Positions 1 to 41,912 of a stretch of 41,912 nucleotides of DNA are shown here, piece by piece. The stretch's first letter is position 1; each line of letters begins with the position of its first letter. The notes beneath the pieces are model-generated. The model saw nothing but the letters and a program-made list of their open reading frames with translations. It made no database searches and was not told the origin of the DNA. The translations under genes were made by a program, and so were the position numbers. Source of the stretch: Acidobacteriota bacterium (GTDB lineage Bacteria > Aquificota > Aquificia > Aquificales > Aquificaceae); assembly GCA_003696155.1 (NCBI GenBank), contig RFFP01000023.1, positions 1 through 41,912 of the forward strand, read 5' to 3'.

Positions 1-203
1 AGACTTATCTCAACCCAAAGCTTTCTTTTCAAAGAGATGGCTTCTTTTGCCACCCTGTATAGAGCTTCCTTTGGTATACATCCCCTGTTTAGGCATGTGC
101 CACCAAGCCTCTCTCATTCCACAAGGGTAACCTTAAGCCCGTTTAAAGCAAGCTCAAGAGCAGAGGTAAAACCACCTGGACCACTCCCCACAACTACTAC
201 ATC
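1..203 (-). pseudogene. Disrupted N-terminus of a dihydrolipoamide dehydrogenase-like flavoprotein
   Basis: Translating the minus strand from 203 gives a Rossmann FAD-binding start (DVVVVGSGPGGF) and then the redox-active disulfide motif GGTCLNRGCIP, the signature of class I pyridine nucleotide-disulfide oxidoreductases such as dihydrolipoamide dehydrogenase or mercuric reductase. The frame is broken. A TGA stop at 116-114 lies just before the GGTC motif. No start codon precedes the Rossmann strand: a TAA is directly upstream, and the nearby ATG would be in frame only if one base were added. The gene runs off the left edge, so the rest is unseen. It lies about 35 bp downstream of aioA on the same strand and may once have been co-transcribed. 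The family assignment is firm. The specific enzyme is not, and the breaks could be sequencing errors at a contig end. Confidence 0.72.
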
Positions 204-211
204 TTAAGTAT

Positions 212-227
212 GGGGGGCAAAGCCCCC
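212..227 (-). terminator. G/C hairpin after aioA, possible terminator
   Basis: A GGGGGC / GCCCCC stem of 6 bp with an AAA loop lies 10 bp beyond the aioA stop codon. No T-rich tract follows on the minus strand, so a factor-independent terminator is doubtful. It may act as an mRNA 3'-end stabiliser. Confidence 0.35.
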
Positions 228-236
228 GCAGAAACA

Positions 237-2363
237 TCAGGTAAAGTCGTTTATAGGCAGGAAGGAAGTGTATTTAAGCACATGCTCAAGATTGCCCTTG
301 AGCTTCCTTATGCCCACCCTTGAAGCCTTGTACCATGGTATGGTTGTCTTGGGGTCTGTGTAGTCGGTGGTTAGGTGGTTCAAAGATTCCTTCCAGCGGT
401 ACATAAGCCCGTAAACCGTGCCCGGTGGCGGAGCGTCGTTCACATAAACTACGCAAGCACAGTTGCCCTCAAGGTTAAAAACTTCCACTATGTCTCCGTT
501 CTTGATGCCCAGTCTTTCCGCATCAACAGGGTTCATCTCAATGTAGGGCATGGGTATGGTGAAAACCTTTTCGGGTAGATACCTGTCGTTGTAGCCCGTC
601 TGCCAGAATATCTGGGTTCTTCCGTTGGTAAACCAGAAGGAAAACTTTTTGTCGTTTCCGTCCTTGAAGTACTTGGTTATCTGTGGTGGGTAGAACTTCA
701 TAGGGTCTGGATCCCATGGGTCTGTGCCATACCACTTGAACTTACCATCAGGCGTGCCAAACTTGTAAACATACCTCCTTTTGGTTCCTACAGGCTGTCC
801 TGTCTTGGGGTCTATCCTTACCGGCACTTGAATACCCTTCTGACCCACTTTCCTAAGGTATTCATAGGTGACCCCCTTGTAGCACTCCGCAGGAAGCATT
901 GCCTCATCCGCTTCGGATAGCCTGTTATCAGGAAAATCTTCGCCACCGTCAAGGAAGACCTCCTCCGCACTCTTCCAGTCCATGCCTGCGCAGTACTTTG
1001 CCTCTTGGTGGTTTCCTTCCGCTTCATACAGCTCTTTCATCCTTGTAGCTATCCTTCCCCATATCCACCAGTCGGGCTTGGCATCCCCAGGAGGGTCCAT
1101 AAATTGGTCCGCTATTCTCAAAAGTCTTGAGTTACAGTTTATGTAAGTAGTGGGTGTCTCTCCCCATCCTGCGGCGGGAAGTATTACATGGGCATCCCTT
1201 GCGGTTTCTATTTCATACATGTTTATCACTACAAGGAAAAGACCCTCCGTCTTATCTAGAGCTTCCAGTATCCTCTTTGCTCTTTCTTCAGACCCTGCGG
1301 GTTCTCCTGCGCTCGCCGCATATTCAGAAAGAAACTTAGTGAGCGCAAAAGTCCTTTCGTGAAGCCTCTTTTTATAAGCTTGGGAGTTTGGCGTTGAAAG
1401 ATAAGGGTCTGTGCCGGAAACAAAGTAAACCTTAGCCCTCTGGTCGTTTTTTACATACTCATCTATGTTGGGTGGTGGTCCTCCTGCGTATATGGAACCC
1501 ACAAGCTTAGCTCTTGACTTTCCGTGAGGTCTTACATAGCCTTCTTGGTGTCCTCCCTGTCTTCCACAGCCTGTGCCTGGCTTTCCGTAGTTGCCTGTGA
1601 GCGCCGAAAGCTGGGCTATAGCTGCGATGGTGTCGTAGTTCTTGTAGCCCCATATGACGCCCTTCTCGTATATGGTAAGCGTTCTCCTTCTATGTCCTCC
1701 CGCCTTAGGCTTTGCTATCCACTCCGCCGCCTTTTCTATGTCCTCCCTTGACACACCCGTAAGTTTTTCAACCCTCCTCATGAACTCATCGTAAGGCACA
1801 TCAAGCATAAGGGACTTTTTCTTGTATTCCTCAAAGGTCTTTAAGTCTGTCCTTTTTTCAACAAACTCCTTGTCCCACCAACCCTTTTCCCACACAGCCC
1901 TCGCTATGGCGTTGGCAAGCACATAGTCTGTTCCAAGGTTGGGCCTCAGGTGCAAAACCCTGCTCTTGTCTATGGATTCTGCCACAGTTACGCTCGCGGT
2001 CCTTCTTGGGTCCACAACTATAAGCCTTGCAGGCTCCGCTGGCTCTCCTTTGTGGTATTCTTTCTTCTTCTCTTCAAGGGTTGCACCTTGGAAGTTTTGA
2101 AGCATATGCTCTGTGTAGAAGACAGAAGCGGTTTCAAAGGAGTTTGCACCCCAAAGGACTATGGTGTCCGCAAGCCTTGCATCCTCGTAAGTGTAATTTA
2201 GCTCATGTGTGCCCCTTTCTCTTTGTCCCCAAACTTCTGAATTGTAAGCGGGTCTGTTGTGTATGGAAAGCATCCTTGTGCCCACTGCAATAAAGAAGAA
2301 CTTACCAACAGCCCAGTTGTCCTCAAAACCTGCGCCAGAACCACCATGGTCGTGTACCTTCAT
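237..2363 (-). CDS. aioA: Arsenite oxidase large (molybdopterin) subunit AioA, C-terminal segment of a frameshifted gene
   Basis: This is the main part of the molybdenum bis-MGD subunit that oxidises arsenite to arsenate in the periplasm, feeding electrons through AioB to cytochromes. The segment opens with the AioA-typical KVHDHGGSGAGFEDNW. It continues with WGANSFETA, where AioA has no Cys, Ser or Sec ligand to Mo, then the MGD-binding regions (VVDPRRTASV, GCGRQGGHQEGYVRPHG), and ends with the molydopterin dinucleotide-binding domain (PVDAERLGIKNGD). The reading frame stays open upstream of the ATG at 2363, back to about 2411, and encodes EVVKGVKDKWGPDSIA. This fits directly onto the C-terminus of the upstream fragment, so the two pieces are one gene broken by a 1-nt shift. 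Joined, they give about 870 residues, somewhat longer than the roughly 825 of well-studied AioA proteins. It follows aioB in an operon. If the shift is real, this fragment lacks the Fe-S domain and would not be functional. Confidence 0.93.
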   Translation of the reverse strand: MKVHDHGGSGAGFEDNWAVGKFFFIAVGTRMLSIHNRPAYNSEVWGQRERGTHELNYTYEDARLADTIVLWGANSFETASVFYTEHMLQNFQGATLEEKKKEYHKGEPAEPARLIVVDPRRTASVTVAESIDKSRVLHLRPNLGTDYVLANAIARAVWEKGWWDKEFVEKRTDLKTFEEYKKKSLMLDVPYDEFMRRVEKLTGVSREDIEKAAEWIAKPKAGGHRRRTLTIYEKGVIWGYKNYDTIAAIAQLSALTGNYGKPGTGCGRQGGHQEGYVRPHGKSRAKLVGSIYAGGPPPNIDEYVKNDQRAKVYFVSGTDPYLSTPNSQAYKKRLHERTFALTKFLSEYAASAGEPAGSEERAKRILEALDKTEGLFLVVINMYEIETARDAHVILPAAGWGETPTTYINCNSRLLRIADQFMDPPGDAKPDWWIWGRIATRMKELYEAEGNHQEAKYCAGMDWKSAEEVFLDGGEDFPDNRLSEADEAMLPAECYKGVTYEYLRKVGQKGIQVPVRIDPKTGQPVGTKRRYVYKFGTPDGKFKWYGTDPWDPDPMKFYPPQITKYFKDGNDKKFSFWFTNGRTQIFWQTGYNDRYLPEKVFTIPMPYIEMNPVDAERLGIKNGDIVEVFNLEGNCACVVYVNDAPPPGTVYGLMYRWKESLNHLTTDYTDPKTTIPWYKASRVGIRKLKGNLEHVLKYTSFLPINDFT

Positions 2364-2401
2364 GGCAATAGAATCCGGTCCCCACTTGTCCTTTACACCC
2401 T

Positions 2402-2854
2402 TTACAACCTCGCTATTAGGTCTATTGCCTCATCCCAGCTCACAGGCATAAACTCGTCCCCCACCCTTATCATTGGGTAGTGTAGCCTGTTCCTGGTTGG
2501 TTTGGTGGGTGAGTAGGTTGCCTGAGCGTTTGTGCCTCCCCTTATAGAGTAGTTGCCCCTGTTTATGGGAGAGTCCTTGGCAGGCACTATGATCACATTG
2601 TACTGTCTTCCATCCTTTTTTGTTATTACCGAGTGCATATTTTCCACATACGCCTGCCCTTCAAGAGCTCGCTCCTGTTTGGTGAAGTCAACGCCAAGAG
2701 CGTTTTCATTGGGCTTTAGACCGCCGTCTTGACCTACAGGCCATACATGAACATTGTAGCCACAGCCCACATTACAGTATTGGCAAACTGTGGTGTATTT
2801 TTCTGCGTTTTTGGGTGGTATAGGTAATTTATCCTTTCTTGCAAACATAGCCAT
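2402..2854 (-). CDS. aioA: Arsenite oxidase large subunit AioA, N-terminal [3Fe-4S] segment of a frameshifted gene
   Basis: This is the N-terminal 150 residues of AioA. The Cys pattern CQYCNVGC (C24, C27, C31) plus Ser103 in NYSIRGGTNAQ matches the three-Cys-plus-Ser arrangement that gives arsenite oxidase its [3Fe-4S] cluster instead of the [4Fe-4S] of related enzymes. The piece ends with PVSWDEAIDLIARL and a TAA stop. The expected continuation (VVKGVKDKWG) is in another frame and is restored by adding one G to the GG at 2409-2408 (minus strand). A good Shine-Dalgarno (GGAGGTG) precedes the ATG, which is 15 bp after the aioB stop. There is no signal peptide, as is normal for AioA, which is exported by piggyback on the Tat-targeted AioB. 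Confidence 0.92.
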   Translation of the reverse strand: MAMFARKDKLPIPPKNAEKYTTVCQYCNVGCGYNVHVWPVGQDGGLKPNENALGVDFTKQERALEGQAYVENMHSVITKKDGRQYNVIIVPAKDSPINRGNYSIRGGTNAQATYSPTKPTRNRLHYPMIRVGDEFMPVSWDEAIDLIARL

Positions 2855-2869
2855 GACCTTACACCTCCT

Positions 2870-3361
2870 TTATTTTTTTGCAATAAGGTTTGATGCCCTT
2901 CCCCATATAAGACCTTCTACACCTTCAGCGTATATATCACCAGTTCTTGGCTCGTATCTGAGTATTATCTGGGGTAGCCACTCAGAAGCATGCCCCTGGT
3001 AGGTCTGTCCGTTTTTGGCTGGATCAAACATAGAGTAGTGGCATTTACATATAAACCTCTTCTTCTCGTAGCTCACAGGACAGCCCTGGTGAGTGCAAAG
3101 GGAAGAGAAGGCAACTATGTCCCTTTGAGGTCCTATGCCACCAAAGGCTTCCCTGCCCAGTTTGACAAGAATAGCGGGAGAGGCATCGTCAGGATAACTG
3201 AAAAGGATTGGTTGGTCCTCCTTTAGGTCTCTGATGTTGGCTACACGCTTTCGTGGATAAGGCAGTGAAGGTGCCACCAAAGCGTGAGCGCCTCCCGTTG
3301 ACGCTAAAAGGGCTGTTGTTGCGGAGGCTTGCAAGAACCTCCTCCTTGACATCTTCATCAT
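2870..3361 (-). CDS. aioB: Arsenite oxidase small (Rieske) subunit AioB
   Basis: This is the Rieske [2Fe-2S] subunit of periplasmic arsenite oxidase. The N-terminus has a twin-arginine signal, SRRRFLQASATTALLAST, followed by an Ala-rich hydrophobic stretch, so the AioAB complex would be exported folded by Tat. The Rieske ligands are visible in two boxes: CTHQGC (Cys and His, about residues 88-93) and CKCHYS (Cys and His, about 107-112). The two outer cysteines could form the usual stabilising disulfide. At 163 residues it is near the normal size. It is first in the aioBA operon. GGAGG lies 9 nt upstream of the first of three ATG codons (ATG ATG AAG ATG), and a sigma-54 type promoter ends about 40 bp upstream. 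The subunit is intact, unlike aioA. Confidence 0.95.
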   Translation of the reverse strand: MMKMSRRRFLQASATTALLASTGGAHALVAPSLPYPRKRVANIRDLKEDQPILFSYPDDASPAILVKLGREAFGGIGPQRDIVAFSSLCTHQGCPVSYEKKRFICKCHYSMFDPAKNGQTYQGHASEWLPQIILRYEPRTGDIYAEGVEGLIWGRASNLIAKK

Positions 3362-3401
3362 GGTAACGCACCTCCTTTAATTGCTTCTAAACCCTTTTAT
3401 A

Positions 3402-3417
3402 TGCAAAAATAATGCCA
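3402..3417 (-). promoter_or_regulatory. Sigma-54 (-24/-12) promoter for aioBA
   Basis: The minus strand reads TGGCATTATTTTTGCA, matching the sigma-54 consensus TGGCAC-N5-TTGCW with the invariant GG (3416-3415) and GC (3404-3403) exactly 12 bp apart. The predicted transcription start is near 3391, about 30 nt before the aioB ATG. arsenite oxidase operons of several Proteobacteria are known to be sigma-54 dependent, and Aquifex encodes sigma-54 and NtrC-type activators. Use of this site here is inferred. Confidence 0.8.
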
Positions 3418-3479
3418 CCTTGACACCGTCATTAAAGAAAAGCTCTTGTAAGACTTTTTTAGATGGTTTGTTTTATCTG

Positions 3480-3518
3480 TTGCTCACTTTTTTATCAACA
3501 TGCACAAAAATTGAGCAA
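3480..3518. promoter_or_regulatory. Inverted repeat midway between two sigma-54 promoters, probable activator (enhancer) site
   Basis: The arms TTGCTCACTTTTT (3480-3492) and AAAAATTGAGCAA (3506-3518) pair over 12 of 13 positions around a 13-nt centre. The centre at about 3499 is about 108 bp from the predicted aioBA start (3391) and about 111 bp from the predicted start of the divergent gene (3610). These are typical distances for a bacterial enhancer-binding protein that serves both promoters. Confidence 0.6.
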
Positions 3519-3583
3519 GAGAACACCTTGATGAAAAGCCAGAAAGCCTTTAAGGTGGAGCAATAGGATAATTTCTTAACTTG

Positions 3584-3599
3584 TGGCATCAATTTTGCA
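3584..3599 (+). promoter_or_regulatory. Sigma-54 (-24/-12) promoter for the V4R/SAVED-like gene
   Basis: The plus strand reads TGGCATCAATTTTGCA, with GG (3585-3586) and GC (3597-3598) 12 bp apart, a full match to the sigma-54 core. The predicted start near 3610 leaves about 18 nt of leader, including AGGAGGG, before the ATG at 3628. It is the mirror partner of the aioBA promoter. Confidence 0.78.
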
Positions 3600-3627
3600 T
3601 AATAAAAGCACATAGGAGGGTGTGCAG

Positions 3628-4011
3628 ATGAAGGATCAAGAAGTTCTCTCTAAGGTGCGCATATTCTTAAGGGAAGAGGGTGTTATAGTGCCAAAGGGTC
3701 ATATAAAGGAGTTTTATTCCCAGCTTATGAAGCTCTCAGGGTTTGGTATAGGCGGGCTGTTGGTTTTCTCAGGTAAAAAGGCGGGTAAAATGACTGGCAC
3801 ATATATAAAGAATATGTTGGGTGAAAAAGAACCAATAGAGAAGGTTGCAGGTTATGTAGGAGCCTTTCTTGAAGAGAGTGGCATATGTAAAGTTGAAAGT
3901 TACCAACTGTCTGACACTCAGATAACCTTTATAGTGAGAGACTCCAGGTATAGAAAAACGTGGCCTCCTGCTTCAAACCTATTCAAACAACCACATTTTT
4001 ATATACCTTGA
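3628..4011 (+). CDS. V4R-like domain protein, first part of a frameshifted gene
   Basis: ATG at 3628 is chosen because AGGAGGG lies 7 nt upstream; the in-frame GTG at 3622 has no suitable spacing. Residues 1 to about 104 resemble a V4R (vinyl-4-reductase) small-molecule or metal-binding domain: a FSGKKAGKMTGTYI helix, a segment like EKVAGYVGAFLEESGICKVE, and the closing strand QITFIVRDS. V4R domains often sense ligands in sigma-54 activators and related regulators. The last 23 or so residues before the stop at 4009-4011 look like out-of-frame sequence. The natural continuation lies in the +1 frame (see the next entry). The gene is divergent from aioBA and shares its probable enhancer site, so a link to arsenic is plausible but inferred. 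The domain call rests on pattern only. Confidence 0.6.
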   Translation: MKDQEVLSKVRIFLREEGVIVPKGHIKEFYSQLMKLSGFGIGGLLVFSGKKAGKMTGTYIKNMLGEKEPIEKVAGYVGAFLEESGICKVESYQLSDTQITFIVRDSRYRKTWPPASNLFKQPHFYIP

Positions 4012-4264
4012 GAGTGCTGGAAACCTACCACCTGAAAAATTTGCCTCCTTCGCCAAGGAGGCTGTAAGTGCACTGCAGGAGATAAAAGGCAAAAGGTACT
4101 ACGAGCGTATGCACTTTTCCCTCTCGTGTCCTGTTGCGGTGGCTTTCTGCTTTGGTGTGGCCTATGGACATTATGATAGGGGCCATATATACAATTACAC
4201 AAAGGGCTACCAGAGGGTGCTTTCCTTGGAGTTTCTAAGGGAGGTCATAGAAGGTAAAGCTTAG
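3938..4264 (+). pseudogene. SAVED-like C-terminal part of the V4R gene, out of frame
   Basis: This frame is open from the TGA at 3935-3937 to the TAG at 4262-4264 and has no start codon before a Met deep inside the domain near 4111. It is therefore the detached second half of the upstream gene, reached by skipping one base between about 3938 and 3975. The peptide has a beta strand and helix (NNHIFIYLESAG, then PPEKFASFAKEAVSALQEI). It continues with HFSLSCPVAVAFCFGVAYGH and a final YNYTKGYQRVLSLE. This order (strand with small residues, P-x-A/V-x-A...G, then a tyrosine-containing strand) resembles the SAVED domain, known from CBASS and type III CRISPR effectors as a cyclic-nucleotide sensor. 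No nucleotidyltransferase or CRISPR genes are nearby. The call is tentative. Confidence 0.45.
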
Positions 4265-4305
4265 GCCTTTTAACGGTGAAATAAGGGCATTATATTTATG
4301 TAGCG

Positions 4306-4557
4306 ATGAAGACCTTACTCTTCAGAATCTTAGGCTTTGTCCTTTTCCTCTTTGGAACCGTAGGCGTTTTCCTGCCCTTCATCCCCACCGTCCCCCTCTA
4401 CCTTCTTTCCCTCTTTCTACTTTCCAAGGGTTCAAAAAAGGACATAGCAAGGCTAAAGCGTATACCCCTTCTGGGCAGGCTTGTGTATCCCTACATAAAG
4501 AGAGCCAGTAGGTACACGAGAAGATGGAATACACAACCGCAAAGTTCCTCCATCTGA
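4306..4557 (+). CDS. Small DUF454/YbaN-like inner-membrane protein
   Basis: This is a predicted inner-membrane protein of unknown function. Two hydrophobic helices (residues about 5-25 and 28-43) flank the motif GVFLPFIPTVPLYLL, typical of DUF454 (YbaN) proteins, where it reads G-x-F-L-P-x-L-P-T-T-P-F. A basic tail follows (KKDIARLKRIPLLGRL). At 83 residues it is shorter than the usual 115-125, and its last 11 codons overlap the next gene by 34 bp, so the C-terminus may be reduced. It starts 41 bp after the SAVED-like fragment, with an AT-rich stretch (CATTATATTTATG) just upstream that could be a -10 region. No clear Shine-Dalgarno is seen. Confidence 0.6.
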   Translation: MKTLLFRILGFVLFLFGTVGVFLPFIPTVPLYLLSLFLLSKGSKKDIARLKRIPLLGRLVYPYIKRASRYTRRWNTQPQSSSI

Positions 4558-4976
4558 TAGGCATATTCTTCTGGGTGGCCTCATCCTCTTCCCTTGGTCT
4601 TTTTATGCTCTACTCCACATGGAGACAGACGGGATGCGACCAGCACATGCTTAGGAACTTCTACAGGTGGATGACGAACCTTGAGATATTGGGCTTTGTT
4701 CTTGCCCTCATTATGGGCTTTTACATGCTTCACCTTATGAACTACCGCTTTGATATAAACTGGCTCAACTACAAGCTCCCACTTGTACTTGGAGTGCTAC
4801 TGCCCTTGGAGGTGCTCAACTTCTGGTTTGTAAACGTACATATCCCAAAGGCTAAGGAAAAGGCCAAAGCCTACCGCAGGTACGATCTTTTTAACTACAT
4901 AATTGCCCTACCCCTGATATTTATATCCCTTATCGTGGTCTACCTTGCTGTGGTAAAGCCCTTAAGTTTTCGTTAA
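4524..4976 (+). CDS. Four-helix integral membrane protein (DUF2269/CopD-like)
   Basis: A 150-residue membrane protein with four predicted transmembrane helices at about residues 7-29, 48-71, 80-102 and 125-145. The first helix contains KFLHLIGIFFW, the His-containing pattern found in DUF2269, CopD and HemJ-type membrane proteins, where such histidines may bind heme or metal. A conserved-looking loop, YRRYDLFNYI, precedes the last helix. The specific function cannot be named. It overlaps the DUF454-like gene by 34 bp and probably is translationally coupled to it. It converges with the TonB receptor gene 30 bp downstream. The nearby copper-type receptor makes a metal-related role possible, but nothing in the sequence proves it. 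Confidence 0.55.
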   Translation: MEYTTAKFLHLIGIFFWVASSSSLGLFMLYSTWRQTGCDQHMLRNFYRWMTNLEILGFVLALIMGFYMLHLMNYRFDINWLNYKLPLVLGVLLPLEVLNFWFVNVHIPKAKEKAKAYRRYDLFNYIIALPLIFISLIVVYLAVVKPLSFR

Positions 4977-5005
4977 AAGGGGAAGGGCACCCCCTGAGGA
5001 AGAGC

Positions 5006-7024
5006 TCAGAAGCTATAAGAGGCGGTGATGTAGAAGCTCCTTCCCGGTTCGGGCACCTTGGCTCCTCTAAAGGGATGTCTGAGATAGGATAGGTGCTCAA
5101 AGTAATGCTTGTCAAAGAGATTGTCCACGCCTGCAATCAGTCTGAAGTTCTTGTAGTCCAGCCCTGCTTTGAGGTTAACTATTGCCCAACCTGAGGTCTT
5201 TTGCTCCCCAAGGTCTGAGTCCACCCTGCTCTGGGTTCCGCTGGCCAACGTTTCACCCTCCACAAACCACGTGCCCGTGTCGTACCTAAGACCGAGTCTG
5301 CCCTTCAGGGGTGGCACCTCCGCCACATCCTTATCGTTTATGTTCTTGGCTAGGTTCGTGTCCTTCCTGCCTTGGGTGTAAGAGGCACCACCAAAGAGAA
5401 AGAGGTTCTTATAAAGGTTATAGCTAGTAGAAAGCTCAAAGCCCCAGAAGGTAGCATCTACGTTCTCGTAGGTGTTCGCATTGGAACGCCTGTTTAGGGT
5501 TATGTAGTCCTTAACCATGCTGTAGAAGACCGCAGCCTTTGTAAGGGAGCTCTTGGTCTGATGCTTTATACCAAGGTCAAGCTCGGTATTTTTGGAAGGT
5601 TTTAGCTTTGGATTTCCTATCCAGGGTTGCATACCACCGGGTAGATATATATACCTTTCCTGAGGGTCCGGCACTCTCACACTGTGGCCTAGTCCAGCAA
5701 AGAGCTCAAGCTGGGGGGCTATCTCGTAGAAAAGCTGGAGGTTTCCAGAGGGGTAGGTGTCAGTCTTTGAGGTGCTCCTCGTGCTGTGAACTGTGCTATA
5801 TAGGTTGGTGTTAAACTCAGGGTTTGTAGCTCCGTCCCTGGCGTTTACCTCGCTTTTTGTGGTGTCAAGCCTTATGCCCGCCACAAGCCTTAGCTTGGGG
5901 TTTAGCCTCTTGTCATACTCTCCAAAGATTCCAAGGCTTGTTATATCCACGTCGGGTATCATATGGACAGGGGTGTAGTTGTTATACATCCTCCTGTAAT
6001 TTATAGCCTCCCAGTTTCTCTGATAGGCTTCCAAACCTAGGGTAAAGTCTAAAAGCTTTGCCTCAAGCCTACCACCGTAAGTCTTAGTTTCTGCGTAGGT
6101 TTTCATAGAGTAGGGTCTTGGCGCACCGTTAGAGCTCTGTCTATACTGGTCTGTCATGTCGTGCTCTACCGCTGTGTAGTAAAACTGAAGCCTTATCCTG
6201 TCTTTTACGCTGTAGGTAAGGTTTAGCCTGTCCGTGTTGTCGTATATGGCGTCCATTCTAAGGGCTGGGTAGAGCACGTGGTCCGCAAGCTGACGTGTGT
6301 AAGAAAGCTCCAGCTCATGGTCCTTTATGGGCTTAAAGCCCAGCTTACCCCAGTAGGTGTTTATCTCAAAGGCTTTGGAGTTTAGCTTGTCTGGCTTGTA
6401 AGCGGAGTTAGGTGGTGTAGGATGTCCTGCAGAGTATTCGGTTACCTTTTTACCCTCTCCGCTCTTGTAGGGTTTAGAGTACCTGTAAGAGTAGCCAAAG
6501 AGGGCGTAGAAGCGATCGTCTCCGTAAGAAATTGTGGCGGAAGGGTTAAAGTAGCTAAAGGATCCAGCGGTCAGGTTAAGCTTTAACCCAAAGCCCTTCC
6601 CGGGCTTTTTGGTTATTATGTTCACAAGACCACCCATAGAACCCTGATGCCTTATATCAAAGGGTCCTTTTATAAGCTCTATCTTTTCCACCTCCGCAAA
6701 GTCCACGTGGAAGGAAGGTGGGTCCATCCTGTTGGGGCAGGCGCCGTGAACCTCGCTATCGTCTATGAGCACGTTTATGTCATCCTTCTTAAAGCCCCTT
6801 ATGACCACATCGTTGGCTATACTACCCTTCCTTACCTTGTTTATGCCCTCAAGCCTTATGAGAGCTTCTCCCACATCTTTGGCGGATGATTCTCTTACCT
6901 CCCTTATCTCAAGGCTGTCCTTAAAGGTTTCCCTCTTACCCTTTACCTCCACCTCCTTAAGAAGAAGCTCCTGTGCAAAAAGGGGCACGCTAAAAAGTGC
7001 GCTCAGAAGCATAATCCTCTTCAT
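5006..7024 (-). CDS. TonB-dependent outer-membrane receptor, OprC/NosA copper-type
   Basis: A 672-residue outer-membrane active transporter. A Sec signal peptide (MKRIMLLSALFSVPLFA) is followed by a plug domain (about residues 25-145) with VVIRGFKKDDINVLIDD and KIELIKGPFDIRHQG, then a 22-strand-type barrel ending in the terminal Phe of YITASYSF that BamA recognises. The plug contains GACPNRMDPPSFHV. The ACPNRMDPP stretch is characteristic of the OprC/NosA copper receptor family, so copper uptake is the best guess. Siderophore or other metal transport is the alternative. It lies 12 bp downstream of the DsrE-like gene, has a strong Shine-Dalgarno (AAGGAGG), and shares that gene's promoter. No tonB/exbBD is in the window. 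Confidence 0.88.
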   Translation of the reverse strand: MKRIMLLSALFSVPLFAQELLLKEVEVKGKRETFKDSLEIREVRESSAKDVGEALIRLEGINKVRKGSIANDVVIRGFKKDDINVLIDDSEVHGACPNRMDPPSFHVDFAEVEKIELIKGPFDIRHQGSMGGLVNIITKKPGKGFGLKLNLTAGSFSYFNPSATISYGDDRFYALFGYSYRYSKPYKSGEGKKVTEYSAGHPTPPNSAYKPDKLNSKAFEINTYWGKLGFKPIKDHELELSYTRQLADHVLYPALRMDAIYDNTDRLNLTYSVKDRIRLQFYYTAVEHDMTDQYRQSSNGAPRPYSMKTYAETKTYGGRLEAKLLDFTLGLEAYQRNWEAINYRRMYNNYTPVHMIPDVDITSLGIFGEYDKRLNPKLRLVAGIRLDTTKSEVNARDGATNPEFNTNLYSTVHSTRSTSKTDTYPSGNLQLFYEIAPQLELFAGLGHSVRVPDPQERYIYLPGGMQPWIGNPKLKPSKNTELDLGIKHQTKSSLTKAAVFYSMVKDYITLNRRSNANTYENVDATFWGFELSTSYNLYKNLFLFGGASYTQGRKDTNLAKNINDKDVAEVPPLKGRLGLRYDTGTWFVEGETLASGTQSRVDSDLGEQKTSGWAIVNLKAGLDYKNFRLIAGVDNLFDKHYFEHLSYLRHPFRGAKVPEPGRSFYITASYSF

Positions 7025-7036
7025 CCGTTTACCTCC

Positions 7037-7477
7037 TTACCAGGATATGACCCTCACCCTCTCCTCCGATAACACACCGAAGACCTTATCGGGGCTTCCC
7101 AACTCCGCACCCTCTATGAGCTTTTCAACACCAAGTACCTTAGCACAATGAGGGCATACATAAACTTTTCCACCGGCTGATATAAACTCCTTAAGAGCCT
7201 TTACACCTTTCGTCTCCTTTACCTTTGCATCCGCAAGTCTCACCGCTTCTGAGTTGAGCCATACAACGGTCTTGTTGCCCCTCTGAAGGGAAACCAGGGC
7301 AAACTTCAGCGCCATGGTAGGTTTTAGCCCCTTATCATCCGTTAGGTTGACCATAACCGTTATGTTGTCCTGAGCCTGTGAGTGCATATGTACGTGCTTT
7401 TCGTGCGCCCATAAAGGCTGGAATGCAAGGGGCGTAAAGGTTAGAAGTCCAACCAGCACGAGTGTTTTAATTCTCAT
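7037..7477 (-). CDS. Periplasmic His-rich DsrE-like protein
   Basis: The start is the ATG at 7477 (MRIKTLVLVG). It has AAGGAGG just upstream, and the predicted transcription start lies near 7502, so the longer frame from 7510 would begin before the mRNA. A Sec signal peptide ending near LWA precedes a His-rich mature N-terminus (HEKHVHMHS), a likely metal-binding tag. The rest resembles a DsrE/DsrF-like fold (NITVMVNLTDDKG...ALKFALVSLQRG) with a cysteine pair in KVYVCPHCAKVLGV at the position where DsrE-family proteins carry their reactive Cys. It is first in a two-gene operon with the copper-type receptor. A periplasmic metal or sulfur carrier is plausible but unproven. Confidence 0.72.
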   Translation of the reverse strand: MRIKTLVLVGLLTFTPLAFQPLWAHEKHVHMHSQAQDNITVMVNLTDDKGLKPTMALKFALVSLQRGNKTVVWLNSEAVRLADAKVKETKGVKALKEFISAGGKVYVCPHCAKVLGVEKLIEGAELGSPDKVFGVLSEERVRVISW

Positions 7478-7508
7478 TTTTTTAACCTCCTTTTGACGTG
7501 ATATTAAC

Positions 7509-7537
7509 ATTTTAGTTGATATTATGACCTATGTCAA
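7509..7537 (-). promoter_or_regulatory. Sigma-70 promoter of the dsrE-like/TonB receptor operon
   Basis: The -35 TTGACA (7537-7532) is a perfect match, the spacer is 17 bp, and the -10 TAAAAT (7514-7509) matches 5 of 6. The predicted start near 7502 gives about 25 nt of leader with AAGGAGG. It is the strongest sigma-70 promoter seen in the window. Confidence 0.8.
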
Positions 7538-7551
7538 GTTTTTGAGTTCTT

Positions 7552-8058
7552 CTACTTGTACACCTTCCTTCTGAAAAGGTCCTTAGGAGATACTAACCTC
7601 TCTATAAAGAGCTTTCCATCAAGGTGGTCTATTTCGTGTTGCAGAACCACCGCCTCAAAGCCTTCTGTTTCAAACTCCATGGGCTCACCGTAGAGATTCT
7701 GAGCTTCTACCCTTATCCAATAGTATCTCTTTATGTTGCCCGTGTACTCAGGAACGCTTAAACACCCTTCCCTTACAATAAGCTCTCCCTCCGCCTTTGT
7801 TATGCGTGGGTTTATCAAAACCATAAAACCGTGGGAAAGCTTGTTTTCCTTGTGCTTAGAGCTTGAAGTGTCCACTAATATAATCCTCTTGTGAACCCCC
7901 ACCTGAGGTGAGGCTATACCAACACAGGCAGGCGAGTTTCTCATAACCTCCTCTAGTCTTTTTACAAACTGCCTGAGATCTTTGTCAAACTCCACCACCT
8001 CAAGGGAGGGTATTTTTAACCTCTCATCGGGGTAGGTAAGTATCCGAAGCTCTTTCAA
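7552..8058 (-). CDS. def: Peptide deformylase
   Basis: Removes the formyl group from the N-terminal Met of new proteins in the cytoplasm, using a metal centre. All three family motifs are present: GIASPQVG (residues 47-54, a variant of GxGLAAxQ), EGCLSVP (97-103, Cys metal ligand) and the QHEIDHLDG zinc-binding helix (140-148, two His ligands and catalytic Glu). The length of 168 residues is normal. The start is a TTG at 8058 that overlaps the stop of the ACT-domain gene (TTGA), indicating translational coupling. No ATG near the expected N-terminus exists in this frame. Confidence 0.95.
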   Translation of the reverse strand: MKELRILTYPDERLKIPSLEVVEFDKDLRQFVKRLEEVMRNSPACVGIASPQVGVHKRIILVDTSSSKHKENKLSHGFMVLINPRITKAEGELIVREGCLSVPEYTGNIKRYYWIRVEAQNLYGEPMEFETEGFEAVVLQHEIDHLDGKLFIERLVSPKDLFRRKVYK

Positions 8059-8573
8059 AGCTCCGCTCCCTCTTCCCTTTCAATGCTTATATCAACACCT
8101 ATAAGCTCCTTTAACTTTTCAAGTTTCCCTTGGAGTTCATTGTAAACGTCTCTTTCCGCCTCAGCCTCTATAACCATCACGTAGAGCCCTCCCCTCTTTT
8201 CTGTCCTCAGGTCGCTTATGTTCAGACCTAGGTTGGCAAGGGTCTGGGACACGTGGTAAACTATGCCTGGCCTGTCGGAACCAAAGACCACTATCCTGTA
8301 TATTTCCTGAGGTAATGCGTAAGTTACCTCTTCCAATTCTCTGCATACCATAAAGAGCTCAAAGTTCTGCCCAACCTCCTTTAGACTCTGGAGTATGTCC
8401 TCCGCAGTTATATCCTTATCTGAGCTTACTATGAGCATTATGGTAAACTCGCCGTTCAGCCTTGTCATAGAAGAGTCCTCAAGGTTCAAGCCTAAACTGT
8501 ACAGTGCCTTACTAACTCCCGCCACTATGCCCGGTCTGTCCTTCCCAAAGAGGGATAGTATGAAAAACTTCAT
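8055..8573 (-). CDS. Tandem ACT-domain protein (GcvR-like)
   Basis: Two ACT domains: residues about 1-80 (beginning FFILSLFGKDRPGIVAGVS) and about 90-170 (IVVFGSDRPGIVYHVSQTL). The GKDRPGI / GSDRPGI loops are the typical ligand-binding turns of ACT modules. The architecture equals that of GcvR, the glycine-cleavage repressor accessory of E. coli, and of other two-ACT regulators, so it likely senses an amino acid. The target is unknown. gcvPB is in the window at 24224 but not adjacent. It is co-transcribed with def. It starts 14 bp from the divergent gene at 8588, with TAAAAT only 6 nt before its ATG and no Shine-Dalgarno, so the mRNA may be leaderless. Confidence 0.82.
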   Translation of the reverse strand: MKFFILSLFGKDRPGIVAGVSKALYSLGLNLEDSSMTRLNGEFTIMLIVSSDKDITAEDILQSLKEVGQNFELFMVCRELEEVTYALPQEIYRIVVFGSDRPGIVYHVSQTLANLGLNISDLRTEKRGGLYVMVIEAEAERDVYNELQGKLEKLKELIGVDISIEREEGAEL

Positions 8574-8575
8574 GC

Positions 8576-8585
8576 TATGATTTTA
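8576..8585. promoter_or_regulatory. Overlapping bidirectional -10 elements
   Basis: Plus strand TATGAT (8576-8581) lies 6 nt before the ATG at 8588. Minus strand TAAAAT (8585-8580) lies 6 nt before the ATG at 8573. Both predict transcription starting at or next to the start codon. Neither has a clear -35. Confidence 0.5.
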
Positions 8586-8587
8586 CT

Positions 8588-8899
8588 ATGGAAGAGCTGG
8601 ACTTTCATATATCTCAAATAGCAAGTATCTTGGGTCTTGCCAAGCCAGTGGGCTTTATGCTATCTTACGAGCTTGGAGACATATGGATAGATGTTTACCT
8701 TGAAAAGGTGGGGGAAGGTTGGACTGGGAGGACTTACACCATAAGCGTGCCAAAGGAGAAGGCAAGCAAGCTAAGGCTTATAGTGGAAAGTGTGGGTGGT
8801 AGCTCTGAGGATGTGCTGTCCGATTCAGAAAGAGCCTATGCAAGCCTTTCCTACGAAGACTGGGAGCAGGCAGGAAGTGCACTTATGAATTTACTCTGA
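8588..8899 (+). CDS. Conserved-looking hypothetical protein, 103 residues
   Basis: I do not recognise this family. It is a soluble, acidic protein with no signal or membrane segment: a short helix (ELDFHISQIASILGL), a beta-rich middle (ELGDIWIDVYLEKVGEGWTG, then RTYTISVPKE), and a C-terminal helical part with many Ser/Glu (VGGSSEDVLSDSERAYASL). Codon use matches its neighbours, so it is very likely a real gene. It is followed 2 bp later by a beta-hydroxyacid dehydrogenase gene and is probably co-transcribed with it. It has no Shine-Dalgarno, and TATGAT sits 6 nt before the ATG. Confidence 0.7.
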   Translation: MEELDFHISQIASILGLAKPVGFMLSYELGDIWIDVYLEKVGEGWTGRTYTISVPKEKASKLRLIVESVGGSSEDVLSDSERAYASLSYEDWEQAGSALMNLL

Positions 8900-8901
8900 C
8901 C

Positions 8902-9771
8902 ATGAAGATAGGATTTATAGGACTTGGAAGCCTTGGAAAGACTATAGCCCAGAGGCTGATCTCTCAGGGGACTGAGCTCCTCCTGTGGAACAGGACAAGG
9001 GAGAGGGCTTACGGTCTTGGTATGCCTGTAGCAGAAAGCCCTGCAGAACTAATAAGGAAGGTAGACCTGGTCTTCGTTATAGTCTTTGACTCGGAAGCGT
9101 CCCAGGAGGTTCTGTTTGGAAAGGACGGGCTTGTGGAAGGTGGGGTGGAGGGCAAAACTATCGTGGACATGACCACCAACCACTTTGCCTATGTGAAGGT
9201 TTCATACGAAGAGATAAAGAGATTGGGGGGCTTTTACCTTGATGCACCGGTCTTGGGTAGCGTGGTGCCCGCTCAGAAGGGAGAGCTGACTATGCTGGTA
9301 GGGGGCGATGAGGAGAAGTTCAAAGAACACAGAGCCCTCTTTGAAAAGTTCTGTAAGAAGGTCTTCTACGTAGGAAGAGCGGGAAAGGCTACAAAACTAA
9401 AGCTTATAAACAACATGGTGCTTGGGGGCATAATGCAGGTCCTTTCAGAGGCAATAGGAGTGGGTGAGCTTGCCGGCATAGAGAGGGAGCTCCTTATAGA
9501 GGTGCTGGAAAACGGTGCAGGCAAGTCATACATTTTAGACGTTAAAAAGAAAAAGCTTTTAGAGAGGGACTACTCGACCCACTTCTCCGTAGACCTTATA
9601 CATAAGGACCTTCACTACGCGGAAGACCTCGTAAAAGAGCTGGGAGCCTTTACCTTCACCCTTCAGAACGTAAAAAACGCCTATGCCCTTGGAAAATATT
9701 TAGGCATGGGGGGTGAGGACTTTTCAGTCCTCGTGGAGCTCTACAAGTCTATCAAAACTCAAAATCTTTGA
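8902..9771 (+). CDS. NAD(P)-dependent beta-hydroxyacid dehydrogenase (3-hydroxyisobutyrate dehydrogenase family)
   Basis: A 289-residue cytoplasmic oxidoreductase. The N-terminal Rossmann domain begins [17 protein letters not shown], with an arginine-containing loop ([10 protein letters not shown]) that favours NADPH. The substrate signature is [16 protein letters not shown], and the catalytic lysine lies in [13 protein letters not shown]. The C-terminal half is the helical dimer domain. This composition fits glyoxylate/succinic-semialdehyde reductases as well as 3-hydroxyisobutyrate dehydrogenases, so the substrate is not settled. It follows the 103-residue hypothetical gene by 2 bp. Its 3' end overlaps the convergent rpoD 3' end by 20 bp. 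Confidence 0.88.
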
Positions 9772-11464
9772 GGTATTTAGACCTTGCAGGATGTCTTAGC
9801 TTTCTTATGGCTTTGTTCTCTATCTGCCTTATACGTTCACGGGTTACGTTGAACATCTTGCCTATCTGCTCCAAGGTATACTCTGCACCGTCTACAAGCC
9901 CGTACCTGTACATGAGGATGTCCCTTTCCTTCTCCCCTAGGGTATTTAGCACCTTTATGAGCTGTTCTCTGAGGAGCTTCCTTGATACCTGCTCTTCTGG
10001 AGATAACACGCTCTTGTCCTCTATGAAGTCCCTCAGATGGGTTTCGTCGTCATCGCCGATGGGTGTTTCCAAAGATACAGGCTCTTGAGACACTCGCATA
10101 ACCTTCCTTGCCTTGTCTGGAGATATACCCAGATGTTTGGCAACCTCCTCGGGGGTTGGTTCCCTTCCAAGCTCTTGAAACAGCTTCTTGTGAGCTTTGG
10201 TTATGTCGTTTATGGTTTCTATCATATGGACGGGTATGCGTATGGTTCTTGCTTGGTCCGCTATGGCTCTGGTTATGGCTTGTCTTATCCACCAGGTGGC
10301 GTAGGTGGAGAATTTATAACCCTTCCTGTAGTCGTATTTATCTACGGCCTTCATAAGACCAATATTACCTTCCTGTATGAGGTCCAAAAAGTGAAGACCA
10401 CGGTTTACGTACTTTTTAGCTATGGAGACAACAAGCCTTAGGTTGCACTTGACCATCACCTGCTTGGCCTGTGTTACCTTTGTTCTTCCCTCCTTTATTA
10501 TGTACATAACCCTTTCAACCTCTTCTGGAAGTATACCAAGCTCATGCCTTAGCTCCTTTATCTCCTTCTGAAGGGAAAGGTATTCATCCCTGAGCATCTG
10601 AAACCTTGAAAAACCATACCCGGCCCTTTCTGCCTTTTTCTGTAGCCCTTCATCGTGATCGTACATCCTTATGAGCTCTTCCACATCAGGGTGTATGTTT
10701 TCCAGTTTCTTTTTCCTTATTTCAAGCTCCTTAACCTTTCTGGTATATCTGTTATACAGGCTGATAAGCTCATCCGCTATGCGTTCAAACTTTGAGTGCT
10801 TGAGCTTCATATCCTTTAGTATTCTGTTCATATTTGCGTGTCTTCTAAGATACTCCTTTTTGTACTCCTGAGTGCTGTACATTACGTACAAGTCCCTCCA
10901 GTATAGGGCATCTTTGTAAGCTTTGGCAAGCTCCAGACCCTTCTCTATAAAGTACCTCTCAAGTTGCTCATGGCTCTCTTCGTACTCTTCCACAGTTCTA
11001 CTTTCATCAACTGTGTCCATAAGGTCGATGGCTTTTAGTCTGCCATTGCACACCTCACCCCAGTCCTTAAGAACCCTGTCTATAAGGAAGGAAGTTCTCA
11101 GAAGGCCCCTCCTCATTATCTTCCTTCCTCTTTCTATCTGCCTTGCGTACCTTATCTCCTCTTCCCTCTTAAGAAGGGGTATCCTCCCCATGTCCTTCAG
11201 GTATAGCCTAACGGGGTCTCCGTCCCTTCCGCTCAGAAGAAGGCTCTCCGTCGATACGGTAATGGCCTCTTTTTCTTCGAGCTCTTCTACGTTCTCCTCC
11301 GTATCTACTATTCTTACACCCCTCTCCTGAAGGAAGTCCATTATCTCTTCGTATAGCTCCGTGTTTAAAAACTCAGGACCTAGTATGTTGTTAATCTCGT
11401 CGTAAGTCACATAACCCTTTTCGCTTATTTCAATCAGCTGCTTCATAAGCTGTTTGTATATCAT
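9752..11464 (-). CDS. rpoD: RNA polymerase primary sigma factor (sigma-70)
   Basis: Housekeeping sigma factor, 570 residues. A short region 1.1-like N-terminus ([14 protein letters not shown]) precedes region 1.2 ([20 protein letters not shown]), a charged non-conserved insert (about 130-330), and regions 2.1-2.4 ([35 protein letters not shown], the -10 melting and recognition helix). Region 3 follows ([13 protein letters not shown]), then region 4.2 ([20 protein letters not shown], the -35 helix-turn-helix). GGAGGTG precedes the ATG. A consensus-like promoter lies directly upstream, so it need not depend on the nitroreductase gene ahead of it. Confidence 0.97.
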
Positions 11465-11492
11465 TCACGCACCTCCTGTATAAACCTGTTAA

Positions 11493-11521
11493 AATATAGG
11501 CAAATTTATGATTTTTGACAA
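11493..11521 (-). promoter_or_regulatory. Sigma-70 promoter of rpoD
   Basis: The -35 is TTGTCA (11521-11516), the spacer 17 bp and the -10 TATATT (11498-11493). The predicted start near 11486 leaves about 22 nt of leader carrying GGAGGTG. Confidence 0.65.
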
Positions 11522-11533
11522 GGTTGAGGGGAA

Positions 11534-12049
11534 CTATAAAAGGGTAAATATATCCTTCAGCTCCCTCCTCGGTGTGGGTAAGGGATTCTCCGCTGGATAG
11601 CCAACGGATAGCAAGGCTATCGGTCTCCATCCCTCTGGTACATTAAGGCAAACCCTTATTCCCTCCTCGTCAAAGGCACCGACCCAACATGTGCCAAGAC
11701 CGAGGGCCACCGCAGAAAGCTGGGCATAGGCGCAGGCTATGGTAGCATCCTGAAGACAGTAAAGCTCAGCTCCACGTTTCCCATACTTCCATGCGCTCCT
11801 TTCTGGGTTGGCAAAGAAGACAAAAACCACGGGAGCCTCTGCTAAAAACCACTGGTTTAGAGCAAGACGGGCAATTTCTATCCTCTTCCTTTGGTCAAGG
11901 ACCACCATAACCTCGTAAGCTTGCAAGTTCCCAGCGGATGGTGCGCTTTTTGTAGCCTCCATGATTTTTAGAAGTTTCTCTTCCTCCACGGGCTTTCGAA
12001 GATAGCTCCTTATAGAATGCCTTGCCTTCAGAACCTCAAAGAACTCCAT
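11534..12049 (-). CDS. Nitroreductase-family FMN oxidoreductase
   Basis: A 171-residue flavoprotein of the nitroreductase/NADH-dehydrogenase fold. The FMN phosphate-binding start is RHSIRSYLRKPVEEEKL, followed by ATKSAPSAGNLQAYEV (isoalloxazine and dimer contacts). The core helix is DATIACAYAQLSAVALGLG, then TCWVGAF, and the C-terminal PIALLSVGYPAE packs on FMN. Its physiological substrate cannot be told from sequence. It overlaps the phosphoribosyltransferase gene upstream by 14 bp, indicating one transcript. rpoD follows after 69 bp with its own promoter. Confidence 0.9.
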   Translation of the reverse strand: MEFFEVLKARHSIRSYLRKPVEEEKLLKIMEATKSAPSAGNLQAYEVMVVLDQRKRIEIARLALNQWFLAEAPVVFVFFANPERSAWKYGKRGAELYCLQDATIACAYAQLSAVALGLGTCWVGAFDEEGIRVCLNVPEGWRPIALLSVGYPAENPLPTPRRELKDIFTLL

Positions 12050-12671
12050 CCTTTAAAAGCTCCTCCACCTCGCTGTCCTCTACTTGACGGAAGTCTCTGT
12101 AGAACATACCTACTGCAAAACTGCCGCTTTCTGCAGTATGATAGCAGTAAACCTCATCCGCATGAGCCTTTAACCTCTCCTCTGTGTCCTTTGGGCATAC
12201 GGGAGAGGCGACCAGGACCTTGTCCGCACCTTTCCTTTTTAGATATCCTATGCCCGCTATTACCGTCTGACCAGTGGCAACCCCATCGTCAACCACCACC
12301 AGCTTCTTACCTTTAAAGTCTGGCACCTTACCCCCAAAAAACCTCCTCTCCCTTTCTCTTATCTTTTTAAGCTCTTCCTGTGCAACTCTGTCTATATCCT
12401 CCCGAGAAAGCCTAAAGTAATCAACTGTCCATCTATCTAGGTAAAGGTTACCATCGGGGTCGATAGCTCCAAAGGCAAGCTCGGGGTTTGATGGAACGCC
12501 AAGCTTTCGTACAATGAGAAGTCCGAGGGGAACTCCTAAGATTTTTGCCACCCCCTTAGCAACCACCACACCACCCCTTGGAATGCCAAGGACCATATGA
12601 ACATCTTTGACCTTATCCTTAATATACTCCCCTAAAAGCCTCCCAGCCTCTTCACGGTTTGAAAAGAGCAT
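12036..12671 (-). CDS. Phosphoribosyltransferase-domain protein
   Basis: Contains the type I PRPP-binding loop VVVDDGVATGQTV (residues 125-137) and an N-terminal PRGGVVVAKGVAKILGVPL helix typical of the ComF/Pribosyltran-like hypothetical family often named putative phosphoribosyltransferase. Residues 80-118 form a charged insert with EELKKIRERERRFFGG. No purine or pyrimidine specificity motif is evident, so the substrate is unknown. It is the first gene of a two-gene unit with the nitroreductase and is divergent from the DUF2103 gene. TAAAAT lies 6 nt before the ATG with no Shine-Dalgarno, so a leaderless mRNA is likely. Confidence 0.85.
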   Translation of the reverse strand: MLFSNREEAGRLLGEYIKDKVKDVHMVLGIPRGGVVVAKGVAKILGVPLGLLIVRKLGVPSNPELAFGAIDPDGNLYLDRWTVDYFRLSREDIDRVAQEELKKIRERERRFFGGKVPDFKGKKLVVVDDGVATGQTVIAGIGYLKRKGADKVLVASPVCPKDTEERLKAHADEVYCYHTAESGSFAVGMFYRDFRQVEDSEVEELLKDGVL

Positions 12672-12673
12672 TT

Positions 12674-12683
12674 TATAATTTTA
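12674..12683. promoter_or_regulatory. Overlapping bidirectional -10 elements
   Basis: Plus TATAAT (12674-12679) lies 9 nt before the ATG at 12689. Minus TAAAAT (12683-12678) lies 6 nt before the ATG at 12671. The gap between the two start codons is 17 bp. Confidence 0.5.
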
Positions 12684-12688
12684 AGCTA

Positions 12689-12973
12689 ATGGCAAAACAC
12701 CGCAAAGGTAAACTCAAGCTTGAGCATTCCCTACTGGAAGGACTTGAGCCTTACCTTAGCTTACTATCTAAGATGGAAGGTGTAAAAAGTATAGTGCCCG
12801 GTAGGATAGTTAGGCAAAACGGCGGAAGGGGATCAAAGGGGCTTTTCCTCAAGTACAGAACGAGCACCGGTTATAAACTTCTGTACAAAAATGGGACCTC
12901 GGTGCAGGAGGTCTTTGTGGTGTGTAACGACCCGGATATGTTTGAAAAATCTTTCAAGGGTAGTCTAGCGTAA
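12689..12973 (+). CDS. DUF2103-like small protein
   Basis: A 94-residue basic, soluble protein starting MAKHRKGKLKLEHSLLEGLE. The order KHRKGK...HSLLEGL, then KSIVPGRIVRQNG, matches my memory of DUF2103, described as predicted metal-binding. The function is unknown. A longer frame from 12659 would run into the divergent gene's coding sequence and past the -10 element. ATG 12689 also aligns with the expected family N-terminus, so the shorter start is chosen. It precedes the mini-HlyD gene by 2 bp. Confidence 0.65.
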   Translation: MAKHRKGKLKLEHSLLEGLEPYLSLLSKMEGVKSIVPGRIVRQNGGRGSKGLFLKYRTSTGYKLLYKNGTSVQEVFVVCNDPDMFEKSFKGSLA

Positions 12974-12975
12974 CC

Positions 12976-13464
12976 ATGCCTTTACTTGTTCTTCTCCTTA
13001 TCTTCGGTCTTTCCTTAGCCAACGAGCTAAAGGTTTTTACCATAGTTCAGGGTAAGGTACAAAGGGTATATGTGAAGGAGGGACAAAGGGTTAGAACAGG
13101 AGACCTACTGGTTCAGATTGACCCTGTTCTCTATACAACACAGAGAAAGAGCCTACATGCTCAGCTTGAATCCCAAAGGATAAACCTTGAGAAGGTGGAG
13201 AGGGACTTTAAACGCTATGAGGAGCTTTTTAACAGGGGTCTACTCTCAAGGAGTGAGTACGAGGATTGGAAAAGCAGATACGAGCGGGAGAAAAACAGCT
13301 ACGAGGCTATCAAAGCACAGCTGGAAAGAATTGATAAACTCATAGAGTACTGTACTATCAGGTCACCATTGGATGGTATAGTTAAAAGGCTTTTGGTCAG
13401 AGATGGACTGTTTGTTAATGGCACAACGGAGGCCCATCCTATTTTGATACTCGAGGAGCGTTAG
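12976..13464 (+). CDS. Minimal HlyD/membrane-fusion-type periplasmic protein
   Basis: A 162-residue secreted protein with a short signal peptide (MPLLVLLLIFGLSLANE). It has the split lipoyl (biotinyl-like) domain of periplasmic adaptors: first half VQGKVQRVYVKEGQRVRTGD (about residues 23-45), then a coiled-coil hairpin (about 52-118, including KRYEELFNRGLLSRSEYEDW), and the second half CTIRSPLDGIVKRLLVRDG (about 125-145). The beta-barrel and membrane-proximal domains of full-length adaptors (about 300-400 residues) are absent, and no pump gene is adjacent. It may be a genuine mini-adaptor or a reduced remnant. Its stop overlaps the convergent riboflavin gene by 4 bp. Confidence 0.8.
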   Translation: MPLLVLLLIFGLSLANELKVFTIVQGKVQRVYVKEGQRVRTGDLLVQIDPVLYTTQRKSLHAQLESQRINLEKVERDFKRYEELFNRGLLSRSEYEDWKSRYEREKNSYEAIKAQLERIDKLIEYCTIRSPLDGIVKRLLVRDGLFVNGTTEAHPILILEER

Positions 13465-14120
13465 TGGACTACCTCCCACTCGGTTATAAGGTGGTGGCCA
13501 CGCCTGAAGTGGGCCCTAAGCCTAAGATGGAGCAGGTTCTTCAAACTCTTAAACCCCTCACCACCTACAAGGGTTGGCACGTTTTCACCACCCACTATTA
13601 CTGGCAGGTGTATTAGCCTAATCTCATCCACAAAGCCCCGCCGTATAAACTCCCAGTTTATGGATGCGCCTCCTTCAACCATAAGGCTTCTTATCCCCCT
13701 TTCATAAAGAATGGGCAAAAGCCTATCAAAGTCCACAAGGTCCTCGCCAACAACGAGAACCTCCACACCCAAAGACCTTATCCTTTCCACCTTCTCCCTA
13801 GGAGCTCTATGGGTGGTAACTATCACCGTTGGAGCATCCTTGGAAAATATGTTGGCATCCAAAGGTACGTTGGCGGTAGAGCAGGGTATTATCCTGGCAG
13901 GGTTTTTACCCTCTACATATCTGACGGTTAGGCTTGGGTTGTCCGTACGCACCGTTTCACAACCCACCATTATACCGTCCACCTTAGCCCTTATCTCATG
14001 TAGGTATCTGTAAGCTTCCTGGTCCATGAGGCTCATAAGCTCCTTACTTGAAGCCCCCCTGTAAAGGGTAAGCTTTCCATCCACGCTTACCTCGGAGACT
14101 ATTATCACGTAAGGTCTCAT
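13461..14120 (-). CDS. RibD C-terminal-type reductase (archaeal-type 2,5-diamino-6-ribosylaminopyrimidinone phosphate reductase)
   Basis: A 219-residue stand-alone NAD(P)H-dependent reductase of the RibD_C/dihydrofolate-reductase-like fold used in riboflavin synthesis. Features are YVIIVSEVSVDGKLTL at the N-terminus, GIMVGCETVRTDNPSLTVR (substrate-binding), VIVTTHRAP and the nucleotide-binding MVEGGASINWEFIRRG, then the closing LPVIVGGENVPTLVGGEG. There is no deaminase domain. This matches the archaeal/fungal Rib7 type, which reduces before deamination, though a stand-alone bacterial RibG reductase is an alternative. It is the third gene of the ilvC operon, overlapping the lipid synthase gene by 4 bp. 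Confidence 0.85.
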   Translation of the reverse strand: MRPYVIIVSEVSVDGKLTLYRGASSKELMSLMDQEAYRYLHEIRAKVDGIMVGCETVRTDNPSLTVRYVEGKNPARIIPCSTANVPLDANIFSKDAPTVIVTTHRAPREKVERIRSLGVEVLVVGEDLVDFDRLLPILYERGIRSLMVEGGASINWEFIRRGFVDEIRLIHLPVIVGGENVPTLVGGEGFKSLKNLLHLRLRAHFRRGHHLITEWEVVH

Positions 14121-14740
14121 TCGTACTCTCTCCCGTAGTGTTTGTATAGGTACAAAATCCTGAGAAAAAGAGAAGCCAGGGTAAGCAAGGCTATCAGTTT
14201 TATACCAAAAGAAAGTCCCAAGGGTAGGTCAAAGCGCTCCATAAGGGTAAAGGCCATGAGGGTAAGGTGCGTCTCAGGTCTTCCAAAAAAGCCAACACCC
14301 TCCAGCGGATCCTTTATCTTACCCCTTGTTCTTTCTTCGTACCCTATCTCCGCATAGACCACGGGTTTTATAAAGGAATGGAGCATGGAGGCGGTGACCA
14401 CGGTCAGGGCTGTTAAGGGTCCTGCGTACAAAAAGCCAACAGTCCCGAGGACAAAACCGTCAACCCACTTGTCCGCAATCCAATCAAAAACCGCACCAAA
14501 TTTGGAGGTCCTTTCAGAAAGCCTTGCCACCATACCATCCGCAAGGTCAAAAAGACCGGAGAAAAATATAAAAGCCGCAGCGGTGAGAAGCTTGCCCTCG
14601 TAAAAGGCGTAAGCGGAAGCCATACCCATAAGGAGGGAAAGCAGAGTTATAAAGTTTGGCGGAAAGTGAAGCTTGTAAAGGACCACACCCACAGGTGCAT
14701 AGACCTTCTTGAGCCCTTCCCTTCTTTTTGTTAGATTCAT
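14117..14740 (-). CDS. CDP-alcohol phosphatidyltransferase family membrane protein
   Basis: Transfers a CDP-activated lipid or alcohol group during phospholipid synthesis in the inner membrane. The complete catalytic motif is present: D65, D68-G69, A72-R73, G82, D86 and D90 in [20 protein letters not shown] and the following residues. About six transmembrane helices are predicted. The start at ATG 14740 overlaps the ilvC stop (ATGA), a coupling signal, and gives [18 protein letters not shown]. The longer frame to 14764 has no advantage. The polar substrate is unclear: phosphatidylinositol-phosphate or archaetidylinositol-phosphate type synthases share this short form. Confidence 0.87.
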
Positions 14741-15738
14741 TTTAGTTCCTTGGCAGTTATCCAAGACATCATACGCCTGAGCTCCTCCCCAACCTCTTCT
14801 ATAAGGTGGTGCCTATCCCTCTCAAGTAAAGCGTTGAAGACCGGCCTTCCAGCCTGGTTCTCCAGTATCCACTCCCTTGCAAACTCAGCCCTCTGTATCT
14901 CCTCAAGTATGCCCTTCATTAATGGCTTCACAGCCCTGTATATCCTATCACCCCTCGTTACATCCCCATACTTTGCGGTGTCGGAGATGGAGTACCTCAT
15001 GCCCGCTATACCATACTGGTATATGAGGTCCACTATGAGCTTGAGCTCATGAAGACATTCAAAGTAGGCTACCTCAGGCTGATAGCCCGCCTCCACAAGA
15101 GTCTCAAAACCAGCCTTTATGAGTGCAGTAACACCACCGCAAAGAACGGACTGCTCACCAAATAGGTCTGTCTCCGTCTCCTCTTTGAAAGTAGTCTCTA
15201 TCACCCCAGCCCTTGTAGCACCCAAGGCCTTCGCGTAGGCTAAAGCCTTATCCTTGCACGTTCCTGTAGCATCCTGATAGACAGCCACTAGTGCAGGCAC
15301 GCCCTTACCCTCTTCGTACATCCACCTCACTAGGTGCCCCGGGCCCTTAGGAGCCACCATAAATACATCCACATCCCTAGGTGGGACTATCTGTCTGAAG
15401 TGTATGTTAAAGCCGTGGGCAAAGGCAAGACTTTTGGAGCTATCAAGAAAGGGCTCTACGCTCTCTCTGTATATCTGAGGCTGGACCGTATCGGGTGTTA
15501 AAAACATGACTATATCGGCCTCTTGGGTTGCCCTTTCGGGGACAAGAACGGGAAAGCCGTCCTTTATGGCCTTTTCCCTTGACCTACTTCCCTCATGCAG
15601 ACCCACAACCACCCTTATACCGCTATCGCGAAGGTTCAAAGCATGAGCGTGACCCTGACTTCCATAACCCAGTATGGCAACGGTTTTACCTATCAGAGGC
15701 TCAAGGCTTGCATCTTGATCGTAGTACACTGTAGCCAT
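14737..15738 (-). CDS. ilvC: Ketol-acid reductoisomerase (NADP+)
   Basis: Catalyses the second common step of valine and isoleucine synthesis, isomerising and reducing acetolactate or acetohydroxybutyrate with Mg2+. It is a 333-residue class I enzyme. The Rossmann start [20 protein letters not shown] and the loop [12 protein letters not shown] indicate NADPH preference. Catalytic regions are [24 protein letters not shown] (metal-binding Asp and Glu), [17 protein letters not shown] and [16 protein letters not shown] lies 9 nt before the ATG. It heads an operon with the lipid synthase and the riboflavin reductase, an unusual trio with no obvious shared pathway. Confidence 0.97.
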
Positions 15739-15769
15739 CTTCCAATTCCTCCAAGACTTTTAACACATC

Positions 15770-15775
15770 ATTATA
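15770..15775 (-). promoter_or_regulatory. -10 element of the ilvC promoter
   Basis: A perfect TATAAT on the minus strand, 31 bp before the ilvC ATG. The 17-bp-upstream hexamer TTTTCA is a weak -35. The predicted start near 15763 leaves about 25 nt of leader with GGAGG. Confidence 0.55.
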
Positions 15776-15778
15776 GCA

Positions 15779-16237
15779 TCACTTCTCAAACTTGAAAAAT
15801 GCCTTTAGACCTTCCTTATTTAACTTGTACCTGTTTATCACAAGTTTATCCTTGAACTGATTGGGGACCTTTTTATAGAGGTCTGTAAGCACTAAAGCGG
15901 GCATCACATCCATACCAAGGTATTCTTCTTCTTTTAAAAATCCATCCTTTTTTAGAAGTTCATCAAGACCCCCTTTTGAAAGTACTCTGAAAAATACCCA
16001 CTGCTTTCCACTCTCCCTGTCCTTTTTTACCCTGTAGCTTTCCTCCGCAATCTTAACCTCGTAGCTCCTGTTGAAAAGGAGAGCTTTCTTCCTGCCTGAG
16101 ATTCTCAGAATGCCCGCCTCCGGGATGAAATTTAAACCAGAGTATACAGTTTCAAGCAACTCTGGCTTTATGTCTATCTCAAGCTCCGCATCTATCAGGT
16201 TTCCAAAGTTTAAAAGGTCTTCTATAAAAAGCCCCAT
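15779..16237 (-). CDS. Hypothetical protein, 152 residues
   Basis: I do not recognise this family. The start is set at ATG 16237 (MGLFIEDLLNFG). The frame further upstream is open but overlaps the divergent GGDEF gene antisense and has a different composition. The protein is soluble and Lys/Glu-rich with no signal peptide. The first half looks beta-rich (LIDAELEIDIKPELLETVY, GILRISGRKKALLFNRSYEV). The second half is more helical (GGLDELLKKDGFLKEEEYLG, MPALVLTDLYKKVP). It lies head-to-head with the GGDEF cyclase, 19 bp apart, and ends just upstream of the ilvC promoter. Confidence 0.65.
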   Translation of the reverse strand: MGLFIEDLLNFGNLIDAELEIDIKPELLETVYSGLNFIPEAGILRISGRKKALLFNRSYEVKIAEESYRVKKDRESGKQWVFFRVLSKGGLDELLKKDGFLKEEEYLGMDVMPALVLTDLYKKVPNQFKDKLVINRYKLNKEGLKAFFKFEK

Positions 16238-16243
16238 TGGTAT

Positions 16244-16250
16244 TAAAATA
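16244..16250. promoter_or_regulatory. AT-rich bidirectional -10 region
   Basis: Plus TAAAAT (16244-16249) lies 7 nt before the GGDEF gene ATG (16257). Minus TATTTT (16250-16245) lies 7 nt before the ATG at 16237. The minus element is a weak match. Confidence 0.42.
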
Positions 16251-16256
16251 TATATT

Positions 16257-17276
16257 ATGGCGGATAGGAGGGGTGAGTGTAATCTATACGTAAAATTGCT
16301 CAGAGGTCTCCCCCTAAACGATGAAGAGTTAAATCTCCTGGGTAACATAATAAGAGAGGAGCTAAAGTTCCTAATTAGAAACAACATACTGCCTACGCCA
16401 AAAAACTACGAAAGATGGTTCTTAGTCCTATGTTATGCAATGGAAAAGAATAAAAACCTCTCCGACCACGAACTAATAGATATGTACCAAAGTATGTACA
16501 AAAATGAGAGTTTAAGCGAGGTAAGTCTGGACGTAGAGAAAACCATAGAAGTGCTAAATAGGTTGGTAAAGGATATACAAAAGGCTGTAGAGGAGAGCAA
16601 CGACTTTGCCTATAGGAAGGAGAAGGAGCTAATAGAAATAGGGGAAAGATTAACTGATGAAGAGCTAACCTCTATACTCTTAGAGCTACTGCTTCATGTT
16701 AAAGACCTTAAAGCTCAGAATGAAAAGTTTTTAAGAAGGATAGAAGAACAGCAAAAGGTGATAGAAGAACTAAAGGAGAGGATGGAGCTTGCTGAGTCGG
16801 AGGCTAACATAGATTATCTCACACAGACCTTCAACAGGAGGTCTTTTGAGAGGGCTTTACAGGAGGCCTTTAAAGACTTCAAAGAGAAGGGGGCTGTATT
16901 TTCTCTGGTAATTATAGACCTTGATAACTTTAAATATATAAATGATAAATATGGACATTCGATGGGCGATATAGTACTCAAGAGGGTAGCCCACGGCCTA
17001 AGAGTTAACCTCAGGGCTAAGGATATACTGGCAAGGTGGGGTGGTGATGAGTTTGCTATACTTATGCCAGGAACAAAAGAGGAACAGGCCAAAACTGTTG
17101 CGGAGAGGTTAAAAAGGGGCATAGAATCCATAGAGGTTGTAATCCATGATGAAAAGGTTGGACTCTCCTTTAGCTACGGTGTGGTAGAGGTCTCCGATAA
17201 TTTTAGCAGCACAGATGATATGATTAAAGAAGCAGATAGGCGTATGTACCAACAGAAGAATAATAAACCTCTATAG
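16257..17276 (+). CDS. GGDEF-domain diguanylate cyclase
   Basis: Makes c-di-GMP from two GTP. From ATG 16257 the protein has 339 residues. Residues 10 to about 110 form a helical N-terminal region (LPLNDEELNLLGNIIREELK, PTPKNYERWFLVLCYA) of unknown sensing role. A coiled coil follows at about 145-184, then the GGDEF domain at about 186-335. The active-site sequence is intact (RWGGDEFAIL, residues 260-269), as is the upstream DLDNFKYINDKYGH. An inhibitory I-site RxxD (RAKD, 253-256) precedes it, suggesting product feedback. There is no membrane segment, so it is cytoplasmic. The frame extends upstream to 16071 but overlaps the divergent gene, so the shorter start is preferred. The PilZ protein at 21850-22515 is a possible partner. 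Confidence 0.93.
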   Translation: MADRRGECNLYVKLLRGLPLNDEELNLLGNIIREELKFLIRNNILPTPKNYERWFLVLCYAMEKNKNLSDHELIDMYQSMYKNESLSEVSLDVEKTIEVLNRLVKDIQKAVEESNDFAYRKEKELIEIGERLTDEELTSILLELLLHVKDLKAQNEKFLRRIEEQQKVIEELKERMELAESEANIDYLTQTFNRRSFERALQEAFKDFKEKGAVFSLVIIDLDNFKYINDKYGHSMGDIVLKRVAHGLRVNLRAKDILARWGGDEFAILMPGTKEEQAKTVAERLKRGIESIEVVIHDEKVGLSFSYGVVEVSDNFSSTDDMIKEADRRMYQQKNNKPL

Positions 17277-18608
17277 GTACTTTTTTATTTCCCTTCTGTA
17301 GGCACAGTAAAAGATAAGAGCCCTAAGCGTTGTCTCCAGACTCATAAAAAACCATGGCACTATGGGATGGGGAAAGATCTTCAAAAGGAGCATAGAGGGT
17401 ATTATTCTAAACACCCAAAAGGAAAATAGGTTTACAAGGAGGGGTATGTGGGTCTTACCCATACCTTTGAGAGAACCGGAGAATATGCTAGCATAGGCCA
17501 TCTGCGGTTGTGAAAGGGCTACGATTATAAGGTAGTAAACTGCATACCGCACCACCTCCCTCTCTCTTGTGAAGATAAGGGAGAAGGGCTCTGAGAAGAG
17601 GGCTATTATAAAACCTATGAGACCCATAAGGCTCGCGGTGGCGTGAGCGCTTACCATAACGCCGTAGTTCAGCCCCTTGTAGTTGTAAGCTCCGTAGTTC
17701 TGACCTGCAAGGGTAGTAACCGCTATCATCATCCCGAAGCCTATCATAAAGGATACGCTTTCAACCCTTAAACCTACCTGGTGGGCGGCAAGCACTCTAT
17801 CACCGAACTGGGCAACAAGACCAACGAAGATGTTAAAAGAAAGACTGGTGAAAGCCCTTTCTATAGCAGTAGGCACACCTATCCTCAGTATCTGTATGAG
17901 CACCGTAGGGTTTAGGCCTAGCCTTATTTCAAAGGGCTTTTTCCTAACCACATAAAGGTATATATAGAAGAACAGCCCCACTACCTCAGAGAGGGCTATT
18001 CCCCATCCCGCACCTTCCACCTCAAGCCTTGGAAAACCAAAATGGCCGTATATGAGAAGGTAGGCACTACCGATGTTTACAAGGTTCATAAGTAGGGCAA
18101 CTTTAAAGGGTGTTTTTGTGTCTCCGTAGCCGTTGTATGCTGCATAAAGGGTGTTGGTGATAAAGCCGATGGTTATAAACCAAAAGACGGGTTTGAGATA
18201 GTCCCCTGCGAGCTTCACCACAGAGGTGGAGGCACCGAACTTGAGCATTAGGAAAGATACGAGCTCCACACCCCAGAAGGTCAAGGGAAGGGCTATGAGT
18301 GTTGAAAGGATAAGTCCCCATAGAAGGGGCGGGGATGGGTCCTTACCAGCCCCCACCCTTTGGGCAACTAAAACGGAGGTGCCAGTATATGGAAGAGCCA
18401 TCAGGGAGTATATGAACCACAGCATACTGGCTGAATAGCCCACCGCGGCCACTGCGCTTGCAGAAAGTCCAGAGACAAGTATTATGGAAAAGGCGCTTTC
18501 CACAGTGTAAAGAAGGTTTCCTAGAATTACCGGAAGGGCAAGCTTTACCACCTTCTTGATTACAGAACCCCTGCTCTCCGAGGGGTCAATCAGAAGCTTA
18601 TTGGACAT
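17271..18608 (-). CDS. MATE-family multidrug/Na+-coupled efflux protein
   Basis: An inner-membrane antiporter of 445 residues with about 12 transmembrane helices arranged as two repeats. Family features are VVKLALPVILGNLLYTVESA near the N-terminus (usually P-x-x-x-x-x-L...D/E), SASAVAAVGYSASMLW in helix 2, and the corresponding second-repeat IGVPTAIERAFTSLSFNIFV and FGDRVLAAHQVGLRVES. Together these match NorM/DinF-type MATE exporters. The substrate is unknown. It overlaps the patatin gene by 11 bp and the convergent GGDEF gene by 6 bp, and is the last gene of the unit starting at DUF420. Confidence 0.92.
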   Translation of the reverse strand: MSNKLLIDPSESRGSVIKKVVKLALPVILGNLLYTVESAFSIILVSGLSASAVAAVGYSASMLWFIYSLMALPYTGTSVLVAQRVGAGKDPSPPLLWGLILSTLIALPLTFWGVELVSFLMLKFGASTSVVKLAGDYLKPVFWFITIGFITNTLYAAYNGYGDTKTPFKVALLMNLVNIGSAYLLIYGHFGFPRLEVEGAGWGIALSEVVGLFFYIYLYVVRKKPFEIRLGLNPTVLIQILRIGVPTAIERAFTSLSFNIFVGLVAQFGDRVLAAHQVGLRVESVSFMIGFGMMIAVTTLAGQNYGAYNYKGLNYGVMVSAHATASLMGLIGFIIALFSEPFSLIFTREREVVRYAVYYLIIVALSQPQMAYASIFSGSLKGMGKTHIPLLVNLFSFWVFRIIPSMLLLKIFPHPIVPWFFMSLETTLRALIFYCAYRREIKKYL

Positions 18609-19344
18609 AAGCCTTCATGACCTGCAAAGTCTTTTTATAGCCTAGTCCATATATATCCTTTGCCTTCCATAAGTCTACGGTGGAGAACCTATGGAGCTCG
18701 GGCTCTATAACCACATGGCAGAGCTCCTTCCTTTTGTCCACATTAGACCTAACCGCAAGCAAGAAACTTCTCATGAGTATTTGAAATATATTCCTAAGAC
18801 TTTCGCCTTGAAGGGTAGGGTTTACATCCACACCTATAAGAAGACCCTTCCTACCCAAGAGGGGCTCTACGGGAAGGTTGTTTGTCACACCCCCGTCTAT
18901 GAGGGTAAACTCTCCATACTTTACTGGCTCAAAAACTCCAGGAAGGGCACAGCTTCCAAGAAGTATGGGGTAGAGCTCCCCGCTGTTAAAGTGAAGGGTT
19001 CTACCACTGTTTATATCTAAGGCTGTTATCCAAAGTTCTCTCCTTAGCTCCTCTATCCTCTCCACATGTAAATGTTTATGGAGAAAGGCTGTAGCCCTAT
19101 TTAAGGAAAAGAAGCCAAGCTTTGGAACTTTTGGTCTTATGTATCTGAGCCAGCTTTTTGAAACCACTATCTTCAGCATGTCATCGGGCTTATACCCAGC
19201 GCAGTAAAAGGCGCCCACAAGGGCTCCGGCGCTAACACCGCTTATAGAGGCTATCTCAAAGCCTAGCTCCTCAAGGGCTCTTATAACACCTATATGTGCT
19301 ATCCCCCTGGCAGCGCCCCCAGAAAGCACAAGGTTAACTTTCAT
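18598..19344 (-). CDS. Patatin-like phospholipase (RssA-like)
   Basis: A 248-residue lipid acyl hydrolase fold with a Ser/Asp dyad. The oxyanion loop is GGAARG (residues 9-14), the nucleophile elbow GVSAG (36-40, Ser38) and the catalytic Asp150 is in LIDGGVTNNLPVEP. The length fits the short bacterial RssA/YchK-type group. There is no signal peptide, so it is cytoplasmic or peripherally membrane-bound. The substrate is unknown. It overlaps ispF by 11 bp upstream and the MATE gene by 11 bp downstream. Confidence 0.93.
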   Translation of the reverse strand: MKVNLVLSGGAARGIAHIGVIRALEELGFEIASISGVSAGALVGAFYCAGYKPDDMLKIVVSKSWLRYIRPKVPKLGFFSLNRATAFLHKHLHVERIEELRRELWITALDINSGRTLHFNSGELYPILLGSCALPGVFEPVKYGEFTLIDGGVTNNLPVEPLLGRKGLLIGVDVNPTLQGESLRNIFQILMRSFLLAVRSNVDKRKELCHVVIEPELHRFSTVDLWKAKDIYGLGYKKTLQVMKAYVQ

Positions 19345-19807
19345 GGGCTATAAGGATAACACAGAAGCAGGCTACACCCTCTTCCATGCAGAAGCCTTCC
19401 CTCCTTTTCCCCTTAATGGAAATAGAGTCTTTACTCACATCCATAAGCTTAGATAGGTTTTCTAAAATAGCCTCCTTGTAAGGTGCAATCTTGGGCTCAT
19501 CAAGCACCAGAGTGCAATCCAGGTTAACCACCTTGTAGCCCCTTTTCTTCAGTCTGTACAGAGCCTCTTTTAGAAAGATTTCCGAGCTCGCCCCTCTCCA
19601 CCTTGGATCTCTGTCGGAGAATAGCTGTCCAATGTCTGGCTCCCCGAGTGCTCCAAGAATGGCATCCGTTATGGCATGCAAGAGCACATCGCCGTCCGAA
19701 TGCCCCTTCAGACCCTTTGGGTATTCAATCCTAAGCCCACCTATGTAAAGAGGTTTACCCTCTTCAAAGACATGGGAATCAAAACCCAAGCCTATGCGTA
19801 TGTTCAT
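19334..19807 (-). CDS. ispF: 2-C-methyl-D-erythritol 2,4-cyclodiphosphate synthase
   Basis: Catalyses the cyclising CMP release step of the MEP isoprenoid pathway and works as a Zn-dependent trimer. The metal ligands of the family are visible as D10 and H12 (GLGFDSH) and H44 (DGDVLLHAITDAI). The HSDGD motif (36-40) and the CDP-binding stretch near the C-terminus (SIKGKRREGFCMEEGVACF) are also present. In many homologs that stretch reads K-A-T-T-x-E-x-x-G; here it is KGKRREGF, which is a divergent form. The length of 157 residues is normal. It overlaps the DUF420 gene by 4 bp. Confidence 0.96.
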   Translation of the reverse strand: MNIRIGLGFDSHVFEEGKPLYIGGLRIEYPKGLKGHSDGDVLLHAITDAILGALGEPDIGQLFSDRDPRWRGASSEIFLKEALYRLKKRGYKVVNLDCTLVLDEPKIAPYKEAILENLSKLMDVSKDSISIKGKRREGFCMEEGVACFCVILIAHES

Positions 19808-20229
19808 GGGTTTAAAAACTGCATGAAGAAATAGATAAGCCAGCCTGTAACTGCTACGTATATCCAGACAAAGGCGGTTATAGGTGCTATCTTTCTGTGT
19901 TTTTCAAAAGCATTTTTAAAGGCGTAGTTAAGGGTTATAACCGCAAGGGGGAAGTTTAAGACCGCAAGCACCGTATGAGACCAGAGGATAAAAAGAAAAA
20001 GAGCTCTGTAGGGACCTAAGTAGCTTTCAAGGGGCAAAAGCCCACTCCTTTGAAGGTAGTTCTTTATAAGGTATAAAACTACAAAGATTAGGGCAAAAAC
20101 CGACGCTGTTATCATAGCCCTCTTATGGGCTTCTTTCCTCCCCGTCTTTATGAAGACTAGCCCAACTAATATAGATAGACCGCTCACGGATATGGTCAAC
20201 ATGCTAAGTAAACTGACTAAGGCAAGCAT
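19804..20229 (-). CDS. DUF420-family membrane protein
   Basis: An inner-membrane protein with four predicted helices after the chosen start at ATG 20229 (MLALVSLLSMLTISVSG, 141 residues). The sequence SGLSILVGLVFIKTGRKEAH followed by KRAMITASVFALIF is the DUF420 signature (small TM protein with K-x-H-K-R-x-M), and later histidines (WSHTVLAV) may bind heme or metal. In other bacteria DUF420 proteins (CtaM, YozB) are linked to cytochrome oxidase maturation. The longer frame to 20307 would start upstream of the promoter elements. It heads the DUF420-ispF-patatin-MATE unit. Confidence 0.78.
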   Translation of the reverse strand: MLALVSLLSMLTISVSGLSILVGLVFIKTGRKEAHKRAMITASVFALIFVVLYLIKNYLQRSGLLPLESYLGPYRALFLFILWSHTVLAVLNFPLAVITLNYAFKNAFEKHRKIAPITAFVWIYVAVTGWLIYFFMQFLNP

Positions 20230-20236
20230 GCAAATA

Positions 20237-20242
20237 ATTATA
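20237..20242 (-). promoter_or_regulatory. Second, start-proximal -10 for DUF420
   Basis: A perfect TATAAT lies 7 nt before the ATG at 20229, so a transcript from here would be leaderless. No -35 is visible at 17 bp; that position falls inside the dyad. Confidence 0.45.
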
Positions 20243-20243
20243 G

Positions 20244-20269
20244 TACAGGTGGGATACTTCCTACCTGTA
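20244..20269. promoter_or_regulatory. 26-bp inverted repeat in the DUF420 promoter, probable operator
   Basis: The minus strand has arms TACAGGTAGG and CCCACCTGTA around AAGTAT. Nine of ten arm positions are complementary. It overlaps the -10 of the upstream promoter and spans the predicted start, so a bound protein would block or alter transcription. An RNA hairpin near the 5' end is the alternative. Confidence 0.5.
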
Positions 20270-20294
20270 TACTGGCTAAGCTGTAAAACGTCAA
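20266..20294 (-). promoter_or_regulatory. Sigma-70 promoter for the DUF420-ispF-patatin-MATE unit
   Basis: The -35 TTGACG (20294-20289, 5 of 6), 17-bp spacer and -10 TATACA (20271-20266) predict a start near 20259, about 30 nt before the DUF420 ATG. Confidence 0.62.
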
Positions 20295-20343
20295 AAGAGA
20301 GGAGCAATTAGTCCAAACATGGAAGCAATACGCTTTCAAATGT

Positions 20344-20357
20344 CCTTAACTTTAAGG
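20344..20357. promoter_or_regulatory. Short palindrome upstream of the fasciclin gene
   Basis: CCTTAA-CT-TTAAGG is a perfect 6-bp-arm inverted repeat, 24 bp before the fasciclin start. It could be an operator, but a site this short and AT-rich may occur by chance. I see no clear -35/-10 pair around it. Confidence 0.3.
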
Positions 20358-20380
20358 TCAAAACTAGAGGAGGTGCAGAC

Positions 20381-20878
20381 ATGTTAGGACTTGCCAAGAA
20401 AGCACTACTTGCAGGCTTAGCCATAGGAATGGTGGGAGGTTTTGCCCTCGCAGCCATGCACGAGAAGGGTGCAAAGAAGGCAAACATAGTCCAGACTGCT
20501 CAACAGGCAGGGCAGTTTAAAACACTGCTGACAGCACTGAAAGAGGCCGGGCTTGAGGATACGTTAGCCACCAAGTGCTGTTTTACCGTCTTTGCCCCAA
20601 CGGATGAGGCTTTCGGGAAGGTTCCAAAGGATAAACTGGACGCTCTGCTGAAAGACAAGGAAGCCCTAAGGAAGGTACTTCTCTACCACGTAGTAGAGGG
20701 CAAGGTCTACTCCAAAGACTTAAAAGAGGGGCAGAAGGTAAAAACCCTACAAGGTCAAGAGGCAACCATAACCCTTAAGGGCGGAGCCAAGATAAACAAT
20801 GCAAACATAACAAAGACAGACATAGAGGCCTCCAACGGCGTTATACACGTCATAGATACGGTCATAATGCCCAAGTGA
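20381..20878 (+). CDS. Secreted fasciclin (beta-Ig-H3) domain protein
   Basis: A 165-residue exported protein with a Sec signal peptide (about residues 1-25, ending FALAAMHEKG) and one FAS1 domain. The two conserved FAS1 boxes are clear: H1 FTVFAPTDEAFGKVP (about 69-83) and H2 NGVIHVIDTVIMPK at the C-terminus, with LLYHVVEGKVYS between them. FAS1 proteins usually mediate adhesion or matrix interactions; the bacterial single-domain forms are often uncharacterised. GAGGAGGTG lies ideally upstream. The gene is followed by a terminator-like hairpin, so it may be monocistronic. Confidence 0.94.
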   Translation: MLGLAKKALLAGLAIGMVGGFALAAMHEKGAKKANIVQTAQQAGQFKTLLTALKEAGLEDTLATKCCFTVFAPTDEAFGKVPKDKLDALLKDKEALRKVLLYHVVEGKVYSKDLKEGQKVKTLQGQEATITLKGGAKINNANITKTDIEASNGVIHVIDTVIMPK

Positions 20879-20885
20879 TAGCTAG

Positions 20886-20902
20886 GAGCCCCTTCGGGGC
20901 TC
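20886..20902 (+). terminator. Terminator-like hairpin after the fasciclin gene
   Basis: GAGCCCC and GGGGCTC form a 7-bp GC-rich stem with a TTC loop, 7 bp after the stop. Only a weak T-containing tail (TGTTAAAAT) follows, and the next gene begins 7 bp downstream. Termination may therefore be partial. Confidence 0.55.
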
Positions 20903-20909
20903 TGTTAAA

Positions 20910-21857
20910 ATGCTATATGTGAGGAACTTCCCAAGACCGAGGCTAGCAGTCAGTGCCTGCCTTAACCAAAAACCCGTGCGCTACAACGCACAGACAGTAA
21001 AGGATGAGTTCATCCTCAGGCTACTGCCCTACTGTGAAGTCATAGACGTGTGCCCGGAGGTGGAAATTGGTCTGGGAGTTCCAAGGGATAGGGTGATAGT
21101 TTACCTTCTGGATGATGGCTTTGGGCTATCCCAGCCGTCCACAGGGCTTGAGCTAACAGAAAGAATGAAAAGCTTTTCAGAGAGCTTTCTGGGCTCCCTG
21201 CCCGAGGTGGATGGCTTTATTCTGAAGAGTAAGTCACCATCCTGTGGGGTTTCTAACACATCGGTATACAAGGACAGAGAGGGTAAGCAGTTTCATTCAA
21301 AGGGAAAGGGCCTTTTTGCTATCAAGGTGCTTGAAAAGCACCCCATGGTGCCCGTGGAGGACGAGGGAAGGCTCAAAAACCCAGAGCTAAAGGAGCACTT
21401 TCTTGTTAAGATATTTGCCATTGCGGACATAAGAGAAAGTCTAGGGAAGGTAAGAAGAGTAAAGGAGCTCATGGACTTTCATCAAAGGTACAAATACCTC
21501 CTGATGGCACACTCCCAGGTAAAGTTGAAAGAGATGGGAAGGCTTGTAGCAAGCACGAAGGAAGAAAATCTTAAGGAAAGCTTAGAAAAGTACAGGCTCT
21601 TATTTCTTCAGGCCTTGAAGAGGAAGCCCTCCATAGGGCAGCATGCCAATACCATCTTCCATATATTCGGACATCTTTCAAGCAGGTTGAAGGAAAGGGA
21701 AAGGGCACATTTCTATAAACTTGTAGAAGGCTACAAGGGGGGAAAGGTTGAGCACAGAACGCTCATAGAACTTCTAAAAAGTCTTGCCTACAGGTTTGAT
21801 GTGGATTATCTGCTCAATCAGGCCTACCTCGAACCCTACCCTGCGGAGCTTATATAG
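20910..21857 (+). CDS. DUF523-DUF1722 fusion protein (TudS/YbgA-like)
   Basis: A 315-residue cytoplasmic protein. The N-terminal half (about 1-155) is DUF523, with its three cysteines in SACLNQKPVRYN, DVCPEVEIGLGVPR and SKSPSCGVSNT. DUF523 members (TudS) have been shown to be Fe-S-dependent thiouracil desulfurases, with the three Cys holding the cluster. The C-terminal half (about 185-305) is DUF1722 (YbgA-like), with FHQRYKYLLMAHSQVKLKEM and IGQHANTIFHIFGHLS. The fusion is the same architecture as the known DUF523-DUF1722 family. The real substrate is unknown; desulfuration of thiolated nucleobases is one possibility. Its end overlaps the convergent PilZ gene by 8 bp. Confidence 0.88.
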   Translation: MLYVRNFPRPRLAVSACLNQKPVRYNAQTVKDEFILRLLPYCEVIDVCPEVEIGLGVPRDRVIVYLLDDGFGLSQPSTGLELTERMKSFSESFLGSLPEVDGFILKSKSPSCGVSNTSVYKDREGKQFHSKGKGLFAIKVLEKHPMVPVEDEGRLKNPELKEHFLVKIFAIADIRESLGKVRRVKELMDFHQRYKYLLMAHSQVKLKEMGRLVASTKEENLKESLEKYRLLFLQALKRKPSIGQHANTIFHIFGHLSSRLKERERAHFYKLVEGYKGGKVEHRTLIELLKSLAYRFDVDYLLNQAYLEPYPAELI

Positions 21858-22515
21858 AGAGCCCACCAAGCCTATGCCTTTGAACCCTCATAACGTACTG
21901 CCTTATGGGCTCCAAGACTGACGAAGGAGCCTCTATAAATTGAAGGCCGAGCCTTATGGAACCCTCCTCCAAAAGATTCACATTCCTTATCTCCCCATAC
22001 AGCTCGAGTATGGTCTCTCCAGTGAGCTCCATACTTAAGGGTAGCTTATTACTCCTTTCCATCTCCTTTAGGAGAGTAGGTGCCCTTTCCCCATCAACTA
22101 CAATTCCCATACCGCCCTCAGATATGTCAACCACGTAAGCCTCTATCTTTCCCTCCTGTAAATTCACATGGACCTTTATATCTTCCCTCTCTAAAGGGAC
22201 GACTCTAACATGCCTCCTAAAGATAAAGGGTGGTGCCTCCTGATAATCCTCAACAGACAGGTAAACATCATAATCTTGAACCTTCAGGCTTTTACATCTG
22301 AGATAGTAATGTTCGGAAGCCTTTAAGTATATTTCGCCAACGCCAGTAAATAGGCTAACAAATTTGGATTCTTTAACCCTAACAGATACAAGCCTTTCAT
22401 TTATGCTTATAAAGGAGAGTATACCACCAAGTTTTACGGGCATCTCCTTCCAGAGCTTTACAAGATCGTATCTCTCCCCCTTCTTAAGGCTCTTAAGAAC
22501 TTCCTCAAGCCTCAC
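21850..22515 (-). CDS. PilZ-domain c-di-GMP-binding protein
   Basis: A 221-residue protein with a GTG start at 22515 (residues RLEEVLKSL follow). The N-terminal about 100 residues form a beta-rich YcgR-N-like module (KLGGILSFISINERLVSVRV). The PilZ domain follows, with the c-di-GMP binding arginines in RRHVRVVP (about 105-112) and the second motif DISEGGMGIVVDG (about 129-141), matching RxxxR and D/NxSxxG. A YcgR-like or flagellar/pilus output is likely. The GGDEF enzyme at 16257-17276 is a plausible c-di-GMP source. It lies 9 bp downstream of carB1 on the same strand. Confidence 0.9.
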   Translation of the reverse strand: MRLEEVLKSLKKGERYDLVKLWKEMPVKLGGILSFISINERLVSVRVKESKFVSLFTGVGEIYLKASEHYYLRCKSLKVQDYDVYLSVEDYQEAPPFIFRRHVRVVPLEREDIKVHVNLQEGKIEAYVVDISEGGMGIVVDGERAPTLLKEMERSNKLPLSMELTGETILELYGEIRNVNLLEEGSIRLGLQFIEAPSSVLEPIRQYVMRVQRHRLGGLSI

Positions 22516-22524
22516 GCCTATATT

Positions 22525-24198
22525 CTAATCCTCATCCAGTATGTGTCCAGTTTCCAAAGTGTAGTAAGGCCTTTCGTAGGAAGAGTAGTAGTATGGAGTA
22601 TAGGCAACAAACTCCCCTGCGCAGGTATCCACACCCTTAAAGGAGGGTAATATGTTCCAAAGCTCTCTGAGCCCTCTGACCTCGTCCTCCTCCATACCCT
22701 TTAGCCTCCCTATCTCGAGGTCCGAGTATCCCATCTCTTTGGCGACCCTTAGCCTATCCTCGGTGAGCTCTTCCTCCCTTAGCTCCTTTTCAAAGTCAAC
22801 TATAAGCCTTATGTTCTCAAGAAACCATGGGTCAATCTTGGAAAGCTCATAAACCTCATCCACTTTGTAGCCCCTTTTAAAGGCGCTGGCTATGTACCAT
22901 AGCCTGTTTGGGTTTGGCACCCTTATGTTGCGCCTGAGATCCTCATCATCCATATAGGAGTAGTCGGGGAGGCTAAGACCGTAAACATCCTGCTCCAAAC
23001 TCCTTATAGCTTTGCCAAGGGCTTCTTTAAAGGTCCTGCCTATGGCCATGACCTCACCCACCGACTTCATCATAGTACCCAGAGTCCTGTCCGCTTTTGG
23101 AAACTTGACAAAGTCAAAGCGCGGTATCTTCACAACCACATAGTCAATGGAGGGCTCAAAGCTTGCCGGCGTAAAGCGTGTTATGTCGTTTTTTAGCTCA
23201 TCAAGGGTGTAGCCCACCGCCAGCTTGGCGGCTACCTTAGCTATGGGAAAACCAGTAGCTTTTGAAGCCAAGGCTGAGGAGCGAGAAACCCTTGGGTTCA
23301 TCTCTATCACGTAAAACTCTCCGTTTTCTGGGCTTACCGCAAACTGTATGTTAGACCCCCCTGTATCCACGCCTATCTCCCTCATGATCTGTATGCATGC
23401 GTCCCTGAGAACTTGATACTCCTTATCTGTTAGGGTTTGTGCTGGTGCCACCGTTATGGAGTCCCCCGTATGCACACCCATGGGGTCAAGGTTCTCTATG
23501 CTGCAGACTATTATCACGTTATCCTTTGAGTCCCTTATGACCTCAAACTCAAACTCCTTCCATCCTATGAGGGATTTATCTATGAGCACCTGATGGATGG
23601 GTGAAGTCTTCAGGGCAAACTCCACCTTTTCTTTAAACTCTTCCATGTTGTAAGCTATAGAACCACCTGTACCACCGAGAGTAAAGGCAGGCCTTAGAAT
23701 GGCTGGAAAGCCCACATCTTTGACCCTTTCAAGGGCTTCCTGAAGGGAGGAGACCACAACGCTCGGAGGAACCCTAAGACCTATCTTCTCCATAGACTTC
23801 CTAAAAAGGTCCCTGTCCTCACCTTTCTTTATAGCCTGATAGTTGGCACCTATGAGCCTAACTCCGTATCTTTGGAGCACTTCCTCCTCGTAAAGCCTTA
23901 CAGCAAGGTTTAGTGCCGTCTGACCACCTAAGGTCGGAAGTAGGGCATCAGGTCTTTCTATCCTTATTATCTCCTCCAGCACCTCCTCCGTTAGTGGTTC
24001 TATGTAAGTTCTGTGGGCAAGCTGTGGGTCTGTCATTATGGTGGCGGGGTTTGAGTTTACAAGAACTACCTCGTAACCCTCTTGAAGGAGCGCCTTGCAG
24101 GCTTGAGTGCCCGAATAGTCAAACTCCGCAGCCTGACCTATAACTATTGGACCTGAGCCTATTATGAGGATTTTCCTTATGTCGGTGCGTCTTGGCAT
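22525..24198 (-). CDS. carB1: Carbamoyl-phosphate synthase large chain, N-terminal subunit (split CarB)
   Basis: Provides the carboxyphosphate-forming half of carbamoyl phosphate synthase, for arginine and pyrimidine synthesis. It begins [20 protein letters not shown], as CarB does. The first ATP-grasp domain follows ([51 protein letters not shown]), and then the oligomerisation domain (to about 557). The second ATP-grasp and allosteric domains are absent, with no frameshift and no remnant downstream. In Aquifex aeolicus CarB is encoded by two separate genes, so the split is a lineage trait; carB2 should be elsewhere. It is divergent from gcvPB. Confidence 0.95.
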
Positions 24199-24208
24199 TA
24201 AAGGACAT

Positions 24209-24216
24209 ATTATACT
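24209..24216. promoter_or_regulatory. Overlapping bidirectional -10 elements
   Basis: Minus TATAAT (24214-24209) lies 10 nt before the carB1 ATG. Plus TATACT (24211-24216) lies 7 nt before the gcvPB ATG. The start codons are only 25 bp apart. Confidence 0.5.
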
Positions 24217-24223
24217 ACTTCTT

Positions 24224-25663
24224 ATGGAACTCCTGTTTGAACTGTCCAGTAAGGGAAGGAGAGGTTACCGCCTGCCTACCCTTGACGTGGAGGAGGTTAA
24301 CTTAAAGGATTATCTTGGGAGTTATTACAGGGAAGAGCTGAAATTCCCCGAGGTTTCAGAGCTTGATGCTGTCAGGCACTACACGCAGCTTTCAAAACTA
24401 AACTACGCCATAGATACTACCTTTGTCCCCCTCGGCTCCTGCAGTATGAAGTACAACCCAAGGATTAACGAAGAGCTCTCCAACCTTCAGGGCTTTAAAG
24501 AGCTCCATCCTATGACGCCAGAGGAGTACTCACAGGGCACGCTAATGCTCATGTATCAGCTAAAGGAACTGCTAAAAGAGATAGGGGGCTTTCATGAGGT
24601 CTCCTTACAGCCTGCAGCTGGTGCTCAGGGTGAACTTCTGGGGCTTATTATGATACTTGCTTACCATAGGGATAGGGGAAATACTCATAAGAACAGGGTT
24701 CTCGTTCCAGATACTTCCCACGGGACTAACCCTGCCACCGCATCCCTGTGCGGTTTTGAGGTCATAACGGTAAGGAGCAACTCCAAGGGTGAGCTCGACT
24801 GGGAAGACTTCAAAGGGAAGCTGGACGATAGGGTTGCCTGTCTTATGATAACAAACCCTAATACCCTTGGTATTTTTGAAAACAACATAAGAAGGGTTGC
24901 ACAGGTTCTGCATGAGAGGGACGCCCTTCTGTACATGGACGGGGCTAACATGAATGCCCTTGTGGGTATGGCCCAGCCAGGAAAGTGGGGAGTAGACGTG
25001 ATGCACTTCAACCTTCACAAGACCTTCTCCACACCCCATGGTGGTGGGGGTCCGGGTGGTGGTGCAGTGGGTGTTTCAGAAAAACTAGAGCCTTACCTTC
25101 CCGTGCCCCACGTGTCCTTCAAGGATGGTAAGTATTACCTTGACTGGAATAGGCCCAAGAGTGTGGGCAAGGTGCTTGCCTTTTATGGTCATGTGGGGGT
25201 CATACTGAGAGCCCTGGCTTACATACTCTCCTACGGAAAAAATATAGACCTTGTGGCCAAGCACGCCGTTCTCAACGCAAGATACCTGAGAAAGCTCCTC
25301 GAGGGTCTCTTTTTAGACCCCTATCCAGAGGTGCCCTGTATGCATGAGTTTGTTCTCTCCGCACAGAATCTTCTGAGATATGACATTAAGGCTATGGATG
25401 TGGCCAAGGCTCTCTTGGACATGGGCTTCTATGCACCCACGGTGTATTTCCCCCTAACGGTTAGGGAAGCTCTGATGATAGAGCCCACGGAGACGGAAAG
25501 TCCACAGACCTTAGTCAGCTTTGCAAGAGCCCTCAGAAAGATAGTGCAGAAGGCAGAGAAAGAACCGCAGGAGCTTAGGGACTCACCAAGGACAACGCCC
25601 GTAAGAAGGATAAAGGAAGCAGAGGCAAACAGAAAACCCGTCTTTAGAGCCTCATTGGCATAA
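24224..25663 (+). CDS. gcvPB: Glycine dehydrogenase (decarboxylating) subunit 2, P-protein beta
   Basis: The PLP-bearing subunit of the two-part glycine cleavage P-protein. It decarboxylates glycine and passes methylamine to lipoyl H-protein, and in autotrophs it may run in reverse. From ATG 24224 the protein has 479 residues. The lysine that binds PLP is in [20 protein letters not shown]. Supporting motifs are [30 protein letters not shown] and [17 protein letters not shown]. The longer frame from 24164 overlaps the carB1 start and is not credible. No subunit 1 or other gcv gene is adjacent. The two-ACT protein at 8055 is GcvR-like, but no direct link is visible. Confidence 0.96.
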
Positions 25664-26729
25664 TAAGGCAGAGGTAAGGGTCCAGCTCCGGGTCTTCCGA
25701 CTCTATAACAACTGCGCTGTCTGGGTCTACCACCTTAAACCACACCCTTTCCGTCTCAAAGCTATCAAGGGCCTCTATGAGATACTTCCCGTTAAAGCCT
25801 ACCTCCACGGGCTCGTCTGTGTACTCCACATCCAGCTCGTCCCTTCCCTCCCCGTACTCGGGCTCGGATATTTCAAGAAGGAGAAGGTTGTCCGCAAAGG
25901 AACATTTAACTGGGAAGGCAGAACTCTCCGCTATGGCGGAGAGCCTCTTTAAACTCTCTACAAACTCCCTCCTATTTATTAGAACGCTATGGTTAAACCT
26001 TGTGGGGATGACGGAAAGGTAGTCTGGGTATTCTCCCTCGAGCAACCTCACAGAAAGGCTCCACCCCTCACCTAAGAAATGAGCAAAAGACTCATCCTTT
26101 CCACTCCTCAAATCACCTACATAACCCTTCAGTAGACCGCCTATGACCTTTAGGCTTTTTCTGGGAATTAGGAGCTCCATGGGAAAGGAGGAGTTTTTCC
26201 AGTAGAGGGCAAGCCTATGACCATCGGAGCCCACAAAGTGGGTTTTTCCATCCACCTCATGTATGTAAAGTCCTTGAAGGGCATAGCGTGCATCATCCTT
26301 CGATATGGCGTACTCCACCTTATCTACAGCCTTCAGAATGTCCACCGAAGGTAGCTCTGCGGTGGCTACCACCTGCGGAAAATCGGGAAAGTCTTCTGGG
26401 TCAAGAATGGAAAGTTTAAACCTGCTCCTTCCACCGCTCACTAAAAGCTGGTCCTCCTTAAGCTCAAGGTAAATCTTTGCAGAGGAGAGGCTCCTCACTA
26501 TGTTGGTAAGCTTATCCGCGTTTACCGCCGCCTTACCCTCCTGGTCAACCTGAGCTTTGATTTCCAAGGAAAGGAAGTTCTCCAAGTCAGTGGCCATAAC
26601 CTTTAGCAAGCCCCCCTCTGCAATAAGAAGAAAGTTGTTAAGTATGGGAAGAGCGGACTTTTTCTCAGTGGCATTCTTTGCCTTCTGAAGCGTTGAAAGT
26701 AGGTCCTCCCTGTCTATTTGAAGTCTCAT
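25644..26729 (-). CDS. dnaN: DNA polymerase III beta subunit (sliding clamp)
   Basis: Ring-shaped processivity clamp, 361 residues in three similar domains (about 1-120, 121-240, 241-361). It has the N-terminal LLSTLQKAKNATEKKSALPI, NNFLLIAEGGLLKVMATDLE, the domain-2 FVGSDGHRLALYW and the conserved C-terminal PMRL (LCLIMPMRL) that closes the peptide-binding pocket. It stands apart from dnaA and gyrB, unlike the usual arrangement at an origin. It is divergent from the radical SAM gene (16 bp apart) with TATAAT 6 nt before the ATG and no Shine-Dalgarno. Its 3' end overlaps gcvPB by 20 bp, convergent. Confidence 0.97.
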   Translation of the reverse strand: MRLQIDREDLLSTLQKAKNATEKKSALPILNNFLLIAEGGLLKVMATDLENFLSLEIKAQVDQEGKAAVNADKLTNIVRSLSSAKIYLELKEDQLLVSGGRSRFKLSILDPEDFPDFPQVVATAELPSVDILKAVDKVEYAISKDDARYALQGLYIHEVDGKTHFVGSDGHRLALYWKNSSFPMELLIPRKSLKVIGGLLKGYVGDLRSGKDESFAHFLGEGWSLSVRLLEGEYPDYLSVIPTRFNHSVLINRREFVESLKRLSAIAESSAFPVKCSFADNLLLLEISEPEYGEGRDELDVEYTDEPVEVGFNGKYLIEALDSFETERVWFKVVDPDSAVVIESEDPELDPYLCLIMPMRL

Positions 26730-26732
26730 GGA

Positions 26733-26741
26733 TAAATTATA
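26733..26741. promoter_or_regulatory. Overlapping bidirectional -10 elements (dnaN / radical SAM operon)
   Basis: Minus TATAAT (26741-26736) lies exactly 6 nt before the dnaN ATG. Plus TAAATT (26733-26738) lies 7 nt before the radical SAM ATG. The intergenic gap is 16 bp, too short for two ordinary leaders. Confidence 0.5.
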
Positions 26742-26745
26742 ACCT

Positions 26746-27636
26746 ATGCAACCCTCTTACCTTAACCTCACTCCTAAGGATTGGAAGGAGAGGATAGACA
26801 GAGCCGTAAGTATGCTGGAGAGCTGTGAAGTCTGTCCCCACCGCTGTGGTGTAAATAGGCTCAAGGGTGAGCTTGGTTACTGCAAAACGGGAAGGTATGC
26901 CCTAGTGGCCTCCTACTTCCCCCACAGGGGTGAAGAGCGCCCCATAAGAGGAAAAAAGGGCTCAGGAACAGTCTTTTTCTCCTACTGTAGCATGAGATGC
27001 GTTTACTGCCAGAATTACACTTTGTCCCACCTTGGGGAGGGTGAAGAGGTCAATCCCGATGAGCTTGCCAACATCTTTCTTAGCCTGCAGAGGCTTGGCT
27101 GTCATAACATAAACCTGGTCACACCATCCCATGTGGTGCCTCAGATACTGGAGGCTCTTTACATAGCGGTGGGAAAGGGGCTGAGAGTGCCCATAGTCTA
27201 CAACACATCATCTTACGACAGCCTGGAGAGCCTTAGGCTCCTTGAGGGTATAGTAGACGTATACCTTGCGGACTTTAAGTATGCGGATGACGGGCTTGGC
27301 AGGAAGTACTCAAGGGTAAAAAACTACTTCTCCGTTGCCCTCGATGCCATAAGGGAGATGCACAGACAGGTGGGAGATCTCCTTTTAGATGAAGAGGGGA
27401 TTGCAATAAGGGGGTTACTCATAAGACATCTCCTTCTCCCTAACCGTATTGCTGGCACAAATAGGGTCGTGGAGGAGCTGAAAAAAATCTCCCCTAAGAT
27501 AGCCATAAACGTGATGGACCAGTACATGCCCTATTACCAGGCTTACAAGTATCCCGAGCTTTCAAGGAGGATAAACCCAAGGGAATGGGAGGAGGCCCTT
27601 TCCCTTGCAGGGAGCTTGACTTTGGTTCTCGATTGA
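26746..27636 (+). CDS. Radical SAM protein (COG1313/PflX-like)
   Basis: A 296-residue radical S-adenosylmethionine enzyme. The [4Fe-4S] cluster motif CSMRCVYC is at about residues 82-89 (C-x3-C-x2-C). A separate N-terminal Cys set, CEVCPHRCGVNR then GELGYC, precedes it and suggests a second metal centre, as in PflX-like activating-enzyme relatives. VYLADFKYADDG and VMDQYMPYYQAYKYP are shared with this group. The real target protein or reaction is unknown. It leads the operon radical SAM-mnmE-rho-holA-hisB. Confidence 0.9.
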   Translation: MQPSYLNLTPKDWKERIDRAVSMLESCEVCPHRCGVNRLKGELGYCKTGRYALVASYFPHRGEERPIRGKKGSGTVFFSYCSMRCVYCQNYTLSHLGEGEEVNPDELANIFLSLQRLGCHNINLVTPSHVVPQILEALYIAVGKGLRVPIVYNTSSYDSLESLRLLEGIVDVYLADFKYADDGLGRKYSRVKNYFSVALDAIREMHRQVGDLLLDEEGIAIRGLLIRHLLLPNRIAGTNRVVEELKKISPKIAINVMDQYMPYYQAYKYPELSRRINPREWEEALSLAGSLTLVLD

Positions 27637-27639
27637 CCT

Positions 27640-28992
27640 ATGGTTAAACAAAGGGAGCCCATAGTAGCCATAGCCACGCCTTACGGTGAGAGCGCCATAG
27701 GGGTTATAAGGCTCTCTGGACTGAGGGTCTTTGAGAGGATAGAAGATTCCCTAGTCCTGAGGGGGGGGCTAAGGCCCAGGTATGCGCACCTTGTAAAGCT
27801 TTTAGACAAGGATGGGAGCATTTTAGACGAGGGCATACTCATCTTCTACCCCTCACCCAAAAGCTATACAGGGGAGGACATGATAGAGCTCTTCCTCCAT
27901 GGGAACCCGTTAATATTGAAAAAGGCCTTAGAGCTTTTCCTTTCCAAGGGTATAAGGCTTGCAGAGCCTGGGGAGTTCACAAAAAGGGCCTTCCTTAACG
28001 GGAAGATGGATATGCTCCAGGCGGAGGCTGTAGCAGATGTTATAAACGCCAAATCGGAGCTTGCCCTTAGGGTTGCCCAAAGACAGCTCCAGGGTGAGCT
28101 ATCCGCACAGATAAACTCCCTAAGGGAAAAGCTCCTTGAACTGCTTGCCTACGTTGAGGCGGATATTGAATTCTCCGAAGAGGATATACCAACCTTAAGC
28201 AGGGAACAGCTAATAAGCATACTGGAGGAAATAACTGGGAATATGGACAGATTGCTTGCAAACGTGGAGACGGGCGAGTACATAAGGAGGGGTATAAACC
28301 TGGCACTGGTTGGAAAGCCCAACGTGGGCAAGTCATCCCTCTTTAACTCTCTACTTGGCAAAGACAGGGCTATAGTGACCCACATACCTGGAACTACGAG
28401 GGACCTTCTGCGGGAGAGCCTGAACCTCAAGGGCATACCCATAAACCTCATAGATACCGCAGGTATAAGGCATACAGAGGATGTGGTGGAAAGGATCGGT
28501 GTGGAAAGAAGCCTGCGGGAGCTGGAGAAAGCTGACCTTGTGCTTTTCGTAGTGGATGCTAGCGAGCCTTTGGAAGAGGAAGACAGGCAGGTCTATCAGA
28601 GGGTAAAGGATATGAAGCATCTTGTGGTGTTAAACAAAAAGGACATAGGGGTTCACAACTCTGTCCTGAGGGAGTTCCCAGAGGCTGTACTTCTTAGCGC
28701 GCTAACGGGGGAAGGGGTTGAAGAACTTAAGAGGTTAATACTTAAAAACCTTGGTGTAGAGCTGGGCGATGGCATGCAAATATACCTATCTGTTAGACAT
28801 GCGGACCTCTTGAAAAAATCAAAAAGGGTGTTAAAATTTCTTTCAGATAGACTGAGGGTTGAAGACCTCTCCCCAGAGATAATCATGTTGGACTTGAGAG
28901 AGTCTTTAAGTTACCTTGAGGAGATTGTTGGTACCATAAGCACGGAGGATATATTGGGAAGCATATTCTCACGCTTTTGTATTGGGAAATAA
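27640..28992 (+). CDS. mnmE: tRNA uridine-5-carboxymethylaminomethyl modification GTPase MnmE
   Basis: Works with MnmG to modify U34 of certain tRNAs. The N-terminal tetrahydrofolate-binding domain contains PIVAIATPYGESAIGVIRL. A helical domain encloses the G domain: GKPNVGKSSLFNSLLG (G1), TTRD (G2), DTAG (G3) and NKKD (G4). The C-terminal conserved Cys tail FCIGK is complete. The length of 450 residues is standard. It starts 3 bp after the radical SAM stop and ends 15 bp before rho. Confidence 0.97.
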   Translation: MVKQREPIVAIATPYGESAIGVIRLSGLRVFERIEDSLVLRGGLRPRYAHLVKLLDKDGSILDEGILIFYPSPKSYTGEDMIELFLHGNPLILKKALELFLSKGIRLAEPGEFTKRAFLNGKMDMLQAEAVADVINAKSELALRVAQRQLQGELSAQINSLREKLLELLAYVEADIEFSEEDIPTLSREQLISILEEITGNMDRLLANVETGEYIRRGINLALVGKPNVGKSSLFNSLLGKDRAIVTHIPGTTRDLLRESLNLKGIPINLIDTAGIRHTEDVVERIGVERSLRELEKADLVLFVVDASEPLEEEDRQVYQRVKDMKHLVVLNKKDIGVHNSVLREFPEAVLLSALTGEGVEELKRLILKNLGVELGDGMQIYLSVRHADLLKKSKRVLKFLSDRLRVEDLSPEIIMLDLRESLSYLEEIVGTISTEDILGSIFSRFCIGK

Positions 28993-29007
28993 AGAGGAGG
29001 CGTTCAT

Positions 29008-30294
29008 ATGGAACAAACGCAGGAAAAGAAGGTTTACACCTTTGAAGAACTAAAAAAGCTCTCCTTGGGAGAGCTCCAAAGGTTAGGAAGGGAGTTTGAA
29101 CTCTCAAGGGTGACGGGGTTAAGAAAGGAGGAGCTCATAGAGAAGATTCTTACCATACAGGCAAAGGAAGAGGGGTTAAACTTTATTAAGGGCGTTCTTG
29201 AGATACTTCCGGAAGGTTATGGCTTTATCAGAAGTGCGGAGAACAACTACATGCCAAGTTACACCGACGTTTACGTAGCACCATCTCAGATAAAGAGGTT
29301 TGGGCTGAGGACGGGAGATGCCATAGTAGGTTTTGCAAGGCTCCCGCAGGAGAAGGAAAAGTATCAAGCTCTGATAAAGATAGAGTCGGTAAACGGGCTT
29401 CCACCAGACCCCGAGGTCTTAAAGGGCAGACCGGTGTTTGAAAAGCTCACACCCTATCATCCTACGGAAAGGTTTAATCTGGAAACGTCACCCACGGAAC
29501 TCTCCACCAGGGTAATAAGCCTTATTGCACCCATAGGTAAGGGTCAAAGGGGTATGATAGTTGCTCCACCAAAGGCCGGTAAAACGGTGCTCTTACAGAA
29601 GATAGCAAAGGCTATAATACAAAACCATCCAGAGGTGCACCTTATCATACTTCTTATAGATGAAAGGCCGGAAGAGGTCACAGAGATGAGGAGGATAGTG
29701 GGCGATGGTGCACAGGTGGTCGCTTCCACCTTTGACGAACCACCGGAAAGGCACATGCAAGTAGCGGAGCTTGTAGTTGAAAAGGCTAAAAGGCTGGTGG
29801 AGTTAAAGCAGGACGTGGTCATACTTCTTGACTCTATGACCAGGTTTGGAAGGGCATCCAACGCTGTCACGCCACCAACGGGTAGGGTTTTAACGGGTGG
29901 CATTGAGGCTACCGCACTCCAAAGGCCTAAGAAGTTTTTCGGTGCTGCAAGGAACATAGAGGAGGGTGGTTCCCTAACTATAATAGCGACAGCTCTTATA
30001 GAGACAGGCTCAAAGATGGACGATGTTATATACGAGGAGTTTAAGGGAACGGGCAACATGGAGATCCATCTGGACAGGAGGCTCATGGAGAGGAGGATAT
30101 TCCCAGCAATAAACATAGAGAAATCGGGAACAAGGAAGGAAGAGCTCCTGCTTGAGGACTGGGAGCTTCAAAGGACATGGGTCCTCAGAAAGTTCCTGGC
30201 AACTATGGACCCCATAGAAGCTATGGAGTTCCTCCTTGACAAGCTAAAGAAGTTCAAGACAAACAAAGACTTCCTTAAAGCTATGCACTCTTAA
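29008..30294 (+). CDS. rho: Transcription termination factor Rho
   Basis: A hexameric RNA-dependent ATPase that ends transcription. The N-terminal helix bundle ([20 protein letters not shown]) is followed by the primary RNA-binding OSD with RNP1 (EGYGFIRS, about residues 70-77). Then come Walker A ([16 protein letters not shown]), Walker B ([14 protein letters not shown]), the Q-loop/R-loop region and [18 protein letters not shown]. The length of 428 is close to the minimal bacterial form, with no large insertion. GAGGAGG precedes the ATG. Its stop overlaps the holA start (TAATG). Confidence 0.98.
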
Positions 30295-31316
30295 TGAAGA
30301 TAGATGAGTATATCAAACTGCTTCCAAAGGCAGATATAAAGCCTGTAAACCTAATACATGGGGAAGAGTACTATCTGGTCAGGGCTTTGCTGGACAAGCT
30401 GAAAAGCCTATACAGGGTTAGGGTCTTATGGGGGGATGAGCTCACCCTTCAGGAGCTTCTGAGGGAGCTTACCTCCATGGCAATCTTTTCAAAAGAGGAG
30501 GTCTTTTTTATATTCAAAGGTGAGGAAATCCTTAAAGAGGGGAAAGGGGCAACATCCCTGATAAAGGGACTTTCAAGACTAGGCAAGAACAAGGTGTTTT
30601 TCTACATAGACCATAAGCTCAGCGACAAGGACCTTAAGAAGGAACCTTTTGCAACCATCGGTGAACTGGGAGAGGTTATAAGCGCCAACAAGTTGGACAA
30701 GAAAAGGGTAAAGAGTCTGGTACTAAACAAGCTTCAGAAGGAAGGCATAAGCATAGAGGAAGATGCCCTTGAATACTTGTTGAATTCCACATCCTACGAC
30801 CTGACCACCTTAAAGGTTGAGACGGACAAGATAATTCTCTTCGGTTCTAAAAGGGTAGACTTGCAAGAGGTAAAGAAGATAGTTTTAGCTCAGGGTGAGT
30901 TCAACATCTTTGATTTTTTGGATGCCTTTTACACCAAGGACTGGGATAGGGCCCTCCTATCTTTGGATGAGCTCACAAGGAAGGGTGTTCCCGCCCTGCA
31001 GATATTTGCAGTCCTTGCTAACTACGCCATCAAGCTGTATACGGTTAAAGAACTTCAGGAATGGGAAATGCCCATAGAAAGGGCCCTCTCCGAGGTAGAC
31101 GTAAAACATCCCCTTATGGTTGCCAACTTTAAAAGGTACCTGTCAAAGTATAATCTAAAGGAGCTACTTTTTCTGATAGATAGGCTTCATTATCTTGATT
31201 TTAGCCTCAAAATCTTCTACGCAGAGCCGGAGGCTTCTCTTAGAAACTTTGTGGTAGAATACACCTTAAATGAGAAAGGCACATATCAAAAGAGAGACAA
31301 AAGAAACCAAGATTAG
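30294..31316 (+). CDS. holA: DNA polymerase III delta subunit
   Basis: Clamp-loader subunit that opens the DnaN ring. 340 residues with the HolA order: N-terminal [20 protein letters not shown] (ATPase-like fold without Walker motifs), [11 protein letters not shown], then a middle [20 protein letters not shown] helix-turn and the C-terminal collar ([34 protein letters not shown]). Overlap of the start with rho (TAATG) indicates coupled translation. Its last 47 bp overlap hisB. Sequence identity to model HolA proteins is low, as is usual for this family. Confidence 0.9.
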
Positions 31317-31848
31317 CCTCCTGCTCAACCTTGACGGAGAAGGGATTTACAAGGTGAACACACCCGTTGGCTTCCTGACCCATATGGTAGAAACATTAGC
31401 AAGGCATGGAAGGTTTGATATAGAGCTCCATGCGGAGGGGGATGTGCACGTTTCCCACCATCATACTGTTGAGGATGTGGGGATAGTACTGGGTAAGGCG
31501 GTGCTCGAAGCCCTCGGAGATAAAAAAGGCATACAAAGATACGGATATGCAATCCTTCCTATGGATGAAGCCCTCGTTCTGACAAGCTTGGACCTATCGG
31601 GCAGACCGCTCTTCTTCTACGAAGACCTAGGGCTTAGGGGAAAGATTACAGACTTTGACTTTGAACTCATATGGGAGTTCTTTAAGGGCTTTGCCTTAGA
31701 GAGTAAGAGCACCCTTCACGTGAGGGTCATAACGGGAAGGATACTACACCACATAGCTGAGGCTTGCTTTAAGGCCTTTGCCCTTAGTCTGAAGCAGGCG
31801 GTGAGCTTGGTAGGTGGAGCAATTCCATCAACCAAGGAGAGCCTCTAA
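31270..31848 (+). CDS. hisB: Imidazoleglycerol-phosphate dehydratase
   Basis: Catalyses dehydration of IGP in histidine synthesis with a Mn-containing site. 192 residues, the monofunctional form without the phosphatase domain of enteric HisB. The two family motifs are the [13 protein letters not shown] metal-binding region and the repeat-like [16 protein letters not shown]. The C-terminal PSTKESL ends the family. The start is [17 protein letters not shown], which fits the family N-terminus and lies 47 bp inside holA; no ATG after the holA end keeps that strand. It is the only his gene here. Confidence 0.96.
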
Positions 31849-31853
31849 AAGGC

Positions 31854-32915
31854 CTAATCGTAAACTATGAAACCGTAAAGGTTAAGTTTTTTGAGCCTTT
31901 CGAGCTCCCTTTGGGCCTCCTCCCTGCTGTTGAAACTTCCATAAAGAACTCTAAACAATCCACTTTGCACTAAAATTACCAAATCCTTTAGATTAAGTTC
32001 GGACTCCAATCTATCTTTCCAGCTTTTCGCATAACGCTCAGAGGAAAAGGCTCCCAGCTGTATCCTGTAAAGCTTTGAGGGTTGTTGAGATTCCTCTTCC
32101 TTAGGAACCATTGGAGGTTTTGGCAATGACTCTTCTGAGGTCTTCTTACCTAAAATATCCTCCTGCTCTCTTATAAGCACACTGCTAAGCAACTTTAGAG
32201 CTTCATTCCTTGTCTGAGGGTCTGTCTGCCTATCCTCTAAGACCTTCTTTATGTGTTCCTTTGAGAGGGAATAGTTTTTCAAACCGTACTCCACCCTGGC
32301 AAGGTTTAGATGTATGGTAGAGCTCTTTATACCGTTGTTTATGAGGTTTTCGTATAGCCTCTTTGCATCTACGTATCTGCCCTCCTCCTCATAAGCTTTT
32401 GCTAGTTCCAACTGGGCATCAAGGAACATGGGATTGTAGGATACCGCCTTTCTAAGGTTGCTTATATAATCTTCCCTGTTGCCCATTGCCTCATTGACCT
32501 TTGCCAGATAGTAGTATGCCATGTGCTTCTGCGGAAAGGCCTCATCGTTAAGAACCTCTTTTATAACACTGTGGGCATTGGAATAATCAAGCTTTCTGTA
32601 GTACAGTATGCCAAGGTTTAGTTTAGACTCTGTGTAACTTTTATCCACCTGAAGAGCCTTTCGGAAGGAGTTTTCAGCCTTTTCGTACTCCTGAACTTCC
32701 ATGTAGGCGAGTCCTAAGGCATTCCACACTTTGGGCTCGTTGGAAGCCATCTGAGAGGCTCTAAAGAAGTTAGCTATGGCCTCTGAGTAGTTCTTTGCCA
32801 TAAAGGAGGACATACCCAGGTCGTAGTAATACTGCCAGTTATTAGCCTTGTCTGAACTTTCCTGTTTTACCGCACAGGATACTATAAGGAGAAATACTAA
32901 GATCAAAAACCTCAT
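31854..32915 (-). CDS. TPR-repeat lipoprotein with C-terminal SPOR domain
   Basis: A predicted outer-membrane or periplasmic lipoprotein of 353 residues. The signal peptide ends in the lipobox IVSC (Cys14). About six TPR-type helical repeats span residues 25-240 (KVWNALGLAYMEVQEYEKAE, SKLNLGILYYRKLDYSNAHS). A linker follows and then a SPOR domain at about 280-350 (YRIQLGAFSSERYAKSWKDR) that in other proteins binds denuded peptidoglycan at division sites. A scaffold for envelope growth or a pilus/secretion pilotin-like role is possible. It overlaps the upstream SPOR gene by 4 bp and ends 5 bp from hisB, convergent. Confidence 0.88.
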   Translation of the reverse strand: MRFLILVFLLIVSCAVKQESSDKANNWQYYYDLGMSSFMAKNYSEAIANFFRASQMASNEPKVWNALGLAYMEVQEYEKAENSFRKALQVDKSYTESKLNLGILYYRKLDYSNAHSVIKEVLNDEAFPQKHMAYYYLAKVNEAMGNREDYISNLRKAVSYNPMFLDAQLELAKAYEEEGRYVDAKRLYENLINNGIKSSTIHLNLARVEYGLKNYSLSKEHIKKVLEDRQTDPQTRNEALKLLSSVLIREQEDILGKKTSEESLPKPPMVPKEEESQQPSKLYRIQLGAFSSERYAKSWKDRLESELNLKDLVILVQSGLFRVLYGSFNSREEAQRELERLKKLNLYGFIVYD

Positions 32916-33427
32916 CTTTTTATTGACACACCTCCAAAGGTAGATCTAAGCCTTGCAAGCTCCCTACGTATATCCTCCGTCCTCACAAGAAGCCTCACCT
33001 TGTAAAAGTCATCCTCCTCCACAATCTGAGCCTTATAACCCATGCTCAAGGCCTTCCTTAAAGCCTTTTCCGCATTCTCTTTTGTTTTAAAAGCACCAAC
33101 CTGCACCGTGTAGGTTCTTACCGCTCGCCTTATTCCTTTTTCCTCTACAGACTTCGCCTTAGGAACTGGGGGCTTTTCCTTCTCTTCCCTTATCTTTTGA
33201 GCTATCACATCCTCCCTCTTTTCCTGAGGCTTTTCGGGGGGAGCTGCTTCTGCTGGTTGTTCTTGCCCTTGTGGAGGCTTTTCGGGCTGCTTGTGTATGG
33301 GTTTTACAACGAGGGGTGGCGGTGGAACCTCCTCCTGCTTAGATTTGAGCCATTCGTTCAATCCAAGGTAGAAGAATATGAGAGCTACCAAAATTCCTAG
33401 CAAGATTATCAACCTTTCCTTTTTCAT
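32912..33427 (-). CDS. SPOR-domain inner-membrane protein
   Basis: A bitopic FtsN/DedD-like protein with one N-terminal transmembrane helix (about residues 6-23, LIILLGILVALIFFYLGL), a Pro/Glu/Lys-rich periplasmic linker (about 35-105, very PxxP- and KPPQ-like), and a SPOR domain (about 110-170, YTVQVGAFKTKENAEKALRK). The start is ATG 33427 because GGAGGGG sits just upstream; the ATG at 33439 overlaps that Shine-Dalgarno. It is paired with the following SPOR/TPR lipoprotein. A -10 like TATAAT at 33457 may give this pair its own transcript. Confidence 0.86.
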   Translation of the reverse strand: MKKERLIILLGILVALIFFYLGLNEWLKSKQEEVPPPPLVVKPIHKQPEKPPQGQEQPAEAAPPEKPQEKREDVIAQKIREEKEKPPVPKAKSVEEKGIRRAVRTYTVQVGAFKTKENAEKALRKALSMGYKAQIVEEDDFYKVRLLVRTEDIRRELARLRSTFGGVSIKR

Positions 33428-33451
33428 CTTCCCCTCCATATCATAAGACTA

Positions 33452-33457
33452 ATTATA
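33452..33457 (-). promoter_or_regulatory. Possible internal -10 for the SPOR gene pair
   Basis: A perfect TATAAT at the end of the decarboxylase gene, 24 nt before ATG 33427. It would give an approximately 18-nt leader containing GGAGGGG. There is no clear -35. Confidence 0.4.
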
Positions 33458-34400
33458 AAGATAAACCCACCCTATCCCTAAACCAACTAACCACCTCCAC
33501 AAGACCATGGGTCAGAGGTGTCTTTGGCTCCCATTCCAATATACTCTTAGCCTTGCTTATATCTGGACACCTTCTAGGCGGGTCATCGGGACGAGGTGGA
33601 AGGTTTACTATCTGCGAACTGCTTTCCGTTAGCTCCACTATTAACCTAGCAAGGTCAATTATGGTAATCTCCTCAGGATTTCCCAGGTTAAAAACCTCCC
33701 CCTCAAGACCATCCCTCAGAGAGAGTTTAAAGAGACCATCTATAAGGTCATCTATGTAGCAGAAGCTTCTCGTCTGGAGTCCATCTCCGTATATGGGTAA
33801 GGGTTCACCCTTTAAGGCCTTCTCTATAAAAGTTGGTATGACCCTTCCATCCTTTATTCTCATCCTCTGCCCGTAGGTGTTAAATATTCTCGCTATTCTC
33901 ACATCAAGACCGTGTTCCCTGTAGTAGGCCATGCATAAGGCTTCGGAAAACCTCTTAGCCTCATCATATACGCTTCTGGGTCCTATTGGATTTACATAAC
34001 CCCAGTAGGTTTCAGGCTGGGGATGTACGTGGGGTGAGCCATACACCTCGGAAGAGGAGGCAAAGATGTACCTTGCACCCTTGAGCTTGGCAAAGCCTAA
34101 GGTGTTGAGCGTTCCTAGGGAGTCCACCTTCATAGTATGGATGGGGTTTTTTATGTAGTCTACTGGAGAGGCTGGACAGGCAAGGTGTACAACCACGTCC
34201 ACTTTTCCCTCAATGTATATGTAGTTAACCACGTTGTAGTGGAGGAACTTGAAGCTGGGATGGCCAAAAAGATGAGCTATGTTGTTTGGACTGCCCGTTA
34301 GAAAGTTGTCCATACCTATGACGTAAAAGCCTTCCCTGATAAACCTGTCGCATAGATGGGAGCCTATAAAACCCGCAGCCCCAGTTATTAAGACTCTCAT
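33453..34400 (-). CDS. uxs: UDP-glucuronic acid decarboxylase (UDP-xylose synthase)
   Basis: An extended short-chain dehydrogenase that turns UDP-glucuronate into UDP-xylose. 315 residues. The NAD-binding loop is GAAGFIGSHLCDRFI (residues 7-21). LACPASPVDYIKNPI and FASSSEVYGSP carry the Ser/Glu of the catalytic triad, and the YDEAKRF motif has the Tyr and Lys. The GPRSVYDEAKR segment and RTFNTYGxRM-like ARIFNTYGQRMR are typical of UXS rather than GalE. The partner Ugd makes its substrate from the gene directly upstream, overlapping by 4 bp. Confidence 0.92.
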   Translation of the reverse strand: MRVLITGAAGFIGSHLCDRFIREGFYVIGMDNFLTGSPNNIAHLFGHPSFKFLHYNVVNYIYIEGKVDVVVHLACPASPVDYIKNPIHTMKVDSLGTLNTLGFAKLKGARYIFASSSEVYGSPHVHPQPETYWGYVNPIGPRSVYDEAKRFSEALCMAYYREHGLDVRIARIFNTYGQRMRIKDGRVIPTFIEKALKGEPLPIYGDGLQTRSFCYIDDLIDGLFKLSLRDGLEGEVFNLGNPEEITIIDLARLIVELTESSSQIVNLPPRPDDPPRRCPDISKAKSILEWEPKTPLTHGLVEVVSWFRDRVGLSL

Positions 34401-35695
34401 CTTCCTATGCAGTAGTACTCAAAGCCCAGCTCTTTCATCCTCGCGGGCTCAAATACGTTCCTGCCATCTATCACTATGGGCAGTTCCATCAACTCCTTCA
34501 CCTTAGCCATGTCCGCCTGCGTAAACTCCTCCCACTCGGTGAGTATGAGTAGAGCTGAGGAGTTTTTAACCGCGCTGTACAGATCTGGGGCATAGCTTAT
34601 GCCCTTGCCCTCGGGAAAGAGTAGCTTGAAGTTTTCCATAGCCTTTGGGTCGTATAAAAAGAGCTCTGCCCCCTCTTTGAGAAGAAGGTCCACTATCCTT
34701 ATTGAGGGTGCCTCTCTTATGTCGTCCGTGTTTGGCTTGAAGGAGAGACCCCAAAGAGCAAGCCTTTTGTTCCTGACTGTCCAAAGTACACTCTTTACCT
34801 TCTCCACAAACTTCACGGGTCTTTCCTGGTTTATCTTCTCCACCTCCCTTAGAAGACCAAAATGGAGCCCATAGTCCTGTGCCATCCTTATAAAGGCCTT
34901 AACGTCCTTGGGAAAGCAGGAACCCCCGTATCCAATGCCTGCATTTAGGAAGGCTCTTCCAATCCTTTTGTCATAACCCATACCGTCAGCCACCAGCTTT
35001 ATGTCCGCACCCGCCCTCTCGCATAGGTCAGCTACCATGTTGATAAAGGATATCTTCATGGCTAAAAAGGAGTTGCTCGCATGCTTTATGAGTTCTGCGG
35101 TGGCTGGGTCCGTGTATATGATGGGACATTTAAAGTCCTTGTACAGCTCCTCAAAAACCTGCTTTGCCCTTTCGCTTTCCACACCTACCACTATCCTATC
35201 TGGGTTCATAAAATCGTAAATGGCTGAGCCTTCTCTGAGAAACTCGGGGTTAGATGCCACATCGTAAGGTATGCTCTTGTCCCTTAGATACCTCTGAACC
35301 GTTTTTTTTATGAGCCTGTGGGTATTTATGGGCACTGTGGATTTCTCTATGAGCAGTTTGTAAGAGCTCATGAGCCTGGCGGTTTCCCTTGCTACTTCCT
35401 CCACCTGTGAGAGGTCTGCAGAGCCATCGGGTCTTTGAGGCGTACCAACGCAGATAAATATTACGTCGGAGAATTCAAGACCCTCCTTCAGGTCTGTGGT
35501 AAAGCTCAGTCTTATGTTTAGGTTTTTCCTGAGAAGCTCCTCAAGACCTGGCTCGTATATGGGAGATATACCAGCCTTAAGGAGCTCTACCTTTTGGGGC
35601 ACCTTTTCAACAACAAGCACCTCGTGCCCAAGCTCGGCAAAGCAGACACCCGTGGTAAGACCTACGTATCCTCCTCCGATAACACTTATCCTCAT
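34397..35695 (-). CDS. ugd: UDP-glucose 6-dehydrogenase
   Basis: Oxidises UDP-glucose to UDP-glucuronate in two NAD+ steps. 432 residues. The N-terminal Rossmann start is ISVIGGGYVGLTTGVCFAEL; the middle helix has NAGIGYGGSCFPKDVKAFIR, where the Cys is the catalytic nucleophile. The C-terminal UDP-binding domain has LWGLSFKPNTDDIREAPS. Its ATG lies 2 bp after the argS stop. Together with the decarboxylase it provides UDP-xylose, presumably for envelope polysaccharide, though no glycosyltransferase is in the window. Confidence 0.95.
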   Translation of the reverse strand: MRISVIGGGYVGLTTGVCFAELGHEVLVVEKVPQKVELLKAGISPIYEPGLEELLRKNLNIRLSFTTDLKEGLEFSDVIFICVGTPQRPDGSADLSQVEEVARETARLMSSYKLLIEKSTVPINTHRLIKKTVQRYLRDKSIPYDVASNPEFLREGSAIYDFMNPDRIVVGVESERAKQVFEELYKDFKCPIIYTDPATAELIKHASNSFLAMKISFINMVADLCERAGADIKLVADGMGYDKRIGRAFLNAGIGYGGSCFPKDVKAFIRMAQDYGLHFGLLREVEKINQERPVKFVEKVKSVLWTVRNKRLALWGLSFKPNTDDIREAPSIRIVDLLLKEGAELFLYDPKAMENFKLLFPEGKGISYAPDLYSAVKNSSALLILTEWEEFTQADMAKVKELMELPIVIDGRNVFEPARMKELGFEYYCIGR

Positions 35696-35697
35696 GT

Positions 35698-37353
35698 TTA
35701 CATCCTATCCGGAGCCCTAACGCCAAGTATATCTAAAGCAGTTTTCAAGCTCAGCTCCACACCCTTAAGTAGGGAAAGCCTTGAGAGCATAAGATCCCTG
35801 TTCTCAAGCATAATCCTGTGGTGATTGTAATAGTTGTGAAAGTCCTTGGCAAGCTCTATCAGCGCATAGGTTATAAGGTGGGGTGAGTAGCTTTCTGCAA
35901 CCACTTGCATGGTATCTTTGAGCATGATGCACCTTTTCATCAGCCTTATCTCCTGCTCTAGGGATAGCCCATCCACATATTCCCTTAGTTCTTCCCTATC
36001 CGCATCTACGCCGTACCTTGAGAGTACTTCCCTGAAGACTCCCCTGATCCTTGCATGGGCATACTGGACGTAGAAGACGGGGTTCTCCGAGGTGTTTCTT
36101 TTAACGAGGTCTAAGTCAAAGTCTAGGGGGGTATCACTCCTCTTGGTGAGGAATATAAAACGCACCGCATCCTTGCCCACTTCCTCTAAAAGCTCCTGAA
36201 GGGTGATAAACTCTCCCGTCCTCTTGGACATGCGCACCTCCTGACCACCGCTTATAAGCCTCACCATCTGCACAAACTCTACAGAGAGCCAACCTTCGGG
36301 CACACCAAGGGCTTTTAAAGCTCCCAAGAGCCTCCTCTCGTAGCCGTGGTGGTCTGCACCCCATAGGTTTATAGCCTTTTCAAAGCCCCTTTTGAACTTA
36401 TTCCAGTGGTAGGCTATGTCCCCCGCATAATAGGTGTAGGATTGGTCAGACTTTCTAACCACCCTGTCCTTGTCATCTCCAAATTGGGAGCTCTTGAACC
36501 AGAGGGCTCCGTCCTTTTCGTATATGTAGCCCATACTTTGAAGTTTGGAGAGAACCTCATCCACAGTACCATCTTTGTATAGCTCCCTCTCGCTGAAAAA
36601 GCTATCAAAGCTGACCCCAAGGTTTAGAAGGGTTTCCTTTATATCTTCAAGGAGCCTCCTATAGGCGTACTCCTTGGTGGCCTGTATACCCTCCTCAATG
36701 GGTACCTTTAGGAGCCTATCCCCATAAAAAGCCTTAAGGTCTTTAGCCAGGTCCCTTATGTAGCTGCCCTTGTATCCCTCCTCCTCAAACCTTCTTTTTA
36801 ACTCCTCCCTCTCTATACCAAAGAGCTCGTAGTATCTGTATAAAAGTGAGAGCCCAAGCAAGTATACCTGATTTCCCGCATCGTTTACGTAGTACTCGCG
36901 CACCACCCTATGCCCGAGCTTTTCTAAAACCCTGCAGAGCACATCACCAACCACCGCACCCCTTCCGTGGCCTATGTGGAGAGGTCCTGTGGGATTGGCG
37001 CTGACAAACTCCACCTGAAGGTAAAGAGGCCTTTCAATAGGCTTGAAAAAGTAGCTCTCACCGGCTTTAAGAAGCTCTTTAAACTCCTTTTTTATAAAGG
37101 CTTCTCCTGCTCTGAAGTTCACAAACCCTTTAACCGCTTCTGCTTGAAAGTGCCCCCGTGGAAAAGCCTCAGCTATCTCTTGGGCTATATCTTGGGGCTT
37201 CCTTCTTAATTCCTTTGCAAGCAGAAAGGCTGCATTGGTTGCGTAGTCTCCGTGCGTTTCTTCTCTGGGTGGCTCTAAGCTGTAAGCTCTTGGTTCCACA
37301 GAGTAGAGCTCTACAATGGTCTTTAGGAGCTGTTCCTTTAGGAGCTCTTTCAT
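35698..37353 (-). CDS. argS: Arginyl-tRNA synthetase
   Basis: Charges tRNA-Arg. From ATG 37353 the protein has 551 residues. The class I signatures are FVSANPTGPLHIGHGRGAVV (HIGH) and VRMSKRTGEFITL (KMSKS-like, with R at the first position). The N-terminal Add-1 domain is present (ETHGDYATNAAFLLAKEL), as is the C-terminal anticodon-binding helix bundle with ELAKDFHNYYNHHRI. A TTG at 37371 would overlap malQ in ATGA-like fashion (TTGA), but the ATG gives the usual family N-terminus. It sits between malQ and ugd. Confidence 0.95.
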   Translation of the reverse strand: MKELLKEQLLKTIVELYSVEPRAYSLEPPREETHGDYATNAAFLLAKELRRKPQDIAQEIAEAFPRGHFQAEAVKGFVNFRAGEAFIKKEFKELLKAGESYFFKPIERPLYLQVEFVSANPTGPLHIGHGRGAVVGDVLCRVLEKLGHRVVREYYVNDAGNQVYLLGLSLLYRYYELFGIEREELKRRFEEEGYKGSYIRDLAKDLKAFYGDRLLKVPIEEGIQATKEYAYRRLLEDIKETLLNLGVSFDSFFSERELYKDGTVDEVLSKLQSMGYIYEKDGALWFKSSQFGDDKDRVVRKSDQSYTYYAGDIAYHWNKFKRGFEKAINLWGADHHGYERRLLGALKALGVPEGWLSVEFVQMVRLISGGQEVRMSKRTGEFITLQELLEEVGKDAVRFIFLTKRSDTPLDFDLDLVKRNTSENPVFYVQYAHARIRGVFREVLSRYGVDADREELREYVDGLSLEQEIRLMKRCIMLKDTMQVVAESYSPHLITYALIELAKDFHNYYNHHRIMLENRDLMLSRLSLLKGVELSLKTALDILGVRAPDRM

Positions 37354-37367
37354 ATAGGCATATTTTA

Positions 37368-38792
37368 TCAAAGAATGCCGTATATCTGAGCCATCTCACC
37401 GATGAAGTCTAGGGTTTCAGGCATATGTGTCATCCTCCACTCCCAGTTTCCTTCAACGGTTGCAGGCGTGTTCATCCTCGACTCTTTACCAAGGTTAAGG
37501 ATGTCCTGCATGGCTATTATGCGGTAGCGCACGGGGGACATATAAGCTAGCCTTATTAGGGCATGGCTGATCTTCTGGGGTGTGTATCCGAGGTAGCTTA
37601 TGACCCTCTCCCTTTGTTCCTGAGAGAGCTCCAGCTCAAACCAATCCCTTAGGGGCATGTTATCATGGGTTGTGGTGTAGACGACACAGTTTTCCTCATA
37701 GTTGTGGGGCAGGTGAGGAGAGTTCTTCTCATAAAAGGCAAAGGCAAGCACCTTCATGCCTGGGATGCCAAAGCCCTTTCGTAGACTAACAACATCTTCC
37801 GTTATGATGCCTAGGTCTTCTGCTATGAAGGGCATGTGGGGGAAGTTCTCCCTTACCTTTGAAAAGAGCTTAAACCCTGGTCCCTCTTCCCACCAACCCT
37901 TTTCCGCGGTCTTCTCACCAAAGGGTACACAGTAGAAGGCGGAAAAACCCCTAAAGTGGTCAAGGCGTACAAGGTCAAAAAGCTCAAGGGCATGCTTCAG
38001 TCTCAAAAGCCACCAGTCAAAGCCCCTCTTTTCCAAGACATCCCAGTTGTATACGGGATTGCCCCAGAGCTGTCCCGTCTTAGAAAAGTAGTCAGGTGGA
38101 ACCCCTGCAACTACAGAGGGAAGACCATCCACTCTAAGCCTGAATATCTCCCTGTTTGCCCAGACCTCCGAGCTGTCAGGTGCTGGATAGATGGGAAGGT
38201 CTCCCACCATCTTAACACCCTTACCATTGGCATAGCTCTTTAGAGAGTGCCACTGTTTGTAAAAGATATACTGCACAAACTTCTCCTTCAGGAGCTCTTT
38301 GTCAGATATTGTAGGATTATCTTTCCACTCCCACCAGGGCCTTCTTGTTTTGTCTCTTAGCACCTTAAACCTTGCAAAATCCTCAAGCCAAAAGGCGTTA
38401 GCCTTGCAAAACCTTTCAAATTCCTCGTCCTCTCTAAACCTATCAAAGGCAAGGGATAGCACATAACCCTTGAAGGTATAGACCCTTGGATAATCCACCC
38501 TTTGAGAGGCTTCTATTTTCACACTATCTAAGGTGTTTTTATCTATAAGTCCATCCATGTACAAGAGCTCTGGGCTTATGAGTATGGGGTTTCCTGCAAA
38601 AAGAGAAATGGAGAAGTAGGGTGAGTTTCCATGGGCTTGGTCCGTTGGATTAAGGGGAAGAATCTGCCATAGGCTCTGCCCGCGCTGGGATATAAGGTCA
38701 ACGAACCTGTATGCGCTGGGTCCCATATCTCCTATGCCGAATGGTGAGGGTAGGGAGCTAACGTGCACAAGTATGCCAGCTTCTCTTTTCAT
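37368..38792 (-). CDS. malQ: 4-alpha-glucanotransferase
   Basis: A GH77 amylomaltase that transfers glucan chains and helps metabolise glycogen or maltodextrin. 474 residues. The N-terminal REAGILVHVSSLPSPFGIGD is a family hallmark. The catalytic residues are in VRLDHFRGFSAFY (Asp nucleophile), AEDLGIITEDVV (acid/base Glu) and TTTHDNMPLRDW (stabilising Asp). Thermophilic enzymes of this family act without a C-terminal domain, as here. It heads the leftward operon and is divergent from the mechanosensitive channel gene (26 bp apart). No other glycogen gene is in the window. Confidence 0.95.
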   Translation of the reverse strand: MKREAGILVHVSSLPSPFGIGDMGPSAYRFVDLISQRGQSLWQILPLNPTDQAHGNSPYFSISLFAGNPILISPELLYMDGLIDKNTLDSVKIEASQRVDYPRVYTFKGYVLSLAFDRFREDEEFERFCKANAFWLEDFARFKVLRDKTRRPWWEWKDNPTISDKELLKEKFVQYIFYKQWHSLKSYANGKGVKMVGDLPIYPAPDSSEVWANREIFRLRVDGLPSVVAGVPPDYFSKTGQLWGNPVYNWDVLEKRGFDWWLLRLKHALELFDLVRLDHFRGFSAFYCVPFGEKTAEKGWWEEGPGFKLFSKVRENFPHMPFIAEDLGIITEDVVSLRKGFGIPGMKVLAFAFYEKNSPHLPHNYEENCVVYTTTHDNMPLRDWFELELSQEQRERVISYLGYTPQKISHALIRLAYMSPVRYRIIAMQDILNLGKESRMNTPATVEGNWEWRMTHMPETLDFIGEMAQIYGIL

Positions 38793-38802
38793 AGTGCTTA
38801 GG

Positions 38803-38812
38803 TAAAATTATA
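38803..38812. promoter_or_regulatory. Bidirectional -10 elements between malQ and mscS
   Basis: Plus TAAAAT (38803-38808) lies 10 nt before the mscS-like ATG. Minus TATAAT (38812-38807) lies 14 nt before the malQ ATG. The gap between start codons is 26 bp. Confidence 0.42.
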
Positions 38813-38818
38813 GAGAAC

Positions 38819-39811
38819 ATGCTGGAAAAGCTCCCTCTCCTGCTCATAGCCCTTTTCCCTCTTGTGGGTATTCTTATAGAGCGTTTCTGTCTTTATTACC
38901 TTCGCAGGATTACGGAAAAGACCCCATTACGTGTGGACGATGTGGTTATAGATGCTCTTAAGTTTATGCCAACCCTGTGGCTGTTCTTGCTTGCACTTTA
39001 CATACTTACTGAGAACCTAACATTACCATACAAATTGGCCATTTTGGCAGAAAAGCTAATACTGGTAAGCTTCATAATGTCCATTGCCCTTTTTCTTTCA
39101 AGGATACTGGCTGGTTTTATAAGCCTTTACATGAAAAGCTTTAGAGAGGACCTTCCGGCCACTTCCCTGATAGTCCAAATCTCAAGGGTCCTTGTGCTCC
39201 TTGTAGGGACCATCATAGCCCTTGATAAGCTCGGCATTGCCATAACACCACTCCTGACAGCCTTAGGCGTTGGAGGTCTTGCGGTAGCCCTTGCACTGAG
39301 GGACACCCTAGAAAACCTCTTTGCAGGTTTTCACATACTTGCCACAAGACAGATAAGACCGGGTGACTACATAAAACTTCAGAGTGGTGAGGAGGGATAC
39401 GTAGAGGATATAACTTGGAGAAACACGCTCCTGCGTCAGATACCTAACAACATGATAATAGTGCCCAACTCTAAGCTTTCCACCTCCATAATAGTAAACT
39501 ATCATATGCCTCAGCCAGAGCTCAACTTGGTTATACCCATAGGTGTATCCTATGAAAGCGACCTTCAGAAGGTGGAGAAGGTTACCCTTGAGGTGGCAAG
39601 AGAAGTCCAGAGGGATATAGAGAGTGCTATTCAAGACTTTGAGCCAAAGTTGAGGTATACGGGTTTTGGAGCCTTTTCTATAAACTTTAACGTAATACTT
39701 AGAGCAAAGGACTATGAAAGTCAACACCTTCTAAGACACGAGTTTCTAAAGAGGCTCTACGAGCGCTACAAGCAAGAGAGGATAGTTATAATTTCCACAA
39801 GGGAGATTTAA
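38819..39811 (+). CDS. Small-conductance mechanosensitive channel (MscS family)
   Basis: A 330-residue inner-membrane channel that opens under osmotic membrane tension. Four helices at about residues 5-27, 50-65, 75-105 and 115-140 precede the MscS pore helix, with its Gly/Ala pattern in ALGVGGLAVALALRDTLE (about 145-162). The beta domain follows (RQIRPGDYIKLQSGEEGYVE and NNMIIVPNSKLSTSIIVNY), then the C-terminal alpha/beta domain. An extra N-terminal helix over E. coli MscS is visible, so it resembles YnaI/YbdG-like forms in part. The gene closes before a 330-bp stretch lacking an intact gene. Confidence 0.92.
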   Translation: MLEKLPLLLIALFPLVGILIERFCLYYLRRITEKTPLRVDDVVIDALKFMPTLWLFLLALYILTENLTLPYKLAILAEKLILVSFIMSIALFLSRILAGFISLYMKSFREDLPATSLIVQISRVLVLLVGTIIALDKLGIAITPLLTALGVGGLAVALALRDTLENLFAGFHILATRQIRPGDYIKLQSGEEGYVEDITWRNTLLRQIPNNMIIVPNSKLSTSIIVNYHMPQPELNLVIPIGVSYESDLQKVEKVTLEVAREVQRDIESAIQDFEPKLRYTGFGAFSINFNVILRAKDYESQHLLRHEFLKRLYERYKQERIVIISTREI

Positions 39812-39843
39812 CTAAAGTAGCCTTAAAAATTATGTTATACACA

Positions 39844-40107
39844 ATGAGCCTCTTTTTACCAACTCCTTGTTATACTGACTCTAGTCCTTACTCATAGGTA
39901 TTTTATCTCTAAAACCCTTTTTGGACAAGGCAATTTGAAACTAAACAATATGAGAGATCTGGTTTCTTTTTTAAGAGAGGATTTCTGTTTTGACCCTAAC
40001 TTGGTAAAAGAAGCCCTAGAAGAAATTAAATAGAGATTATAGAAAAGCACCCCGAACTTCATATTGAGCACCATCCAAAAAGCAAATATAAAAAAATCGT
40101 AAGATAG
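39844..40107 (+). pseudogene. Degraded small membrane-protein gene
   Basis: This stretch between mscS and yggS has no intact gene, but one good coding frame can be rebuilt across three pieces. ATG 39844 (MSLF) joins the frame from 39848 onward (YQLLVILTLVLTHRYF) if the TTTTT at about 39852-39856 has one T too many. That frame runs to the TAG at 40031. Adding one A to the AAA at about 40028-40030 continues it as EIIEKHPELHIEHHPKSKY and on to the TAG at 40105-40107. The rebuilt protein of about 87 residues has one N-terminal transmembrane helix and a charged tail. I do not recognise it. Both breaks are homopolymer length changes, so sequencing error or real decay are both possible. Confidence 0.42.
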
Positions 40108-40143
40108 GTTGGAACTGGGAATAGACAAAGGATGTACCCCTAA

Positions 40144-40824
40144 TTAAACCCTTTCCCCAAATAGTGCAGTACCAATTCTGACTATGGTGGCACCCTCCTC
40201 TATAGCCACTTCAAAGTCATGGGACATACCCATGGAAAGGTGGGGCAGTTTAAGTTTAAGGTTGCTTTCCAGCTTTTCCCTTAATTCTCTTAGCATGATA
40301 AAGTAGGGTCTTACCTCCTCCGGGTTTTCCTTGTATGGTGGTATGCACATAAGACCTCTAACCTTTACCCCTTCTGACATTAAAACCTTTTCCAGGAAGC
40401 GCTCCAAATACTTAGGCTCTACACCACCCTTGCTCTCCTCCCCCCCAACGTTTACCTCTATAAGGACATCCTGAGATATGCCCAAGCTTTTCGCTCTCTT
40501 TTGAAGCTCTTCAAGGAGGCTGTCCCTGTCCAGAGAGTGTATAAGGCTTACCTTACCCAGTATGTACTTGACCTTGTTGCTTTGAAGTCTGCCTATAAAG
40601 TGCCAATCTACGGGAAGGTCTTTGAATTCCTCGTACTTCTTTAAAAACTCCTGAACCTTACTCTCTCCGAAGGTGCGAAGGCCACAGCTAAAGAACTCCC
40701 TCAGCCTGTTCGCAGGCACCTGCTTAGAAGCACCGAGAAGTAAAACTTCCTCCCTTTTTCTTCCTGCCCTTTGGCAGGCTTTTTCTATCCTTTCCTCTAC
40801 TCTCCTTAAATTCTCGCAGTTCAT
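40144..40824 (-). CDS. PLP homeostasis protein (YggS/PROSC family)
   Basis: Binds pyridoxal phosphate and maintains PLP balance; it has no known catalytic activity. 226 residues, single TIM-barrel domain like the N-terminal half of alanine racemase. The PLP lysine lies in VLLLGASKQVPANRL, and the downstream family motifs HFIGRLQSNKVKYIL, VLIEVNVGGEESKGG, GLMCIPPY and LSMGMSHDFEVAIEEGATIV are all there. ATG 40824 is chosen because TAGGTG lies about 7 nt upstream; the GTG at 40833 overlaps that site. It is probably co-transcribed with the two genes upstream. Confidence 0.95.
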   Translation of the reverse strand: MNCENLRRVEERIEKACQRAGRKREEVLLLGASKQVPANRLREFFSCGLRTFGESKVQEFLKKYEEFKDLPVDWHFIGRLQSNKVKYILGKVSLIHSLDRDSLLEELQKRAKSLGISQDVLIEVNVGGEESKGGVEPKYLERFLEKVLMSEGVKVRGLMCIPPYKENPEEVRPYFIMLRELREKLESNLKLKLPHLSMGMSHDFEVAIEEGATIVRIGTALFGERV

Positions 40825-40854
40825 GGCGTTCACCTAACGCCTGCTCTTTGAGCC

Positions 40855-41334
40855 TCAGCCGGGCTTAAAGGCTGGAACCTCTGCACCCATAAATATATCC
40901 TCAAAGTCTTTGCCAGCCCTCTGTGAAAGGAGTTCTATCAGTCTGATAAACTCGGATTTCACAAAGGACTGGCTTACAAATTCCACTTTCATATCCGGAT
41001 CTACGAGATAAATGGTAGGTACCACATCTACACTGTAGCTCAGGGATACCTCGTAGTTTGGGTAATCTATCAACTGTGGAAAACTTAGGCCATACCTTTG
41101 AATGAACTTTTCCACATCCTCTGCCCTGTCCTGGGCAATGCCCCATATGGGCACGGCCTCTCCGTATAACTTGTATAGCTCCTCCAAAAAGGGCAGGGCA
41201 AGCTGGCACGTGGGACAGGTAGTTTTGTAAAAGACGAAAAGCCTATGAACCCTTTCATCCCCTGTGGAAAGGGTCTTACCTTGCCAATCCAAAAGCTTAA
41301 AATCCTTGGACCTTTCACCCACATTAAGCGGCAT
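40855..41334 (-). CDS. Thioredoxin-like (TlpA/peroxiredoxin-type) redox protein
   Basis: A 159-residue thioredoxin-fold protein. The N-terminal LNVGERSKDFKLLDWQGKTL is typical of AhpC/TSA and TlpA-like members, and FYKTTCPTCQLALPFLEELY has the redox pair CPTC. The cis-proline loop is VDVVPTIYLVDPD. There is no signal peptide or lipid attachment, so it appears cytoplasmic, unlike most TlpA proteins. Whether it acts as a thiol reductase or peroxidase is unknown. The Shine-Dalgarno TAGGAGGTGAT precedes the ATG. It lies between maf and yggS. Confidence 0.88.
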   Translation of the reverse strand: MPLNVGERSKDFKLLDWQGKTLSTGDERVHRLFVFYKTTCPTCQLALPFLEELYKLYGEAVPIWGIAQDRAEDVEKFIQRYGLSFPQLIDYPNYEVSLSYSVDVVPTIYLVDPDMKVEFVSQSFVKSEFIRLIELLSQRAGKDFEDIFMGAEVPAFKPG

Positions 41335-41353
41335 ATATCACCTCCTACAAAAG

Positions 41354-41908
41354 CTAATCTAAAACACGCTTCAAAACCTCATAGGTTTTACAGGCGGGAA
41401 GACCCATCACCGTATAGAAGTCTCCCCTGATACTTTCGACAAACCTTGCTCCCATGCCTTGGACTGCATAAGCCCCTGCTTTGTCCATAGGCTCTTCCGT
41501 GTTCACATACTCTTCTATCTCCTCCTGCCTTATGTTTCTGAACTTAACCCATGAGATATCGTGAAAGGTAATCCTGCCCTTTGGATATATGATGCTTACC
41601 GCAGTTATAACCTTGTGCCACTTTCCTGAGAGGCTACCAAGCATCCTTTTGGCGTCATACCTGTCTTTAGGCTTGCCTAGTATCCTATCTCCCAAAACCA
41701 CCAGAGTATCAGCACCTATGACGGTTGCAAACTTATAATCCTTCCACACGGTAAAGGCCTTCTTGAAAGAGAGCATTCTAGCAGTTAAAAGTGGCCTTGT
41801 ATGGTACTCCTCCTCCACGTAAGAGGGTATTACAAAGAACTTAAAACCCAACATGCTGAGTATCTGAACCCTTCTTTTGGATTCAGAGGCAAGGATGAGA
41901 AGCTTCAT
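41354..41908 (-). CDS. maf: Maf-family nucleoside triphosphate pyrophosphatase
   Basis: Hydrolyses non-canonical or UTP/dTTP-type nucleotides to monophosphates. 184 residues. The N-terminal LILASESKRRVQILSMLG is a variant of the S-x-S-P-R-R motif, with Lys for Pro. VIGADTLVVLGDRILGKPKD and SGKWHKVITAVSI carry the central Asp and the nucleotide-binding residues. KAGAYAVQGMGARFVESIRG is the conserved C-terminal motif. The start at 41908 is four bases from the window edge, so anything upstream is unseen. Whether it belongs to the dTTP/UTP subgroup is likely but not certain. Confidence 0.94.
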   Translation of the reverse strand: MKLLILASESKRRVQILSMLGFKFFVIPSYVEEEYHTRPLLTARMLSFKKAFTVWKDYKFATVIGADTLVVLGDRILGKPKDRYDAKRMLGSLSGKWHKVITAVSIIYPKGRITFHDISWVKFRNIRQEEIEEYVNTEEPMDKAGAYAVQGMGARFVESIRGDFYTVMGLPACKTYEVLKRVLD

Positions 41909-41912
41909 TGCC

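Follow-up and report, generated by a model that had tools for sequence, protein, structure and literature searches.

How the arsenite oxidase genes aioBA are switched on in a member of the Aquificaceae, and whether the same switch also serves the gene that diverges from them, is the question raised by the DNA upstream of aioB. The window, meaning the whole stretch of DNA analyzed (41,912 nt), is an entire contig and ends about 240 bp beyond aioA (Table 1). A sequence-only reading had proposed that two sigma-54 promoters face outward from the aioBA intergenic region, that an inverted repeat between them is a shared central dyad, and that one enhancer-binding protein drives both aioBA and a divergent V4R/SAVED-like gene. 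We put a probability of roughly 0.78 on the reading that this is a sigma-54 control region acting in both directions through one AioR-type enhancer, as predicted from sequence. The predicted AioR-type sigma-54 control of aioBA is well supported, and firing in both directions is plausible.

Table 1. Positions of features at the aioBA locus, numbered from the first letter of the window
Feature	Sequence	Position	Strand	Remarks
sigma-54 -24/-12 element of aioBA	TGGCATTATTTTTGCA	3417..3402	minus	TGGCAT-N5-TTGCA type; starts 57 nt ahead of aioB start
sigma-54 -24/-12 element toward truncated V4R ORF	TGGCATCAATTTTGCA	3584..3599	plus	TGGCAT-N5-TTGCA type
Inverted repeat with 13-bp arms		3480..3519 (arms 3480-3492 / 3507-3519)		half of operator B plus half of operator A
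Operator A, AioR-type upstream activating site (predicted)	TGCACAAAAATTGAGCA / TGCTCAATTTTTGTGCA	3501..3517		11/12 consensus bases; matrix rank 1
Operator B (predicted)	TGCTCACTTTTTTATCA / TGATAAAAAAGTGAGCA	3481..3497		10/12 consensus bases; matrix rank 2; centre 20 bp from operator A
aioB, Rieske small subunit of arsenite oxidase		2870..3361	minus	163 aa, intact; 64-76% identity to Aquificota AioB
aioA, arsenite oxidase large subunit		237..2854	minus	one-base frameshift; TIGR02693 E=6.4e-251 on larger piece
V4R-family N-terminal remnant		3628..3945	plus	nearly no V4R domain; to residue 108 (counted from GTG 3622); ATG 3628 after AGGAGG 3614-3619
Junction piece between V4R and SAVED remnants		3944..4000		57 bp; 93% identity to a stretch of contig C26
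SAVED-domain gene, C-terminal remnant		4001..4265	plus	PF18145 E=1.5e-8, profile positions 120-189 of 190; frame differs from V4R remnant

The two outward-pointing -24/-12 elements are present where the sequence-only reading had placed them. No other position in the 41.9-kb window comes within one mismatch of TGGCAC-N5-TTGCW. Judged by pattern count alone, two matches are not significant (chance mean, 1.24), and conservation and matrices trained on relatives were therefore used instead. A sigma-54 matrix trained on 16 promoters from relatives, with the window left out, ranked the plus-strand element first in the window (18.3) and the aioBA element second (16.4), ahead of the next site at 13.3. 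The training promoters had themselves been selected for having the motif, and thus the ranking indicates likeness to that set, not function. The 1.47-Mb genome contains 10 matches to TGGCAY-N5-TTGCW, and a backward control gave 4. Other sigma-54 sites of the genome were considered as operator-bearing promoters and rejected: several lie inside ORFs, and none of those inspected has a TGCTCA palindrome. The evidence for both -24/-12 elements is their shared intergenic region, their outward orientation, and their conservation.

The inverted repeat is also real, as are its coordinates and its position midway between the promoters, but it is not one site. The repeat extends to 17 bp at 88%, and its centre (3499.5) lies about 108 and 111 bp from transcription starts set 12 to 14 nt after each -12 element. 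Alignment of relatives ruled out the single dyad as one binding site, and the arms are instead the outer half-sites of two 17-bp operators in a layout common to those relatives. The operator consensus is TGCTCA-N5-TGAGCA, a 17-bp palindrome. When a matrix built from 13 sites of relatives, again without the window and from promoters picked because they carry the motif, was run on the window, operator A scored highest (22.5) and operator B second (15.4), and the next site, at 9.4, fell outside the region. The operators start 157 and 137 nt upstream of aioB, 20 bp apart, and this layout is conserved among relatives. The centre of the pair, near 3499, is still midway between both promoters. No match to GTT-N10-AAC, the experimentally supported proteobacterial AioR site, was found in the intergenic region (3362-3627).

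The sequence-only reading had proposed aligning related aioBA loci, and in that alignment both the -24/-12 element and the paired palindromes recur. Clear AioB homologues (64 to 76% identity) occur in 12 other Aquificota genomes, and the upstream region is present in 11; genome G048 was left out of the upstream comparison because its contig ends inside aioB. The relatives include Sulfurihydrogenibium yellowstonense SS-5, one Thermocrinis MAG, and several Aquificaceae MAGs, and those with the layout come from two families of the order, with S. yellowstonense SS-5 in one of them. A -24/-12-like element precedes aioB in all 11 genomes, weakly so in G063 (CGGCAC-N5-CTGCA), and by a strict count nine of the 11 have palindromes that keep at least 10 of the 12 consensus bases. 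The best operator site is centred 75 to 107 bp upstream of the -24 element, with a second, weaker site 20 to 22 bp off. G011 and G016 have TGGTCA-like half-sites and lower operator scores (shuffle P = 0.04 and P = 0.05); the weak shuffle scores in some relatives arise partly because the g3 genus uses TGGTCA half-sites. The DNA elements, and their conservation in position and sequence, are directly established. Moreover, a diverged AioBA-like pair in G048 (L062 6086-8934), whose large subunit falls below the TIGR02693 cut-off, has the same operator and -24/-12 layout. In control regions upstream of aioB from two Thermaceae and two Acetobacteraceae contigs, one of them only 96 bp long, neither element was found at the thresholds used. 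A search of 64 genomes of the family for TTGAGCA followed by a sigma-54 element after 50 to 80 nt matched only aioB loci, the window, and one site in G044, the exact half-site being too strict for defining a regulon.

Most relatives with the aioB layout carry genes for AioX, AioS, and AioR, and the AioR-like activator is encoded either beside aioBA or elsewhere in the genome. It consists of a receiver, a sigma-54 activation domain, and a Fis-type helix-turn-helix and is of the NtrC type. The AioR proteins form one supported clade (97/87; tree of 12 rows with the long-branched G068 left out) to which the recognition helix SRNTL is common. The linkage of AioXSR in relatives is itself a direct observation. 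An AioR-like gene lies directly upstream of aioB in G052, G054, G030, G101, and G103. It stands alone there in G030, G101, and G103, aioX, aioS, and aioR are in a row directly upstream of aioBA in G052, and G054 is alike with X and S interrupted. An X-S-R cluster is close to aioBA in G063, in G068, and in the g3 genus (G012, G009, and G016); the contig at the G011 locus shows X and S and then ends. In the window's own genus, G037 has X-S-R away from aioBA, next to a porin-like gene that is itself preceded by operators and a -24/-12 element; a porin-like gene of this type follows aioA in other genomes. G036 has X-S-R and no clear AioB, and in G048 the neighbour of X-S-R is a gene for an iron-sulfur subunit, which has an operator and a -24/-12 element of its own.

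The regulators of the window's own genome are a different matter. A genome search found rpoN (DNA-binding domain PF04552, E = 8.8e-38), and its presence is established. The search for an NtrC-type activator, which the sequence-only reading had expected to drive the locus, came back empty near aioBA, and no AioR was found elsewhere in the assembly. Searches for AioX, AioS, and AioR found none of them in an assembly estimated to be 99.99% complete: the best AioX match had E = 6.4e-4 at 27% identity, and the best AioS matches were partial at 24 to 31%. The genome does encode four NtrC-type activators, namely, a GAF/NifA-type, a PAS-type, an NtrC1-type, and a broken NtrC1 paralogue. Each was considered as AioR, and none falls in the AioR clade by tree and recognition helix, the broken paralogue having been judged by BLAST and its tail and the others by tree. 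We note that the broken gene (L067 7151-8494, G000:C25) contains several frameshifts. Because the contig ends about 240 bp after aioA and X-S-R is contiguous in relatives, one gap could hide aioXSR.

The genes on either side are in uneven condition. The aioA frameshift lies near 2400 (region 2331-2460, minus strand), where GCGAGGTTG here corresponds to GCAAGGGTTG in G048, GG versus GGG in a short G run. The missing base may reflect real decay or a sequencing error. After the frameshift, the rest of aioA has 708 open codons. The divergent gene had been offered as a V4R-like co-regulated partner or sensor, an idea that is not supported, as the gene is truncated and leads into a SAVED remnant that is in a different frame. 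In some homologues a stop codon sits immediately ahead of the ATG that corresponds to 3628, and this ATG rather than GTG 3622 is therefore taken as the start of the gene. The closest homologues are about 161 to 173 aa long and 71 to 81% identical over 108 residues. In a full-length homologue the V4R domain PF02830 comprises residues 103 to 161, and the window ORF departs from the homologues after residue 108 into the SAVED remnant in another frame; it is therefore a stub without the V4R domain, and a Pfam search of it gave no hit. Neither is there a complete SAVED domain (PF18145) in an open gene, as only the C-terminal third is present. The 57-bp junction piece was considered as a dispersed repeat and rejected, as only two copies occur in the genome, which proves no mobile element. 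The C26 copy (L200, G000:C26:18541-18597) contains a short inverted repeat, AAAATGTGG...CCACATTTT.

The V4R domain (PF02830) includes the input domain of DmpR/XylR/MobR-type activators. A divergent V4R gene with a -24/-12 element of its own was seen at no other aioBA locus. Where the surroundings of the closest V4R homologues were mapped, the gene belongs to an operon that has a separate -24/-12 element and includes a pyridine-nucleotide oxidoreductase gene upstream of V4R; no operator was found directly upstream of V4R. Four genomes (L140 6024, L148 4470, L151 11689, and L159 6726) have a strong element, TGGCAC-N5-TTGC, divergent from an NtrC-type activator, and the operon behind it contains a large reductase-like gene, SUMT-like genes, the pyridine-nucleotide oxidoreductase, and V4R. 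The leader AGGAGG-TGTGCAG-ATG is conserved, which suggests that the V4R gene moved beside aioBA and came under operators that were already there. In G052 (L100 1451-1590), a fragment of the same V4R gene (residues 1 to 47) lies just downstream of aioA, and a pyridine-nucleotide oxidoreductase gene comes next.

G029, a member of another genus, has a V4R paralogue whose operator and -24/-12 element are laid out in the same way, and V4R genes adjoin aioXSR in two genomes of the window's genus, G037 and, as a fragment only, G036. Thus, a link between V4R and an AioR-type regulon is possible. That the small V4R proteins form a lineage-specific arm of the Aquificaceae AioR-type regulon, perhaps as separate accessory sensors for activators without a V4R input domain, seems unlikely to us. 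In G029 (L142 5323-5429 and 7332-7432), the V4R paralogue and a porin-like gene are convergent, and both have TGCTCA-N5-TGAGCA-like operators and -24/-12 elements. In G037 (L134 3-3122), a 1,040-aa molybdopterin oxidoreductase, whose best NCBIfam match (TtrA) is far below the cut-off, is followed by a V4R gene with the AioXSR-like cluster adjacent.

How the region might work can be sketched from these parts. An NtrC-family activator would be phosphorylated through the arsenite sensor pair AioX-AioS, would bind the two tandem 17-bp palindromes (3481-3517), and would assemble an AAA+ hexamer. The activator would then loop to sigma-54 RNA polymerase at either -24/-12 element, 72 to 95 bp off, and promoter melting would lead to synthesis of AioBA when arsenite is present. 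The same bound activator could open the opposite promoter too, because the operators are palindromic and midway. We infer operator binding, the arsenite response, and two-way firing. Of the proposal that one activator serves both aioBA and the divergent gene, sigma-54/NtrC-type control of aioBA in the Aquificaceae is supported, by conserved elements, AioR-like genes, and rpoN, and bidirectionality is supported as a sequence-level prediction.

The switch may no longer be connected to anything. If AioXSR was lost in the lineage, the region would be a fossil of regulatory DNA in which neither promoter fires under arsenite control, a possibility that we take seriously while leaning against it. Such a relic would account for the missing AioX, AioS, and AioR, for the frameshift in aioA, and for the V4R ORF cut at residue 108. 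But aioB is intact, aioA is open over its other 708 codons, which keep their TIGR02693 match, and the frameshift is a single base in a short G run that could be a sequencing error. Moreover, operators at 11/12 and 10/12 and two intact -24/-12 elements would be unlikely in a long-dead switch, and a contiguous gap past the contig end could conceal aioXSR. Alternatively, another activator of the genome, most likely the PAS-type protein on contig C34, may have taken over the operators and tied them to a different signal. Distantly located regulators have been proposed for aioBA operons that lack aioXSR (Li et al. 2013, PMC3834237), and in G029 the porin and V4R promoters carry the same operators, with no AioR-clade member among the activators retrieved. 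The C34 activator, however, has the recognition helix MHRTTLWRKL rather than ISRNTLxxxL, its group also occurs in genomes that have AioR, and TGCTCA operators are absent from the other sigma-54 sites inspected in this genome. We consider such rewiring improbable.

The remaining doubts concern the second promoter and the repeat itself. The plus-strand element could be a chance match, leaving the aioB promoter as the only real one, given that the gene it faces is truncated and that the aioB operators of the other relatives examined have no divergent -24/-12 element. Chance is nevertheless a doubtful explanation, as the element is the best sigma-54 matrix match in 41.9 kb, and a second, divergent match within about 200 bp has a chance of about 1e-3 (a rough estimate from about 10 matches in 1.47 Mb). 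It ends 14 nt ahead of the AGGAGG of the ORF start, the 75 bp that separate it from the centre of operator A are normal spacing, and the G029 V4R paralogue repeats the arrangement. We consider it very improbable that the inverted repeat marks one repressor site or a terminator with no relation to sigma-54. Long inverted repeats between divergent genes often are repressor sites, but here the inner half-sites and their spacing are common to relatives with different surrounding sequence, and the sites lie upstream of the -24 element, the place for an enhancer and not for a blocking repressor. Given the unsuccessful search for AioXSR, the frameshift in aioA, and the truncated divergent gene, either a regulator absent from the assembly works the switch, or the switch is a relic that was orphaned recently. 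Most likely, the region is an AioR-type bidirectional enhancer with its DNA intact, possibly orphaned in this genome.

Sigma-54/AioR control of arsenite oxidase is indicated beyond the Proteobacteria, with a tandem-palindrome enhancer and AioXSR in the Aquificaceae and in a second Aquificota family. According to a 2013 survey, aioXSR is confined to Proteobacteria (PMC3834237), and we found no paper in the open-access literature that describes the sigma-54/AioR layout of aioBA in Aquificota. The relatives offer a ready test set for AioR-DNA recognition, with TGCTCA versus TGGTCA half-sites, and a candidate regulon of aioBA, porin, and V4R genes for hot-spring bacteria exposed to geothermal arsenic. 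The window is the odd case, an intact DNA switch whose activator was not found in the assembly.

The layout itself was already known from proteobacterial aioBA, and the window is therefore an extension to the Aquificota with another operator sequence. An earlier description of 12 aioBA operons that come with aioXSR reports a -24/-12 element and tandem palindromes 100 to 200 nt upstream of aioB (PMC3834237), and in Proteobacteria RpoN dependence and a footprinted AioR site, GTT-N10-AAC, are known (PMC7533571, PMC5335332). The window resembles the systems of Agrobacterium, Rhizobium NT-26, and Herminiimonas (PMC3834237, PMC7533571, PMC5335332) in its -24/-12 element and its two tandem palindromes at that distance; among its Aquificota relatives an NtrC-type AioR recurs, and many of them share the AioX-S-R gene order. 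It differs in that the hosts are Aquificota, the operator is TGCTCA-N5-TGAGCA (TGGTCA type in g3) instead of GTT-N10-AAC, the enhancer has a second promoter on its other side, and searches of the window's assembly gave no AioXSR. Compared with V4R proteins (PF02830), the N-terminal 108 residues of the window ORF are 81% identical to the full-length G029 protein, whereas the V4R domain is all but missing; the homologues are small, stand-alone proteins with no AAA+ fusion. Finally, Agrobacterium tumefaciens GW4 has an AioR-controlled mcp (PMC5335332). Although mcp encodes an intact arsenite chemoreceptor with a footprinted site and the window has a truncated V4R ORF, mcp is likewise a second gene near an aio cluster with an AioR site and thus a precedent for co-regulated neighbours.
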